Of a stretch of 64,000 nt of DNA, positions 1 through 64,000 are shown piece after piece. Position 1 is the stretch's first letter, and each line of letters starts with the position of its first letter. Position numbers and translations under genes: made by a program. Source of the DNA: Aeromonas popoffii (lineage in GTDB: Bacteria; Pseudomonadota; Gammaproteobacteria; Enterobacterales; Aeromonadaceae); the NCBI RefSeq assembly GCF_000820025.1, contig NZ_CDBI01000047.1, positions 62,001-126,000 of the forward strand, given 5' to 3'. Under the pieces are notes generated by a model, which had not been told where the DNA came from, did not search any database, and was given only the letters and a program-made list of their open reading frames with translations.

Positions 1-144
1 CCGATCCCGCGACTCTTTTACCGAGGTTTCCGGCAGGCCGACCATGTTGAAAGCGGGCAGGCCGTTGGAGAGGTGAACTTCCACCGTGACTTGTGGTGCC
101 GCGATCCCGAGGCTGGCACGGCTATAAACCACAGCTAATGACAT
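1..144 (-). CDS. yifB: YifB/ComM family Mg-chelatase-like AAA ATPase, N-terminal fragment
   Basis: Reading the minus strand from an ATG at 144 gives 48 codons that run off the left edge. The protein begins MSLAVVYSRASLGIAAP and continues with VEVHLSNGLPAFNMVGLPE, the typical N-terminus of YifB/ComM proteins, which precedes the AAA+ ATPase core of this roughly 500-residue family. ComM homologues act as branch-migration helicases in natural transformation (family knowledge). It is divergent from the ilv operon, as in many gammaproteobacteria. Only the N-terminal domain start is visible, so catalytic motifs cannot be checked. Confidence 0.9.
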   Translation of the reverse strand, partial: MSLAVVYSRASLGIAAPQVTVEVHLSNGLPAFNMVGLPETSVKESRDR

Positions 145-343
145 AAATCCCGTCCTTGAGTTGATATATGTTCTGACTAACGGCTTATTGTTGGTTTTTT
201 ATTCCAGGGTTCCGGCTGGGGAATAGCCAAAATCAGTGGGTTGTCACAGAAAAAAGGCTTGCCCAATAAAAATCACCATGCTAGTTCTAATAGCCATTCG
301 CGGTGCAAACCGCCCCAATTTCACAGGATTTCCGGTTGTAACT

Positions 344-442
344 ATGAACATGGCCTCCCGTTTCGTCAGCATTATTGTGGTCCTAGTGGTGATTATTATC
401 TCACCGCTCGGGGCTCGTTTAGCTGCACGGAACAAGGGATAG
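344..442 (+). CDS. ilvL: ilv operon leader peptide
   Basis: A 32-codon peptide beginning [20 protein letters not shown]: its middle is an almost unbroken run of Ile, Val and Leu codons, the classic sensor of charged branched-chain tRNAs in ilvGMEDA attenuation. It ends 30 bases before a strong terminator hairpin and 86 bases before ilvG, the usual geometry. Two upstream in-frame ATGs (236, 278) exist but would make an atypically long leader. A plausible promoter lies at 241-269 (TTGTCA, 17-base spacer, CAATAA), only weakly supported. The 200-base gap to yifB otherwise shows nothing clear. Confidence 0.85.
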
Positions 443-472
443 ACCCACCACCGGACAGAACGAAACAAGCGA

Positions 473-504
473 CCCCCGAGCCTCATAGCTCGGGGGTTTT
501 TTTT
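473..504 (+). terminator. ilv attenuator
   Basis: CCCCCGAG (473-480) pairs with CTCGGGGG (489-496) across an 8-base loop and is followed by eight T residues (497-504). It lies between the leader peptide and ilvG, so it is the attenuator: ribosome stalling at Ile/Val/Leu codons should favour an alternative upstream pairing and let transcription enter ilvG. Confidence 0.93.
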
Positions 505-528
505 CGACTACAGGACAGGATTTTCCAC

Positions 529-2175
529 ATGAACGGCGCGCAGTTTTTGGTACAGGCTCTCAAGAAACAGGGTGTGACCCAGGTGTTTGGTTACCCGGGC
601 GGAGCCATCATGCCGGTCTACGACGCCCTGTATGACGGGGGTCTTGCCCATCAGCTCTGCCGCCACGAGCAGGGGGCCGCCATGGCGGCGGTGGGTTATG
701 CCCGCGCCTCCGGTCAGGTGGGGGTCTGCATCGCCACCTCGGGCCCGGGCGCCACCAATCTGGTGACCGGTCTGGCGGAGGCGCTGCTCGATTCCGTGCC
801 GCTGGTGGCCATCAGCGGTCAGGTGCCCTGTTCCGCCATCGGCACCGATGCGTTTCAGGAAGTCGACGTGCTCGGCATGTCCCTCTCCTGCACCAAGCAC
901 TCCTTCATGGTGACCGATGCCGCCGATCTGGGGCGTGTGCTGGCAGAAGCCTTCGCCATCGCCACCGAAGGGCGTCCGGGGCCTGTGTTGATCGATTTTC
1001 CCAAGGATGTGCAACTTGCTGCCGTGCTGGCCCAGAGCCCGCTGTTTGCGGTGGAAGAGCCAGAGGCGCTCAATCCCTCGGAGTTGACCGCTGCTCGCAC
1101 TCTGATCGCCGCTGCCGAGCGCCCGGTGCTCTACGTCGGTGGCGGGGTGGGCATGGCCAATGCCGATCAGCAACTGCGCGACTTTGCTGCCGTCACCGGC
1201 ATGCCTGCGGTCACTACCCTCAAGGGGATTGGTGCGCTCGATCCCGATAGCGCCGTTTATCTGGGCATGCTCGGCATGCACGGCACCAAGGCTGCCAACT
1301 ACGCGGTGCAGCAGTGCGATCTGCTGGTGGTGGTGGGAGCCCGTTTCGACGACAGGGTAACCGGCAAGCTGGAGGAGTTTGCCCCCGAGGCGAAAGTGAT
1401 CCATCTCGATGTGGACGCCGCCGAATTTGGCAAGCGCCGCGCCGCCGAGGTGGGTATCACTACGGATCTCAAGCTGGTGCTGCCAGCGCTTGGGCAGCCT
1501 CTCGCCATCGACCCATGGCGTGAGCACTGCGCGAACATGGCCCGTGAGTATGCCTTTCGCTATGACCATCCCGGTCAGCCTATCTATGCTCCGGCGCTGC
1601 TCAAGCAGCTCTCCGCCCGGCTGCCGGAGACCAGCGTGGTGGCCTGCGATGTGGGTCAGCACCAGATGTGGGTGGCCCAGCACATGCGCTTCACCAGTCC
1701 GCGCAATCACCTCTCCAGCGCGGGTCTTGGCACCATGGGGTTCGGTCTGCCCGCCGCCATCGGCGCCAAGATGTCTAGACCGGAGGATGAAGTGGTGCTG
1801 GTGAGCGGTGACGGCTCTTTCATGATGAACGTGCAGGAGCTCGGCACCATCCGCCGCGCCCAGCTCAAGGTGAAGATGGTGCTGCTGGATAATCAGCGCC
1901 TCGGCATGGTGCGTCAGTGGCAGGAGCTGTTTTTCGATGGCCGCTACAGCGAGACCATCCTCTCCGACAACCCCGATTTCGTCGCGCTGGCTGCCGCCTT
2001 CGGCATTCCGGGCGAGACCATCACATGTAAGGAGCAGATAGCCGGTGCCCTCGATCGCCTGCTGGCCTGCGAAGGCGCCTATCTGCTGCATGTGGCTATT
2101 TCAGAGGAAGAAAACGTCTGGCCCCTGGTTCCGCCGGGAGTCGCCAACCACAAGATGATGGAGCAACGCCCATGA
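529..2175 (+). CDS. ilvG: Acetolactate synthase II large subunit
   Basis: This 548-residue thiamine-diphosphate enzyme condenses two pyruvates, or pyruvate and 2-ketobutyrate, in the first committed step of valine/leucine and isoleucine synthesis. The N-terminal pyrimidine-binding domain contains the [10 protein letters not shown] motif and catalytic Glu within the [11 protein letters not shown] stretch; the C-terminal ThDP/Mg motif starts GDGSFMMN near residue 427. The ATG at 529 follows the attenuator, whereas the open frame reaches further upstream through the leader region. The gene is full length, unlike the frameshifted ilvG of E. coli K-12. Its stop overlaps the ilvM start (ATGA), suggesting translational coupling with the small subunit. 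Confidence 0.96.
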
Positions 2176-2462
2176 ACCCGCACACCCTTGCACAGCCAGC
2201 ATTTGAACAACACACCCTGCATATCCACGCCCAGCCCAGACCCGAAGTGATGGAGCGGGTGCTGCGGGTGGTGCGTCACCGTGGCTTCAATCTCTGCGCG
2301 CTTAGTATGGAAACGAGAGCGGAGCAGGATTGCCAACAGCTGCGGATCACGGTTACTGTCGAGTCGGTTCGTCCCATCCAGCAGTTGTGGAGCCAGCTGG
2401 TGAAGCTGGTGGACGTCTCCCGGGTCGATGCACTGGAACAGCAACCCCGGATCAGAGCTTAA
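2172..2462 (+). CDS. ilvM: Acetolactate synthase II small regulatory subunit
   Basis: A 96-residue ACT-domain protein starting four bases inside the end of ilvG. Residues about 15-85 read as one beta-alpha-beta-beta-alpha-beta ACT fold ([20 protein letters not shown], then RITVTVES and a C-terminal LVKLVDV strand). IlvM activates and stabilises the IlvG catalytic subunit. Size, overlap and position between ilvG and ilvE make the assignment firm although the sequence itself is less conserved than its neighbours. Confidence 0.9.
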
Positions 2463-2474
2463 GGAGCCAAGCCA

Positions 2475-3419
2475 ATGTCACAGCCTTCCCAATCCGCCAC
2501 TCACCCGCAATACATCTGGTTCAATGGCAAACTGGTGCCCTGGCAGGATGCCCAGGTACACGTCATGAGCCACGCCCTGCACTACGGATCCTCGGTGTTC
2601 GAAGGGGTGCGTGCCTACGATACCCCCAAAGGCACCTGCATCTTCCGTCTGCAGGAGCACACCCGCCGCCTGTTCGACTCCGCCAAAATCTACTGGATGG
2701 ACGTGCCCTACAGCGAGTCCGACGTGAATGAAGCCTGCCGCACCGTGGTGCGCGAGAACGGCCTGAAGAGCGGCTATCTGCGTCCGCTGGCCTTTGTCGG
2801 CAACGTGGGGCTGGGGCTGCATCCGCCGCTGGATGCCAAGGCTGATCTGATGGTGGCCGCCCTGCCGTGGGGCGCCTATCTGGGTGAAGAAGGGCTGAAA
2901 AACGGGGTGGACGTCTGTGTCACCTCCTGGAACCGGCTCGCCCCCAACACGATCCCCACTGGCGCCAAGGCGGGCGGCAACTACCTCTCTTCCCAGCTCA
3001 TCAGTCGCGAGGCCAAACGCAACGGCTTCGCCGAGGGGCTGGCGCTGGATGTGAACGGCTACCTGAGCGAAGGGGCGGGGGAGAACCTGTTCCTGGTGAA
3101 GAATGGCGTGCTGTTTACCCCGCCCGCCACCGCCGCCATCCTGCCCGGCATCACCCGCGACACCATCATGACGCTGGCCCGTGATCTGGGTTACGAGGTG
3201 CGCGAGCAGGCGCTGCCCCGCGAGGCGCTCTACGTGGCGGACGAGATCTTCATGACCGGCACCGCCGCCGAAGTGACGCCGGTACGCTCGGTCGATCGGA
3301 TGAAGGTCGGCGCTGGCAGCCGTGGCCCGGTGACCGAGCAGCTGCAAAACGCCTTCTTTGGCCTGTTCAACGGCCAGACCGAGGACAAGTGGGGCTGGCT
3401 GACGCCAGTTCACGACTGA
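2475..3419 (+). CDS. ilvE: Branched-chain amino acid aminotransferase
   Basis: A 314-residue fold-type IV PLP aminotransferase performing the final transamination to valine, leucine and isoleucine. The PLP lysine is Lys165 in TGAKAGGNYLSSQ, and the downstream GYLSEGAGENLF and FMTGTAAEVTPV segments are diagnostic of the BCAT group. The start at 2475 follows GGAGCC, 12 bases after ilvM. It is a few residues longer at the N-terminus than the enteric protein but otherwise standard. Confidence 0.96.
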   Translation: MSQPSQSATHPQYIWFNGKLVPWQDAQVHVMSHALHYGSSVFEGVRAYDTPKGTCIFRLQEHTRRLFDSAKIYWMDVPYSESDVNEACRTVVRENGLKSGYLRPLAFVGNVGLGLHPPLDAKADLMVAALPWGAYLGEEGLKNGVDVCVTSWNRLAPNTIPTGAKAGGNYLSSQLISREAKRNGFAEGLALDVNGYLSEGAGENLFLVKNGVLFTPPATAAILPGITRDTIMTLARDLGYEVREQALPREALYVADEIFMTGTAAEVTPVRSVDRMKVGAGSRGPVTEQLQNAFFGLFNGQTEDKWGWLTPVHD

Positions 3420-3426
3420 TGAGAGA

Positions 3427-3487
3427 GGGGAGGTGTCATGCCTCCCCGAGTCGCTTCCGGTGAGGGCTGCCCAGTGGAGTCCTCACC
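3427..3487 (+). other. Two intergenic hairpins between ilvE and ilvD
   Basis: The 144-base gap holds two inverted repeats: GGGGAGG (3427-3433) with CCTCCCC (3441-3447), and GGTGAGG (3459-3465) with CCTCACC (3481-3487). Neither has a T-run, so they are not intrinsic terminators. They may stabilise or process the ilv mRNA at the only wide gap of the operon; this role is inference. Confidence 0.5.
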
Positions 3488-3563
3488 AGGATCGATTCAG
3501 ATCCACTCGTATCATCACCGCATAACGCATCGAGCCCATATGGGCATTCAGGGAGTAGAGATA

Positions 3564-5405
3564 ATGCCGAAGTTGAGATCCGCCACCACCACCCACGGAC
3601 GTAACATGGCCGGGGCCCGCGCCCTCTGGCGTGCCACCGGCATGACCGATCAGGATTTTGGCAAGCCCATCATCGCTGTGGTCAACTCCTTCACCCAGTT
3701 CGTACCGGGTCACGTGCATCTCAAGGACTTGGGGCAACTGGTGGCCCGCGAGATCGAAGCTGCGGGCGGAGTGGCCAAAGAGTTCAACACCATCGCCGTG
3801 GATGACGGCATCGCCATGGGCCACGGCGGCATGCTCTACTCCCTGCCATCGCGCGAACTCATCGCCGACTCGGTGGAGTACATGGTCAACGCCCACTGCG
3901 CCGATGCCATGGTTTGCATCTCCAACTGCGACAAGATCACCCCGGGGATGCTGATGGCTGCCCTGCGCATCAACATTCCGGTGATCTTCGTCTCCGGCGG
4001 TCCCATGGAAGCGGGCAAGACCAAGCTGTCGGATCAGATCATCAAGCTGGACCTGGTGGATGCCATGATCCAGGGCGCCGATCCCAAGGTGTCCGATGCC
4101 CAGAGCGAACAGGTGGAGCGCAGCGCCTGCCCCACCTGCGGCTCCTGCTCCGGCATGTTCACCGCCAACTCCATGAACTGCCTGACCGAGGCACTGGGCC
4201 TCTCCCAGCCGGGCAACGGCTCCATGCTGGCGACCCACAGCGACCGCGAGCAGCTGTTCAAGCTGGCGGGCCAGCGCATCGTGACCCTGGCCAAGCGCTG
4301 GTATGAGCAGGATGACGAGACCGCCCTGCCGCGCAATATCGCCACCAAGGCGGCGTTCGAGAACGCCATGGCGCTGGATATCGCCATGGGCGGCTCCACC
4401 AATACCGTGCTGCACCTGTTGGCGGCGGCGCAGGAGGCCGGGGTGGACTTCACCATGGCCGATATCGATCGCATGTCGCGCAAGGTGCCCCAGCTCTGCA
4501 AGGTGGCGCCCTCCACCCAGAAGTACCACATGGAAGATGTACACCGCGCCGGTGGTGTGGTGGCGATTCTGGGCCAGCTTGAAAAAGCGGGACTGGTGCA
4601 CGGGGATACCCGCACCGTACTGGGTGGTTCCCTGGCCGAACTGCTCAACGAATATGACGTCAGCCGCCAGCCGAGCCAGGAGGTGGTGGACTTCTATCGC
4701 GCCGGGCCGGCCGGGATCCGCACCACCAAGGCATTCAGCCAGGATTGTCGTTGGCCCGAGCTGGATGTGGATCGCGCCGAAGGCTGCATCCGCTCGCTGG
4801 AAAATGCCTACAGCCAGGAGGGCGGCCTCGCCGTGCTCTCCGGCAACCTGGCGCTTGATGGCGCCATCGTAAAAACGGCCGGTGTGGATGACGAGAACCT
4901 CTGCTTCCGTGGCCCGGCCCGGGTATTCGAGAGCCAGGACACGGCGGTTGCCGGCATTCTGGACGGTACCGTCAAGGCCGGTGAAGTCGTGGTGATCCGC
5001 TACGAAGGGCCCAAAGGGGGCCCAGGCATGCAGGAGATGCTCTATCCCACCACTTATCTGAAATCCATGGGATTGGGCAAGCAGTGCGCCCTGATCACCG
5101 ATGGCCGCTTCTCCGGCGGTACCTCGGGTCTCTCCATCGGTCACGTCTCGCCGGAGGCTGCCTCCGGCGGCACCATAGGTCTGGTGGAGGATGGCGACAT
5201 CATCAACATCAACATCCCGGCCCGCAGCATGGTGCTGGAGGTGGCCGACAGCGTGCTGGCCGCCCGCCGTGTTGCCGTGGAAGCCCGTGGCTGGAAGCCG
5301 CTCGACCGTCAGCGTCAGGTCTCCTTTGCCCTGCGCGCCTACGCCATGCTCGCCACCAGCGCTGACAAGGGCGCGGTGCGTGACCGCAGCAAGCTGGAGG
5401 AGTAA
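3564..5405 (+). CDS. ilvD: Dihydroxy-acid dehydratase
   Basis: A 613-residue iron-sulfur dehydratase that makes 2-keto acids from dihydroxy acids in Ile/Val synthesis. Cluster-ligand cysteines are visible at Cys122 ([10 protein letters not shown]) and Cys195 ([17 protein letters not shown], Cys189/192/195), and the C-terminal [20 protein letters not shown] motif is intact. I chose the ATG at 3564 ([10 protein letters not shown]) because this is the conserved family N-terminus; the frame stays open upstream to 3438. Three bases separate its stop from ilvA. Confidence 0.96.
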
Positions 5406-5408
5406 ACA

Positions 5409-6929
5409 ATGGTCTCTGCGGCTGATTATCTACGCAAGGTGTTGCTCTCCCCCGTCTATGAGGCGGCGCGGGTGACACCATTGCAGACCCTTAAAAAATT
5501 GTCCGAGCGGCTCGGCAACCATGTCAGTTTGAAGCGGGAGGATCTGCAACCGGTCCACTCCTTCAAGCTGCGCGGCGCCTATCACAAGATCGCCACCCTG
5601 ACCCAGGAGCAGAAGGATCACGGTGTCATCGCTGCCTCTGCCGGTAACCATGCGCAGGGGGTCGCCCTGTCGGCGGCCAAGCTTGGTATCAAGGCGATCA
5701 TAGTGATGCCCAAGACCACGCCGGACATCAAGATCGATGCGGTGCGTCGTCAGGGTGGCAACGTCATGCTGTTTGGCAACAGCTTCGACGAGGCTTACGG
5801 CGAGAGCCGCCGCCTCGCCGAACTGGAGGGCTACACCCTGATACCGCCGTTTGACGACGTCGAGGTGATCGCCGGGCAGGGCACCATCGGCAAGGAGCTG
5901 CTGGATCAGGACATTCACCTCACCCACGTCTTCGTGCCGGTGGGCGGCGGCGGTCTGGCCGCCGGGGTGGCGGTCTACATCAAGCAGCTGCTGCCGGATG
6001 TGAAGGTGATTGGGGTGGAGGCGGAGGGCTCTGCCTGCCTCAAGGCGGCCATGGCGGCGGGCGAGCCGGTCAATCTGGAGCGGGTCTCGCTGTTTGCCGA
6101 CGGGGTGGCGGTCAGGCGCATCGGCGAGGAGACGTTTCGCCTCTGCAACCAGTATCTGGACGAGGTGGTGACCGTCTCCAATGACCAGATCTGCGCCGCA
6201 CTGAAAGACATCTTCGATGACTGCCGCGCCATCGCCGAACCCTCGGGCGCCCTGTCGCTGGCGGGGTTGAAAGCCTACAGCGAGCGGGAGCAGGTCAAAG
6301 GCGGCCGGATGGCGGCCATTCTATCGGGTGCCAACGTCAACTTTCACAGCCTGCGCTACGTGTCGGAGCGTTGCGAGATTGGCGAGAAGCGCGAGGGCAT
6401 GCTGGCGGTGACCATTCCCGAGCGCAAGGGGGCTTTCCTCGACTTCTGCCGTCAGCTTGGGCCCCGCATGGTGACCGAGTTCAACTACCGCTACTCGGAT
6501 GCGGCCCAAGCTTCGCTGTTTGTCTCGGTGCGCCTCACCGGCGGCGACGAGGAGCTGGGCCAGATCATCGATCAGCTCGGCGGCAATGGCTATCCGGTGG
6601 TTAATATGACCGAGAGCGAGCTCGCCAAGAACCACGTGCGCTACATGATTGGCGGCCGCCCGGCCCGGCCCCTCGGTGAACGTCTCTACAGTTTCAAGTT
6701 TCCGGAGCAACCTGGCGCCTTGATGCGCTTCCTCGAGACCCTGGGCTGTCGCTGGAACATCAGCCTGTTCCACTACCGCAACCACGGCGCTGACTATGGC
6801 CGGGTGTTGTGTGCCTTTGAGCTGCCAGACGAAGACGTGGCAGCCTTCCACGACTACCTGCGCGAGATTGGTTACGGCTGGAAAGAGGTGAGCGACGACC
6901 CCGCCTACCGGCTGTTTCTGGCCAGCTGA
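5409..6929 (+). CDS. ilvA: Biosynthetic threonine deaminase
   Basis: A 506-residue PLP enzyme converting threonine to 2-ketobutyrate, the entry to isoleucine. The catalytic domain has the PLP lysine Lys53 in SFKLRGAYHK and the phosphate-binding GGGGLAAG loop near residue 178. The C-terminal third (about 330-506) contains the two ACT-like regulatory domains with the PERKGAFLDFC and FPEQPGALMRFLETLG starts, consistent with isoleucine inhibition and distinguishing it from the short catabolic TdcB form. It is the last gene of the operon, followed at once by a terminator. Confidence 0.96.
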   Translation: MVSAADYLRKVLLSPVYEAARVTPLQTLKKLSERLGNHVSLKREDLQPVHSFKLRGAYHKIATLTQEQKDHGVIAASAGNHAQGVALSAAKLGIKAIIVMPKTTPDIKIDAVRRQGGNVMLFGNSFDEAYGESRRLAELEGYTLIPPFDDVEVIAGQGTIGKELLDQDIHLTHVFVPVGGGGLAAGVAVYIKQLLPDVKVIGVEAEGSACLKAAMAAGEPVNLERVSLFADGVAVRRIGEETFRLCNQYLDEVVTVSNDQICAALKDIFDDCRAIAEPSGALSLAGLKAYSEREQVKGGRMAAILSGANVNFHSLRYVSERCEIGEKREGMLAVTIPERKGAFLDFCRQLGPRMVTEFNYRYSDAAQASLFVSVRLTGGDEELGQIIDQLGGNGYPVVNMTESELAKNHVRYMIGGRPARPLGERLYSFKFPEQPGALMRFLETLGCRWNISLFHYRNHGADYGRVLCAFELPDEDVAAFHDYLREIGYGWKEVSDDPAYRLFLAS

Positions 6930-6949
6930 TGATGAGCAGAACACAAGCA

Positions 6950-6977
6950 GGGAGGCCGCAAGCCTCCCTCTTTTTTT
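6950..6977 (+). terminator. ilv operon terminator
   Basis: GGGAGGC (6950-6956) pairs with GCCTCCC (6962-6968) over a 5-base loop, followed by TCTTTTTTT. It lies 20 bases past the ilvA stop and ends the ilvLGMEDA transcript. Confidence 0.92.
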
Positions 6978-7211
6978 GCGGCCGTGGCGGTTGGTAAACA
7001 GGGCAACTTATTGGGCCCGGTTGCTCCCTGCCGCTCCCTACGACGATTCTGCGTCTGCGCCGTTTTTCCAGTCGGAAATGTCGGCAGCTTCACACTATTG
7101 AGTCCCAAGTCATTTGAGGCCGGCGATAGATGGGATAACCTGACGAACGGTGCCGTATTTGCCCCATCAGGGAAGATAAGCGCATAACGACTCATTGCAG
7201 AGGCTTTCACC

Positions 7212-8318
7212 ATGAATAAATCGATACTTGCCGTGCTGGTCTGCGGCCTGCTTACGACGGGGGCCGTGCAGGCAGCCGCCCAGGACAACACCTGGTATGC
7301 CGGCGGCAAGGCCGGTTGGTCCAGGTACTTCGACATCGACCAGAAGCAGGTTGTCTCGGATCCCCTGGGCGCGCGGCAAAACATCAGCACCAGCAAGAAT
7401 GCACTCGGGCTGGGGGCGTTCGCCGGTTATCAGCTCAACCCCAACCTGGGTTTCGAGTTCGGCTATGACTGGCTCGGCAAGTACACCTCGTCCGGTTATC
7501 TGAGTGGGGTCAGGGTGGAGGAGGAAGCCAAAAATCAGATGCTCCAGGCCACCATGAAAATAGGGTTCCCGGTCAATGATGTGCTGGATCTCTACGGCCG
7601 GATCGGTGGTGGTTATGCCTGGACCAATAGCGAGCTGTCGGCCCAGACTACGACCGGTTTTATCAAGGAGACCGGCAACAATCATGGGGCCGTGTTTGTC
7701 GGGGCGCTGGGGGCTGAATACGCGATTGAGCGTGATTGGGCCGCCCGCATCGAATATCAGTACACAACGCCGCTGGGGGATACCTCCCTCGATCGCTCCG
7801 GCATTGAGATGGATAACGGTCTGCTCTCCGTCGGCATGCTCTACCGCTTCGGTCAGCATGGGAGGGATGTGGTGGCCCCGGCACCGGCGCCCGCCGTGGC
7901 GCCAGCTCCTGCTGCCGTGGTCGTCACCCGGCAGTTCAGCCTGAGCTCGGACGTGCTGTTCGAGTTCAACAAGGCCACCCTGAAGCCGGCTGCCCGTCAG
8001 GCGCTCGATACCCTGTTCAGCCAGATAGTTGCCGCCAATCCCAAGGATGGTGAGGCGACTGTGATCGGGCATACCGACCGCCTAGGTTCCCATGCCCACA
8101 ACCAGACCCTGTCGGAGCAGCGTGCCCGCAGCGTGGCCGACTACCTGATCGCCCGGGGACTGGTTGCCGACAGGGTGCGGGTCGAGGGGCGTGGCAAGTC
8201 CTACCCCGTGACCGGCAACAACTGTACCAGCAACTCCAGATCTGAGCTGATCGCCTGTCTGGCACCGGATCGTCGGGTGGAAGTGCGGCTGGAAGGTGTC
8301 TCCCTGGCCGCCAAGTAA
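7212..8318 (+). CDS. ompA: OmpA family outer membrane porin
   Basis: A 368-residue protein with a cleavable signal peptide (MNKSILAVLVCGLLTTGAVQA), an eight-strand beta-barrel (about 25-220) rich in alternating aromatic strands, a Pro-Ala hinge (about 225-242, APAPAPAVAPAPAA) and a C-terminal peptidoglycan-binding OmpA domain with the signature TVIGHTDRLGS...N.LSEQRARSV near residues 285-310. Two cysteines in the C-terminal domain (NNCTSNS and IACLAPDRR) match the disulfide pair of this family. It anchors the outer membrane to peptidoglycan. A strong terminator follows. The 230-base upstream gap shows no obvious second gene. Confidence 0.94.
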   Translation: MNKSILAVLVCGLLTTGAVQAAAQDNTWYAGGKAGWSRYFDIDQKQVVSDPLGARQNISTSKNALGLGAFAGYQLNPNLGFEFGYDWLGKYTSSGYLSGVRVEEEAKNQMLQATMKIGFPVNDVLDLYGRIGGGYAWTNSELSAQTTTGFIKETGNNHGAVFVGALGAEYAIERDWAARIEYQYTTPLGDTSLDRSGIEMDNGLLSVGMLYRFGQHGRDVVAPAPAPAVAPAPAAVVVTRQFSLSSDVLFEFNKATLKPAARQALDTLFSQIVAANPKDGEATVIGHTDRLGSHAHNQTLSEQRARSVADYLIARGLVADRVRVEGRGKSYPVTGNNCTSNSRSELIACLAPDRRVEVRLEGVSLAAK

Positions 8319-8335
8319 CTGTACTGGTGTGAATC

Positions 8336-8366
8336 ACAACAAGGGAGGCACGGCCTCCCTTGTTGT
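8336..8366. terminator. Bidirectional terminator between ompA and the HPP gene
   Basis: A 15-base stem, ACAACAAGGGAGGC with its complement ending at 8366, around a 3-base loop (8350-8352). It sits between the convergent ompA and HPP-family genes and can serve both; the HPP stop codon abuts it. U-tracts are short on both sides. Confidence 0.75.
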
Positions 8367-8819
8367 TTATATGGCCTTGAGTTGCCACAGCCTCAACCGC
8401 TGAAAGCCGTGGCTCAGCAGGATCAGGAGCAGGGCACCGGGCAGCACGGTTTGCCACAGGAAGGGCCACTCCTGTCCCGTCATCAGTACCAGCAGGGGGT
8501 TGGCACCAGCGGGAGGGTGTATGAGCGCCATTCGGTGCATCAAGGTGATGGCCAGACCCACTCCCAATGCCAGTTGCAGCTCCAGCGGCAAGGGGAGCGA
8601 CTGTACCAGCAAGCCGACCGTGGCTGTCAGCAGGTGGCCTCCGAGCACATTGTTCGGGCGGGCCAGCGGGCTGGCCGGCAGTGAAAACAGCAGCACGCAG
8701 CTTGCTCCGAAGGGCGCCATGATCAGGACAGTGTGCCAGCTGATGTTCAGCCAGCCCAACACCCCGATCGCCAGTGCCGCGCCCACTCCTGCCCATAACG
8801 GGTCATGCCATTTTGTCAT
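8367..8819 (-). CDS. HPP family small integral membrane protein
   Basis: A 150-residue hydrophobic protein with about four transmembrane segments. It carries the family signatures APFGASCVLLF (about 36-46) and the HPP motif itself in ALIHPPAGANPLLVL (about 100-114). Family members have been linked to nitrite transport in plastids and cyanobacteria, but bacterial functions are largely unknown. The ATG at 8819 is preferred over a GTG three bases upstream because GAGGG lies seven bases before it. It is divergent from a TetR regulator with a palindrome between them, so it is probably that regulator's target. Confidence 0.82.
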   Translation of the reverse strand: MTKWHDPLWAGVGAALAIGVLGWLNISWHTVLIMAPFGASCVLLFSLPASPLARPNNVLGGHLLTATVGLLVQSLPLPLELQLALGVGLAITLMHRMALIHPPAGANPLLVLMTGQEWPFLWQTVLPGALLLILLSHGFQRLRLWQLKAI

Positions 8820-8863
8820 CACGTTTCCCTCTTGGTTTGTCTGACGTGATTAGGCACATTAGG

Positions 8864-8879
8864 TAGACAGATCGGTGTA
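8864..8879. promoter_or_regulatory. Candidate TetR-family operator
   Basis: TAGACAGATCGGTGTA is an imperfect 16-base palindrome (12 of 16 positions symmetric, centred on GATC) in the 78-base gap between the divergent HPP and TetR genes. It resembles the TAGACC-N4-GGTCTA layout bound by some TetR repressors. Autoregulation and control of the HPP gene are inferred. Confidence 0.5.
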
Positions 8880-8897
8880 CTTCAAGGGGAAAATGAC

Positions 8898-9482
8898 GTG
8901 AGTGAAAAACGGCAGCAGCTGATGGAAACCGCCTATCGTCTGTTCAATCGTCATGGTTTTCACGCAACCGGTATAGATCGCATCTGGGCGGAGGCGGGTA
9001 GCACCAAGCGAACCCTCTACCGCCATTTTCCCACCAAGGATGCCTTGATCGAGGCTGTACTGCTCTCCCGCGAGCAGGAGTTCTTCGCTCTGCTCGAGGG
9101 GAAGCTGGCAGGTCTGGAGGGGAGGGAGAGTCGGTTGCACGCCCTGTTCGACGGATTCGGGGAGTGGTTTGGCCGCAGCGACTTCTATGGTTGCAACTTC
9201 ATCAATGCCAGCGCCGAGTTTGCCGACTCGCGTCATCCGGTCCGCAAGCTGGTGGTAGCACACAAGCAGGTGCTGCTGAACTGGGTCAGGGAGCAACTCG
9301 AGTGCAGCCTCTTGCAAGCCACCGGGATCTGCCTGCTGCTGGAGGGGGCCGTGGTGATGGCTCACAGCTATCAGCAGCCGCTGGCGCTGGAGCAGGCCAG
9401 ATCACTGGCCCTGGCCGTGTTATGTGCCGATGGCGAGTCACCACTGCTGGCGAGTTGCCGCCAGCGCCTGAGCGGCAGGTGA
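8898..9482 (+). CDS. TetR/AcrR family transcriptional regulator
   Basis: A 194-residue regulator with an N-terminal helix-turn-helix (about residues 5-50: LMETAYRLFNRHGFHATGIDRI, then STKRTLYRHFPTKDAL), standard for TetR repressors. The C-terminal ligand domain contains YGCNFINASAEF, seen in TetR proteins of the YxaF/LmrA-like C-terminal type. Start is GTG at 8898. The ligand cannot be read from sequence. Its stop lies six bases from the convergent priA stop. The likely regulon is itself plus the divergent HPP membrane protein. Confidence 0.85.
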   Translation: MSEKRQQLMETAYRLFNRHGFHATGIDRIWAEAGSTKRTLYRHFPTKDALIEAVLLSREQEFFALLEGKLAGLEGRESRLHALFDGFGEWFGRSDFYGCNFINASAEFADSRHPVRKLVVAHKQVLLNWVREQLECSLLQATGICLLLEGAVVMAHSYQQPLALEQARSLALAVLCADGESPLLASCRQRLSGR

Positions 9483-9488
9483 ACTGGC

Positions 9489-11696
9489 TCAGTTCAGCTC
9501 GGTGGGGTCTATATCCAGACTCCAGCGCACCTTCTTGGTCTCCGGCCAGCCCTCCAGCTCCTTCACCGCCCAATCCAGCAGCTGGGCCAGCGGTGCCCGG
9601 TTCGGCCCCTGTACCAGCAACTGCATACGGAACTTGCCCGCCTTGCGCTCCATAAAGCCGCTGATGGGCCCCAGCACCTGCAGATGGGGATAGCGGGCGC
9701 TGCGCAGGGTATCGGCGAGGCGGGTAAGGAACAACTGCACCTCGTCGCGGCCCGTGGCCTCAGCCCGGAACAAGCTTTGATAGCTAAATGGCGGCAACCC
9801 CAGCAGGCGACGCTCTTTCAGCGCCGTGTCGGCAAAGTGGCCGTAACCGTTCTGGGTCAGATCCTGCAACAGGGCGTGCTCCGGATGATGACTCTGCAGC
9901 ACCACCAGCCCTGGCTTGCTGGCGCGACCGGCGCGGCCCGCCACCTGGGTGTAGAGCTGGGCCAACTTCTCGGCGGCGCGAAAATCGGCGGAAAACAGGG
10001 CGCCATCCACATCCAGCAGGCCCACCAGGGTTACATCCGGAAAGTGGTGCCCCTTGGCCAGCATCTGGGTGCCGATCAGTATCTTGTACTTGCCCGCCTT
10101 GATGTCGCCGAGATGGGTCTCCAGCTCCCCCTTACGGCGGGTGTTGTCCCGATCGATGCGCACCACGGGGTAGTGCGGGAACACCGTGGTGAGCAGCTGC
10201 TCCAGCTGTTCGGTGCCCACTCCCGAGCCGATCAGCTCGTTGCTGCCGCACTCGGGGCAGCTGTGGGGCAGGGGGCGCACGCTGTCGCAGTGGTGGCAGT
10301 GCAGGCGACGCCCTGCCTGATGCCAGGTGTACCAGGCGTCACAGCGCTCGCAGGCGGCGCTCCAGCCACACTGGTGGCAGATAAGCGACGGGGCATAGCC
10401 GCGCCGGTTGAGAAACAGCATTACCTGATTGCCTGCCGCCAGGTGCTCCGCCATCAGCTGCTCCAGCTGGGGGGAGAGCCCGGCCTGCAGCCGCACGCTC
10501 TTGATGTCCAGGATCACCTGGCGGGCGGTCTGGGCGTTGCCGGCGCGCCGCGTCAGGCTGAGGTGGTGATACTTGCCACTGCGGGCATTGTGCAGCGTCT
10601 CCAGCGAGGGGGTGGCCGAGCCGAGCAGGATGGGGATACCGGCGCGATGGGCCCGCATCACGGCCAGATCTCGGGCGTGGTAGCGAAAACCGTCCTGCTG
10701 CTTGAAGGATCCGTCGTGCTCCTCGTCGATGATGATGATGCCGAGGTTCTTGAACGGGGTGAAGACGGCGGAGCGAGTGCCGATCAGGATGGCGGCGCCG
10801 CCATCGCGGCAGGCGAGCCAGGCGTCAAGCCGCTCCCGATCGTTCATGGCCGAGTTCATCGCCACCACGGGCACCTTGAAGCGGCGACGGAAGCGGTTGA
10901 TGGTCTGGGGGGTGAGGCCGATCTCCGGCACCATCACCAGCGCTTGCTTGCCCGCCCTGAGCAGGGGCTCGAGAATGCTCAGGTACACCTCTGTCTTGCC
11001 GGAGCCGGTGATACCATCGAGCAGGAAGGCGCCGAACTGGTTGCTCTGGCTGGTGACGGCGGATACCGCCAGCGCCTGCTCGCCGTTGAGTCGCAGCCCC
11101 TCTCCCGCGTCAAAAGACGTCGCCCAGTCGCCGTCATGGCTCGGCTCCAGCGAACGCTTCTCCAACAGCCCCTTCTTCTCCAGCGCCGTGAGTGCCGCGC
11201 TCTGGATCTCTTCCTGCTTGAGGGCTGACGGCGTCTGCGGCCCCTTGCGCAGCAAGGCGAGGGCCTGTTGCTGCTTGGCGGCACGCTTGAGCTCGTTGAG
11301 ATCGATCGCCATGCCGGCCTCGGTGGCAAACCAGAACTCCAGCTCCCGGTAGGCGGCGGGCTCCCCCTTGCGCACCAGCACCGGCAGGGCGTGAGGCAGC
11401 ACCTCCCCTAGCGGATGCTGGTAGTAGTTTGCGCTCCAGGCCATCAGCGCCAGTATGTCCGGCCCCAGCACGGGGGAGTTATCAAGCACTCGCTTGATGG
11501 GCTTGAGCTTGTTGCGGGGCACCAGGCTGTCGGTCGGATGCTCCACCACCAGCCCGACCAGGGTCTGGGGACCGAAAGGGATCTCGACCCGACAGCCGGG
11601 CTCAGGCAGGGGCAAGGGAGAGAGATAGTCGAAGTGACGGCGTAACGGTACCGGCACAGCCACACGAACCAGATCCAGCGTTTGGGAAGAATTCAC
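9489..11696 (-). CDS. priA: Primosomal replication-restart helicase PriA
   Basis: A 735-residue superfamily 2 DNA helicase that recognises stalled forks and starts replisome reassembly. Visible parts in order: N-terminal 3'-DNA-binding domain (VRVAVPVPLRRHFDYLSP), Walker A GITGSGKTEVY, DEEH box in IIIDEEHDGSFK, the zinc-binding cysteine cluster (CHQCGWSAACERCDAW, then CHHCDS and CPECGS) inserted in the helicase core, and GLLDVDGALFSADFRAAEK with the Q-rich VAGRAGR motif VI. Start is GTG at 11696. Divergent from rpmE, as in E. coli. Confidence 0.96.
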   Translation of the reverse strand: MNSSQTLDLVRVAVPVPLRRHFDYLSPLPLPEPGCRVEIPFGPQTLVGLVVEHPTDSLVPRNKLKPIKRVLDNSPVLGPDILALMAWSANYYQHPLGEVLPHALPVLVRKGEPAAYRELEFWFATEAGMAIDLNELKRAAKQQQALALLRKGPQTPSALKQEEIQSAALTALEKKGLLEKRSLEPSHDGDWATSFDAGEGLRLNGEQALAVSAVTSQSNQFGAFLLDGITGSGKTEVYLSILEPLLRAGKQALVMVPEIGLTPQTINRFRRRFKVPVVAMNSAMNDRERLDAWLACRDGGAAILIGTRSAVFTPFKNLGIIIIDEEHDGSFKQQDGFRYHARDLAVMRAHRAGIPILLGSATPSLETLHNARSGKYHHLSLTRRAGNAQTARQVILDIKSVRLQAGLSPQLEQLMAEHLAAGNQVMLFLNRRGYAPSLICHQCGWSAACERCDAWYTWHQAGRRLHCHHCDSVRPLPHSCPECGSNELIGSGVGTEQLEQLLTTVFPHYPVVRIDRDNTRRKGELETHLGDIKAGKYKILIGTQMLAKGHHFPDVTLVGLLDVDGALFSADFRAAEKLAQLYTQVAGRAGRASKPGLVVLQSHHPEHALLQDLTQNGYGHFADTALKERRLLGLPPFSYQSLFRAEATGRDEVQLFLTRLADTLRSARYPHLQVLGPISGFMERKAGKFRMQLLVQGPNRAPLAQLLDWAVKELEGWPETKKVRWSLDIDPTELN

Positions 11697-11727
11697 CAGG
11701 GATTGCCTATTTTTTCTGCGAAGCCAC

Positions 11728-11755
11728 TTGCCTGATCTCAGGCATTTCCTATATT
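11728..11755 (+). promoter_or_regulatory. rpmE sigma-70 promoter
   Basis: TTGCCT (11728-11733), 16-base spacer, TATATT (11750-11755). It predicts a roughly 80-base untranslated leader before rpmE. Confidence 0.65.
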
Positions 11756-11843
11756 ATTCGCAGCCTTTGAAACTGTGTTCAACAATCGTGTGGTGTCCGA
11801 CAGAAGATCGGATAGCGACACGGCCTGATAATTGAGGTTGTCC

Positions 11844-12059
11844 ATGAAAGCTGGTATTCATCCTAACTACGTAGCCATCACCTGCAAGTGCTCCTGCGGT
11901 AATGTGATCAACACTTTCTCTACCCTGGGTAAAGATCTGAACCTGGACGTGTGCTCTGCATGCCACCCGTTCTATACCGGCAAGCAGAAAGAAGTTTCTA
12001 GCGGCGGCCGCGTAGACAAGTTCAACAAGCGTTTCGGTGGCTTGACTGCCAAGAAGTAA
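11844..12059 (+). CDS. rpmE: Ribosomal protein bL31, zinc-binding type
   Basis: A 71-residue large-subunit protein beginning [19 protein letters not shown]. Four metal ligands are present (CKCSCG near 15-19 and [13 protein letters not shown] near 38-42), so it is the zinc-containing C+ paralogue whose C- alternative (YkgM type) is usually Zur-controlled. Start is ATG at 11844 after GAGGTTG. Monocistronic, with its own promoter and terminator. Confidence 0.95.
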
Positions 12060-12080
12060 TCTTGCTTCTGAAGAATTCTG

Positions 12081-12108
12081 AAAAAGGCGCCCATCGGGCG
12101 CCTTTTTT
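12081..12108 (+). terminator. rpmE terminator
   Basis: AAAAAGGCGCCC (12081-12092) pairs with GGGCGCCTTTTT (12096-12107) across ATC, ending in a T-run. Confidence 0.93.
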
Positions 12109-12175
12109 ATGGGTTGGCGTTTTGTATTGAAGCGGTTTGCCCTATGGTGTTGGCTCAATCATGGGAGAAGAACAG

Positions 12176-13609
12176 ATGCGCACATGTCTGGTGATGGGAG
12201 CTGCGGGGTATATAGGGTCTTACCTGGTACCCCACCTGCAAGGGCTGGGTTATCGGGTGATCGCCGGGGCTCGTCGCCCTTGTCGTCTGCCGCCGGGCGT
12301 GGAGTTTCGCCTCGCCGACAGCCTCAAGCCCATCACACTGCTGCCCGCGCTGACGGGCATAGACACCGTCTTCTATCTGGTGCACGCCATGGGGGCTGGC
12401 GCCGACTTTCACCGGCTGGAGCAGCAGGGGGTGAAGAACTTCGCCGCCGCCGCCCGCGCCTCCGGGGTGCGCCGCATCATCTATCTGGGGGCCATCCAGC
12501 CCGAGCGTTGCAATAGCCGTCATCTCAACTCCCGCCGCCATTGTGGCGAGCTGTTTCGTGACTCCGGTGTGCCGACGGTGGAGCTGCGCTCCGGCATCAT
12601 CGTAGGGCCGGGCTCGGCCGCCTTCGAGGTGATGCGGGATCTGGTGTTCAACCTGCCCATGATGGTCACGCCCAAGTGGGTACGCTCTCGCACACCGCCC
12701 ATAGCGCTCTCCAACCTGCTGCACTATCTGGGCGGGCTGGTGGAGGTCGAGGGGGTGGATGGTCAGGTGCTCAATGCCGTTGGCCCCGAGCTGCTCAGCT
12801 ATCAGCAGCAGTTGCAGAAGTTCGCCGCCCATATCGGCAAGCGTTGCCCCATCATCCCCATCCCGTTTCTGAGCCCGCGGCTCTCCGCCTGGTGGCTGCA
12901 ATTTGTCACCTCTGTGCCGCAACCCGTGGCCAAGGCGCTGGTGGGCGGCCTCAAGCACGACATCCCGGCCGATGACGGCCCGCTGCGGGCCCTGCTGCCA
13001 CAAACCCTGCTCAGCTTCGACGAGGCGCTCGGGGAGAGCCTGGCGCTGGAGCAGAAACTGGGGGCCGAGCAGCAGGGGCTGGAGACGCCGCTGGGGCTGC
13101 GCTGGCGCCATCCCGAGTACGGCTTCTATGATCGCACCGCCAGCGGGGAGGCCATCTGTCTCGCCGCTCCCGAGGTGGTGTGGCAGGTGTTGCAGCAGCT
13201 GGGGGGCGAGCAGCGTTACTTCTACATGAACGAGCTGTGGGTGGTGCGGGAGTGGATGGATCACCTGATCGGTGGCCCGGCCCGCACCCGTGGCCGCACT
13301 AACCCGGATCGCTTAGTGAAGGGGGACATGCTGGATTCCTGGCAGATCCTCGGGGTCGACGAGGGACGCAGGCTGGATCTGCTGTTCAACATGAAGGCCC
13401 CGGGAGTGGGGCGGCTGGCGTTCAACATACTGCCGGAGGAGTCCGGCCTGACCCGCATCAAGGTGACGGCTCACTGGCATCCTCAGGGCGCCTGGGGGCT
13501 GGCCTACTGGCTCGCCATGCTGCCATTCCATCTCTTCATCTTCCAGGGGATGACGGAGGCCATCGCCAGACAGGCAGAGCTGAAAGCGGGTATCCCTGTG
13601 ATGGAGTGA
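12176..13609 (+). CDS. ybjT: YbjT-like NAD(P)-binding protein with DUF2867 C-terminal domain
   Basis: A 477-residue protein of two parts: an atypical short-chain-dehydrogenase Rossmann domain (GAAGYIGSYLVPHL at residues 9-22, then a NmrA-like fold to about 300) and a C-terminal SRPBCC/DUF2867 domain (about 310-470) with the conserved GDMLDSWQILGV and LLFNMKAPGVGRL stretches. Colinear similarity to E. coli YbjT is clear throughout (RAGIIVGPGSAAFEVMRD versus the same block there). The substrate is unknown. I start at ATG 12176 because GGAG lies eight bases upstream; an in-frame ATG at 12161 is possible. Confidence 0.83.
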   Translation: MRTCLVMGAAGYIGSYLVPHLQGLGYRVIAGARRPCRLPPGVEFRLADSLKPITLLPALTGIDTVFYLVHAMGAGADFHRLEQQGVKNFAAAARASGVRRIIYLGAIQPERCNSRHLNSRRHCGELFRDSGVPTVELRSGIIVGPGSAAFEVMRDLVFNLPMMVTPKWVRSRTPPIALSNLLHYLGGLVEVEGVDGQVLNAVGPELLSYQQQLQKFAAHIGKRCPIIPIPFLSPRLSAWWLQFVTSVPQPVAKALVGGLKHDIPADDGPLRALLPQTLLSFDEALGESLALEQKLGAEQQGLETPLGLRWRHPEYGFYDRTASGEAICLAAPEVVWQVLQQLGGEQRYFYMNELWVVREWMDHLIGGPARTRGRTNPDRLVKGDMLDSWQILGVDEGRRLDLLFNMKAPGVGRLAFNILPEESGLTRIKVTAHWHPQGAWGLAYWLAMLPFHLFIFQGMTEAIARQAELKAGIPVME

Positions 13610-13790
13610 AACCATATCTATAACTAAATGGGTATTAGTGATTGGTGTGACATGCTAATTACTGGCTTGTCAGTGGCGGCAAAACGATACTTTCCTCTGT
13701 GAAAGCGCGATGGTTTTCTTTATGATCCCCAGCCCTCGCCCGCTGGCGAGCCCATGCACCACTCTATTCACTTCCGTATCGGGGTCCCCC

Positions 13791-15035
13791 ATGTCCGATC
13801 TTCGTCAACAAGCACTCGATTACCATGCCCAGCCTGTGCCGGGCAAAATTGCCATCGCCCTCACCAAGCCTGCCGAGACAGCTCACGATCTGGCGCTGGC
13901 CTACAGCCCGGGTGTGGCCGAGCCGGTGCGCGAGATTGCCGCCAATCCGGCCGATGCCTACCGCTATACCGGCAAGGGCAACCTGGTGGCCGTCATCTCC
14001 AACGGTACCGCTATCCTGGGACTGGGCAATCTGGGCCCGCTGGCGTCCAAGCCGGTGATGGAGGGCAAGGCCCTGCTGTTCAAGCGCTTCGCCGGCATAG
14101 ATGCCATCGACATAGAGGTGAAGCACGAGACCAGTGCGCAGTTCATCGACACGGTTGCGGCCATCGCCGACACCTTCGGTGGCATCAACCTGGAAGACAT
14201 CAAGGCGCCAGAGTGCTTTGAGATCGAAGAGGCGCTGATCGCCCGTTGCGACATCCCGGTGTTCCACGATGACCAGCACGGTACCGCCATCGTCACAGCT
14301 GCCGGTCTGCTCAATGCGCTGGAAGTGCAGGGCAAGCGCATCGAACAGAGTCGCATCGTCTGCATGGGGGCCGGGGCTGCAGCCACCGCCTGCATGGACT
14401 TGCTGATCAAGTGCGGTGCTGCGCCACACAACATCTTCATGCTCGACCGCCAGGGGGTTATTCACACAGGCCGCAGCGATCTGAACCAGTACAAGCAGCG
14501 CTTCGCCAACGACACCCCGCTGCGCACCCTGATGGATGTCATTGAAGGGGCGGATGTGTTTGTCGGTGTCTCCGGCCCGGATGTGCTGCCCGCCGAAGCG
14601 GTTGCCCTGATGGCGCCGCGCCCGGTGATCTTCGCCTGCTCCAACCCGGACCCGGAGATCAAGCCGTCCCTGGCCCACGCGGTGCGCGATGATCTCATCA
14701 TGGGCACTGGCCGTTCGGATTATCCGAACCAGATCAACAACGTGCTCTGCTTCCCCTTCATCTTCCGCGGCGCGCTGGACGCCCGCGCCAGCCGCATCAA
14801 CGATGCCATGAAGATAGCTGCGGTGGAGGCGATCCGCGGTCTGGTGAAGGAGCCGGTGCCGGCCGAGGTGCTGACCGCAGCCGGGGTGAGCGAGCTTTCC
14901 TTCGGCAAGGATTACGTCATTCCCAAGCCGATGGATGCCCGCCTGCTGCCACGGGTGGCCCGCGCCGTGGCGCTGGCGGCGGTAGCCTCCGGCGTGGCGC
15001 GCATCGCGCTGCCGGCAGACTACATGCTGGAATAA
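13791..15035 (+). CDS. Malic enzyme, MaeB-type catalytic module without PTA domain
   Basis: A 414-residue oxaloacetate-decarboxylating malate dehydrogenase producing pyruvate, CO2 and NAD(P)H. It aligns with the N-terminal 410 residues of E. coli MaeB (AYSPGVAEPVREI, GNLVAVISNGTAILGLGN, GINLEDIKAPECF, HDDQHGTAIV) but ends where MaeB continues into its phosphotransacetylase-like regulatory domain. The cofactor site GAGAAATACMDLL is near residues 194-206; NAD versus NADP preference cannot be settled by eye. Start ATG 13791 (MSDLRQQALDYHAQPVPGK) is the conserved N-terminus; the frame is open upstream. Monocistronic. Confidence 0.92.
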   Translation: MSDLRQQALDYHAQPVPGKIAIALTKPAETAHDLALAYSPGVAEPVREIAANPADAYRYTGKGNLVAVISNGTAILGLGNLGPLASKPVMEGKALLFKRFAGIDAIDIEVKHETSAQFIDTVAAIADTFGGINLEDIKAPECFEIEEALIARCDIPVFHDDQHGTAIVTAAGLLNALEVQGKRIEQSRIVCMGAGAAATACMDLLIKCGAAPHNIFMLDRQGVIHTGRSDLNQYKQRFANDTPLRTLMDVIEGADVFVGVSGPDVLPAEAVALMAPRPVIFACSNPDPEIKPSLAHAVRDDLIMGTGRSDYPNQINNVLCFPFIFRGALDARASRINDAMKIAAVEAIRGLVKEPVPAEVLTAAGVSELSFGKDYVIPKPMDARLLPRVARAVALAAVASGVARIALPADYMLE

Positions 15036-15061
15036 GTCGTCGGCGCTATACCGACCACGAC

Positions 15062-15091
15062 AAAAGGGGCCCCATGATTGGGCCCCTTTTT
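15062..15091 (+). terminator. Malic enzyme terminator
   Basis: AAAAGGGGCCC (15062-15072) pairs with GGGCCCCTTTT (15080-15090) over a 7-base loop with a short T-run. On the minus strand the A-tract gives a T-run too, so it may also end the convergent asr-like transcript. Confidence 0.9.
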
Positions 15092-15114
15092 GTTACAGGA
15101 AGCTTGATACGTCG

Positions 15115-15297
15115 TTATTTGGTCTTGGGGGCGACCTGGACGGCCGGTGCTTTGGCATGAGTGGCATTGTGATGCTTTTTCACCACCTTGGTCGGGGTCG
15201 CCTCGGGGGCGGCGGCCTTGGTGGGGGTGGCGGCCATGGTGAAGCCGGAGGTCAGGGCGAAGACTGCGGCCAGGCTCAGGGGGATCAGCTTGTTCAT
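15115..15297 (-). CDS. asr: Acid-shock (Asr)-like small periplasmic protein
   Basis: A 60-residue protein with signal peptide (MNKLIPLSLAAVFALTSGFTMA) and a mature part made almost only of Ala, Thr, Lys, Pro and His (ATPTKAAAPEATPTKVVKKH, then HNATHAKAPAVQVAPKTK). This composition and order match the beginning of E. coli Asr, the acid-shock protein, which has a longer Lys/Ala/His repeat tail. The start at 15297 follows GAGGA by eight bases. It lies directly behind rstB, and E. coli asr is known to be controlled by RstA and PhoB. Homology is by composition and context, so the symbol is tentative. Confidence 0.62.
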   Translation of the reverse strand: MNKLIPLSLAAVFALTSGFTMAATPTKAAAPEATPTKVVKKHHNATHAKAPAVQVAPKTK

Positions 15298-15319
15298 ATT
15301 CCAGTTCCTCATTCGGGTT

Positions 15320-15351
15320 GATGACATGGAGCGTTGCTCCATGACGTCATC
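15320..15351 (-). other. Hairpin between rstB and the asr-like gene
   Basis: CATGGAGC (15325-15332) pairs with GCTCCATG (15336-15343), extended by GATGA/TCATC flanks with a 3-base bulge. It starts immediately at the rstB stop codon and has no T-run. It could act as a processing or stabilising element separating rstB from the small gene; this is inference. Confidence 0.5.
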
Positions 15352-16677
15352 CTAGGGCCGTTCCGCTGGCGCTTCAGTGAGTGGCTGGTGACGGTTTGTA
15401 TCCAAATGTACAGGTAGCGTCAGGCAGAAGCGGGCGCCGACCGCGCTGGGCAGCAGCTGCACTTCACCGCCGTGGTGGCGGGCTATGCTGCGCACGATGG
15501 CGAGGCCGAGGCCAGCGCCGCCAGTGCGGCGATCCCGGCTCTGATCCAGGCGCATGAAGGGTTCGAAGATCTGGGGCGCCAGCGCCGGATCTATGCCGGG
15601 GCCGTCATCTGCCACCTCCAGCAGATAGTGATCCTGCTGCTGGCTCATGGCGAGGGTCACCCGGCTGGTGGCGTGGCGCAGGGCGTTGCCGATGAGGTTC
15701 TCCAGCGCCCGGTCCAGCAGGCGGGGATCGCCGTGCCAGAGCAGGGGATGGGCGGGACGACTGAATTCGAGCCGGGTTTGTGGCCGCAGCGCTTGCCAGT
15801 CCGGGAGGCGGCTGCCGGCCCAGCTGGTCAGCTCCAGTTCGCTGTATTGCAGCGGCAGCTCGGGGCGATCCAGCCTGGCGTAGGTGAGCATCTCCTCGAT
15901 GAGGGCGTCCAGTGCCCCCAGATCGCGTTCCAGCCCCTGTTGTTCCGCTGCCGATGGCTGCGGATCCAGCATGGCGAGCCGGTAGCGCAGCCTGACCAAC
16001 GGGGTGCGCAGCTCGTGGGCGATGGCATCGGTCAGCTGTTTGCGAGTGGCCAGCATGGCTTGCAGCTGTTCCGTCATCTGATCGAAGGTGCGACCCACCC
16101 GGCCCAGACTGCTGCCGGCGGGCAGGCCGGTGCGGCTGGAGAGATCCCCGTCACCAACCCGGCGGGCGGTTTGTTCGAGCCGTTGCAGACCACGCCAGTG
16201 CGGGCGCAGCCAGAGCAGTATGGGCAGACCGAGGGAGAGACCGATGGCCAGCAGTAGCCCCACATCGACCCAGTGCAGCTCGTGCAGATAGGAGAGATAG
16301 GGCACGGGGCCGACGATCAGCACCTGATCGGTGCCCGGGATGCGTTGCAGGAAGGTGTCATCCTCCTCGACGATGACTATGTTGCCCGCCTCGAGAAAGG
16401 CCTGATCCTCCTTGGCCAGCGGCTGGTTGGCGAGGGCGCCGATCTGCAGCGGCAGGGTGAGCTGGCGGCTCTGCTCCCCCATGCGCGCGGGCCAGTGCTC
16501 CGGCGGCAATCGCGCCAGTTCGCCGGTGAGCAGGCCGAGGGAGCCTTGCATCATCCGCTCCAGATAGCGGTCGCCCGCCCGCTCGGCGCTGACCTGATAG
16601 ACAAAACCGACCAGCAGTATGGCCAGGGTGAAACAGCCGATCAGCAGCAGGTAGAACTGGATAAACAGACGGCGCAT
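15352..16677 (-). CDS. rstB: Sensor histidine kinase RstB
   Basis: A 441-residue inner-membrane kinase. Order: TM1 (about 7-30, FIQFYLLLIGCFTLAILLVG), periplasmic domain ending FLQRIPGTDQVLIVGPVPYLSYLHEL, TM2 (about 137-157), HAMP, dimerisation helix with phospho-acceptor His in AIAHELRTPLVRLRYRL (near 225), and HATPase_c with N box NLIGNALRHA, G1 VADDGPGIDP and G2 GGAGLGLAIV. The whole length aligns with E. coli RstB, including the MRPHWxxxxxLE linker. RstA lies 35 bases upstream in the same direction. Confidence 0.93.
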   Translation of the reverse strand: MRRLFIQFYLLLIGCFTLAILLVGFVYQVSAERAGDRYLERMMQGSLGLLTGELARLPPEHWPARMGEQSRQLTLPLQIGALANQPLAKEDQAFLEAGNIVIVEEDDTFLQRIPGTDQVLIVGPVPYLSYLHELHWVDVGLLLAIGLSLGLPILLWLRPHWRGLQRLEQTARRVGDGDLSSRTGLPAGSSLGRVGRTFDQMTEQLQAMLATRKQLTDAIAHELRTPLVRLRYRLAMLDPQPSAAEQQGLERDLGALDALIEEMLTYARLDRPELPLQYSELELTSWAGSRLPDWQALRPQTRLEFSRPAHPLLWHGDPRLLDRALENLIGNALRHATSRVTLAMSQQQDHYLLEVADDGPGIDPALAPQIFEPFMRLDQSRDRRTGGAGLGLAIVRSIARHHGGEVQLLPSAVGARFCLTLPVHLDTNRHQPLTEAPAERP

Positions 16678-16712
16678 TGGGTGTGCTCTCCCGTGGTCAG
16701 TGGCGGATGGCC

Positions 16713-17423
16713 CTATGATTCCCAGGCATGGGGCACCAGCAGATAACCCTTCTGGCGCACCGTCTTGATGCGGGTCGGGTTGTTGCTGTCATCCCCCAGC
16801 TTGCGGCGCAGGCGGGAGATGGCCACATCCATGCTGCGGTCCTGACCGTCGTAGTCGCGGCCACGCAGGTTGCGAAACAGCGCCTCCCGTCCCAGGATCT
16901 GGCCCGCATGGCAGGCCAGCTCCCACAAGAGGTCGAAGTCAGCGGTGGAGAGGGGGATGCTGTCGCCATCGAGGCGCACATCCCGACCCGGCCCGTCGAT
17001 CTGCAGGCGACCGAACTGCAAGCGCTGGGGCGGCGTACTGGCCACGGCTGCTTGCGGTGCCTGTCCCTGCTGGCGAAACTGGACCCGCAGCCGAGCCAGC
17101 AGCACAGGGGGCGGCGTTGTCTTGAGGATGTAGTCGTTGGCACCCAGCTCCAGACTCAGGATCTGGTTCATGTCGCTGTCGAGGGAGGTGAGCATGACGA
17201 TGGGGCCCTTGAAGCGTGGCCGCAGATCCCGGCACAGGGAGAGACCATCTTGCCCTGGCAGCATGATGTCGAGCAGCACCAGATCGGGTTGCTCGGCTTC
17301 GATTCTGGCAAGTGCCATGTCGCCTCTGGGCTCCAGCAGCACGTCGATGTCGTGGCGGGCAAGCCAGCTGCTGATGAGCTGGCCTATTTCGGGATCATCT
17401 TCAACAAAAAGAATGCGTTGCAT
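16713..17423 (-). CDS. rstA: Response regulator RstA
   Basis: A 236-residue OmpR-family regulator. The receiver domain has the acidic pair in FVEDDPEIG and the phospho-acceptor Asp in LVLLDIMLPGQDG (near 52). The unusual segment TSLDSDMNQILSLELGANDYILKTTPPPVLLARL is nearly identical to E. coli RstA, as is the winged-helix end (DRSMDVAISRLRRKLGDD...RIKTVRQKGYLLVPHAWE). I start at ATG 17423 (MQRILFVEDD), the family N-terminus, although the Shine-Dalgarno is poor. In E. coli RstA acts downstream of PhoPQ and controls asr. Confidence 0.94.
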   Translation of the reverse strand: MQRILFVEDDPEIGQLISSWLARHDIDVLLEPRGDMALARIEAEQPDLVLLDIMLPGQDGLSLCRDLRPRFKGPIVMLTSLDSDMNQILSLELGANDYILKTTPPPVLLARLRVQFRQQGQAPQAAVASTPPQRLQFGRLQIDGPGRDVRLDGDSIPLSTADFDLLWELACHAGQILGREALFRNLRGRDYDGQDRSMDVAISRLRRKLGDDSNNPTRIKTVRQKGYLLVPHAWES

Positions 17424-17510
17424 TTTGGCATGACACCCAGGCTGTGGCGCGGATGCGCGTGCCGCCAGCATAATGGCTCCCGGCCCGGCGTGCACAGGGA
17501 TAACTAATCA

Positions 17511-17532
17511 AACAGGGCCCTTGGGCCCTGTT
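17511..17532 (-). terminator. trmA terminator hairpin
   Basis: AACAGGGCCC (17511-17520) and GGGCCCTGTT (17523-17532) form a perfect 10-base stem with a 2-base loop, 28 bases past the trmA stop. The T-tail on the minus strand is short (TTTGATT), so termination may be modest. Confidence 0.65.
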
Positions 17533-17560
17533 GTCACGCTGGTCGTGGAGACCCGCCGAA

Positions 17561-18721
17561 TCAGCCTGCCTTGCGCTTCAAGTAGACCCCGGCTTCCATG
17601 TGATGAGTCCAGGGGAACTGGTCAAACAGGGCGAGGCGGGCGATCTCGTGGGTCTCGCCAAGCAGCTGCATGTTGGCTTGCAGTGTCTCCGGGTTGCAGG
17701 AGATGTAGAGGATGTTGTCGTACTCCTGCACCAGTTTGACGGTGGCATCGTCGAGACCGGCGCGGGGCGGGTCGACGAAGATGGTGTTGCACTGGTAACT
17801 ATTGAGATCGACCCCCTTGAGGCGGTTGAACTCCCGCTCGCCACGCATCGCCATGGTGAACTCTTCGGCCGACATGCGCAGTATGATCAGGTTGTCGATG
17901 CCGTTGGCGGCGATGTTGAACTGGGCTGAGTCGACGCTCGGCTTGGCGATCTCGGTGGCCAGTACCTTGCGAAAATTCTGGGCCAGGGCGATGGAGAAGT
18001 TGCCGTTGCCGCAATAGAGTTCCAGCAGATCTCCCTCGCTCCCCCTGGTCACATCCAGCGCCCAGCCCAGCATCTGCTCATTGATGGCCGCGTTGGGCTG
18101 GGTGAAGCTGTTCTCCACCTGCTTGTAGGTGAGCTCACGGCCCTGCACTGTCAGCCGCTCGATGACAAACTCCTCACCCAGGCAGATCTTCTGTTTGTGG
18201 GCGCGGCCAATCAGCCGCAGGTCGAACCCCTGAGCCCGCAGATCGGCTTGCAGCGTCTCGGCGGCTTGCTGCCACTCGGCTTCCAGCTTGCGGTGATAGA
18301 GCAAGCTGACGCAAAGCTGGCCGGATTGGGTGGAGAGGTAATCGATCTGGAACAGCTTGCGGCGCAGCACGGGGTGCGGGCGCAGCCCTGCCAGCAGCAG
18401 CGGCATCAGCTGGTTGATCAGAAGGCTGGCGGTGGGGAAGTGATCGACCCGGATGATCTCCTTGGTGGCCGGTGCATACATGCAGTGGAAGAGGTCATCC
18501 CCCTCGTGCCAGATGCGAAATTCGGCGCGCATCCGGTAATGCTCGGCGGGGGAGGCATGCACCTCCAGTGAAGGCGGATTGAAGCCGGCAAACAGCTGGG
18601 TGAGTCGCTCGCTCTTCTCATCGAGCTGGGCCTGATAGTCGGTGGGGGTCCGCAGGGCCTGAGCATTGGCGACAGCCCGCTGGGGTTGAGCATCGGCGGG
18701 AGTCCGCTGGGATTGGGTCAT
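17561..18721 (-). CDS. trmA: tRNA (uracil-54-C5) methyltransferase
   Basis: A 386-residue SAM-dependent enzyme forming ribothymidine in the tRNA T-loop. Motifs: [15 protein letters not shown] (SAM binding, about 235-249), the VDPPRAGLD loop (about 320-328) and the catalytic cysteine in YISCNPETL (about 345), plus the conserved [16 protein letters not shown] near residue 62. It is about 20 residues longer than E. coli TrmA because of a 9-residue tandem repeat in front of the usual DYQAQLDEK start. Shine-Dalgarno GAGG precedes ATG 18721. Confidence 0.95.
18626..18706 (-). repeat. 27-base tandem repeat inside the 5' end of trmA
   Basis: Three diverged 27-base units encode [18 protein letters not shown] and RTPTDYQAQ (TrmA residues 6-32). 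The first two share CCGCTGGG...TTGAGCATCGGCG-type blocks exactly 27 bases apart (for example CCGCTGG at 18677 and 18704 on the plus strand). The third overlaps the ordinary TrmA N-terminus, so the extra units look like in-frame duplications. Confidence 0.7.
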
Positions 18722-18892
18722 GATTTACCTCACATGCACGCCGGCCGGGCCGGGTCGAAATCGGGGGAAGGCAACGGGCCACCCAAAGGGTGTGGATTTT
18801 AAAAGGCCGTTGCAGATTGTCCAGTATTTTGTGGTCAAGAAGTGTTCAGTCAGGCCGATACCTGATCTACAGGCATGGTGGGAGGACACATT

Positions 18893-20035
18893 ATGCAAAT
18901 CGACGGCGTGGGCTCAGCCCAAACCAAGGGAGTGGGCGTTTCGCCCAAGGCACCCCAACAGGCACAAGAGAAGCAGACCCGTAGTGCAGAGGAGGTCTCC
19001 CTGCACAAGCCGCCCAAATGGGCGCAGGTGCTGGTGCAGCAGGCGTTGCAGTTTGCGCTGGAGATCAATGGCCAGGGTTATCAGGCTCCGAAGGCAAAAG
19101 AGCCCGAGGAGATAACGCCGGAGACCCTGTTCGACTTCCAGTCGGTGGCGGACAACGTGTTGCAGTTTATCACCGGACGGCTTGGCGCCGCGCGGGCCGA
19201 TGGCAAATCCGACGACGACCTGACCAATATGATGGAGCAGGCCCGCAAAGGAGTGGACAAGGGCTTTGGTGATGCCCGCAAGCAGTTGGGTGACTGGGCT
19301 ACCGATAACGAAGACATCAAGACGGGCATAGATCAGAGCTACAAGCTGATCCAGAAGGGGCTCGATCAGTTCGAGAAAGAGTTCTTCGGCAAGGTCTCTT
19401 CTACCGACATGGGGCAGGCCGAAATGGCCAGTCGCCAGCAGGGATCGCTTGAGATCCAGACCAAGGATGGCGACAAGGTAGTGCTGCGCTTCAATGACAA
19501 TTGGCAGCTCAAGTCACATAAAGACGACAGCGGCAGCCAGTTCAGCCTCAAGTCGAGCCAGAGCTTCAGCTTCTCGCTGGAAGGGGATCTCAGCAGCGAG
19601 GAGATGGACTCCATCGGCAAGCTGGTCAAGGGGATCGACGATCTGGCGGGCAATTTCTTCTCCGGCAATTTCGAGGATCTGCTGAAAAAGGCGGGCGAAC
19701 TGAAGCTGGATGACAGCCAGCTCGCCTCCTACTCCCTCAAGCTCAAGCAGAGCGTCAAGCTGAGCCAGACCTACCAGGGGGCCAGCTCGTTGCAGGATCT
19801 CCTCAAGCCGCTGGCGGACTATCTGCCCAAGCTCGATCAGGTGCAGCAACAGGCGGATGCCCTGCTGCCGAAATCGCAGCAGCAGGCACTGACTCCTGCG
19901 GTGCTGGCGGCCCGCGGCCAGAGCGAACCGGCCCAGGCCAACAGCTTTACCAGCTTCAACCAGCGGATGCTGGAGGCGCTGCGAATGATAGGCCAGTTCC
20001 AGCCTGCGACCGAGCCCACCAGCAAGCGCGTCTGA
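18893..20035 (+). CDS. DUF5610 domain protein
   Basis: A 380-residue soluble protein without signal peptide or membrane segment. The N-terminal 45 residues are low-complexity (Gly, Gln, Lys); a DUF5610-like helical region (about 50-165, FDFQSVADNVLQFITGRL...FGDARKQLGDW) is followed by a Ser/Lys/Leu-rich segment with alternating strands (about 180-330) and a charged C-terminus. Many internal KSSQS/LKLKQS stretches suggest a beta-solenoid or coiled architecture, but this is inference. The ATG at 18893 follows GGGAGGA by six bases; an earlier ATG at 18875 lacks one. Function unknown. The 170-base gap before it shows no clear promoter. Confidence 0.7.
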   Translation: MQIDGVGSAQTKGVGVSPKAPQQAQEKQTRSAEEVSLHKPPKWAQVLVQQALQFALEINGQGYQAPKAKEPEEITPETLFDFQSVADNVLQFITGRLGAARADGKSDDDLTNMMEQARKGVDKGFGDARKQLGDWATDNEDIKTGIDQSYKLIQKGLDQFEKEFFGKVSSTDMGQAEMASRQQGSLEIQTKDGDKVVLRFNDNWQLKSHKDDSGSQFSLKSSQSFSFSLEGDLSSEEMDSIGKLVKGIDDLAGNFFSGNFEDLLKKAGELKLDDSQLASYSLKLKQSVKLSQTYQGASSLQDLLKPLADYLPKLDQVQQQADALLPKSQQQALTPAVLAARGQSEPAQANSFTSFNQRMLEALRMIGQFQPATEPTSKRV

Positions 20036-20125
20036 GCCGCCAGCGTGCAACGCAAGCCATGACCTGCCGTTTGCCTGCTCCCCCGGGGGCTGGCAAACTG
20101 GCTCTTTTCCCAATCCGGCGACCTT

Positions 20126-20659
20126 ATGAACCCCAAGAAGCCCAGAGACAAGCGCGAGCTCTGCTACCCCTTCATCTTCGAAACCCAGTTCCAGTGTGAT
20201 TACGAGATCGCCACCGACGAGCTTTGCTGTCAGGTGGGGGCCGTGCTCGCCCAGTTGCCACTGGCAGAGGGGACCCAGGAGGTGGTGGCCGACCTAGGGG
20301 CCCTGCAGCGGCTTATCTACAACCTCAACGGCTCGGTACGGGGCAAGCTCGGTATTTTTGAAGAGGATCTGGCGTGGCTGAAAACACGGTATGACCACTA
20401 CAACGAGGCGAGCCGTGGCCGGGTTACGGGTTTCGTGCTGCCCCAGGGGCCCCAGCCCATTCCCACCCTGCACCTGTGCCGCTGCGGCAGCAAGAAGGTG
20501 GTTCGTCTGCTGGTGCGCCTCGAGGAGAGCGGTGTCCGCTTCGATCCCATCCTCTATCGCTTCGCCAACCTGCTGGCCAACTTCTTCTTCGTGCTGACCG
20601 TCTTCCTCAAGCAGTTGTGGCAGGTGGAAGAAGTGCCCTACGTCAGCATCAATTACTGA
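20126..20659 (+). CDS. Divergent PduO-type cobalamin adenosyltransferase-like protein
   Basis: A 177-residue protein whose layout matches PduO-type ATP:cob(I)alamin adenosyltransferases: TDELCCQVGAVLAQL (compare DELNAxIG), then GFVLPQGPQPIPTLHLCRCGSKK (compare FILPGG..ALHLARTxxRR) and a final helix RFANLLANFFFVLTVFLKQ (compare YLNRLSDxLFVLAR). The usual N-terminal TxTGDxGxT ATP loop is missing, the catalytic RRAER is SKKVVR, and the final Asp is Asn. It is therefore probably a five-helix-bundle relative that does not adenosylate cobalamin. It follows the DUF5610 gene on the same strand by 90 bases; no cobalamin genes are nearby. Confidence 0.55.
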   Translation: MNPKKPRDKRELCYPFIFETQFQCDYEIATDELCCQVGAVLAQLPLAEGTQEVVADLGALQRLIYNLNGSVRGKLGIFEEDLAWLKTRYDHYNEASRGRVTGFVLPQGPQPIPTLHLCRCGSKKVVRLLVRLEESGVRFDPILYRFANLLANFFFVLTVFLKQLWQVEEVPYVSINY

Positions 20660-20703
20660 CAGGCAGGCTTATCGCCAGACAGCTGCTAGCTGATTGCCCT
20701 GCA

Positions 20704-20731
20704 TAAAAAAACCGGAGCCTTGCGCTCCGGT
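20704..20731 (-). terminator. malZ terminator
   Basis: ACCGGAGC (20711-20718) pairs with GCTCCGGT (20724-20731); on the minus strand the hairpin is followed by seven T residues. It lies 29 bases past the malZ stop and also just past the convergent adenosyltransferase-like gene. Confidence 0.88.
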
Positions 20732-20759
20732 GTTGATTTTCAGCGCGCCAGCAGCGCAC

Positions 20760-22589
20760 TCAGCTGGAGAGCAGCACTCTGGCCGAGTTGGCCGGGATGG
20801 TGAGTTGTACTTCACCCTGCACCACTTCGAACTTCTCACCGTTGAAGGCGTCTGTGAAGCGGCTGGCCGGGCTGGCGGTCTGCCACAGGGGCAGGCTGAT
20901 GGTGCGCGGCTCGGTCGGATGACGGTTGCAGGCAACCACCACCTGATCGCTTTGCAGGGTGCGGGCGAACACATAGCTGTGCGGGCCTGCATAGAGGGTC
21001 TGAATGTCACCACGGCGCAGGGAGGGGCGCTGGCGGCGTATCTGGATCAACCGGCGGTAGTGGTCGTGCAACACGTGATCCCAAGCCGTGGTTTCCCAGG
21101 GGAAGCAGCGACGGCAGTCCGGGTCGTTGCCACCCGAGAGCCCCACCTCGTCACCGTAGTAGATGGAGGGTACGCCGATATAGGTGAGCAGCAGGGTGGC
21201 GGCCAGGGCCATGCGCTGCTTGTCTTCGCCCAGCAGGTGGAGGAAGCGGGCGGTATCGTGGCTGTCCAGCAGGTTGAACTGGGCCAGCTGGTTCTTGAAC
21301 GGGATATGGGCCCGCGCCAGTTTGAGCCAGCGATCCAGCTCCCCGGCGCTGATCTTGATGGGGTGATAGGCGATGTCCTGCCCCGTCAGAAAGGCGCGGA
21401 TCGGGTGGGCGAAGCCATAGTAATTCATGGCGCCATCCTCCTGATCTCCTTGCAGCCACTGGCTCGCCTCGCAGAAGTGCTCACCGAGCACATAGGCATC
21501 CGGGTTCTCCTGCTTCACGGCGCCGCGAATGGCGCGCACATGGCCGCGATTGCCCTCGGCCGTGCCACGCTCCCCCAGCATGTGGATCACATCGAAGCGC
21601 CAGCCATCGATCTGGTAGGGGGCCCGCATCCAATAGCGCAGGATGGCGTCATCGGCGCGATAGATGGCGTCCTGCACCTGTTCGCTGGCAAAGTCGAGTT
21701 TGGGCAGGCTGCGAATGCCCTTCCAGCTGACATAGTCCCCTTCGTTGTCAAAGGTGTAGAAGCTGCGCCACGGCGAATCCGGGTTGCGCTGGGCCCCCAG
21801 CGGCGGGCAGAACCAGGGGTGCTGGGTCGAGGTGTGGTTCACCACGGCATCCAGGATGACCTTCATGCCGCGCTGGTGCAGGTTGCGGGTCAGCTCGGCG
21901 AACTGCTCGTTGCTGCCTAGGTGGGTGTCCACCTTGAAGTAGTCCTGGGTATCGTACTTGTGGTTGCTCGGCGAATCGAAGATGGGGTTCAGGTAGAGGG
22001 CCGTGACCCCGAGAGATTGCAGGTAGTGCAGCTTGGCATCGATGCCCGCCAGATCCCCGCCGTAAAATTCACAGGCGCCATGCCCCTCTTCGTGACGGCT
22101 GACCGGCTCACCCCACGCCTTGCTGATGACCGCCTTGCCTCTGTACTCGTATTCGTGATGCTTGACGCTCAGCGAGGGATCGCCGTTGCAGAAGCGGTCG
22201 GGGAAGATCTGGTAGAACACCTGATCCTGCACCCAGGCCGGGGGCTGATGCAGGCTGTTGAAGCGAAAATGTTGCTCGCGTGGCGGTATGGCCGGGCTGA
22301 CACCCGCACCGTGCAGCCACCACTGCTCTTCGTCGGTCAGGCACTTGAAACAGTAGAGGTGGATATCCTGTCCTTTGACCAGCGGCAGGGTCGCCTGCCA
22401 TACCTGCAACCTGTCCCGGGTGGAGACTGGCGTCATGGCCACCAGGTACTCCTCGTTGTCTGGCTCGTGGCGCAGCCACACCTCCCGAATGGGGGTATCC
22501 AGCGCGCTGAACAGGGTGAGTTGCAGGGTGTTGGCGCTCTCTTTGAACCAGGGCGCCACCTGGGGATGAAACAGAAATGGATGGGTCAT
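20760..22589 (-). CDS. malZ: Maltodextrin glucosidase
   Basis: A 609-residue cytoplasmic GH13 enzyme releasing glucose from the reducing end of short maltodextrins. An N-terminal beta-domain (1-120) precedes the TIM barrel with conserved regions DAVVNHT (region I), DGWRFDVIH (nucleophile Asp), VLGEHF (acid/base Glu) and NLLDSHDT (stabiliser Asp). Length and the FYQIFPDRFCNGDPS signature fit MalZ of E. coli (604 residues), rather than a secreted amylase, since there is no signal peptide. No other maltose gene is in the window. The HDOD gene ends six bases from its start on the same strand. Confidence 0.9.
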   Translation of the reverse strand: MTHPFLFHPQVAPWFKESANTLQLTLFSALDTPIREVWLRHEPDNEEYLVAMTPVSTRDRLQVWQATLPLVKGQDIHLYCFKCLTDEEQWWLHGAGVSPAIPPREQHFRFNSLHQPPAWVQDQVFYQIFPDRFCNGDPSLSVKHHEYEYRGKAVISKAWGEPVSRHEEGHGACEFYGGDLAGIDAKLHYLQSLGVTALYLNPIFDSPSNHKYDTQDYFKVDTHLGSNEQFAELTRNLHQRGMKVILDAVVNHTSTQHPWFCPPLGAQRNPDSPWRSFYTFDNEGDYVSWKGIRSLPKLDFASEQVQDAIYRADDAILRYWMRAPYQIDGWRFDVIHMLGERGTAEGNRGHVRAIRGAVKQENPDAYVLGEHFCEASQWLQGDQEDGAMNYYGFAHPIRAFLTGQDIAYHPIKISAGELDRWLKLARAHIPFKNQLAQFNLLDSHDTARFLHLLGEDKQRMALAATLLLTYIGVPSIYYGDEVGLSGGNDPDCRRCFPWETTAWDHVLHDHYRRLIQIRRQRPSLRRGDIQTLYAGPHSYVFARTLQSDQVVVACNRHPTEPRTISLPLWQTASPASRFTDAFNGEKFEVVQGEVQLTIPANSARVLLSS

Positions 22590-22594
22590 GATGC

Positions 22595-23443
22595 TTATTG
22601 AGTCAGAAGGTCGGCGAGGGCATTACCCTGTTCGTGAAGTGTTTCGAGCTGGCCTGCCAATGACACGGGATCCAGCCCCAGCTGATCGGCGAGCGGCTTG
22701 GGGAAGCGGGCAATGATGGTCTGGGCTGGCACACCCGCATTCCAGGCGAAGGAGATAAACACGGCGAGCCGGATCAGCACCGCCTCCTTGCTGACCGGAT
22801 CGTGGGAGAGGGGCTCCAGCTGCTGTGAGATGGCGTTGACGAAGGACTCCGACAGGTTCCAGCGCCGCGCCAGCTCGGCACCGAGCTGGGCATAGTCGTA
22901 GCCCAGCATCTCCCGCTGAGCCTCGACCCGACTGCTGCCCTTCTGGATCGCCATGTTGATGATCTCGGCCTCTTCCGGCAGGGTACTCTGGATGAGCAGC
23001 TCACCTATGTTGTGGATCAGCGCACAGGTGAAGGCGGTCTCGGGATCGAGCACCTTGGCCTCTTGGGCCAGGGTCCGGGCTATGGTGGCGACCTGGAAGG
23101 TCTCGGTCCAGAACTTGTTCTTGTCGAAGCTGGGGGGCGCCTTGAAGCTGCTGATGATGCCGGAGGCGACCACCACGGAGCGCAGCCGGTTGAAACCGAG
23201 GCGGATCACCGCCTGTTCGATGGAAGTGACCTCATTGCCGCGGCGCAGGGCGGCCGAGTTGGCCATTCGCAGCACCTTGACGCTGATCACCTGGTCCATG
23301 GCGATCTTGGCCGCGATCTGGTCGATGCGGGCGTTTTCATCGTTGAAGCTCTGCATCAACTCATGCAGCAGCTGCGGGATAGTGGGGAGTTGTTTGATCT
23401 TGCCAAACAGACGATCCATCGACATGGCTGAGACAGCCTCCAT
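22595..23443 (-). CDS. HDOD domain signalling protein
   Basis: An HDOD domain fills about residues 20-210 (LPTIPQLLHELMQSF, DQVISVKVLRMANSA, SIEQAVIRLGFNRLRSVVVASG, FTCALIHNIGELLI), a degenerate HD phosphohydrolase fold used in bacterial signalling and found without partner domains in many Aeromonas and Vibrio proteins. The HD metal residues are partly replaced (HNIGE), so catalysis is doubtful. The start is uncertain: ATG 23443 gives 282 residues, with alternatives at 23470 (GTG) and 23425. It is immediately upstream of malZ and may share its transcript. Confidence 0.8.
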   Translation of the reverse strand: MEAVSAMSMDRLFGKIKQLPTIPQLLHELMQSFNDENARIDQIAAKIAMDQVISVKVLRMANSAALRRGNEVTSIEQAVIRLGFNRLRSVVVASGIISSFKAPPSFDKNKFWTETFQVATIARTLAQEAKVLDPETAFTCALIHNIGELLIQSTLPEEAEIINMAIQKGSSRVEAQREMLGYDYAQLGAELARRWNLSESFVNAISQQLEPLSHDPVSKEAVLIRLAVFISFAWNAGVPAQTIIARFPKPLADQLGLDPVSLAGQLETLHEQGNALADLLTQ

Positions 23444-23513
23444 TGCGAACACTGCCTCACATTGTGCCACAGGCGGGGCACATGTTCCTGTTTGTGGTAC
23501 CGGTTTGTGAGCG

Positions 23514-23933
23514 TCAGCGCACCCAGTCTTGCAGCTGGTATTCCAAACGGTGCCGTTTCCCTTCTAGGACCAGGGTCTGGGTGGTGCCGCTCAGGGTGAC
23601 CCCTTCGGTCAGGGTGGTGATGACGGCCTGTTCTATGGCGTCGAGCTGTGCCTGACAGGCCATCTCTGTGCTGCCCAGGCTGGTGACCCAGAATCTGTCG
23701 CCCTCGAGGTGCCCCTGGCCAAAGTAGCGATTGCAACCGGCGATACCGTTGACGGTGAAGTGCTCACCTATCTCGAAATCGGGCGGGTTGTCTCGTGAGG
23801 CAGTGATGGCCTGGCCATCCAGCTTGTCGAGCACCCAGTGATGGTGCTGTAACTCTTGCTGGACGAACGAGGGAGTACTGCTGCAGGCGCTGAGCAGGAT
23901 CAGGGCGAGCAACAGTAGCAAGAATCTGGGCAT
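23514..23933 (-). CDS. META domain lipoprotein
   Basis: A 139-residue protein with a lipoprotein signal peptide (MPRFLLLLLALILLSACSS, lipobox LSAC, Cys17) and one META/HslJ domain: HHHWVLDKLDGQAI, FTVNGIAGCNRYFGQG and a strand ending STEMACQAQLDAIEQA. The two conserved cysteines of the domain (GCNRY, MACQ) are present. HslJ-type proteins are surface-exposed heat-inducible factors tied to novobiocin tolerance in E. coli; the role here is not known. Plus side: 180-base gap to yegD without recognisable elements. Confidence 0.85.
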   Translation of the reverse strand: MPRFLLLLLALILLSACSSTPSFVQQELQHHHWVLDKLDGQAITASRDNPPDFEIGEHFTVNGIAGCNRYFGQGHLEGDRFWVTSLGSTEMACQAQLDAIEQAVITTLTEGVTLSGTTQTLVLEGKRHRLEYQLQDWVR

Positions 23934-24121
23934 GGAAGGGCTCCAATAGTGGGAGCGACAAGCATACCTCCTGCACAGCCCTCGGGGCAGGGCGAGGGGG
24001 GCGGCCCCCGACCACTTCTGTCGCCCTGCAGGTCAGCCCTGTGTCGTTAAATGGCAACACTTGTTGGTCGGCGGGATTTGTTCGATGCCAACAAGATGAC
24101 CGCAACCCTGAGCGCTTTGTA

Positions 24122-25483
24122 TCAGCGGTTGAATAGACGCTCGGCGTAACGGGCAAGTCCTGCCGCCACCGAACCGAAGTCATCGCCACCTTCAAGCGGA
24201 ATCGTGGGCAACTTCTGACGAATGTAGGCGGCGATGAGCGGCGAGCGGGCACTGCCGCCGGTGACGAAGATACGGTCGGGCTGCACACCCGCGGCGGCAA
24301 TGGCTTGCTCCATCAGCTCGCCAATCTTCTCCAGCAGCAGGGCCGAGGCGTTGGCCAGCTGCTCGCGATTGAGTTCAGCCTCCAGTCCCTTCTCCAGCTC
24401 GCTCAGAGACTGATGACTGGATGCCTGCTCCGAGAGGGCGATCTTGCCCTGCTCGGCGCGCCACACCAGCTGGTGGCTCAGCTTGTGGGCCCGCAGATTG
24501 GCAAGGCGACCCAGCTTGCTGCCTGGCTGGCTGTCGAGCTGCAGATCCTGCAGCTGACGGGCGGTATCCAGGCTGTAGAAGCGGCCCTGGGCACTGACGT
24601 CGTTGATAGCGGCCGCATCCCAGAACAGCGGGTGGGGCAGTGGTTTGCCGGTCTTGAGGGTCTCGTGCATGCCGAGCAGCGGCATCATCCCCTCTACCGT
24701 CAGCCGGATGTCGAAGTCGTTGCCGCCGATGCGCTGGCCGCTGTGGCCGAGCAGATCGCCGCTGCGATCCAGCTGGTCGCGATGGCTCGGGCCCATCCGC
24801 AGCATGGAGCAGTCTGTGGTGCCGCCGCCGATATCCACCACCAGCACGATGGCGTCTTCGTCCAGCCGTGCCTCGAACTCGAAACCGGCCGCCACGGGTT
24901 CATAGAGGAACTCCACCTGTTCGAACCCGGCTAGACGGGCCGCCTCGGTGAGGATAGCGATGGCCTGGCTGTTGCTTTCCTCCCCGGCCAGCCCCTGGAA
25001 GTTGACTGGACGACCGATCACGGCGCGGCGCACCTGAGTGCCGAGCTGCTGCTCCGCCTCGCGGCGCACGTGCAGCATCATGGCGCAGACGATGTCCTCG
25101 AACAGCGCGATTTGGGGGGCCTTGAGGCCGTAGGCGCCGAGGAAGGATTTCGGCGACTTGATGTAGTAGCCATCGTCCGGTTCCTCCAGATAGCGCTCCA
25201 GCGCCGCGGCACCGAAGCTCAGCTCGTCGATCAGTCCCTCTTCCCGCATCTGGCGGCGCACCGCCTGGGCCCGGGCGACCACGGGGCCGCGCAGCTTGAG
25301 GTATTCTGCCTGCTGGGCCGGGGCCAGCCCTTCGGCCAGGAGACCTGCGATGGCATCTCTGTGGGGCGCATGCAGGGTGGAGGGGAGATAGCGGGAACCG
25401 CACAGGGTCAGCAGCCTGGGGCTGCCTTGTTCCATCACGGCGACGGCACAGTTGGAGGTACCGTAATCAAATCCGATAAACAT
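24122..25483 (-). CDS. yegD: Hsp70-like protein YegD
   Basis: A 453-residue actin/Hsp70-fold ATPase lacking the substrate-binding domain of DnaK. Signatures: phosphate 1 loop FIGFDYGTSNCAVAV at the start, phosphate 2 LVVDIGGGTTDCSML (about 205-219), and adenosine loop RIFVTGGSARSPLI (about 405-418). The FYSLDTARQLQ and YIKSPKSFLGAYG segments are shared with E. coli YegD. It is thought to be a chaperone-like ATPase with unknown client. No co-chaperone gene adjoins it. Confidence 0.92.
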   Translation of the reverse strand: MFIGFDYGTSNCAVAVMEQGSPRLLTLCGSRYLPSTLHAPHRDAIAGLLAEGLAPAQQAEYLKLRGPVVARAQAVRRQMREEGLIDELSFGAAALERYLEEPDDGYYIKSPKSFLGAYGLKAPQIALFEDIVCAMMLHVRREAEQQLGTQVRRAVIGRPVNFQGLAGEESNSQAIAILTEAARLAGFEQVEFLYEPVAAGFEFEARLDEDAIVLVVDIGGGTTDCSMLRMGPSHRDQLDRSGDLLGHSGQRIGGNDFDIRLTVEGMMPLLGMHETLKTGKPLPHPLFWDAAAINDVSAQGRFYSLDTARQLQDLQLDSQPGSKLGRLANLRAHKLSHQLVWRAEQGKIALSEQASSHQSLSELEKGLEAELNREQLANASALLLEKIGELMEQAIAAAGVQPDRIFVTGGSARSPLIAAYIRQKLPTIPLEGGDDFGSVAAGLARYAERLFNR

Positions 25484-25607
25484 GGGCAGCCAGACTCCTG
25501 AATAAAAAAGGGCTGGTAGCCTACCCGATGGCGTCAGGTCTCACAACCCGGCGCCATGGTTATTGCGGCTGCAGGGGAGAATTGTATGACGAAGAGCATG
25601 TTGGTGT

Positions 25608-25636
25608 GGAAAACAGAGGGAGTGGCTCCCTCTGTT
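25608..25636 (-). terminator. ldhA terminator
   Basis: AACAGAGGGAG (25612-25622) pairs perfectly with CTCCCTCTGTT (25626-25636) across TGG; on the minus strand TTTT follows. It is 26 bases beyond the ldhA stop. Confidence 0.8.
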
Positions 25637-25661
25637 GCTCATGACTGCGGGGGCGAGAGGA

Positions 25662-26651
25662 TTACTCCACCTCGTTGTCGCTGCGGCCCTGGCTCTCGAT
25701 GGCCTTGAGGTTGCCGAGGGTGGTATCGGCGATGGCGTGCAGCGCCTCGCGGGTCAGGAAGGCCTGATGACCGGTAAACAGCACGTTGTGGCAGGCCGAC
25801 AGGCGGCGGAACACATCATCGGTGATCACCTCGTTGGACTTGTCGGAGAAGAAGAGATCCTCTTCCTCTTCGTAGACGTCCAGCCCCAGCGCGCCGATGC
25901 GGGCGGTCTTGAGTGCCTCGATGGCGGCATTGGAGTCGAGCAGGCCGCCCCGGCTGGTGTTGATGATCATCACTCCGTCCTTCATCTTGGCGAATGCCTC
26001 CTTGTTCAGCAGGTGATAGTTCTCCTTGAACAGCGGGCAGTGCAGGCTGATGACGTCGGACTGACGGAACAGGGTGTCGAGATCCACGTATTCGGCCCCC
26101 AGCTCGATGGCTGCCTGACTCGGGTAGGGGTCACTCACCAGCAGCCGCATGCCGAAGCCCTTGAGGATACGCAGGGTAGCGATGCCGATCTTGCCGGTGC
26201 CGATAATGCCGGCGGTGCGGCCGTGCATGTTGAAGCCGACCAGGCCTTCCAGCGAGAAGTTGGCATCGCGGGTGCGCTGATAGGCCTTATGGATGCGGCG
26301 GTTGAGGGTCATCATCAGCCCCACCGCGTGTTCGGCGACGGCTTCGGGGGAGTAGGCGGGCACGCGCACCACTTTCAGCCCCAGCTCCTTGGCGGCGACC
26401 AGATCCACGTTGTTGTAACCGGCGCAGCGCAGCGCGATCACCTTGGTGCCGTTGGCGGCCAGCTCGGTCAGTACCTCCCGATCGGCATCGTCATTGACGA
26501 ACAGGCACACCACGGGGAAGCCGTGGGCCAGCCGGGCTGTCTTGGCCTCCAGCCGCACGTCGAAGAACTCCAGCTCGTAACCGTACTGGCTGTTGGCCTG
26601 ATTGAAGTGGTCCTTGTCGTAGCTCTTGGTACTGAAAACGGCGATGTTCAT
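25662..26651 (-). CDS. ldhA: Fermentative D-lactate dehydrogenase
   Basis: A 329-residue NAD-dependent 2-hydroxyacid dehydrogenase reducing pyruvate to D-lactate. Rossmann motif GIIGTGKIGIATLRIL is near residues 149-164; the catalytic Arg lies in IINTSRGGLLD, Glu in LDVYEEEEDLFF and the His in LFTGHQAFLTREA, with IALRCAGYNNVDL in the substrate domain, all as in E. coli LdhA. Start ATG 26651 follows GGAG. Monocistronic; no oxygen-responsive operator was convincing in the 77-base gap to creA. Confidence 0.95.
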   Translation of the reverse strand: MNIAVFSTKSYDKDHFNQANSQYGYELEFFDVRLEAKTARLAHGFPVVCLFVNDDADREVLTELAANGTKVIALRCAGYNNVDLVAAKELGLKVVRVPAYSPEAVAEHAVGLMMTLNRRIHKAYQRTRDANFSLEGLVGFNMHGRTAGIIGTGKIGIATLRILKGFGMRLLVSDPYPSQAAIELGAEYVDLDTLFRQSDVISLHCPLFKENYHLLNKEAFAKMKDGVMIINTSRGGLLDSNAAIEALKTARIGALGLDVYEEEEDLFFSDKSNEVITDDVFRRLSACHNVLFTGHQAFLTREALHAIADTTLGNLKAIESQGRSDNEVE

Positions 26652-26728
26652 GGTGGGCTCTCCGCAACTAATGATGTAGTTAAATTACAACAAATAAAGC
26701 GTGTCATCACGGGTTAAATGGTGGCTTT

Positions 26729-27220
26729 TCAGCCCCACGGCATGATGGGAACCGCGCTTACTGCACTTTTATACGAGCCATTCACCAGTTTGGTGCTGTA
26801 GGTCAGATAGACCAGCGCATTGCGCTTTTCGTCGTAAAAGCGCACCACTTTCTGCTCTTTGAACACCAGCGAGGTGCTGACGTCGAACACCTCTTCCCCC
26901 GCCTTCAGCTTGGCAGGCAGTGTGATGGAGCCAATCTGGTGGCACGACAAAGAGGCGTGGGAGGGGTCTTCCGCCAGCCCCAGCCCGCCCTTGACGCCAC
27001 CGGTCTTGGGGCGAGCCAGATAGCAGGCGACGCCCGTGATGCGGGGGTCATCGAACGCTTCCACCAGGATCTTGTGGTTGGGGCCCACCAGCTTGAAGGC
27101 GGTGCTTACCTCACCTATGGGATCGGCTTTGTCGGCCAGGGCCGGGCCGGCGAGTAGTGCCCCCAGCAGCAGGGGCAGGGCAGGACCGAATCTGTTACTG
27201 GGCGTGTGACGGTATGACAT
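26729..27220 (-). CDS. creA: CreA family periplasmic protein
   Basis: A 163-residue protein with a signal peptide (about 1-29, ending LLAGPALA) and the single CreA domain: [46 protein letters not shown] and [14 protein letters not shown]. Two cysteines (VACYLA and LSCHQIG) could form the conserved disulfide. CreA heads the creABCD cluster of enterics, but function remains undefined; no creBCD is present here. An ATG at 27220 follows AGGAGA. It lies 22 bases after a frameshifted small gene on the same strand. Confidence 0.9.
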
Positions 27221-27241
27221 GGTCTCTCCTGTTGGCCTCCC

Positions 27242-27494
27242 TCAGTAGGGAATGCCCAGACGACGATAGAGGCTGGCCAGCACCCAGGCGGGGCTGATCA
27301 GTAGAAATGGCAGGTCGGCGAGGAAAAGAGGAGGGGCGATTCCCCTCGATCCTGTGGCCGGCACACTGGGCTATCCAGAGCAAGGTCAGTGAGCAGAGGT
27401 CGATGCCGGGCACGGCCAGTTTGTGGATCGTCACTTTGACGGTGTGCTGGTGGCACTGGCCGTCGTCGTTGAACCATTCATCGAGCCGTTTCAT
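27242..27494 (-). pseudogene. Small membrane protein gene with a frameshift
   Basis: A strong GGGAGG Shine-Dalgarno precedes ATG 27494 and MKRLDEWFNDDGQCHQHTVK, followed by a first hydrophobic stretch (GIDLCSLTLLWIAQCAG). In that frame the text becomes Arg/Ser/Pro-rich and would overrun the creA start (to 27195). One base over, the frame gives a clean hydrophobic end, PPLFLADLPFLLISPAWVLA then SLYRRLGIPY and a stop at 27242, 22 bases before creA. Removing one G from the GGGG at about 27337-27340 joins both halves into an 83-residue protein. Either a real frameshift, a sequence error or recoding. No family recognised. Confidence 0.5.
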
Positions 27495-27630
27495 GGCACC
27501 TCCCTGGCGCTGCGGTTTGACCCCTCAGCTGGCTGGCACGTCCCTTGCCAGCGCTGCCATCGCCTCTGCGTCTCTTTGCGCGAGCTAGGTCATGGCGCTG
27601 GGTCATCCCCACGCTGAGCCCTGAATCCCC

Positions 27631-28485
27631 TTATTGGGGTGGATATTCCCAATATTGGGCCGGAATGCTCCTGAGCAAGGGGGTCATGTCCGGATTGGGC
27701 AGTGAAATGGTGACCCGCTGGTTCAGATTGGCGCTGGCGAGGGCCTCACGGATCTTGGGGTTCTCACGGAAGAACGTCATGAAGCTGCCATCGGCATAAG
27801 CACGTTCCAGCCCGGTCTGGATCGCCTTGGCCAGCTTGGGATACTCGGGGCTGACGAAGAAGAACTCGGCGAAGGGGTAGCGGAGCAGCAGGTGCTGATC
27901 TATCACCAGATTCGGATATTGCGCCACCAGCTCGCTGCGTTCGGCGAAGATTTCTACCAGATTGCGCGGGAAGAAGTCGAGTTTGTCGCCGTCGTTGGTC
28001 AGGCGAAACAGGTTGCTGTAGCGTCCCGAGTAGGTCGGAATACCGGCATTCTCCAGGATCTTGTTGTCGGCCCAGCCGATCCCCTGGGCCGCCTTCAGTT
28101 GCTTGAGATCGGTCAGCGAGTTGACCTGATTGAACTTCTCCTGGGCATCGGCGTGGATGAAGGAGAGGCGTAGCCCTTCCAGACCGCGAAACAGCGGTAT
28201 GGGGACGGCGATGAGGGAGGATTCGAGTGCGCTGGAGGTGCCCATCCAGAACACATTGATGGTTTGGCCCTTGCTCAGCTGCTGTTGCAGGCTGTGCTGG
28301 TTGAGGTTGAGTTCGATCTGCTGGATGCGAAATGGCTGCCCGGCATGGGTCAGCGCCAGTTCCAGCAGCTTGAGCTGGTATTCCTTGTCGAGATCGTTGA
28401 TCGGTCGGCTGGGGACCTTGACCGTGAGGGTCTGTGCTTGTGCCAGCAACGGCAGACACAAGCACAGTTTGAGGAACCATTTCAC
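27631..28485 (-). CDS. Periplasmic solute-binding-like protein (SBP_bac_3 type)
   Basis: A 284-residue exported protein: signal peptide VKWFLKLCLCLPLLAQAQ, then two alpha/beta lobes with a family-3 binding-protein pattern (KEYQLKLLELALTHAGQPF, LKAAQGIGWADNKILENAG, FAERSELVAQYPNLVIDQ, a C-terminal AIQTGLERAYADGSFMTFF). No transporter genes adjoin it, so it may be a stand-alone sensor or orphan binding protein. The GTG start at 28485 is chosen because AGGAG lies eight bases upstream and a signal peptide begins there; the frame stays open to 28539. Ligand unknown. Confidence 0.72.
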   Translation of the reverse strand: MKWFLKLCLCLPLLAQAQTLTVKVPSRPINDLDKEYQLKLLELALTHAGQPFRIQQIELNLNQHSLQQQLSKGQTINVFWMGTSSALESSLIAVPIPLFRGLEGLRLSFIHADAQEKFNQVNSLTDLKQLKAAQGIGWADNKILENAGIPTYSGRYSNLFRLTNDGDKLDFFPRNLVEIFAERSELVAQYPNLVIDQHLLLRYPFAEFFFVSPEYPKLAKAIQTGLERAYADGSFMTFFRENPKIREALASANLNQRVTISLPNPDMTPLLRSIPAQYWEYPPQ

Positions 28486-28670
28486 TCTCTGCTCTCCTGT
28501 AGATTCCGGACTTGCCCGGAGTCTAACAGAACTTGTCACTCTCTTGTGCGACGCCGTGATCAGGGCTCATGTGCAGCTTTTGGTCCGCATTTATCAACAT
28601 AAACGCCGGTTCCTTTGCTGCGCATGGTTGACGACTTCTCGCGACCGGCTCGTGACGGTTCTTCGAAGAA

Positions 28671-29057
28671 TCAGGCGACGCGACGATACACATGGGTATC
28701 GTTGAACTCCTTGGTACTCTGGCATTCGAGACAGAAGCGGGACTCGGGACGAGCCTGAAGTCGCTTGAGTGAGATCTCGTCACCGCAAGATTCGCAGTAA
28801 CCAAAATCCCCTTCGTTGATACGCCTTAATGCACCCTGCAGCTTGCGCAGGTGCAACTTGTCATGCTCGATGCGGTTCAGCTCCAGACGACGGGCTTCCT
28901 CGATACTGGCACGGTCAATTTCATCTGCCATCTCGTTGGTATCGGTGGCGATGGCCTGGCTGGCCTGGGAATTGAGGCGATCCTCGAGTTCGAGGATCTG
29001 GCGCTCGATCTGCCCCTTGTAAAAGGCCAGTTGGTCTTTAGTCATGAAATCACACAT
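28671..29057 (-). CDS. DksA/TraR family RNA polymerase-binding protein
   Basis: A 128-residue protein with a coiled coil (about 8-75) and a four-cysteine zinc finger (CESCGDEI near 88 and CLECQ near 110). The coiled-coil tip reads MADEIDRAS, preserving the Asp-x-x-Asp-x-Ala pattern that lets DksA act through the RNA polymerase secondary channel. The GDFGYCESCGDEISLKRLQARPESRFCLEC block is close to E. coli DksA, but the protein is about 20 residues shorter and lacks the usual gluQRS neighbour, so it is likely a paralogue rather than the housekeeping copy. Start ATG 29057 or 29045. Confidence 0.85.
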   Translation of the reverse strand: MCDFMTKDQLAFYKGQIERQILELEDRLNSQASQAIATDTNEMADEIDRASIEEARRLELNRIEHDKLHLRKLQGALRRINEGDFGYCESCGDEISLKRLQARPESRFCLECQSTKEFNDTHVYRRVA

Positions 29058-29409
29058 ACGGTTTACTACCAGTCAGTTACTAACCCAATTATCCCTGTTT
29101 ATGGGGGCTGTCTGCCTGCAGACCAAGCCCTGTGTCCTGCATTTGCACCAAATCCAAGCAGGAGAGTGCAAATCAGGGCGGGCCTTGTACCAAAAAAAAG
29201 CAGGTATGCAAAGCAAATAGGGCAAGGATTGTGCGCCCTTGCAAAAAAATGACCCGATTCGGACAGGGGCTGACTGAGAACATGGGGGATCAGGCCCCTT
29301 CGGTGGCACTGGGATTGCCGTCAGCGTTGAGGGCGCCAGGGTGTTTAGTATTTGGTGTCGCCATGGTCATTATATGCACCGTTACTTATCATTTTTTAAA
29401 CACCACTGC

Positions 29410-29439
29410 TTGACATTGGCTATAACGGCGGGCTTTTAT
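29410..29439 (+). promoter_or_regulatory. Candidate promoter of the polyamine block
   Basis: A perfect TTGACA (29410-29415) is followed 18 bases later by TTTTAT (29434-29439). It is the best promoter in the 467-base gap between the DksA-like gene and the glutamylputrescine synthetase-type gene. The rest of that gap (29058-29400) shows an A-rich tract and no convincing gene. Confidence 0.45.
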
Positions 29440-29464
29440 GGTGGTGTTGATTACAATTCGATAA

Positions 29465-29504
29465 CAAGGGTGTTCCATATATTAGACACCCTTGCCAATG
29501 GCAA
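29465..29504 (+). promoter_or_regulatory. Two overlapping inverted repeats in the leader of the polyamine gene
   Basis: CAAGGGTGT (29465-29473) and ACACCCTTG (29486-29494) form a 9-base inverted repeat with a 12-base AT-rich spacer; TTGCCAATGGCAA (29492-29504) is a perfect 13-base palindrome overlapping its right arm. Both lie 20-60 bases before the start codon, downstream of the likely promoter, suitable for a repressor. The protein that binds is unknown. Confidence 0.55.
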
Positions 29505-29524
29505 TCGTAAAGTCGGGGTTTAAC

Positions 29525-30856
29525 ATGGACAGTATCAAGGGCTGGATGGAGAGCAATCGCATCACGGAAGTGGAGTGCCTGTTTCCGGATTTCACCGGTA
29601 ATGCCCGAGGCAAGATCATTCCAGCCAACAAATTTTTGCGCGAAGGGGGCATGCGGTTGCCCGAGGTCATCTTCACCCAGACGGTGACCGGCGAGTACCC
29701 GGATGACGACAGCATGATAGACCCGCTGGAGCGGGACATGCAGCTCTACCCGGACCCCAACACCATTCGGTTTGTGCCCTGGGCGCTGGAGCCGACCGCT
29801 CAGGTGATCCACGACTGTTTCGACATCAATGGCAAGCTGATCGACATAGCGCCGCGCTCCGTGCTGCGTCGGGTCCTGTCATTTTATGAGAAACAGGGCT
29901 GGAAGCCGGTGGTGGCGCCCGAGCTGGAGTTCTATCTGGTCAAGCGCAACGAAGACCCCGACTATCCGCTGGTGCCGCCCATTGGCCGCAATGGCCGTCC
30001 CGAGACGGCCCGCCAGTCGTTCAGTATCGATGCGGTCAACGAATTCGACCCCATCTTCGAGGACATGTACGACTACTGTGAGGCGCAGGAGCTGGAAGTG
30101 GACACCCTGATCCACGAATCCGGCGCCGCCCAGATGGAGATCAACTTCCTGCACGGCGATGCCATCGATCTGGCGGATCAGGTGTTCCTGTTCAAGCGCA
30201 CCATGCGTGAGGCGGCCCACAAGCATGGCATCTACGCCACCTTTATGGCCAAGCCGATGAGCGACGAGCCGGGCTCCGCCATGCACATCCACCAGAGCCT
30301 GGAAGATGTGGACGGTCGCAACCTGTTCGGCACGGAAAATGGCGGCAATACCGAGCAGTTCATGCACTTCATCGCGGGCCTGCAAAAGTACACCCCGGCG
30401 GTGACTGCCTTGCTGGCGCCGAACGTCAACTCCTACCGTCGCCTCACCTTCGGCGAGAGCGCGCCGCGCAACGTGCAGTGGGGGGTGGAAAACCGCACCT
30501 GCGGCCTGCGCGTGCCCTTCTCCGAGGCCGGTGCTCGCCGGGTCGAAAACCGCTTCGCCGGGGCCGATGCCAATCCGTATCTGGCCCTGGCCGCCACCCT
30601 GGCCTGTGGTTACCTCGGCATGATGGAGAAGCTCGAGCCGCTGCAGGAGATGAAGTCGAGTGCCTATGATCTGCCCTACAGCCTGCCCCGCTCGCTGGAG
30701 GAGGCCCTGAGCCACCTGGAACAGTGCGAGCCCATCAAGGAGATGCTGGGGGAGCGCTTCATCCGGGCCTTTGTCGCGGTCAAGCGCAAGGAGTACGAGA
30801 CCTACTTCGGGGTGATCAGCCGCTGGGAGCGGGAGTTCCTGCTGCTGAACGTGTGA
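29525..30856 (+). CDS. puuA: Glutamine synthetase family enzyme, glutamylputrescine synthetase type
   Basis: A 443-residue glutamine-synthetase-fold ligase. Conserved parts: APELEFYLV (metal Glu), IHESGAAQMEINFLHGDA, MAKPMSDEPGSAMHIHQSL (ATP/metal), NVNSYRRLTFGESAPRNVQWGVENRT (Arg binding) and the C-terminal RFAGADANPYLALAA. No adenylylation-loop tyrosine motif of GlnA is apparent, and its neighbours (putrescine aminotransferase, PotF and potGHI homologues) point to gamma-glutamylation of putrescine or another polyamine, as in PuuA or Pseudomonas PauA/SpuB. Start ATG 29525 precedes MDSIKGWMESNRITEV; substrate specificity is inferred. Confidence 0.82.
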   Translation: MDSIKGWMESNRITEVECLFPDFTGNARGKIIPANKFLREGGMRLPEVIFTQTVTGEYPDDDSMIDPLERDMQLYPDPNTIRFVPWALEPTAQVIHDCFDINGKLIDIAPRSVLRRVLSFYEKQGWKPVVAPELEFYLVKRNEDPDYPLVPPIGRNGRPETARQSFSIDAVNEFDPIFEDMYDYCEAQELEVDTLIHESGAAQMEINFLHGDAIDLADQVFLFKRTMREAAHKHGIYATFMAKPMSDEPGSAMHIHQSLEDVDGRNLFGTENGGNTEQFMHFIAGLQKYTPAVTALLAPNVNSYRRLTFGESAPRNVQWGVENRTCGLRVPFSEAGARRVENRFAGADANPYLALAATLACGYLGMMEKLEPLQEMKSSAYDLPYSLPRSLEEALSHLEQCEPIKEMLGERFIRAFVAVKRKEYETYFGVISRWEREFLLLNV

Positions 30857-30890
30857 TCCGGATGCGTGCTTGCCACGCGCCGCCCAGATA

Positions 30891-30914
30891 GGGGGAGGCC
30901 AATGACGGCTTCCC
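30891..30914 (+). other. Hairpin between puuA-like gene and aminotransferase
   Basis: GGGGAGGCC (30891-30899) pairs, with one G-T wobble, with GGCTTCCCC (30906-30914). No T-run follows, so it probably modulates or stabilises rather than ends the transcript. The remainder of the 175-base gap shows nothing else. Confidence 0.5.
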
Positions 30915-31031
30915 CTCTGCTCACTATCGCATCAACACCCACCGGTGAGTGGCAGTGCTGTGAGCGCGCCAGCCGTCCTCACCGACTGACGAAACCGTCT
31001 CGCTTAAATCGAAGGAACCGAGGAGCAAGCA

Positions 31032-32393
31032 ATGAAGCAGACCACACGTGAGTGGCAACAGCTGGATGCCAGCCACCACCTGCACCCCTTTACCGACTTT
31101 CAGGCGCTCAACAAGAAGGGCAGCCGCATCATCACCAAGGCCGAAGGCATCTATCTGGAAGATTCGGAGGGGCGCCGCATCCTGGACGGGATGGCGGGTC
31201 TCTGGTGCGTCAACATGGGTTATGGTCGGCAGGAACTGGTGGATGCCGCCACCAAACAGATGCAGCAACTGCCCTACTACAACCTCTTCTTCCAGACCAG
31301 CCACCCGCCTGCGGCCGAGCTGGCGACCCTGCTGGCCGAGATCACCCCCTCCCATCTCAATCACGTCTTCTTCACCGGTTCGGGCTCCGAGTGCAACGAT
31401 ACCGTACTGCGCATGGTACGCCACTACTGGGCCAGCAAGGGGCAGCCGGACAAGCAGGTGATCATCAGTCGCCACAATGCCTACCACGGCTCGACGGTGG
31501 CGGGCGCCAGCCTGGGCGGCATGAAGGGCATGCATGCCCAGGGTGGCCTGCCCATCCCCGGCATAGTGCACATCGATCAGCCCTACCACTTCGGTGAGGG
31601 GCAGGGGATGAGCGCCCATGAGTTTGGTCTGGAGCGCGCCCGCCAGCTGGAACAGAAGATACTGGAACTGGGGGTGGACAAGGTCGCCGCCTTTATCGGC
31701 GAGCCCATCCAGGGTGCCGGCGGCGTCATCATCCCGCCCGACAGCTACTGGCCCGAGATCCAGCGTATTTGCGATCACTACGGCATCCTGCTCATCGCCG
31801 ACGAGGTGATCTGCGGTTTCGGCCGTACCGGTCACTGGTTCGCCAGCGAAGGGTTTGGCATCAAGCCGGACCTCATGTGCCTGGCCAAGGGGATTACCTC
31901 CGGCTATCTGCCGATGGGGGCCGTGATGGTGGGTGACAGGGTCGCCAAGGTGCTGGTGGAGGAGGGCGGCGAATTCAACCACGGCTTCACCTATTCCGGG
32001 CATCCGGTGGCCTGCGCCGTCGCTATCGCCAACATTACGCTTATGCAAAACGAAAGCATAGTTAAGCGAATCCATGATAATATCGGCCCCTATTTGCAGC
32101 GCCGCTGGCGCGAACTGGCAGAGCATCCGCTGGTGGGAGAAACCCGTGGCAAAGGCCTGGTGGCCGCGCTGGAAATAGTGCAGGACAAACAGACCAACAG
32201 CCGCTTCCCGGCTGCGCTGCAGGCCGGTATGACCTGCCGGGAGTTCTGCTTTAACAATGGCTTGGTGATGAGGGCTGTCGGCGATACCATGATCATATCG
32301 CCCCCCTTGGTGATCACTGAGGAACAGGTGGATGAATTGGTCAATCTGGCCAGGCTCAGTCTGGATCTGACGGCTGCAAAGCTGAAAGGGTAG
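31032..32393 (+). CDS. spuC: Putrescine/spermidine-pyruvate aminotransferase
   Basis: A 453-residue class III PLP aminotransferase. The active-site Lys is in LMCLAKGITSGYLPMGAV (near 289) and the PLP-binding Asp in LLIADEVICGFGRTG; FFTGSGSECNDTVLRMVRHY and FNHGFTYSGHPVACAVA are conserved in the SpuC group that transaminates putrescine, cadaverine or gamma-aminobutyrate precursors with pyruvate. Placement between a glutamylputrescine synthetase-type gene and PotF genes supports a polyamine substrate. Preceded by GAGGAGC at 31019. Confidence 0.87.
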   Translation: MKQTTREWQQLDASHHLHPFTDFQALNKKGSRIITKAEGIYLEDSEGRRILDGMAGLWCVNMGYGRQELVDAATKQMQQLPYYNLFFQTSHPPAAELATLLAEITPSHLNHVFFTGSGSECNDTVLRMVRHYWASKGQPDKQVIISRHNAYHGSTVAGASLGGMKGMHAQGGLPIPGIVHIDQPYHFGEGQGMSAHEFGLERARQLEQKILELGVDKVAAFIGEPIQGAGGVIIPPDSYWPEIQRICDHYGILLIADEVICGFGRTGHWFASEGFGIKPDLMCLAKGITSGYLPMGAVMVGDRVAKVLVEEGGEFNHGFTYSGHPVACAVAIANITLMQNESIVKRIHDNIGPYLQRRWRELAEHPLVGETRGKGLVAALEIVQDKQTNSRFPAALQAGMTCREFCFNNGLVMRAVGDTMIISPPLVITEEQVDELVNLARLSLDLTAAKLKG

Positions 32394-32435
32394 GTGAGTG
32401 CCGGGCAGGTTGGCTTGCGCATACAATTTGCTTAG

Positions 32436-33545
<1,110 letters not shown>

Positions 33546-33556
33546 GTGATGAGTGC

Positions 33557-33586
33557 CCCTCCCGGTCTGCAGTTCGGCCGGGAGGG
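33557..33586 (+). other. Hairpin between the two binding-protein genes
   Basis: CCCTCCCGG (33557-33565) and CCGGGAGGG (33578-33586) form a perfect 9-base stem with a 12-base loop and no T-run. Such hairpins often protect the upstream binding-protein mRNA; here it follows the first potF. Confidence 0.6.
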
Positions 33587-33649
33587 TGGTGGCAACCCGA
33601 CAGGTTGGACGGAGCGCATGGATGCGCACTGGCATACCAAAAAACATGA

Positions 33650-34747
<1,098 letters not shown>

Positions 34748-34750
34748 CCT

Positions 34751-34772
34751 TGGCGCCCGTTCGGGGGCGCCA
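34751..34772 (+). other. Hairpin after second binding-protein gene
   Basis: TGGCGCCC (34751-34758) pairs with GGGCGCCA (34765-34772) over a 6-base loop, with a weak trailing GACTGTTTT. It may partially terminate, lowering potGHI expression relative to the binding proteins. Confidence 0.55.
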
Positions 34773-34822
34773 GACTGTTTTATGGATCGGCCCAGGCCGG
34801 TATCACGTTTGGGAGTTTGGTA

Positions 34823-35977
34823 ATGGCGATAGCCTCCAGTGCCTACAAGAAAGCCCTCGAGGGCAACCAGCAGCGCAAAGAAGTGCTGGTTAAGATTGAC
34901 AGGGTAAGCAAGCAGTTCGATGAAACGCTGGCGGTCGACAACGTGTCCCTCAACATCCACAAGGGCGAAATCTTCGCCCTGCTGGGGGGGTCCGGTTCCG
35001 GCAAGTCGACCCTGCTGCGGATGCTGGCTGGATTCGAGCGCCCCACCGAGGGGCGCTTGTTTCTCGATGGTGTCGACATCACCGACATGCCGCCCTATGA
35101 ACGTCCCATCAACATGATGTTCCAGTCCTACGCTCTGTTCCCCCACATGACGGTGGCGCAGAACATCGCCTTCGGTCTCAAGCAGGATGGCCTGCCCAAG
35201 GCGGAGGTGAATGCGCGGGTGGAGGAGATGCTCAAGCTGGTGCAGATGACCCAGTATGCGCGCCGCAAGCCGCACCAGCTCTCCGGTGGTCAGCGCCAGC
35301 GGGTCGCCCTGGCCCGTTCCCTGGCCAAGCGCCCCAAGCTGTTGCTGTTGGACGAACCCATGGGAGCACTGGACAAGAAGCTGCGTTCCCAGATGCAGCT
35401 GGAGCTGGTCGAGATCATCGAGCGCGTCGGTGTAACCTGCGTCATGGTGACCCACGATCAGGAAGAGGCCATGACCATGGCCGAACGGATCGCCATTATG
35501 CATCTGGGCTGCATCGAGCAGATCGGCAGCCCCATGGATATCTACGAGACTCCGGCCAGCCGGCTGGTGTGCGAGTTCATCGGCAACGTCAACCTGTTCG
35601 ACGGTCTGTTGGTGGAGGATGAGCAGGACCATGCCACCATCGCCTGCGCCGACTTGGAACAACCCATCTACGTGGGCCACGGCATCAGCTCCCGCGCCGA
35701 GAACAAGAAGGTGACCTACGCCCTGCGGCCGGAAAAACTGCTGATGAGCACCCAGAAACCGACCGAGATTGAGCACCCGGACTTCAACTGGACCAAGGGT
35801 GAGGTCTATGACATCGCCTATCTGGGCGGCCACTCGGTTTACCACATCCAGCTGCCCTCGGGCAAAATCGTTCAGGCTTTCATCGCCAACGCCGAACGCC
35901 ACGGCAAGCGGCCAACCTGGGATGATCAGGTGTTCCTCTATTGGGAAGATGACAGCGGCGTGGTGTTGCAATCATGA
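34823..35977 (+). CDS. potG: Putrescine ABC transporter ATPase
   Basis: A 384-residue ABC ATPase. Walker A GGSGSGKST (about 55-63), signature LSGGQRQRVALARS (about 155-168), Walker B KLLLLDEPMGALDKK, switch His in MVTHDQEEAMTMAER, and a C-terminal TOBE-like regulatory domain (about 290-384). Start ATG 34823 follows GGGAG by seven bases. It powers putrescine uptake with PotH/PotI, whose genes overlap it by four bases (ATGA). Confidence 0.93.
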   Translation: MAIASSAYKKALEGNQQRKEVLVKIDRVSKQFDETLAVDNVSLNIHKGEIFALLGGSGSGKSTLLRMLAGFERPTEGRLFLDGVDITDMPPYERPINMMFQSYALFPHMTVAQNIAFGLKQDGLPKAEVNARVEEMLKLVQMTQYARRKPHQLSGGQRQRVALARSLAKRPKLLLLDEPMGALDKKLRSQMQLELVEIIERVGVTCVMVTHDQEEAMTMAERIAIMHLGCIEQIGSPMDIYETPASRLVCEFIGNVNLFDGLLVEDEQDHATIACADLEQPIYVGHGISSRAENKKVTYALRPEKLLMSTQKPTEIEHPDFNWTKGEVYDIAYLGGHSVYHIQLPSGKIVQAFIANAERHGKRPTWDDQVFLYWEDDSGVVLQS

Positions 35978-36879
35978 AGGCATTGAGACGACTGAAGCGA
36001 CTGGGTGGGCGCCAGCTGGTGATCGGCATTCCGTTCTTCTGGCTGTTCCTCTTCTTCTTGCTGCCCTTCATCATAGTGGTGAAGATCAGCTTCGCCGAAG
36101 CGGACGTGGCGATCCCGCCCTACACGGACGTGGTGAGCTGGGCCGACAATCAGCTCACCATCTTGCTCAACATGGGCAACTACCTGCTGCTGTGGGAGGA
36201 TGAACTCTACATAGCGGCCTATCTCGGTTCTCTCAAGATTGCCTTCGTCAGCACCCTGCTCTGTCTGCTGATCGGCTATCCCATGGCTTACTCCATCGCG
36301 CGGGCCAACAAGGAGACCCAGACCGTTCTGCTGCTGCTCATCATGATGCCGACCTGGACCGCGATCCTGATCCGGGTCTATGCGTGGATGGGGATCCTCA
36401 GCAACAACGGTCTGCTCAACAGCCTCTTGCTGGGGATCGGGGTGATCGATGAACCGCTGCAGATCCTCAATACCAACCTGGCGGTTTATATCGGCATCGT
36501 TTACTCCTACCTGCCGTTCATGGTGCTGCCGCTCTACGCCAACCTGGTCAAGCACGATCAGAGCCTGCTGGAGGCGGCCTCTGACCTCGGTGCCCGCAAC
36601 CTGACCCGCTTCTGGCAGATCACGGTGCCGCTGTCCAAAAACGGCATCATAGCCGGCTGCATGCTGGTGTTCATTCCCGTGGTGGGCGAATTCGTGATCC
36701 CGGAACTGCTCGGCGGCCCCGAGACCCTGATGATCGGCAAGGTACTGTGGCAGGAGTTCTTCAACAACCGCGACTGGCCTGTGGCGTCGGCCCTGGCGGT
36801 GGTGATGCTGGCAGTGCTTATCGTGCCCATCATCCTGTTTAACCGCAACCAGGCGAAAGAATTAGAGGGCAAGGTATGA
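35974..36879 (+). CDS. potH: Putrescine ABC permease subunit PotH
   Basis: A 301-residue permease with about six transmembrane helices, starting with LVIGIPFFWLFLFFLLPFIIVVKISFAE and including the EAASDLGARNLTRFWQITVPLS EAA loop (about 205-226) that docks the ATPase. The A-x-x-M-P pattern at LIMMPTWTAILIRVYAW is shared with PotH. Overlaps potG and potI at ATGA junctions, supporting coupled translation. A typical 300-residue length. Confidence 0.93.
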   Translation: MKALRRLKRLGGRQLVIGIPFFWLFLFFLLPFIIVVKISFAEADVAIPPYTDVVSWADNQLTILLNMGNYLLLWEDELYIAAYLGSLKIAFVSTLLCLLIGYPMAYSIARANKETQTVLLLLIMMPTWTAILIRVYAWMGILSNNGLLNSLLLGIGVIDEPLQILNTNLAVYIGIVYSYLPFMVLPLYANLVKHDQSLLEAASDLGARNLTRFWQITVPLSKNGIIAGCMLVFIPVVGEFVIPELLGGPETLMIGKVLWQEFFNNRDWPVASALAVVMLAVLIVPIILFNRNQAKELEGKV

Positions 36880-37718
36880 AGCGTTTCGGTTTTGCCAAGC
36901 TGATGTTGTGGCTGGGGCTGCTGTTTATCTACCTGCCCATGGTCATCATGGTGATCTACTCCTTCAACGCCTCCAAGCTGGTGACTGTGTGGGGGGGCTG
37001 GTCGCTCAAGTGGTACTTCGGCCTGCTCGACAACAAACAGCTGATAGGCTCTGTGCTGCGCTCGCTGGAGATTGCGCTCTATACGGCGGTTGCCGCCGTG
37101 GCGCTGGGGACGGTGGCGGCCTTCGTGTTGACCCGGATCCCGCACTTCCGCGGCCGGACCCTGTTCGGCGGGCTGGTGACGGCACCCCTGGTGATGCCCG
37201 AGGTGATCACGGGTCTATCGTTGTTGCTGCTGTTTGTGGCCATGGCCCAGCTGGTGGGTTGGCCTGCCGAGCGTGGCATGGTGACCATCTGGATCGCTCA
37301 CACCACCTTCTGTACCGCCTATGTGGCGATCGTGGTGTCGGCGCGCCTGCGGGAGCTGGATCTCTCTATCGAGGAGGCAGCCATGGATCTGGGTGCAAAA
37401 CCCTGGAAGGTGTTCTTCTTGATCACCATCCCCATGATAGCCCCCTCGCTGGCGGCGGGTGGCATGATGTCGTTTGCTCTGTCGCTGGATGATCTGGTGC
37501 TGGCGAGCTTTGTCTCGGGTCCGGGGGCGACTACCTTGCCGATGGAGGTCTTCTCGGCGGTGCGACTCGGCGTGAAACCCGAGATCAACGCGGTAGCCAG
37601 TCTGATCCTGTTATCGGTGTCGCTGTTCACCTTTGGTAGCTGGTACCTGATGGCCAAGGCTGAGAAACGCCGTCGCGCCGAGATAGCCATGACCACCCAG
37701 ATGCAGGCCGTCGTCTGA
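36876..37718 (+). CDS. potI: Putrescine ABC permease subunit PotI
   Basis: A 280-residue permease, six helices beginning LMLWLGLLFIYLPMVIMVIYS. The EAA loop is EEAAMDLGAKPWKVFFLITIPMIAPSL (about 165-190), and the conserved VWGGWSLKWYFGL follows helix 1. It completes PotFGHI. No terminator is evident before yiiM, which starts 46 bases later on the same strand. Confidence 0.93.
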   Translation: MKRFGFAKLMLWLGLLFIYLPMVIMVIYSFNASKLVTVWGGWSLKWYFGLLDNKQLIGSVLRSLEIALYTAVAAVALGTVAAFVLTRIPHFRGRTLFGGLVTAPLVMPEVITGLSLLLLFVAMAQLVGWPAERGMVTIWIAHTTFCTAYVAIVVSARLRELDLSIEEAAMDLGAKPWKVFFLITIPMIAPSLAAGGMMSFALSLDDLVLASFVSGPGATTLPMEVFSAVRLGVKPEINAVASLILLSVSLFTFGSWYLMAKAEKRRRAEIAMTTQMQAVV

Positions 37719-37763
37719 CGCCATGATAAGATCCGCCTACTCTCGTCAACCTGGAGGATGAGT

Positions 37764-38468
37764 ATGCGGATCTCCCTTTTTAGCGGTCGTGGCACCGAGC
37801 TGGTGCCCGGCCTCACCACCTCCATTCACAAGCAACCGATCTCTGCGTCCGTTCGCTGTACCTTTTCCGGTCTGGAAGGCGATGAGCAGTGTGACCTGCG
37901 CCACCACGGTGGCCCGGATCGGGCGCTCCACTACTATCCTGCCGATCACTATCCCTGGTGGCAGACCTGGCAAACCGCCATGGGCCTTGCTGCGCCCCGC
38001 ACACCCTGGCAACCCGCCGCTTTTGGCGAGAATCTGTCCGGCCTTGGGTTGACCGAGCAGCAGGCCTGCATTGGTGATATCTATCGGTTCGGTGAGGCGC
38101 TGATCCAGATAAGCCAGCCGAGATCCCCCTGTTTCAAGCTCAACCAGCGTTTCGGTTATGGTCAAATATCACAGGTGATACAGCTCAATGGCCGCTGTGG
38201 CTGGCTGTTGCGGGTGCTGGAGGAGGGGGCGGTCGCACCGCAGGAAACTATGGTGCTGGTCGACAGGCCCTATCCCGCCCTGACGGTGAAGCGGACCGCC
38301 GATATCCTGTTCAATCTGGTACGGGACGAAGCGGATCTGCTGTTGCTGCTGGAGAACCCGGCGCTCTCTCCCAATTGGCGCCAGCATGCGGCCAACTGGC
38401 TGGAACATGGGAAGGTGGCCGACTGGCAGCGCCGCTTGCTGGGACCCGCCGAATTTCAGCTTCCCTAG
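37764..38468 (+). CDS. yiiM: MOSC domain protein YiiM (6-hydroxyaminopurine reductase)
   Basis: A 234-residue molybdenum cofactor protein of the YiiM family, which reduces N-hydroxylated bases. The MOSC core (about 30-160) holds FSGLEGDEQCDLRHHGGPDRALHYY, AFGENLSGLGL and the Cys ligand in SQPRSPCFKLNQRFG. Start ATG 37764 is favoured over 37758 because GGAGG lies six bases upstream. Interaction with a redox partner supplying electrons, as in E. coli, is family knowledge. Confidence 0.9.
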   Translation: MRISLFSGRGTELVPGLTTSIHKQPISASVRCTFSGLEGDEQCDLRHHGGPDRALHYYPADHYPWWQTWQTAMGLAAPRTPWQPAAFGENLSGLGLTEQQACIGDIYRFGEALIQISQPRSPCFKLNQRFGYGQISQVIQLNGRCGWLLRVLEEGAVAPQETMVLVDRPYPALTVKRTADILFNLVRDEADLLLLLENPALSPNWRQHAANWLEHGKVADWQRRLLGPAEFQLP

Positions 38469-38577
38469 GGTGGGTTGGAGAAATGTCACGCCCTTACGCC
38501 CTTTCTGTGAACCCGGTGCCAAAGCGCTGAATAGTTGAACGAACGGCCATTTTTTTCCCTTAAAACACAAAAAAGGC

Positions 38578-38606
38578 TTGTGTCATGTCGGGGCATTAGG
38601 TAAATT
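38578..38606 (+). promoter_or_regulatory. tRNA-Pro promoter
   Basis: TTGTGT (38578-38583), 17-base spacer, TAAATT (38601-38606), followed by a GC-rich discriminator (CTCGCCCC) typical of stringently controlled stable-RNA promoters. Confidence 0.65.
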
Positions 38607-38622
38607 CTCGCCCCGCAGACAT

Positions 38623-38699
<77 letters not shown>

Positions 38700-38705
38700 T
38701 ATTAG

Positions 38706-38732
38706 AAAAGGCCGCTCAATGAGCGGCCTTTT
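38706..38732 (+). terminator. tRNA-Pro terminator
   Basis: AAAAGGCCGCTC (38706-38717) pairs with GAGCGGCCTTTT (38721-38732) over AAT. Confidence 0.92.
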
Positions 38733-38842
38733 CGCATTCGGATTTTACCGATCCCGGTACGGAATGTCTGGCTGGTTGTGGCATGCCGAGGTCGTTGCAG
38801 CTTTCTTGCCCATCTTTCCTGGTGCCGTCGTAGTGTGCAGGC

Positions 38843-38869
38843 ATTAAAAGGGCCACCGCTCGGTGGCCC
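38843..38869 (-). terminator. Minus-strand terminator downstream of the AbiTii-like gene
   Basis: GGGCCACCG (38850-38858) and CGGTGGCCC (38861-38869) make a 9-base stem; read on the minus strand it ends in TTTTAAT. It is the first terminator beyond the orphan gene. The intervening 38870-38964 contains only a 14-base palindrome CCTTGCGCGCAAGG (38944-38957). Confidence 0.7.
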
Positions 38870-38964
38870 AGGGTGGAGTCTGATCCTGACTCCGGCACTC
38901 TAGATTGTGGCAATCTCGCTATGGGTCTTGTCTATGGTGCCCTCCTTGCGCGCAAGGCGCTTAC

Positions 38965-39492
38965 TCAGATATGCCAGTGCTGATGCCGCAATGCCTTGAA
39001 GCTGTGTTGAGGTTGCAAGGCCGCGTGCTTGGGGTACTCACTAATGAAATGTTCGATTCCCTCCATCAGTTGTGAACGTAATGAAGACACGGGTTCATGC
39101 CAGGCTTGCAGGCATAAATGGCCGGGGATCAACTGCTCCTGATAATCTTCCAGCAGCTGCTCTGGCCAGGGTTCAATACCAGAATTGCGTTGCAGTAGAT
39201 AATGGGTGGCGGGTTCACGGGCATAGATGAACTGAATCTGGGCCAGATCGCGTTGGCTTAGCGTTTGACTGTTGATATGACAGGTCAAATATTTTCCCGT
39301 CTTCAGATCCAAGAAGTGACCGCGTTGCCGACAGGCTACGATGCGATACCAAGGCAGGGGCGAACAGAGAGAGTATCCCTCAAGCTCCTGTTCCAGCCAG
39401 TGGCGACACTCGGGTGTCTGCACCTCGTCGAGCATGGACTCGATCTGTGTCAACAAGGCTCTGGATGGTTTGGTGGCCCGTTTCGTACTCAT
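38965..39492 (-). CDS. AbiTii-domain-like orphan protein
   Basis: A 175-residue protein. Residues about 10-60 resemble the AbiTii domain found in abortive-infection-linked proteins: ALLTQIESMLDEV, then WLEQELEGYSLCSPLPWYRIV, matching the W-x-x-x-E-L-x-G-Y ... LP-x-YR pattern. The rest (SQRDLAQIQFIYAREPATHYLLQR and a helical C-terminus) is not recognised. Its base composition is visibly poorer in GC than neighbours, it is bounded by a tRNA and a terminator, and no partner gene adjoins. ATG 39492 follows GGGAGG by ten bases; an upstream TTG at 39519 is less likely. A defence role is inference only. Confidence 0.5.
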   Translation of the reverse strand: MSTKRATKPSRALLTQIESMLDEVQTPECRHWLEQELEGYSLCSPLPWYRIVACRQRGHFLDLKTGKYLTCHINSQTLSQRDLAQIQFIYAREPATHYLLQRNSGIEPWPEQLLEDYQEQLIPGHLCLQAWHEPVSSLRSQLMEGIEHFISEYPKHAALQPQHSFKALRHQHWHI

Positions 39493-39615
39493 CGCCTGCA
39501 ATCCTCCCTCTGCACACAATCCCGAATGTCAGTATGGACCCGTGGGCGGCAGAGGGGGTAACGATTCTAATGATTAAAATCAGATTAGCAGTGTTGTTTT
39601 TATGCAATCGGTGAG

Positions 39616-40080
39616 TCAGCCCACCAGATAGGTGCCGGTCCCGAAGGCGATGTGGGTGCCCTCTTCATTGTGCAGTTCCATCCGGGCGACGGCGACCTTA
39701 CTGCCGGCACGGATGATGTGGGCGGTGGCGATGAACTCGTTGCCGCGGCCCGGGCGCAGGTAGTCCACGCGCAGGTCTATGGTGCCGAGGCGGGAGAAGC
39801 GCTCTTTGAGGTAGTTGGGGGAGAAGTCTTCCAGCTCGTCGATGCAGGAGGCGGCGACTATCATGCCGCCGGCCACATCCAGCAGGCTGGCGGTGACGCC
39901 GCCGTGCAAGATGTTGTGGAAGGGGTTGCCGATTAGCTTGTCATCCATCTTGATGCGCAGCTCCACCTTCTCGAAGTCGTAGTGGGTCACCTGTATGCCA
40001 ATCAGCTTGTTGAACGGCATCCGCTCGGCGAACAGGTTGGCAATACCACTGAGCGCCATCTTCTTCAGCATGTGTTTCAT
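39616..40080 (-). CDS. yigI: YigI-type hotdog thioesterase
   Basis: A 154-residue hotdog-fold protein matching E. coli YigI closely: MPFNKLIGIQVTHYDFEKVEL, ILHGGVTASLLDVAGGMIVA (HGG motif, about 58-76), FSRLGTIDLRVDYLRPGRGNEFIA and GSKVAVARMELHNEEGTHIAFGTGTYLVG. These proteins hydrolyse acyl-CoAs of medium or long chain. Divergent from recQ, as in enterics where yigI is near recQ. An AT-rich stretch follows at 39575-39615. Confidence 0.92.
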   Translation of the reverse strand: MKHMLKKMALSGIANLFAERMPFNKLIGIQVTHYDFEKVELRIKMDDKLIGNPFHNILHGGVTASLLDVAGGMIVAASCIDELEDFSPNYLKERFSRLGTIDLRVDYLRPGRGNEFIATAHIIRAGSKVAVARMELHNEEGTHIAFGTGTYLVG

Positions 40081-40213
40081 TCTCTGATACCGCTCCCTGT
40101 CATCAACGCCGAGTAAAAACGCCAGCCAGTCTGCAACACATCATTAACAGTCGCAATGGCAGGTTTATTGTGAGCGGCGGCTGCTTTAGAATGGCGACCC
40201 CAAAGGAGAGCCC

Positions 40214-42037
40214 ATGACCGTCATTGCCGAAACCTTGCCCGATACACCTCTTGCCCTGTTGCAGGCGGTATTCGGCTACCAGCAATTTCGGCCGGGCCAG
40301 CTGGAGATCATCGAGCAAATAGTGGCGGGACGTGATGCCATGGTGCTCAAGCCCACCGGTGGCGGCAAGTCACTCTGCTTCCAGATCCCGGCGCTGCTGC
40401 GCCCCGGGCTCGGGGTGGTGGTCTCCCCGCTTATCTCGTTGATGAAGGATCAGGTCGATAGCCTGCGGGCCAACGGTGTGGCGGCCATCTACATCAACTC
40501 GGCCCTGAGCCGGGAGGAGATGATCCAGAACTTTGCCGCCATGCGCCGTGGCGAGATCAAACTGCTGTATGTCTCCCCCGAGCGCTTGCTGCAGCATGAG
40601 TTCATGGATCGGCTGGCGGAGCTGCCGCTCGGCTTGTTCGCCATCGACGAGGCCCACTGTGTCTCCCAGTGGGGTCACGATTTTCGGCCGGAATACGCGG
40701 CGCTCGGGCGGCTAAAGCAGTGGTTCCCCCAAGTGCCAGTCGTGGCGCTCACCGCGACCGCCGACGAGGCGACCCGCAGCGACATGCTGCACCGGTTGGA
40801 GCTTAACGATCCCTTCGTCCACACCGCCAGCTTCGACAGACCCAACATTCGCTACAGCCTGGTGGAGAAGTTCAAGGCGGCGGAGCAGTTGCTGCGCTAC
40901 GTGCAGAGCCAGAAGGGCAACTGCGGCATCGTCTACTGCTCCAGCCGCAACCGTGTGGAAGAGGTCGCAGAGCGCCTCTCCCGCCATGGCAGCAAGGCGG
41001 CGCCCTACCACGCCGGCCTGCCGTTGGCCCAGCGCCAGCAGACCCAGGATGCCTTCCTCAAGGATGACATCGAGATAGTGGTGGCGACGGTGGCGTTCGG
41101 CATGGGTATCGACAAGCCGAACGTGCGTTTCGTGGTGCACTACGACATTCCCAAGAACATCGAGTCCTACTATCAGGAAACGGGCCGGGCTGGCCGTGAC
41201 GGTACCCCGGCCGAGGCGCTGCTGCTGTACGATCCCGCCGACATAGGCCGGGTGCGGCGCCTGCTCGACAACATAGAAAATCCCCAGCAGTTGCAGGTTG
41301 AGCAGTACAAGCTCAACGTGATGGCGGCCTTTGCCGAGGCGCAGACCTGCCGTCGTCAGGTGCTGCTCAACTATTTCGGCGAGTACAACGACAAGCCGTG
41401 CGGCAACTGCGATATCTGTCTGGATCCGCCCAAGAGTTATGACGGTACCGAAGATGCCCAGAAGGCGCTCTCCTGCGTCTGGCGGGTGGGCCAGAACTTC
41501 GGGGTGGGTTACGTGGTGGAGGTACTGCGTGGCTCTCTCAACCAGCGCATCAAGGATCACGGCCACGACAAGCTGTCGACCTACGGCATCGGCAAGGATC
41601 AGAGTCACGAGTACTGGATGAGTGTGATCCGCCAGTTGATCCACAAGGGGCTGCTGACCCAGAACATCACCCGCAATCTGGTGCTGCAGCTGACCGAAGC
41701 GGCCCGCCCTGTGCTGCGTGGTGAGATGAAGCTGGAACTGGCGGTGCCACGGTTGCAGCCCATCTCCAGTCGCAAGGAGAAGCGCAACGGCCTGCTGGAC
41801 AACGCCAACTACGACAAACGGCTGTTCAAGGAGCTGCGCGGCCTGCGCAAGCAGATCGCCGAGGATGAAGAGGTGCCGCCCTACGTGGTGTTCAACGATG
41901 CGACCCTGGTGGAGATGGCCCAGCTGATGCCGATGACCGAGGGCGAGATGCTGGCCATCAATGGCGTCGGGCATCGCAAGCTGGAGCGCTTCGGCGAAGC
42001 CTTTATGGACCTTATCATCGATTACTGCCGCCGCTAG
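40214..42037 (+). CDS. recQ: ATP-dependent DNA helicase RecQ
   Basis: A 607-residue 3'-5' helicase in recombination and fork repair. Motifs in order: Walker [18 protein letters not shown] (about 47-63), DEAH box [19 protein letters not shown], aromatic loop included, motif [20 protein letters not shown], zinc cysteines ([12 protein letters not shown]...CGNCDICLD, about 380-405), winged helix and a C-terminal HRDC domain (about 530-605). AAAGGAGAG precedes ATG 40214. The full three-module architecture is intact. Confidence 0.96.
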
Positions 42038-42087
42038 GAAAGCAGGTCCATCAGGAATGGGGCGCCCGTCCGCCGGGCACCACGAGG

Positions 42088-42387
42088 CTATTTCAAGCCG
42101 GCGTAGTAGGCCGCCAGGTTCTCCATATCGGCCTCGGTTAGCGGGGCCATGAAGGGCAGCATCAGGGGTTCCTTGCGACTGCCCTCCTTGAAAGCTTTCA
42201 ACTGCTTCACCAGATAGGCGTGGTTCTGGCCAGCCAGATGGGGATAGCCGGGGATCAGTGCCTTGCCTTCAACCCCATGGCAGGCGGAGCAGACCACCGC
42301 CTTGGCCTTGCCCGCTTCGATATCGGCCGCCTGGGCTTGTCCCCACAACAACATCAGCAGGGGCAGGGCGCCCAACCATCTTTGCAT
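42088..42387 (-). CDS. Small periplasmic class I cytochrome c
   Basis: A 99-residue exported c-type cytochrome: signal peptide (about 1-20, ending GQAQA), heme attachment CSACH (Cys33 and Cys36, His37), HGVEGKALIPGYPHLAGQNHAYLVKQL and the axial Met in PLMLPFMAPLTEADMENLAAYYAG. It looks like the single-heme c553/c4-half type that shuttles electrons to terminal oxidases. No oxidase genes adjoin. Divergent from selO. Confidence 0.9.
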   Translation of the reverse strand: MQRWLGALPLLMLLWGQAQAADIEAGKAKAVVCSACHGVEGKALIPGYPHLAGQNHAYLVKQLKAFKEGSRKEPLMLPFMAPLTEADMENLAAYYAGLK

Positions 42388-42491
42388 CTTTTTCCCCTTG
42401 AAATGAAATAGCGCGATCGCCTGTTAGCCTGAGTGGGCCGACGGCGGTATAAAGAGTGACACGAGCATACGCAGGGACGAATCGCACTACC

Positions 42492-43919
42492 ATGAAGCTG
42501 ATCAACACTTTTGCCACTGAACTGCCCTGGGCCTGTGAGCCCGTGGCCCCCCAGCCGCTGCACGAACCTAGCTTGCTGCACCTCAACCACAGCCTGCTGA
42601 ACGAGCTGGGACTGGGCGATGTCAGCGAAACAGACTGGCTTGCCTGCTGTGGTCTGGGTCAGCCGCTGCCCGGTATGCAGCCGGTGGCCCAAGTCTATGC
42701 GGGCCATCAGTTCGGCGGTTACAGCCCACGCCTCGGTGATGGGCGTGCGCTGCTGCTGGGTGAGCTGCGGGCGCCGGATGGTCAGGGCTGGGATCTGCAC
42801 CTGAAAGGGGCGGGCAAGACGCCTTTCTCCCGCTTTGGTGACGGTCGCGCCGTGCTGAGATCCAGCATCCGCGAATATCTCGCCTCAGAGGCGCTCCATG
42901 CCCTCGGCATTCCCACCACGCGTGCGCTGGTACTGGTTGGCAGCAAGGAGCCTGTCTACCGGGAGCAGGAAGAGACGGGCGCAACCGTGCTGCGAACTGC
43001 TCCCAGCCACCTGCGGTTCGGTCACATCGAATATTTCGCCTGGAGCGGGCAGGGGGAGAAGATACCGCTGCTCATCGACTATCTGCTGCGTCACCACTTC
43101 CCCGAGCTGGACAGCGGGGCTGAGCTGTTTGCCGAGGTGGTACGGCGTACCGCGCGGCTCATCGCCAAGTGGCAGGCGGCGGGCTTCTGTCATGGGGTGA
43201 TGAACACCGACAACATGTCGCTGCTCGGGCTGACCCTGGATTACGGCCCCTACGGCTTCATCGATGCCTATGTGCCCGATTTTGTCTGTAATCACTCGGA
43301 TCCGGGCGGTCGCTATGCACTGGATCAGCAACCCGCTGTGGGTTACTGGAATCTGCAAAAGCTGGCGCAGGCGTTGGCAGACCATGTGGATGGCGACGCC
43401 CTGGCCGCCGCGCTGGCCCAGTACGAGCAGCAGCTGATGCTGCACTACTCCGAGCTGATGCGCGCCCGGCTCGGGTTGGTGGTGTGGGAAGAGGAGGACC
43501 CGGCGCTGTTCCGCGAGCTGTTCCAACTGCTGGCAAGCCAGAGAGTGGACTATCACCTCTTCCTGCGCCGCCTGGGTGAGCTGACTCAGCAGGGGGAGTG
43601 GCCAGCCGCTCTGCTGGCTCTGCTGCCGGATCCTGCGCGCTGGCAGCAGTGGCTCGCGCTCTATCGGGCGCGACTGGTGCGGGAGGGAAGCGAGGATGCC
43701 GTCCGCAGGCGGCAGATGGATGCCATCAATCCCAAGTACGTGCTGCGTAATGCCCTGGCCCAGCAGGCGATAGATGCCGCTGAGGCGGGGGATATGACTC
43801 CGTTCGAGCGGTTGTTTGCGGCCTTGCAGCATCCCTATGACGAACAACCCGAGTATGACGACCTGGCGACACCGGTTCCCCGGTGGTATTGCGGTGGCGA
43901 GCTTTCTTGCAGCAGTTGA
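42492..43919 (+). CDS. selO: Protein adenylyltransferase SelO
   Basis: A 475-residue pseudokinase-fold enzyme that AMPylates protein substrates rather than phosphorylating. Conserved segments: VYAGHQFGGYSPRLGDGRALLLGE, LKGAGKTPFSRFGDGRAVLRSSIREYLASEA, HGVMNTDNMSLLGLTLDYGPYGFID and a C-terminal GELSCSS in which Cys replaces the selenocysteine of metazoan SelO. ATG 42492 (MKLINTFATELP) is the family start. The following DUF3630 gene starts 10 bases later. Confidence 0.94.
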   Translation: MKLINTFATELPWACEPVAPQPLHEPSLLHLNHSLLNELGLGDVSETDWLACCGLGQPLPGMQPVAQVYAGHQFGGYSPRLGDGRALLLGELRAPDGQGWDLHLKGAGKTPFSRFGDGRAVLRSSIREYLASEALHALGIPTTRALVLVGSKEPVYREQEETGATVLRTAPSHLRFGHIEYFAWSGQGEKIPLLIDYLLRHHFPELDSGAELFAEVVRRTARLIAKWQAAGFCHGVMNTDNMSLLGLTLDYGPYGFIDAYVPDFVCNHSDPGGRYALDQQPAVGYWNLQKLAQALADHVDGDALAAALAQYEQQLMLHYSELMRARLGLVVWEEEDPALFRELFQLLASQRVDYHLFLRRLGELTQQGEWPAALLALLPDPARWQQWLALYRARLVREGSEDAVRRRQMDAINPKYVLRNALAQQAIDAAEAGDMTPFERLFAALQHPYDEQPEYDDLATPVPRWYCGGELSCSS

Positions 43920-43929
43920 GGGATGAGAG

Positions 43930-44220
43930 ATGGATTGGCGTGTAACGCGGACAGACACGGAGTCAGCCGTGCTGATGCTGGATTGCCCCGGGCTCTGCTG
44001 GGATACCTTCCCGGCGCTGGCAGGGACTTTGCTGCAGGAGTGGGAGCTCAGGCTGCTCGACAAGGAGTGGGGCGCCGATCGTCACGGCTGGTTGCTGGAA
44101 TTTGAAGGGAGTCAGTTCAGGCTGGAGTATGAACACCATAGCGGTTGCTGGCTGACGGCGGTGCAGCCGGTCGATCGCGAGGTCTTGTTCTGGCTTGGCT
44201 GTCAGCATAACAAAGGCTGA
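43930..44220 (+). CDS. DUF3630 family protein
   Basis: A 96-residue soluble protein with no signal peptide. Pattern: SAVLMLDCPGLCWDTFPALAGTLLQEWELRLLDKEWGADRHGWLLEFEG, then FRLEYEHHSGCWLTAVQP, agreeing with small DUF3630 proteins that commonly accompany gammaproteobacterial genes. Function unknown. It is 10 bases after selO, so it likely shares the transcript. Possible mRNA start: GAGGGATGAGAG precedes ATG 43930. Confidence 0.72.
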   Translation: MDWRVTRTDTESAVLMLDCPGLCWDTFPALAGTLLQEWELRLLDKEWGADRHGWLLEFEGSQFRLEYEHHSGCWLTAVQPVDREVLFWLGCQHNKG

Positions 44221-44291
44221 GCGGGCTGCTTGGGGGGCATGACCTTGCCCTTTGATGACAATGGCCGCTGGTTGAATCAATAGCATAAAGA

Positions 44292-44319
44292 TTGAACTAT
44301 CAGTTGGGGGGCGTATAAT
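44292..44319 (+). promoter_or_regulatory. yhhQ promoter
   Basis: TTGAAC (44292-44297), 16-base spacer, TATAAT (44314-44319). It predicts transcription start around 44326, giving a leader long enough to contain the preQ1 element. Confidence 0.75.
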
Positions 44320-44351
44320 CGCGCCCCTCAATTATCGCCAATGGTGGCGGT

Positions 44352-44382
44352 ATGGGTTCCCTAACCCCATTAACCAAAAAGG
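44352..44382 (+). ncRNA. preQ1-I type riboswitch
   Basis: ATGGG (44352-44356) pairs with CCCAT (44366-44370) as P1; the loop GTTCCCTAACC and the A-rich tail TTAACCAAAAAGG follow the preQ1-I pseudoknot. The loop CCT can pair with the tail AGG (44380-44382), which is also the Shine-Dalgarno, 7 bases before the yhhQ start. The sequence is close to the T. tengcongensis aptamer (CUGGG...AACCCCAGUUAAC...AAGG). Ligand binding should sequester the ribosome site and switch off yhhQ. Confidence 0.85.
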
Positions 44383-44389
44383 TCACAAT

Positions 44390-45064
44390 ATGAATCTGAC
44401 CCCTGCTCAGCACCAGACGGCGCTGGTGCGTCTCTCGTTGTTCCACATCCTGATCATTGCCAGCAGCAACTATCTGGTGCAGCTGCCGATTACCATCTTT
44501 GGCTTCCACACCACCTGGGGTGCCTTCAGCTTCCCGTTCATCTTTCTGGCCACCGATCTGACGGTGCGGATTTTCGGTGTCGGTCTGGCCCGCAAGATCA
44601 TCCAGACCGTGATGCTGCCTGCGCTGGCTGTTTCCTATGTGCTCTCCGTGCTGTTCTTCGAGGGCAGTTATCAGGGCATGGGCAATCTGGCGGAGTTTAA
44701 CCTGTTTGTGGCTCGCATCGCGCTGGCCAGCTTTATGGCCTATCTGGTGGGCCAGTTTATGGACGTGGTGGTATTCAACCGCCTGCGGCGGCTCAGGGCC
44801 TGGTGGGTGGCACCCGCCGCCTCGACCCTGTTTGGCAACCTGGTGGATACCATCGCCTTCTTCAGCATCGCCTTCTGGCGTAGCACGGATCCCTTCATGG
44901 CCGAGCACTGGGTCGAGATCGCAACCGTGGACTATGTGTTCAAGTTGCTGATAAGCCTTGGTCTGTTTGTGCCTCTCTACGGCGTCTTACTGCGTTATCT
45001 CAGCAGCAAGCTGGTGGGTGAGGCCGGATTGGCCGGCCTGCAAGCGGCGACGCGCCAAGCCTGA
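44390..45064 (+). CDS. yhhQ: Queuosine precursor transporter
   Basis: A 224-residue multi-pass membrane protein of the YhhQ/DUF165 family that imports preQ0/preQ1 for queuosine tRNA modification. Conserved: FGFHTTWGAFSFPFIFLATDLTVRIFG and RLRAWWVAPAASTLFGNLVDTIAFFSIAFW, about six membrane helices. The upstream preQ1 riboswitch independently supports the substrate. Start ATG 44390, with the AAAGG Shine-Dalgarno inside the aptamer. Monocistronic with terminator at 45069. Confidence 0.95.
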   Translation: MNLTPAQHQTALVRLSLFHILIIASSNYLVQLPITIFGFHTTWGAFSFPFIFLATDLTVRIFGVGLARKIIQTVMLPALAVSYVLSVLFFEGSYQGMGNLAEFNLFVARIALASFMAYLVGQFMDVVVFNRLRRLRAWWVAPAASTLFGNLVDTIAFFSIAFWRSTDPFMAEHWVEIATVDYVFKLLISLGLFVPLYGVLLRYLSSKLVGEAGLAGLQAATRQA

Positions 45065-45068
45065 CGCA

Positions 45069-45100
45069 ATTGACCATCCCCCGGGATGGTCAATTTTTTT
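45069..45100 (+). terminator. yhhQ terminator
   Basis: ATTGACCATCCC (45069-45080) pairs with GGGATGGTCAAT (45083-45094) over CC and is followed by seven T. Confidence 0.94.
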
Positions 45101-45120
45101 GCACTTTTGGCAAATAAGAG

Positions 45121-45149
45121 TTGCTTAGTTAAATGAGAATGATTATTGT
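45121..45149 (+). promoter_or_regulatory. Fur-regulated ryhB promoter
   Basis: TTGCTT (45121-45126) and TATTGT (45144-45149) are spaced 17 bases apart. Across the spacer and -10, TGAGAATGATTATTG (45134-45148) agrees with the Fur 7-1-7 motif TGATAATnATTATCA at 12 of 15 positions. Iron repression is inferred. Confidence 0.7.
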
Positions 45150-45155
45150 TAACTT

Positions 45156-45267
45156 GTTTTCCGGGAAAGACTTCATTCGTTCCAACGTGATGGACTTCTT
45201 GTGAAGGCACGACATTGCTCACATTGCTTCCAGTTATAGGGCCAGTTCTTCTGGCCCTCTTTTTTTG
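45156..45267 (+). ncRNA. ryhB: RyhB iron-responsive small RNA
   Basis: The stretch contains ACATTGCTCACATTGCTTCC (45212-45231), identical to the conserved target-pairing core of E. coli RyhB, with the flanking CACG and CAG also shared. It is flanked by a Fur-type promoter upstream and a strong terminator (GGGCCAG 45239-45245, CTGGCCC 45251-45257, T-run) downstream. RyhB uses Hfq to repress mRNAs of iron-rich proteins when iron is scarce. The 5' end (about 45156) is estimated from the promoter. No coding frame is present. Confidence 0.88.
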
Positions 45268-45290
45268 TTTTTTTCAGCAAGTGACAGCCA

Positions 45291-45314
45291 TAAAAAATGG
45301 GAGCCAAGGCTCCC
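45291..45314 (-). terminator. rraA terminator
   Basis: GGGAGCC (45299-45305) pairs with GGCTCCC (45308-45314); on the minus strand it is followed by ATTTTTTA. It separates rraA from the convergent RyhB locus. Confidence 0.88.
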
Positions 45315-45334
45315 GTCGTTACATAGGTTGCGGC

Positions 45335-45820
45335 TTACTCGATATCGAGCGCCTCAGGGGAGAGGATCACCCCCGTGGTATCGGCGTAGAGGTGGTCATC
45401 GGGCAGGAAGGTGACGCCACCGAAGTTGACCGGCAGATCCGTCTCCCCCACGTCCTTGCTGTCGGCGCCCACCGGAATGGCAGCCAGTGCCTGAATGCCG
45501 ATATCCAGATCCTCCAGGATGTCGACTTCGCGCACGCAGCCGTAGCAGACGATGCCTTCCCACTCGTTCTCGGCTGCTGTAGTGGCAATTTCGCTATCGA
45601 TCAGGGCACGGCGCATGGAGCCACCGCCATCGATCAGCAGCACGCGGCCGACGCCGTTCTCTTTAACGAGCTCACGGATCAGGCCATTCGATTCGAAGCA
45701 TTTGACTGTGGTGATGACGCCGCCGAAAGAGGCACGGCCGCCGAAGGAGCAGAGCATGGGTTCGAGCACATCCACCATGTCCTGATAGATGTCGCACAGT
45801 TCTGAAGTGTTGTATTCCAT
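45335..45820 (-). CDS. rraA: Ribonuclease E activity regulator RraA
   Basis: A 161-residue trimeric ring protein that binds RNase E and inhibits RNA turnover. Characteristic: [48 protein letters not shown] (glycine loop, about 64-84), and [16 protein letters not shown] at the end. Start ATG 45820 ([10 protein letters not shown]) is the conserved N-terminus; the frame is open upstream to 45934. Neighbouring an RNase E-dependent sRNA gene is suggestive but not proof of linkage. Confidence 0.95.
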
Positions 45821-45966
45821 AGTGTCAAATCCACGGCTGGAAACAGGTGGGATCCAGTATAAGGAGTGGGACTGGCATTTCAATGAATATTCCTTGAACA
45901 ACAACGGGGATAGCGTTTTCTGCGTAATCTCCATGCAGTCAATGCCCTGTTCGTGAGAGGTCCATC

Positions 45967-46155
45967 GTGCTGATCCGTCCTAAGTTGATCCTGAACACAG
46001 TGCTGGCGGCCAGCGAGGTGAACCGCAACGTCAACAACATCCGCGACATCGCCCAGGAGGCGGGTCTGATGGCGGAGGAAAATGCCACATCCAGCCATGG
46101 CTTGACCGAGCAGGCCAAGCTGCTCAATCAGGCGGTGGCTAGGTATCGGGTCTAG
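45967..46155 (+). pseudogene. Remnant of a methyl-accepting chemotaxis protein C-terminus
   Basis: About 62 codons, of which the last 50 (AASEVNRNVNNIRDIAQEAG, then LMAEENATSSHGLTEQAKLL and NQAVARYRV) have the heptad pattern and AEEN/LxxxAxxL ending of a chemoreceptor signalling domain. Upstream in this frame lies a stop at 45925, and no membrane, HAMP or hairpin-tip segment is present. The GTG at 45967 has no good Shine-Dalgarno. It is best read as a decayed mcp left behind a terminator. Confidence 0.62.
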
Positions 46156-46177
46156 CAGCCCGCCCCCTGGAACAGAG

Positions 46178-46205
46178 AAAGGGGTCCGTGCAGGACCCCT
46201 TTTTT
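46178..46205. terminator. Bidirectional terminator between mcp remnant and mgtE
   Basis: AAAGGGGTCC (46178-46187) pairs with GGACCCCTTT (46193-46202) over five bases, with T-run on the plus strand (46200-46205) and a short one on the minus strand. It ends the mgtE transcript, which stops at 46227, and formerly the mcp. Confidence 0.87.
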
Positions 46206-46226
46206 GATCGGGACGACTCGTCCTTA

Positions 46227-47651
46227 CTAGATGAGGAACAGGGTCGCCAGCCCGAGGAAGATGAAGAAGCCGCCGGTATCCGTGATGGCGGTGATCATCA
46301 CGCTGGCACCGATCGCCGGATCCCGGCCGAGACGTGACATCGTCATGGGGATGATGACCCCCATCAGGGCGGCGACCAGCAGGTTGATCATCATGGCCAA
46401 CGTCATCACGGCGCCCAGCGCGGCATCCTGATAGAGGGCATAGGTGGCCAGCCCCATGGTGCCGCCCCACACCAGGCCGTTGATAAGTGCCACCCCCAGT
46501 TCGCGCCACAGCAGGAAGGAGACGTTGCCGGCCTGGATGTGCTGCAGCGCCAGCGCCCGCACTATCATGGTGATGGTCTGGTTGCCTGTGTTGCCGCCGA
46601 TCCCCGCGACTATGGGCATCAGGGCCGCCAGCGCCACCAGTTGCGATATGGTGTGCTCGAACAGACCTATGACCCGGGAGGCCACGAAGGCGGTACAGAG
46701 GTTGATGGCGAGCCAGGCCCAGCGGGTCTTGACCGCTTTGCTGACCGGGGCGAATACGTCTTCATCTTCGCTGATCCCCCCCATGCGGCGCAGATCTGTG
46801 TCGCTCTCCTCATACACCAGATCCACCACCTCGGCGACGGTGAGGCGGCCCATCAGCTTGCCGCGTGCGTCCACCACGGCGGCGGAGATCAGGTCATCCC
46901 GCTCGAAGGTACGGGCCGCTGCCTCGTCGTTGTCCTCCGGATCGAAGGTGACCGGATCCCGCTCCATCACCTCGGCGACCAGGGTTGCCGGCTTGTGCAG
47001 CAGCACTGTGGTGAGCGGCAGCTCCCCCTGCAGTCGGTTGCGCCTGTCGATGACGAACAGCTTGTCGGTGTTGACGGGGATCTTGCCACGCAGGCGCAGG
47101 TAGCGCTGCACGGTCGCCAGACTCACCTCGGCGCGCACCGTGATGAGCTCGAAGTCCATCATGGTGCCGACCGTGTGCTTGCCGTAGCGGATCACCTCTC
47201 TCACCCGATCTCGCTGGGGAGGTGCCATGGAGGTGAGCAGTCGGCCCATCAGGTTGCGGGGCAGATATTGGCCGAGGTAGATCTGATCGTCTATGTCCAG
47301 GGTACGCAGGGCATGCAGCAGCGCCTTGTCGCTCATGCCGCTGATCAGGCTGTCCCACACTGTCTCCGAGGCCTCGACCAGCACCTGGCCATGCTTCGCC
47401 TCATCCACCAGTTGCCACAGCACGTGGCGCTCGTCCGGTGGCAGGGATTCCAGCGCATCGGCGATATCTGCGGCGGGCAGGCGGTTGACCAGATTGGTGA
47501 TCTCGCTGGTCTGGTCGCGTAGCTCGGCATCCTGTACCGCCTGCGGATCCAGCAGGCTGTCGGTGAGGGCATCATCGACCAGCAGTAGGGTGAGAATGCG
47601 CGATCTGTCTTGTTCACGCTGCTTGGCGCTGTTCTTGACGGGGAGAGACAT
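46227..47651 (-). CDS. mgtE: Magnesium transporter MgtE
   Basis: A 474-residue protein: N-terminal helical domain (about 20-140), a pair of CBS domains (about 145-275) that sense Mg and gate the pore, and a membrane domain of five helices (about 290-474). PVVAGIGGNTGNQTITMIVRALAL is the conserved pore segment, and GVIIPMTMSRLGRDPAIGASVMITAITDTGGFF forms the last helices. ATG 47651 (MSLPVKNS) is selected on AGGA ten bases upstream and family length. A hairpin terminator sits about 100 bases upstream on the same strand. Confidence 0.94.
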   Translation of the reverse strand: MSLPVKNSAKQREQDRSRILTLLLVDDALTDSLLDPQAVQDAELRDQTSEITNLVNRLPAADIADALESLPPDERHVLWQLVDEAKHGQVLVEASETVWDSLISGMSDKALLHALRTLDIDDQIYLGQYLPRNLMGRLLTSMAPPQRDRVREVIRYGKHTVGTMMDFELITVRAEVSLATVQRYLRLRGKIPVNTDKLFVIDRRNRLQGELPLTTVLLHKPATLVAEVMERDPVTFDPEDNDEAAARTFERDDLISAAVVDARGKLMGRLTVAEVVDLVYEESDTDLRRMGGISEDEDVFAPVSKAVKTRWAWLAINLCTAFVASRVIGLFEHTISQLVALAALMPIVAGIGGNTGNQTITMIVRALALQHIQAGNVSFLLWRELGVALINGLVWGGTMGLATYALYQDAALGAVMTLAMMINLLVAALMGVIIPMTMSRLGRDPAIGASVMITAITDTGGFFIFLGLATLFLI

Positions 47652-47749
47652 GACACAGAATTCCTGAATTCGGTTGGCCGGATGACCTTCCCTATAGGAT
47701 ACCAGACTCAAAACAAGAGGTTATGACCATGAATGCGGTAAGTGCGGAT

Positions 47750-47778
47750 AAAAAAACCGCCACCATGATGGTGACGGT
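47750..47778 (-). terminator. Candidate attenuator in the mgtE leader
   Basis: ACCGCCACCAT (47756-47766) with ATGGTGACGGT (47768-47778) forms an 11-base stem (one G-T wobble) and, read on the minus strand, is followed by seven T (47756 down to 47750). It stands about 100 bases before the mgtE start and 150 bases past the hslU stop, which has its own terminator. A minus-strand frame (47867-47721, 48 codons) rich in Pro passes through it; it includes SPPSGSPLRPSPSWWRFFY, a text resembling the Pro-rich MgtL peptides. Conditional termination is inferred. Confidence 0.55.
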
Positions 47779-47871
47779 CTCAATGGCGAGCCTGACGGCG
47801 GGCTCAGGCCAGTGCAGCGCACCTGTCTGGCCGGGATGCAGTGCGGGCAGCGACGTGAGACTGACATGGCA

Positions 47872-47900
47872 TAAAAAAACGCCTCCGCAGGGGGAGGCGT
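47872..47900 (-). terminator. hslVU terminator
   Basis: ACGCCTCC (47879-47886) pairs with GGAGGCGT (47893-47900); on the minus strand TTTTTTTA follows. It lies 30 bases after the hslU stop. Confidence 0.93.
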
Positions 47901-47929
47901 CTTGATACGGAAGGGTGCTGCGCTTGTGC

Positions 47930-49258
47930 TTACAAGATGAAGCGGCTCAGATCCTCGTCCTCGATCAGCGCCCCTAGGTGGGCATTGACGTAGTCGGTAT
48001 CGATGACGAAGGTCTCGCCGGACTTCTCGGAGGCATCATAGGAGATGTCTTCCATCAGCCGCTCCATGACGGTGTGCAGGCGGCGGGCACCTATGTTCTC
48101 GGTGCGCTCGTTGACCTGCCAGGCCGCTTCGGCCAGACGGCGGATACCATCTTTGGTGAACTCGATCTTGACCCCTTCGGTGGCCATCAGCGCCTGGTAC
48201 TGATCGGTGAGCGAGGCGTTCGGCTCGGTCAGGATGCGCTCGAAGTCATCTGTGGTGAGCGCGGTCAGCTCGACCCGGATGGGCAGGCGACCCTGCAGCT
48301 CTGGGATGAGATCGGACGGGCGGGCCACCTGAAAGGCACCGGAGGCGACAAACAGTATGTGGTCTGTCTTGACCATGCCGTGCTTGGTGCTGACCGTGCA
48401 GCCCTCCACCAGCGGTAGCAGGTCGCGCTGTACCCCCTCGCGGGAGACATCGGGGCCCGAGCTCTCGCCGCGCTTGCAGATCTTGTCGATCTCGTCGAGG
48501 AAGACGATGCCGTTGTTTTCGACCGCCGCAATCGCCTTCTGCTTCAACTCTTCCGGATTGACCAGCCGGGCTGCTTCCTCTTCGATCAGCACCTTCATGG
48601 CCTCTTTGACCTTGATCCTGCGCTTCTTCTTCTGGTTCTGCCCCAGGTTCTGGAACAGCCCCTGCAACTGGCTTGCCATCTCTTCCATGCCAGGGGGGGT
48701 CATGATGTCGACACCCATGGGACTGGCTGACAGCTCGAGTTCGATCTCCTTGTCATTCAGCTGGCCTTCTCGCAGCTTCTTGCGGAAGATCTGGCGGGTG
48801 TTGGAGTTGTCTGCCTTCTCCTCCTCGCCCCAGCTGTTGCGCGGGTTGGGCAGCAGGGCGTCGAGGATGCGCTCCTCGGCGGCTTCCTCGGCGCGGTATT
48901 TCATCTTCTCCATCTCGGTCTCGCGCACCAGCTTGATGGCGACGTCGGTCAGATCGCGGATGATGCTGTCCACTTCCTTACCCACATAGCCCACCTCAGT
49001 GAACTTGGTCGCTTCCACCTTGATGAAGGGGGCGTTGGCCAGCTTGGCCAGACGACGGGCGATCTCGGTCTTGCCGACCCCGGTCGGGCCTATCATCAGG
49101 ATGTTTTTCGGGGTCACTTCGTGACGCATCTCTTCATCGAGCTGCATCCGGCGCCAGCGATTGCGCAGGGCGACGGCGACGGCACGCTTGGCGTCGGCCT
49201 GACCAATGATGTGTCGGTCCAGCTCGTGGACGATTTCTCTCGGGGTCATCTCGGACAT
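47930..49258 (-). CDS. hslU: ATP-dependent protease ATPase subunit HslU
   Basis: A 442-residue AAA+ unfoldase of the HslVU protease. Walker A GPTGVGKT (57-64), Walker [13 protein letters not shown] (near 255), the pore-loop GYVG region in VGYVGKEVD, and the I-domain (about 110-240) full of Gln/Lys. Start ATG 49258 ([20 protein letters not shown]) with AGGA upstream; the frame extends further to 49294 but without support. It follows hslV by 64 bases. Confidence 0.95.
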
Positions 49259-49322
49259 GATGGAGTTCCTGTATCCGGGGCGGGCAGGGCCCACCCCTTG
49301 GAGAATGGGTTACGTGGCTGGC

Positions 49323-49856
49323 TTATTTAGCAGAATAGTTCAGCACTTCAATGGTGTGGTGGCCATTGGTGAAGACGCAGATGTCGCCCGCAATCTTGAG
49401 GGACTTCTCGACGATGGTCTTGGCATCCAGCTCGGTGTTTTCCAGCAGCGCGATGGCGGCGGACTGGGCGAAGTTGCCACCCGAGCCGATGGCGATGAGA
49501 TCGTGCTCCGGCTGCACCACGTCACCGTTACCGGTGATGATGAAGGATTTGTGTTCGTCGGCCACCGCCAGCAGCGCTTCAAGGCGGCGCAGGGCGCGAT
49601 CGGTGCGCCAATCTTTGGCCAGCGCCACGGCGGCGCGCTCCAGATTACCCTGATGGGCCTGCAGTTTTGCTTCGAAGCGCTCGAGCAGGGTGAAGGCGTC
49701 GGCGGTGCCGCCGGCGAAACCGGCCAGCACCTTGCCGTTATAGAGACGATGAACCTTGCGGGCGTTGCCCTTCATGACGGTGTTGCCAAGAGAGACTTGG
49801 CCATCGCCACCGATGACGACCTGACCGTTGCGGCGAACTGAAACTATGGTAGTCAC
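49323..49856 (-). CDS. hslV: HslV peptidase subunit
   Basis: A 177-residue threonine peptidase in the proteasome beta fold. The start is GTG 49856, giving (M)[21 protein letters not shown]: processing exposes the catalytic Thr that follows the initiator. [19 protein letters not shown] and [18 protein letters not shown] are family blocks. The preceding GAGGTAAGTAAA spaces properly. First gene of the hslVU heat-shock operon. Confidence 0.95.
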
Positions 49857-49907
49857 TTTACTTACCTCGCTTGAGCCGAATAACGGCCAGACTGTGCATG
49901 GCAAGAA

Positions 49908-49936
49908 AGATGGGGATGGCAAGCGGGTTTTTCAAG
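49908..49936 (-). promoter_or_regulatory. Sigma-32 heat-shock promoter of hslVU
   Basis: On the minus strand, CTTGAA (49936-49931), a 15-base spacer and CCCCATCT (49915-49908) match the sigma-32 consensus CTTGAA-N13-15-CCCCATnT almost perfectly, about 50 bases before the hslV start. Confidence 0.88.
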
Positions 49937-49991
49937 CCTGTTGTTTGGCGGGACAAAATGGGGCGGGGCAGGTGCAGTGGCGAGTGGTACC

Positions 49992-50026
49992 AAAAGAAAC
50001 AGGGCCGGGTGTTGCTACCCGGCCCT
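49992..50026 (-). terminator. ftsN terminator
   Basis: AGGGCCGGGT (50001-50010) and ACCCGGCCCT (50017-50026) form a 10-base stem; on the minus strand GTTTCTTTT follows. It isolates ftsN from the heat-shock promoter of hslVU. Confidence 0.82.
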
Positions 50027-50049
50027 GATCACTCATCCGCTGGCGGTGG

Positions 50050-50865
50050 TCATCCCTTTTTGGGGATGCAGCCGCTGATGCCGGCGCTTTGCAGCTTGCG
50101 GTTGGCCGCATCGACGGCCGCCTTGCCGCTAAAGGGACCCACCATCACCTTATAGACGGTGCCATTGTCGCCATTTACCATCTGCAGGCTGGAGGAGAGG
50201 CCAGCGCCAAAGGCGATACGCGCCTTGAGCGACTCGGCAGAATCCTGCGAGCGCAGCGCGGCACATTGCATCATGTAGCGACCGCTGTCGGCCGCCGCCT
50301 GAGCCCTGGTGGTCTCGGCCCGTTCCCGTTCCAGCTCGGCCCGCAGTTCACGCTCCATCCGTTCCCGCTCAGCTTGGCGGTCGATCACCTGCACCTGGGC
50401 TGTGGCCACGGGGGCGGGCTTGGCGGGTTGAACCGGTTGCGGCTTGTAAGGCTGCACCTGACCTATGGGGGTGCCCGGCTGGGGAATGTCGGTCGGCACC
50501 GGCTGCGGCAGTTTCTCCGGCTGCAGGGTCAGGGTCTGGGCAGGGGGCGGTGGCAGCACACCCGGTCGGGGGGGCGGCTCTGTGATATCGACCTGCTTGT
50601 TCTCCAGCCGTTCGATATAGCTCCACTTCTCCTGCGGCAACCCGTTGTTTTGCGTCTTGGGCTTGTTGGCCTTGACCTGTTCTTCAATGGTGGGGGCATC
50701 GCTGCCCTTGCCGTTGATCATGTAGAGGAAGCCACCAAAGCCTGCCAGCAGTGCCACGACCAGCAGGATTGGAATAACAGGAAAGCGGCGAGGGGCCGCT
50801 TTCTTGGTATTGCGGCCACCCGCCCGACGTCGCGGGCGGCTGCCGACATAATCTCGGGTTGCCAT
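50050..50865 (-). CDS. ftsN: Cell division protein FtsN
   Basis: A 271-residue bitopic protein: basic cytoplasmic N-terminus (MATRDYVGSRPRRRAGG), one membrane helix (about 29-49, VIPILLVVALLAGFGGFLYM), a long periplasmic linker with PxPxP tracts and an Arg/Glu coiled coil (about 160-192), and a C-terminal SPOR domain (about 195-271, MMQCAALRSQDSAESLKARI, TVYKVMVGPFSGKAAVDAANRKL) that binds denuded peptidoglycan. FtsN triggers septal synthesis. It starts three bases after argS ends. Confidence 0.93.
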   Translation of the reverse strand: MATRDYVGSRPRRRAGGRNTKKAAPRRFPVIPILLVVALLAGFGGFLYMINGKGSDAPTIEEQVKANKPKTQNNGLPQEKWSYIERLENKQVDITEPPPRPGVLPPPPAQTLTLQPEKLPQPVPTDIPQPGTPIGQVQPYKPQPVQPAKPAPVATAQVQVIDRQAERERMERELRAELERERAETTRAQAAADSGRYMMQCAALRSQDSAESLKARIAFGAGLSSSLQMVNGDNGTVYKVMVGPFSGKAAVDAANRKLQSAGISGCIPKKG

Positions 50866-50868
50866 CTA

Positions 50869-52614
50869 TTACATGCGCTCCAGGGTATGGATACCCAGCA
50901 CGCCCAGACCCAGTTTCAGGACCTTGGCGGTGGCGGCGCACAGCAGCAGACGGCTCTGACGGCTTGCTTCGTCCACGCCATCTTTGTTGATCGGGCAGGC
51001 TTCATAGAAGGTCATGAAGTTGCCGGACAGCTCGTAAAGGTAGGTACAGAGCAGGTGTGGCATGCCTTTGTCTGCCACGCCGTTGACCGCGTCGGAGAAC
51101 TGGATCAGTTTCTGGGCCAGGGTCTCTTCGGCTTCCTCGTTCAGGGTCACAGTGCCGGTCAAGGTCTCGGCATTGACGCCGGCCTTGCGGAAGATGGACT
51201 GGATACGGGTGTAAGCGTACTGCAGGTAAGGGGCTGTGTTGCCTTCGAACGACAGCATCATGTCCCAGTCGAAGATGTAGTCTGTGGTGCGGTTCTTGGA
51301 GAGATCCGCATACTTGACCGCACCCATGGCGATGGCGTGTACCACTTCTGCCTTCTCTGCGGCGGAGAGATCACTGTTGCGGTTCTCCAGCAGGGCGCTC
51401 GCGCGCTCCTCGGCTTCGTTGAGCAGATCAACCAGCTTGACGGTGCCACCGGAGCGGGTCTTGTAGGGACGACCATCCTTGCCCAGCATCATGCCGAAGG
51501 CGTGGTGCTCAAGGGGGACGGATTCCGGCACATAGCCCGCCTTGCGGGTGATGGTCCAGGCCTGCATCAAGTGCTGGTGCTGACGGGAGTCGATGAAGTA
51601 CATGACGCGGTCGGCGCCCAGGGTCTCGTAACGATACTTGGCACAGGCGATGTCGGTAGTGGTGTAGAGGAAACCGCCATCGCTCTTCTGGATGATGACG
51701 CCCATGGGCTCGCCATCCTTGTTCTTGAACTCGTCCAGGAAGACCACGGTCGCCCCTTCGCTCTCGACCGCCAGACCCTTGGCTTTCAGGTCGTCCACGA
51801 TTTGCGGCAGCATGTCGTTGTACATGGACTCGCCCATGATGTCCTTGTTGGTCAGGGAGACATTCAGGCGGTCGTAGTTGATCTGGTTCTGTTCCATGGT
51901 CATGTCGACCAGCTTCTTCCACATGGTACGGCAGTACTCATCGCCGCCCTGCAGCTTGACCACGTAGTTACGGGCACGCTCGGCGAAGGCTTCGTCTTCG
52001 TCGTAGCAACGCTTGGCCTGGGTGTAGAAGGCTTCGAGATCCTTGAGCGCCATGTCGCTGGCGTGCTCGTTGGCCATCTTCTCCAGATAGGCGATCAGCA
52101 TGCCGAACTGGGTGCCCCAGTCGCCGATGTGGTTGGCGCGCACTACCTTGTGGCCGAGGAATTCCAGGGCTCGGGCGGCGACGTCACCGAGCACTGTGCT
52201 GCGGATGTGGTGCACCGCCATCTCTTTGGCCACGTTCGGCGCCGAGTAATCCACCACCACGGTCTGCGGGCTGGGCAGTTTCACGTTGGCGTTGGCGCTG
52301 GTCACCATGGCCTCGACCTGGCCGGCCAGCCAGCGCTGGTCGAAGAAGAAGTTGATGAAGCCGGGGCCGGCGATCTCGACCTTGGCGATCAGGTCCGAGG
52401 CGGGCAGGTGCTCTATGATGGCAGCGGCCAGCTCACGGGGGTTCTTGCGGGCCGGTTTGGCCAGCAGCATGGCCAGGTTGGTGGCCAGGTCACCGTGAGC
52501 CTTCTCCTTGCATCGGTCTACTTGCACCCGGGCTTCCAGGTCCGCCGGCAACACGCCTGCTGACTTGAGATTGGCTACCGTTTGTTCAAGTAGATGATGA
52601 ATATGCTCTTTCAT
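50869..52614 (-). CDS. argS: Arginyl-tRNA synthetase
   Basis: A 581-residue class I synthetase. N-terminal additional domain (about 1-110), the HIGH-like [21 protein letters not shown] (about 122-142), [19 protein letters not shown], and DALR-type anticodon-binding domain at the C-terminus (about 450-581) with the GIHTLERM end. Start ATG 52614 ([17 protein letters not shown]) is standard. It leads argS-ftsN on one transcript. Confidence 0.96.
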
Positions 52615-52928
52615 AACTGACCACCGAGGTTGCGCGTCGAAAAATGACTGATATATAAGGGCGTGAATTTTACCCGCATCGGCCCGAGAAAACTATAGGG
52701 ACGGCCCGCCAGAGTGGGTCGGGCGGATATTTCACTGCATTTGTCACCCGTATCCAGAATATTCAATGGAATAAATGGTGCTTATCCATTTCTACTGCAT
52801 ATCGAAGCGGCTTGTCCAGGCTATTTTCCCCTGATTGTTAAGGGTTTTTTTTATTCCAACTCGGTCTGAATGATCTGCCCTTCCACGGCGGTCGTATCGA
52901 CAGGTATCTTCCACAGAGGAATATTCTG
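52615..52928. other. 314-base intergenic region between argS and the LON-domain gene
   Basis: Divergent genes share this gap. It includes the AT-rich ATATATAAGG (52651-52660), a plausible -10 zone for argS, and GGGTTTTTTTTATTCC before the LON gene. I see no gene, RNA or convincing operator in it. Confidence 0.5.
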
Positions 52929-53495
52929 ATGAAACTGGCGCTGTTTCCCCTCTCGGCTCACCTGCTGCCCGGTGGCATCATGCCGCTGCGCATCTTCGAG
53001 CCCAGATACCAGCGCATGATCGCCGCGGCGGGAGATCAGGGCTTCGTGCTCTGCATGCTCGACCCCCGTCAGCCTGATGCGCTGCGTAACATGTATCCCA
53101 TCGCCACCCGGGTGCGGATCATCGATTTCGATCAACTGCCAGATGGTCTGCTGGGGATCACAGTGCTCGGCATTGAGCGAGTCAGGATCGCCGAGCTGTG
53201 GCAGGAGCCCGACGGGCTGAGGATCGGTGAGGTGGCGCTGCTGCCGCCCTGGCAGGCGGGTAGGCTCAATGCCGATCAGCACTCCCTGGCCAGGGCACTG
53301 CAGGATGTGTTCAATGACTACCCGGAATATGCGGCGCTCTACCATGATCCCGACTGGTACGATGCCAGCTGGGTGGCTCAGCGTTGGCTGGAGGTGCTGC
53401 CCATTCCCGTAGAACAGAAGCAGTGGTTGCTGGCGGCGGAAGACAACCAGCCCGCACTCTCCCTGCTGAGCGGCCTGCTGGTTGCCAGCCATTGA
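52929..53495 (+). CDS. LON N-terminal substrate-binding domain protein
   Basis: A 188-residue protein with only the LON/PUA-like substrate domain: FPLSAHLLPGGIMPLRIFEPRYQRMIAAA at the front and VRIIDFDQLPDGLLGITVLGIERVRI, followed by a helical half (about 120-185). It lacks ATPase and protease parts of Lon. Such stand-alone proteins are common in gammaproteobacteria and their function is not established. Start ATG 52929 follows AGAGGAATATTCTG. Confidence 0.86.
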   Translation: MKLALFPLSAHLLPGGIMPLRIFEPRYQRMIAAAGDQGFVLCMLDPRQPDALRNMYPIATRVRIIDFDQLPDGLLGITVLGIERVRIAELWQEPDGLRIGEVALLPPWQAGRLNADQHSLARALQDVFNDYPEYAALYHDPDWYDASWVAQRWLEVLPIPVEQKQWLLAAEDNQPALSLLSGLLVASH

Positions 53496-53518
53496 GTGCA
53501 TATTTTCGGCCCTGCCAG

Positions 53519-53545
53519 TGATCCTTTTTCCACACCCGGCGTAAT
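53519..53545 (+). promoter_or_regulatory. Candidate RpoE/ChrR-type autoregulatory promoter
   Basis: TGATCC (53519-53524) followed 15 bases later by CGTAAT (53540-53545) in the gap upstream of the ECF sigma gene. TGATCC is the -35 recognised by ChrR-controlled RpoE proteins in Rhodobacter and relatives; the -10 and spacer fit loosely. Confidence 0.5.
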
Positions 53546-53628
53546 GGTGATGACCACAACATTGAAGGCATGGCGCAATGGCATATACTGGCCAACCCCA
53601 ATCGACTCAGCGCAGGATATCGCCCCCC

Positions 53629-54198
53629 ATGGACAACCCAGATGGCGATCTGAAGTCTCTTCTCATCCGGGTCGCCGAGCAGGCCGACAAGGCTGCCTTC
53701 GCCCGCCTGTTTCACCACTTTGCGCCGCGCATCCGCAGCTATGGGCTGCGTCACCTCGGCAGCGAAGCCAACGCCATGGAGCTGGTGCAGGAAACCATGT
53801 TGCTGGTGTGGCAGAAGGCCCGCCTCTACCACCCCGAGAAGGGGGCGCCGACCACCTGGATCTACACCGTCATGCGCAACCAGAGTTTTGACATGCTGCG
53901 CCGCCGTCGCGCCAGCAAGGAGGATCTCTGCGCCGAGGAGTTGTGGCCCATGCTGGAGTTCAGGGCGGAAGAGGAGCACCTGAGCGGTGGTGAGGATGCC
54001 GTGCTGACTCGCCAGATGGCGCACTACCTCGCCACTCTGCCGGAACCGCAACAGCAGGTGGTGCGCGGCATCTATCTGCAGGAGTTCTCCCAGCAGGAGC
54101 TGGCGGAGCGACTCGGCGTACCGCTTGGTACCATCAAATCCCGCCTCAGACTGGCACTACAGAAATTGAAAGAGCAAGTGGAGCAAGGCCATGATTAA
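53629..54198 (+). CDS. rpoE: ECF sigma factor, RpoE/ChrR type
   Basis: A 189-residue group IV sigma factor. Region 2 (about 15-85): FARLFHHFAPRIRSYGLRHL, ELVQETMLLVWQKARLYH; region 4 (about 125-180): LPEPQQQVVRGIYLQEFSQQELAERLGVPLGTIKSRLRLA. The gene ends 8 bases inside chrR, a genuine overlap. This pairing matches the ECF11 group answering singlet oxygen and cytotoxic carbonyls (established). It is not the enterobacterial rseA-controlled sigma E. Start ATG 53629, MDNPDGDLKSL. Confidence 0.87.
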   Translation: MDNPDGDLKSLLIRVAEQADKAAFARLFHHFAPRIRSYGLRHLGSEANAMELVQETMLLVWQKARLYHPEKGAPTTWIYTVMRNQSFDMLRRRRASKEDLCAEELWPMLEFRAEEEHLSGGEDAVLTRQMAHYLATLPEPQQQVVRGIYLQEFSQQELAERLGVPLGTIKSRLRLALQKLKEQVEQGHD

Positions 54199-54868
54199 AA
54201 CCCATCCGATTCACGCCATGTTGCGCGCCTTCGCTGCCGACGAGCTGCCCCTGCCGCTGGCGGTCGGTGTCTCTGCCCATTGCGAGCTCTGCCCCGAGTG
54301 TGCCGCCCGCTTGCAGGCCTGTGAAGAGGCGCTGGCCCGTCAGTATCTGGAGCCGGTAGATGAGCCAACTGAGACAAGCGAAAGCATGCCGGTGGAGCTC
54401 GATGCCATGCTGGCCGGCATACTGCAACAGCCGGTGGCCAGCCCGGCCGAACTCGGCCAGCCGGTGCGGCCAGCACCCGAGTTGCAGGTGGCGGGCCAGT
54501 CATACCGGTTGCCCAGGGTGTTGGCTCGTCACCATGCCCCCAAGTGGCGCCACATAGGTGCCATTCGTCAGCACAGCTTGCCGCTGGACGAGTTGGGGGC
54601 CCGTGCCAGCCTGCTGCACATCGAGGCAGGTGGCCGCATACCCGAGCACACCCATCAGGGCTATGAGTTGACCCTGCTGCTGGCTGGCAACATACAGGAC
54701 GGGGAGACCTGCTATCAGGCGGGGGACTTCATCTGGCGCGATGCCAGCCACGCCCACAGTCCGCACACTCCGGACGGGTGCCTCTGCTACACGGTGCAGG
54801 ATGCGCCGGTCCAGTTCACCAAGGGACTGTCGCGGCTGCTCAACGGCATCACCCATCGTCTCTATTGA
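54191..54868 (+). CDS. chrR: ChrR-type zinc anti-sigma factor
   Basis: A 225-residue two-domain protein. N-terminal zinc-binding anti-sigma domain (about 1-85) with the HxxxCxxC motif as HCELCPECAA (His30, Cys31 to Cys37 area), then a cupin (about 100-215): HHAPKWRHIGAIRQHSLPL, HIEAGGRIPEHTHQGYELTLLLAG, AGDFIWRDASHAHSPHTPDG, whose His cluster binds a second metal. The cupin is what senses singlet oxygen in Rhodobacter. Overlap with rpoE indicates coupled translation. Confidence 0.88.
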   Translation: MIKTHPIHAMLRAFAADELPLPLAVGVSAHCELCPECAARLQACEEALARQYLEPVDEPTETSESMPVELDAMLAGILQQPVASPAELGQPVRPAPELQVAGQSYRLPRVLARHHAPKWRHIGAIRQHSLPLDELGARASLLHIEAGGRIPEHTHQGYELTLLLAGNIQDGETCYQAGDFIWRDASHAHSPHTPDGCLCYTVQDAPVQFTKGLSRLLNGITHRLY

Positions 54869-54884
54869 GGTGGGGCAGCAATAG

Positions 54885-54910
54885 AAAAAGGGACCGAAAG
54901 GTCCCTTTTT
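54885..54910 (+). terminator. rpoE-chrR terminator
   Basis: AAAAAGGGACC (54885-54895) pairs with GGTCCCTTTTT (54900-54910) over GAAA. It may serve the convergent uppP in the other direction as well. Confidence 0.93.
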
Positions 54911-54931
54911 CATTCGGCTATTTGCCTGTCA

Positions 54932-55747
54932 TCAGGCCACAAACACCAGGTAGACGACGAAGGCCACGATAAAGCGATAGATGGCGAACGGAATGAAGTC
55001 GAGGCGACGGATCAGCGCCAGGAAGGTCTTGATGGCAATCATGGCGACCACGAAGGCAGTGATGAACCCCACCGCAAACATGGGAAAGTCGGCCATGGAG
55101 AGGAGGTCGCGGCTCTTGTAGAGATCCAGCCCGCTTGCCGCCACCATCATGGGCACCGCCAGGATGAAGGAGAACTCGGCTGCCGCCTGACGACTGATCC
55201 CCATCAGCATGCCGCCGCTGATGGTGGCGCCGGAGCGGGAGAAGCCGGGCCAGAGCGCCAGACACTGGAACAGACCTATGCCGAATGCCTGTTTGTAGCT
55301 GATGTCATCCAGGGTCTCGGAGCGTACCGCCGGGCGACATTTCTCGGCGATGATCAGCAGTATGCCGCCAGCCACCAGGGCGTACATCACTGTCTCGGGG
55401 CCGAACAGGTTGGCTTTGATCCAGCTGTGAATGGCGAGGCCGATGATCACGGCGGGCAGCATGCCGAGGATGATGTGCACCAGGGAGAGGGTGGCGTGAT
55501 CCTGCGCTGGCTTCTGGCCAAAGTGGATGCCAATCAGGCCGAACAGGCGGCGCCAGAAGACGGCCACGACCGCGAGAATGGATCCCATCTGGATCACTAT
55601 CTCGAAGGTGGCGGCCTTGGGGCCTTCGAAGCCCAGCAGGTGGCCGACGATGATCATGTGGCCGGTGGAGGAGACGGGGAGGAACTCGGTCAGCCCCTCG
55701 ACGACGCCCAGAATAAAGGCGACCAGCAGGCTATAAGTGTCAGTCAT
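54932..55747 (-). CDS. uppP: Undecaprenyl-diphosphatase UppP
   Basis: A 271-residue polytopic membrane phosphatase recycling the C55 lipid carrier for peptidoglycan. Two signature blocks: [26 protein letters not shown] (about 15-40) and [29 protein letters not shown] (about 164-192), forming the active site; eight helices. Conserved also in the bacitracin-resistance BacA group. Start ATG 55747. Confidence 0.95.
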
Positions 55748-55777
55748 CGAACAAACAGTCCTTAATTTCGTTGATGT

Positions 55778-55805
55778 AAAAACGCCCCGGGAAGGTCTCG
55801 GGGCG
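55778..55805 (-). terminator. galETKM terminator
   Basis: CGCCCCG (55783-55789) pairs with CGGGGCG (55799-55805); on the minus strand TTTTT follows. Located 58 bases after the galM stop. Confidence 0.85.
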
Positions 55806-55862
55806 GTTTATCTTGCTCGATTGTGACAGATGAGGCCATGTAAATCTTAAGATCTGCCGATC

Positions 55863-56888
55863 TCAGTTGCGGATAAAACGGTAGCGGGTCTGGTGGTGGT
55901 AGTAGTGTCCCGGCAGCAGCCAGGGGTTGCCGAGCTCGGGCCGGTTGGGGCTGTCCGGTAACTGCTGCGCCTCCAGGCAGAAGCCGTCGTAATCCCGATA
56001 CGGCTGGCCGTCGCGGCTCGGCGTATTGGCAAGCCAGTTGCCGGTGTAAAACTGCAGCGAAGGCTGGTTGGTGTAGACCTCCATCGCCAGCTGCCGATCG
56101 CCGGAGATCACTCGTGCGGCCCAGGTATGCTCAGGGTCAGGGAGCGGTAAAGAGGGGATCTCTCGGCTGTCATGCCGTAGCTGGTTGAGCAGGAAGGCGT
56201 GATCGTACCCCCTGGCCTGCTGTTGCTGGGGATGGCTCAGCCAATCCTGGCCTATTGGGCGCGGGGCGCGCAGATCGAAGGGGCCTTCCACCGGCGTAAT
56301 GGCCAGCGGCAGACCGCTCTCATCGGTTGGCAAAAAGCGATCGGCGTTGAGGCTGATGGTGTGCTCGCGTACATCGCCGCCCCCATCCAGGTTGAAGTAG
56401 GCATGACTGGTGAGACTGACCGGGGTCGGTGCATCCGTGCTGGCCCTGAAATCGACCACCAGATCGCACTGCTCCAGCCGGTACTCCAGCGTCACCCGCA
56501 CGTTGCCGGGGAAACCCTGATCGCCCGCCTTTGACAGCAGGACGAGTCTGACCCTATCAGCCTCCAGCTCCTTGATGTTCCAGCGCTGGCGATGAAATCC
56601 CTCTCGTCCGCCGTGCAGGCAGTGGGGCGCCTGATTGGCATCCAGCGGCCAGTGCTGGCCATCGCGCACCAGTTTGGCGCCGCCAATGCGGTTGGCAAAA
56701 CGCCCAGCGACTGCGCCCAGCCACGCTTGCTGCGCAGGATAGGCTGCTTCGGCGCAGCCCAGCAGCACCTCGCGGTGCTTGCCCGCTACCGGCAGGGTGA
56801 GGGAGGTGAGGGTGGCGCCAAAATCGAGGCCGCGCAGGCGCAGCCCCTCTTCGTTTTCCAGCTCGAATGGGGTCATGGCGCCGCTCAT
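55863..56888 (-). CDS. galM: Galactose mutarotase
   Basis: A 341-residue aldose 1-epimerase interconverting alpha- and beta-galactose. Motifs: [32 protein letters not shown] (catalytic His), [21 protein letters not shown] (second catalytic His), [28 protein letters not shown] with the catalytic Glu. Start ATG 56888 overlaps the galK stop by four bases (ATGA), so it is the last gene of galETKM. Confidence 0.95.
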
Positions 56889-58033
56889 AACTTGCCTGCC
56901 CCTGAACTGGCGCGGCAGACATAGCTATCGGCCTTGAGACCGAAGTGGGCCGGATACTCGGCGTCGACGGCGGCAATCACCTCGGCCACCTGCGCCGGGC
57001 GTAGCAGGGCAACCACGCAGCCGCCGAAGCCGCCGCCCGTCATCCGCACACCGCCTTCGCGGCCAAGCTTGGCCTTGATGATCTCCACCAGACCGTCGAT
57101 GGGGGGCACTGTGATCTCGAAGTCATCGCGCATGGCAGCGTGGGACTCGGCCATCAGTTCGCCGAGGCGCACCAGATCGCCGGACTCCAGCGCATCGGCG
57201 GCGGCCAGGGTGCGGGCGTTTTCGCCCACCACGTGGCGAGCGCGGCGGTAGCAGATCTCATCCAGCCCGGCCTTGCCCGCTTCCAGCGCGGCCATGTCGA
57301 GGTCGCGCAGCGCCTTGACCCCGTAGTGGCGGGCGGCGGTTTCACACTGCTGACGGCGGGTGTTGTATTCGCTGTCCACCAGACCGCGCCACACGTTGGA
57401 GTTGACGATCAGCACCGCCAGATCGGGGGGCATGGGGATGAGACGGGTTTCGAGCGAGCGGCAGTCGAGCAGCAGGGCATGATCCTGTTTGCCGCTGGCG
57501 GAGATCATCTGATCCATGATGCCGCAGTTGCAGCCGACGAACTGGTTCTCCGCCTGCTGGCCATTGAGCGCGATCTCGGCCTGGCTGATGTCGAGCCCCA
57601 GCGCCTCCTTGAAGGCCTGGCCTATGGCCACCTCCAGCGAGGCGGACGAAGACAGGCCGGTGCCCTGCGGCACGTTGCCCGAGACCACCAGGTTGAGGCC
57701 GCGCAGCGCATGGCCGCGCACCTGCAGGTATTTCACCACGCCGCGGATGTAGTCGCTCCAGCGCTGCTCGGCATGATGGGTGATGGGGTGGTTCAAATCG
57801 AACAGGTCGTGCTGGTTGCCATAATCGGCGGCGATCACGTGCACCAGGCTGTCATCCCGCAGGCCGATGGCGACGCAGGTTTCGAAGTCGATGGCGCAGG
57901 GCAGCACGAAACCGTCGTTGTAGTCAGTGTGTTCGCCGATGAGGTTGACGCGGCCGGGGGCACGCACCAGCAGGGCGGGTTGCTGCCCAAACTGCTCTGC
58001 ATAAACGGCGCTGACGTGTTGGCTGGGGGTCAT
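56885..58033 (-). CDS. galK: Galactokinase
   Basis: A 382-residue GHMP kinase phosphorylating galactose. Signature [21 protein letters not shown] (about 25-45), ATP motif [15 protein letters not shown] (about 131-145), and [14 protein letters not shown] at the C-terminus (about 333-346). ATGA overlap with galT and with galM. Length matches the enteric enzyme. Confidence 0.96.
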
Positions 58034-59088
58034 AGGGTTTCCTCATTGGCTTGGCTGGTCTGGTTGTAGTGAATCGGGTTCAGGGCACGCAGCCGTTCTG
58101 CAGCTTGCTCCGGTGTGAGGTCGCGTTGGGCTTCTGCCAGCATCTCGAAGCCCACCATGAACTTGCGCACCGTGGCGGAGCGCAGCAGGGGCGGATAGAA
58201 GTGGGCGTGCAGCTGCCAGGCTTCCGGGCAGTCGGAGTGCGGCGGCGCGAAGTGCCAACCCATGGAGTAGGGAAAACTGCACTCGAACAGGTTGTCGTAA
58301 CGGCTGGTGAGCTCCTTGAGTGCCACCGCCAGATCCTGCTGCAGCTCGGGGGTGAGGCCGAGCAGGGAAGGCACATGGGTCTTGGGCAGCAGCAGGGTTT
58401 CGAACGGCCAGGCGGCCCAGAAGGGAACGACTGCCAGCCAGTGTTCGGTTTCCACGACGATACGGGTACGATCCACCAGCTCCCGCTCCACATATTCGAC
58501 CAGCAGCGGGCGGCCATGCTCGGCCAGCCAGTCACGCTGGTGCTGTTCTTCGCGGGCGATTTCGTTGGGCAGAAAATCGCTGCCCCACAACTGGCCGTGA
58601 GGGTGGGGGTTGGAGCAGCCCATGACGGCGCCCTTGTTTTCAAACACTTGCACCCATTGCCACTGGCTCGACAGCTCGGCCACCTGTTCCATCCAGGTGG
58701 TGATCACGGCCTCTATGGCGGGCAGCGGCAGCTCGGGCAGTGTCTTGCCGTGATCGGGCGAGAAGCAGATGACCCGGCTGGTGCCGCGGGCGGCCTCCAG
58801 TTTCAGCAGGGGATCCTGGTCGCCATGGGTGGGCGGCGTGTCCTGCATCAGGGCGGCGAAGTCGTTGGTGAAGACGAAGGTGCCCTGATAGTCCGGGTTC
58901 TTGTCGCCGGTGACGCGCTGGTTGCCTGCGCAGAGGAAGCAATCCGGATCATGGGAGTGATTCGGCGCCTGACTTATCTTCTCTACCTGGCCCTGCCATG
59001 GGCGCTTGGCCCTGTGGGGGGAGACCAGCACGTATTGACCGGTCAGTGGGTTGAAACGACGGTGGGGGTGATCAACCGGGTTGAACAT
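58030..59088 (-). CDS. galT: Galactose-1-phosphate uridylyltransferase
   Basis: A 352-residue transferase of the HIT superfamily. Active site [13 protein letters not shown] (about 166-178) contains the nucleophilic His of HPH; zinc ligands include CFLCAGNQR (about 52-60). [25 protein letters not shown] is the family start; ATG 59088 is chosen because GAGGAG lies five bases upstream, while a GTG at 59094 and ATG at 59091 also fit. 82 bases after galE. Confidence 0.95.
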
Positions 59089-59170
59089 CATCACTCCTCA
59101 TTATTTGATGAAATGGATGGATTGGCCGCCTGCCGGGCGGACGAAGGAGGGCGAGAGGCACTGGGCATGT

Positions 59171-60184
59171 TCACGCCTCGTACCCCTGCGGATTGGCGGA
59201 CTGCCAGCGCCAGCTGTCGGCGCACATGGTTGCGAGATCCCGACTGGCCCGCCAGCCCAGCTCGCGCTCTGCCTTGGCGGGATCGGCCCAGCACTCGGCG
59301 ATGTCGCCGGGGCGCCTGGGTTCAATGCGATAGGGCAGCGGCCGACCGGAGGCGGCTTCGAACGCCGCGACCATTTGCAACACGCTCTGGCCCTGACCTG
59401 TGCCCAGGTTGTAGACGTGCATGCCCCCCTGCCGGGCGCAATGTTGCAGCGCTTTGACGTGTCCCTCGGCGAGATCCATCACGTGGATGTAGTCCCGCAC
59501 CCCGGTGCCATCGACGGTGGGGTAATCGTTTCCAAAGACAGAGAGAGAGGCGCGGCGGCCGATGGCGACCTGGGTCAGGAAGGGCATCAAATTGTTGGGT
59601 ATGCCCTGGGGATCTTCCCCCAGGGAGCCGGAGCTATGGGCGCCGACCGGGTTGAAGTAGCGCAGCAGCGTCATGCTCCAATGGGGTTCAGCCTGCTGCA
59701 GATCCTCGAGGATCTCCTCGATGATCAGCTTGGATCGCCCGTAGGGATTGGTGGCGCTGCGCGGGAAGTCCTCCCGGATGGGCGTGCTGGCCGGATCGCC
59801 ATAGACGGTGGCTGACGAGCTGAACACCAGGCTGTCGACCCCGGCACGTTTCATCGCCTGCAACAGGGTGAGGGTGCCGCTCAGGTTGTTCTCGTAGTAG
59901 TCCAGCGGAATACGGGTCGACTCACCGACGGCTTTCAGAGCGGCAAAATGGATCACTGCGTCGATCTGTTGTTCGGCAAAGATCCGATCCAGCAGGACGG
60001 CATCGCGAATATCCCCTTGATAGAAGACGGGTTGCTGGCCGCTGATGGCGGCGATGCGAGCCAGTACGCCCGCCTTGCTATTGCAGAGGTTATCCACCAC
60101 AACGGGTTTCATTCCCGCTGCCTGCAAGGCCAGACAGGTGTGGCTGCCGATATATCCGCAACCGCCGGTGACCAGAACGTTCAT
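59171..60184 (-). CDS. galE: UDP-glucose 4-epimerase
   Basis: A 337-residue SDR enzyme epimerising UDP-galactose. NAD loop MNVLVTGGCGYIGSHTCLAL (Gly7, Gly10, Gly13 region), catalytic Ser in SSSATVYGD and YxxxK at Tyr148/Lys152 (NPYGRSKLIIEEI). Start ATG 60184 has GGAG six bases upstream. First gene of the minus-strand galETKM operon, which diverges from galR across a Gal operator. Confidence 0.96.
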   Translation of the reverse strand: MNVLVTGGCGYIGSHTCLALQAAGMKPVVVDNLCNSKAGVLARIAAISGQQPVFYQGDIRDAVLLDRIFAEQQIDAVIHFAALKAVGESTRIPLDYYENNLSGTLTLLQAMKRAGVDSLVFSSSATVYGDPASTPIREDFPRSATNPYGRSKLIIEEILEDLQQAEPHWSMTLLRYFNPVGAHSSGSLGEDPQGIPNNLMPFLTQVAIGRRASLSVFGNDYPTVDGTGVRDYIHVMDLAEGHVKALQHCARQGGMHVYNLGTGQGQSVLQMVAAFEAASGRPLPYRIEPRRPGDIAECWADPAKAERELGWRASRDLATMCADSWRWQSANPQGYEA

Positions 60185-60264
60185 CTTGCTCTCCACTGAA
60201 AAAGTGCCTGGAAGAAGTCTAGCCGAGGGGGTGGCGACCAAACTGTGAGCTTGCTTGCAAAATA

Positions 60265-60280
60265 GTGTAAACGATTACAT
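60265..60280. promoter_or_regulatory. Gal operator between galE and galR
   Basis: GTGTAAACGATTACAT matches the GalR/GalS consensus GTGnAAnCGnTTnCAC except the last base; the left half equals the E. coli external gal operator. It sits about 80 bases before galE and 107 before galR. A TGTGA half-site (60244-60248) suggests, weakly, CRP binding. Confidence 0.88.
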
Positions 60281-60386
60281 TGTTTTTGGGATTATTCTGG
60301 TAGCAGATATGCGCTTCACCCCTGTTTTCAATAGGTTTGCTGGGTATAATGGTGCGCTATTGCACAGTGAAATAAGTGAAAACAGC

Positions 60387-61394
60387 ATGAGCACCATCAA
60401 GGATGTCGCCCGTTTGGCCAATGTGTCGGTGGCAACGGTTTCACGGGTGATGAACAACTCCCCCAAGGCCAGCGCCGCTTCTCGCGAGGTGGTGCAGAAG
60501 GCCATGGCCGAGCTGGGCTATACCCCCAACGCCAACGCGCGGGCACTGGTGAGCCAGACCTGTGACACCATGGGCGTGGTGGTCGGTGACGTGGCGGATC
60601 CCTTCTTCGGCGCCCTGATCAAGGGGGTGGCGGCGATTGCGGTGGGGCAGGGGTTGCACCTGTTGATGGGTAATGGTTTTCACAGGGCACAACAAGAGCG
60701 GGAATCCATCGAGCTGCTGATCGGCAAGCGCTGCGAGGCGCTGGTGGTGCACAGCAAGGCGCTGAGCGACGAGGAGCTTATCGACTACGCCATGCGGGTG
60801 CCCGGCATGGTGCTGATCAACCGCGATATTCCTGCCCTCAAGGGACGCTGCATCGCCCTTAACAACCGGCTGGGGGCCGCTACGGCGACCCGTCATCTGA
60901 TCGATCTGGGCCATCGCCATATCGCGTTTATCAGCTCGGATCACGCCATTGAGGATGCCACCTTGCGTCTGCAGGGCTATCAGGACGGGTTGATGGAGGC
61001 GGGTCTGGCAGCAAATCCGGAGCTGATCGAGAGCGGCACACCGAGCGAGGAGGGGGGCGAGCGCGCCATGCTCAACCTGTTGGCCAAGGGGCTCAGGGTG
61101 ACCGCCGTAGTGGCCTATAACGATGCCATGGCGGCCGGCGCCATCTCGGTGCTGGCGGATAATGGCCTCAAGGTGCCGGAGGAGGTCTCTGTGGTGGGCT
61201 TCGATGACATCATCTATGCCAGATACCTGAGACCCAAGCTATCCACCATGCGCTATCCCATCGAGCTGATGGCTGCCCAGGCTGCCAAGCTGGCTATTCA
61301 GCTGGCGGCGGGGGAGAGTGAGGCGACCCAGAGCCGGATTTATACCCCCACGCTGATCAATCGCCACTCGGTCGCACCGGTTCGGGCCGGATAG
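60387..61394 (+). CDS. galR: LacI-family repressor of the gal/lac genes (GalR/GalS type)
   Basis: A 335-residue regulator: N-terminal LacI helix-turn-helix (MSTIKDVARLANVSVATVSRV) with hinge helix NANARALVSQTCDTMGVV, then the periplasmic-binding-like sugar domain (DPFFGALIKGVAAIA, GMVLINRDIPALKG, HRHIAFISSDHAIEDA, VVAYNDAMAAGAISVLADNG). Placement between galETKM and lacZ and two identical-style Gal operators flanking it imply regulation of both by galactose. ATG 60387 is the helix-turn-helix start; the frame is open to 60255. GalR and GalS cannot be told apart by eye. Confidence 0.9.
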   Translation: MSTIKDVARLANVSVATVSRVMNNSPKASAASREVVQKAMAELGYTPNANARALVSQTCDTMGVVVGDVADPFFGALIKGVAAIAVGQGLHLLMGNGFHRAQQERESIELLIGKRCEALVVHSKALSDEELIDYAMRVPGMVLINRDIPALKGRCIALNNRLGAATATRHLIDLGHRHIAFISSDHAIEDATLRLQGYQDGLMEAGLAANPELIESGTPSEEGGERAMLNLLAKGLRVTAVVAYNDAMAAGAISVLADNGLKVPEEVSVVGFDDIIYARYLRPKLSTMRYPIELMAAQAAKLAIQLAAGESEATQSRIYTPTLINRHSVAPVRAG

Positions 61395-61402
61395 CGTTCA
61401 GG

Positions 61403-61424
61403 CACGGCCTCGTTCGAGGTCGTG
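61403..61424 (+). terminator. Possible galR terminator
   Basis: CACGGCCTCG (61403-61412) and CGAGGTCGTG (61415-61424) make a 10-base stem with one G-T wobble and 2-base loop. The following TTATGCGCGTTTATTTTTTT is an irregular T-tail, so efficiency is uncertain. Confidence 0.5.
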
Positions 61425-61489
61425 TTATGCGCGTTTATTTTTTTACCTGGTTTTTAATCATTTTTACTCCGTTTTACTTAACAAAATCG

Positions 61490-61505
61490 GTGTAATCGTT
61501 TACAT
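61490..61505. promoter_or_regulatory. Gal operator upstream of lacZ
   Basis: GTGTAATCGTTTACAT again fits GTGnAAnCGnTTnCAC apart from its final base, and lies 80 bases before the lacZ start. It indicates GalR-type control of lacZ in place of a LacI repressor gene. A TGTGA half-site (61509-61513) follows. Confidence 0.88.
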
Positions 61506-61584
61506 CTGTGTGAGCGAGATCGCCGTTCCCTGCGTCATACTTCTCTAGACTGAAGAGGTTTTCCAATCAGCAGGGAGAGAGTGA

Positions 61585-64000
<2,416 letters not shown>

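Follow-up and report, generated by a model that had tools for sequence, protein, structure and literature searches.

A conserved ryhB gene in Aeromonas popoffii with sodB and sdhC as likely targets

Introduction

Does the intergenic stretch at 45121-45267 of the Aeromonas popoffii window (the whole 64,000-nucleotide stretch of DNA analysed here, in whose coordinates positions are given) encode RyhB, a well-known small RNA of iron-starved bacteria, and if so, which mRNAs would it regulate and how should its long 5' part be read? E. coli RyhB is 90 nt long, pairs with sodB at the start codon and pairs with the sdh mRNA at sdhD, and Vibrio RyhB exceeds 200 nt.

In Aeromonas itself, the available part of one report names RyhB, from annotation, among the shared ncRNAs of A. 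salmonicida (PMC8780938), and the 5' part and core of the RNA described here are both present in an A. salmonicida contig. The accessible text of that report names the RNA and gives no promoter, structure or targets. In three other Aeromonas papers, as far as their accessible text goes, the name RyhB is confined to reference lists, and no description of a RyhB site in Aeromonas sodB or sdhC was found in the accessible text of the open-access literature searched. The AvrA sRNA of A. veronii, given as 253 nt in the accessible text of PMC6517841, was considered as a possible RyhB and rejected on its primers and its length; none of the six avrA knockout primers, which come from another strain, had an exact match of its first or last 16 bases in the window or in the 3-kb ryhB loci compared.

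Results

Identity and extent of the RNA

The Rfam RyhB model identifies the locus on the plus strand with 68.9 bits against a gathering cut-off of 55, and in the search of the 64-kb window this match covers the full model at an E-value of 8.6e-11. The features of the locus are as follows.

45121-45149, plus strand: ryhB promoter, with -35 TTGCTT (45121-45126), a 17-nt spacer and -10 TATTGT (45144-45149)
45135-45153, no strand assigned: Fur-like box over the promoter, best window match to a 19-base consensus
45156, plus strand: predicted transcription start (G), from promoter spacing
45156-45208, plus strand: predicted 5' hairpin (SL1 equivalent), closing where the pairing core starts; outer stem 90.6% paired
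45203-45264, plus strand: RyhB RNA, RF00057, model positions 1-67
45207-45231, plus strand: pairing core GCACGACATTGCTCACATTGCTTCC, complementary to the sodB and sdhC leaders, with the 19-base CATTGCTCACATTGCTTCC inside
45238-45267, plus strand: Rho-independent terminator, a predicted stem at 45238-45258 followed by a T run

The first-pass annotation had proposed a RyhB RNA of about 110 bases that shares a 20-base core with E. coli and ends at a Rho-independent terminator. The Rfam score bears out the identity, the terminator scan returned the stem and T run listed above, and the predicted RNA, from 45156 to about 45264, measures about 109 nt. The shared core proved longer than claimed, since identity to E. 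coli extends over 33 bases (45202-45234) at 97-100% in the three matches listed. The ryhB region was matched in 5373 of 5426 E. coli genomes, and in one E. coli record the matching region lies between yhhY and yhhX. The 19 core bases CATTGCTCACATTGCTTCC are exact in 36/36 Aeromonas Rfam matches and in 25/27 matches of the sister genus g3.

Promoter and Fur-like box

The 61 Aeromonadaceae loci that hold the exact core all fit the expression TTGnnn-17 nt-TAnnnT-6 nt-G. These loci are what a filter for the exact 19-base core retained from 63 family matches, two second copies in g3 (L065 and L066) being dropped. The expression was written after inspection of the loci and includes the start G, so that it describes conservation and carries no significance value. 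We assign the -35 and -10 elements on account of this conservation, as the ryhB promoter was not among the predictions of a generic promoter scan of the window. The shared promoter, with a G at the position expected in every locus, supports 45156 as the predicted start and agrees with the start and Fur-type promoter of the first-pass annotation.

A predicted Fur box directly upstream of ryhB is indicated by consensus match and by conservation. Against a 19-base Fur consensus, 45135-45153 matches at 14 of 19 positions on the plus strand and 15 of 19 on the minus strand, the top place in the 64 kb, and no site in the window matches the 19-mer with three or fewer mismatches. Scored against a 15-base version of this consensus, the box reaches 11, tied with two other places in the window. 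The pattern TGANAATNATTAT, allowed one mismatch, has a single match in the window, at the Fur-like box and with no mismatches; 0.15 matches would be expected by chance, and 13 of 100 shuffles held at least one. The Fur-like box AATGAGAATGATTATT also lies upstream of E. coli ryhB. Control of Aeromonas ryhB by iron and Fur is thus presumed from the box.

Distribution of RyhB

The A. popoffii genome holds a single RyhB copy over the Rfam cut-off. Eight other listed matches, at 17-23 bits against the cut-off of 55, were rejected as extra copies. Across Aeromonadaceae, 59 of 75 genomes have a match: 36/37 in Aeromonas, where each of the 36 has a single match (E ≤ 0.01) and the one miss is in an 80% complete genome, and 23/23 in g3. 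The Rfam search returned no match in the genera g2 (n=1), g4 (n=3) and g5 (n=11), and among the 67 good-quality genomes of the family nine are without a match. A scan of the 15 g2, g4 and g5 genomes with a 22-base core, allowing up to three mismatches, gave one match only, with three mismatches, in the genome G069, and its printed context holds no Fur box or terminator by eye.

Several variants were seen alongside these counts. Four g3 genomes (G046, G048, G049 and G056) carry a second match (L063-L066), which in G049 and G056 exceeds the cut-off, and one g3 ryhB locus (L068) has a small tandem duplication within the pairing core, CATTGCTCACATTGCTCACATTGCTTCC. In another family of the order, RyhB-like pairs lie a few hundred bases apart in G075 (L269 and L275) and G100 (L273 and L277), the G100 stretches being partly masked. 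In a short RyhB-like sequence (L272, genome G079) the core is limited to its first 17 bases and the end is terminator-like; this sequence falls below the cut-off, at an Rfam E of 0.02.

sdhC as a likely target

In Aeromonas sdhC, a segment running from ATGGAGC to CCGTGA across the ribosome-binding and start region is complementary to most of the core. In the A. popoffii genome the predicted hybridisation energy is -24.9 kcal/mol, a value reached or bettered by 12 of 375 background genes and by 3 of 300 shuffled cores. The pairing was displayed for four Aeromonas loci, and the other leaders shown keep the segment. A search of 13 g3 genomes gave 12 sdhC leaders, 10 of which keep the extended pairing; nine of these lie at -21.5 to -26.3 kcal/mol, and L305 is weak at -19.4 (38/200 shuffled cores). 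In two further g3 leaders (L303 and L311) a different site scores best. Between Aeromonas and g3 the pairing is kept despite base changes and small insertions. The g2 genome, where RyhB was not detected, lacks the pairing (-15.8 kcal/mol, with 92/200 shuffled cores as low). No sdhC-type gene was matched in the 13 g4 and g5 genomes searched for it (2 and 11, respectively), some of which are incomplete. Overall, sdhC is a likely RyhB target with a site that looks conserved.

Hybridisation energy on its own was rejected as a target test. For a background of 375 gene starts, taken from the window and from 400 kb of the genome, the mean is -18.2 and the best value -30.7 kcal/mol; by eye, the eight top-scoring background genes looked like noise. 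The sodB energy in the same genome is -18.8 kcal/mol, a value that 150/375 background genes and 53/300 shuffled cores reach, and sodA, a presumed non-target, does better at -20.5 kcal/mol (90/375 and 28/300). Because energies are this noisy, and that of sodB is ordinary, the case for the targets rests on comparison between genomes.

sodB as a likely target with a displaced site

We obtained sodB leaders from 34 of the 37 Aeromonas genomes and from 17 of the 23 g3 genomes. The heptamer GCAATGT, complementary to the core, is present in 33/34 Aeromonas leaders at -49 to -54, the remaining one reading GTAATGTC, and in 15/17 g3 leaders at -48 to -55. Taken together, 48 of 51 sodB leaders from the two RyhB-carrying genera hold the heptamer about 50 nt before the start codon. 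The same heptamer is found in none of the 12 sodB leaders from the genera without a detected RyhB (one from g2, two from g4 and nine from g5) and in none of three second SOD genes of g3. Similarly, a run of at least eight bases complementary to the 25-base core occurs in 34/34 Aeromonas and 15/17 g3 sodB leaders, in 0/12 leaders of g2, g4 and g5, and in 0/24 sodA-type leaders of Aeromonas. The eight-base threshold was set after the data had been seen, and a pattern was used to choose the start codons; visual reading of the sodA-type starts covered just the 20 shown.

The position of the site differs across the order. In an order-wide sample of 295 genomes, the leader-type sodB site was found in 22, of which 21 are among the 23 genomes of this family and one lies elsewhere, and the start-codon type, GCAATGTC spanning the ATG, was found in 13, none of them Aeromonadaceae. 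Enteric-type sodB sites span the start codon. From this sample we picked by hand a panel of 30 further genomes of the order, five of which have a RyhB match over the Rfam cut-off. A genus was counted as carrying RyhB when at least one of its genomes had an Rfam match with E < 0.001, and the enteric genomes found by pattern were left out. Among the six RyhB genera so defined, 14 of 15 sodB leaders have a run of at least eight, at varying positions, the exception (G089) reaching six. Among the 12 genera without RyhB, 0/15 leaders have such a run. With the family included, a sodB leader with a run of at least eight was found in 8/8 RyhB genera and in 0/15 other genera, although genera are not independent. 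One genome goes against the rule: G079, whose short RyhB-like sequence was described above, has no sodB site.

The conserved element could instead be kept in the sodB leader for another reason, as a protein site or as part of an mRNA structure. The ordinary hybridisation energy of sodB in its own genome, weaker than that of sodA, would fit this explanation, as would the conservation, within Aeromonas, of the leader around GCAATGTC too. The element is, however, the clearest match by eye, besides the Shine-Dalgarno sequence and start codon, between the otherwise different leaders of the two genera; it is missing where RyhB is undetected; and other RyhB families have their run of at least eight complementary bases elsewhere in the sodB leader. 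We therefore regard a role separate from RyhB as unlikely, if still a serious competitor. On the comparative evidence, sodB is a likely RyhB target whose predicted site looks conserved and lies at a position unlike that of E. coli.

The 5' part: hairpin or seed

The part of the RNA from start to core differs widely in sequence and length between Aeromonas and g3. Many single folds nevertheless close a hairpin in which the base pairs the 5' end of the RNA with GAAGGC at the start of the core. In alignment A1, comprising the 36 distinct rows minus L040, L050, L067 and L071 (which have very long 5' parts), the 10-pair outer stem is paired in 90.6% of cells over 32 distinct sequences, a level reached by 1 of 500 shuffles. 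Control stems slid by one to three columns were 33-63% paired; the outer stem had been picked out manually in single folds before it was counted, a choice that favours it over the slid versions.

Measures of covariation are mixed. The covariation score of the outer stem was matched by 1 of 500 shuffles, and two-sided changes occur in 11 cells, where shuffles average 6.4 (4/500 as high). Just two pairs have a two-sided change, which is no excess (483/500 shuffles as high), and further pair types number 12 against 10.3 in shuffles (52/500 as high). RNAalifold, run on A1, reported four other pairs and not the SL1 stem. In the window's own RNA the SL1 fold is nearly tied with an alternative (-30.8 versus -31.1), and its pair probability is about 0.47.

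In E. coli, according to the accessible part of PMC4231740, both targets tested, sodB and shiA, depend on a stable SL1, and SL1 acts mainly through stability. We read the 5' extension as an SL1 because its outer stem is kept despite sequence change and because E. coli RyhB needs a stable SL1; it is probably better seen as a structural hairpin than as a new seed.

The first-pass annotation had drawn additional targets from the divergent 5' part, a suggestion that finds no support here, as the sequence varies, the closing stem is kept and the E. coli SL1 is structural. A second seed region giving extra, Aeromonas-specific targets nevertheless has some points in its favour. The block from GTTCCAAC to TTCTTGTGAAGGC is nearly invariant within most Aeromonas; a degenerate pattern of the 5' block plus core hit 21 contigs in the named collection, every one of them titled Aeromonas; and in E. 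coli the SL1 base change A30G has an effect on sodB beyond folding, in the accessible text of PMC4231740. G029, G009, G027 and the sister genus, however, have an extension of different sequence that still retains the outer stem, and the chiefly stabilising role of SL1 in the same report also speaks against a seed. We consider a second seed improbable.

That the RNA has a dual function and also encodes a small peptide is very improbable: a very short frame, GTGATGGACTTCTTGTGA, does lie inside the 5' part, but it has four to five codons, shows no clear ribosome-binding site by eye and is not retained in L010, L013, L014 and L025, and the peptide was rejected. Least credible of all is a silent relic, as the 36 Aeromonas loci preserve both promoter and core and also display a terminator-like stem and a T run.

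Neighbouring genes

The genes and terminator-like sites on either side of ryhB are as follows.

44390-45064, plus strand: yhhQ, queuosine precursor transporter, upstream of ryhB (NF008406, 374.7 bits)
45068-45095: terminator-like site after yhhQ (terminator scan)
45314-45299: terminator-like site of rraA (terminator scan)
45335-45820, minus strand: rraA, convergent neighbour (TIGR02998, 275 bits)

Within about 1.5 kb, yhhQ lies upstream of ryhB in 35/36 Aeromonas and 15/17 g3 loci, and rraA lies downstream in 34/36 Aeromonas loci versus 0/17 g3 loci checked; these counts exclude the longer duplicates L061 and L062 and a further set of g3 loci. The synteny that the first-pass annotation proposed to compare thus holds across Aeromonas, and its assignment of rraA as the neighbour stands. 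The link it suggested, RraA being an inhibitor of the RNase E that carries out RyhB-mediated decay, is less secure, with the adjacency seen in none of the 17 g3 loci. Because the adjacency is found in Aeromonas alone as far as seen, and not in g3, it need not be functional, and the rraA link looks incidental.

Two other features were noted in the window. A 62-aa open frame beside rraA (45967-46152, plus strand) has no NCBIfam match, and similar sequence is present in L028 and L061. An L31 ribosomal protein leader (RF03157, 61.6 bits) lies at 11787-11838 on the plus strand.

Discussion

We conclude with high confidence that 45121-45267 holds an Aeromonas ryhB gene, with a predicted order of hairpin, core and terminator and with sdhC and sodB as likely targets. 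The identity of the RNA, its promoter, its conservation and its complementarity are read directly from the sequence, and from these features we infer the target status of sodB and sdhC. This RyhB is ordinary, well conserved and already named in Aeromonas.

Much of the locus resembles E. coli ryhB. The core is nearly identical, and the predicted order of 5' hairpin, core and terminator is that of E. coli SL1-SL3 in the accessible part of PMC4231740. In contrast, the Aeromonas RNA is longer and has a predicted 5' hairpin of other sequence, and its gene is flanked by yhhQ and rraA where E. coli has yhhY and yhhX. Its predicted sodB site lies near -50, whereas that of E. coli is at the start codon, and its predicted sdh site is at sdhC instead of sdhD. 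Of the relatives described elsewhere, Shewanella oneidensis has sodB under RyhB control and sdhA reported as a non-target (PMC5826389, in the part available). The accessible text of PMC4114697 has V. cholerae RyhB reaching sodB through other regions of the sRNA and already treats site turnover as plausible.

We propose the following model. When iron is replete, Fur with iron would repress the ryhB promoter. Under iron limitation the gene would yield a transcript of about 109 nt, running from 45156 to the terminator, in which the SL1 5' hairpin and the 3' terminator hairpin would flank the core. Presumably together with Hfq, the core would pair with mRNAs that encode dispensable iron proteins and would presumably lower their expression. 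On sdhC, pairing would mask the Shine-Dalgarno sequence and start region. On sodB, pairing about 50 nt upstream would make mRNA decay, or interference with an upstream ribosome-loading step, likelier than cover of the start codon.

A broader reading, on which we are evenly divided, is that sodB stayed a target while its site repeatedly changed place: at the start codon in enterics, at about -50 in Aeromonadaceae and elsewhere in other families. Aeromonas sodB would then be silenced outside the ribosome footprint, unlike E. coli sodB, and sdhC would be blocked at the ribosome-binding site.

The genera g4 and g5 are without a detected RyhB, sodB site or sdhC-type gene; the regulator and part of its regulon may be missing together there. 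Overall, sodB appears to be retained as a target although its site shifts, and where RyhB was not detected the sodB site is missing as well. While the RNA itself is ordinary, the moved sodB site and the comparative pattern are the more useful part, offering a natural test of the distance from the start codon at which an sRNA can act and of the persistence of sRNA targets.
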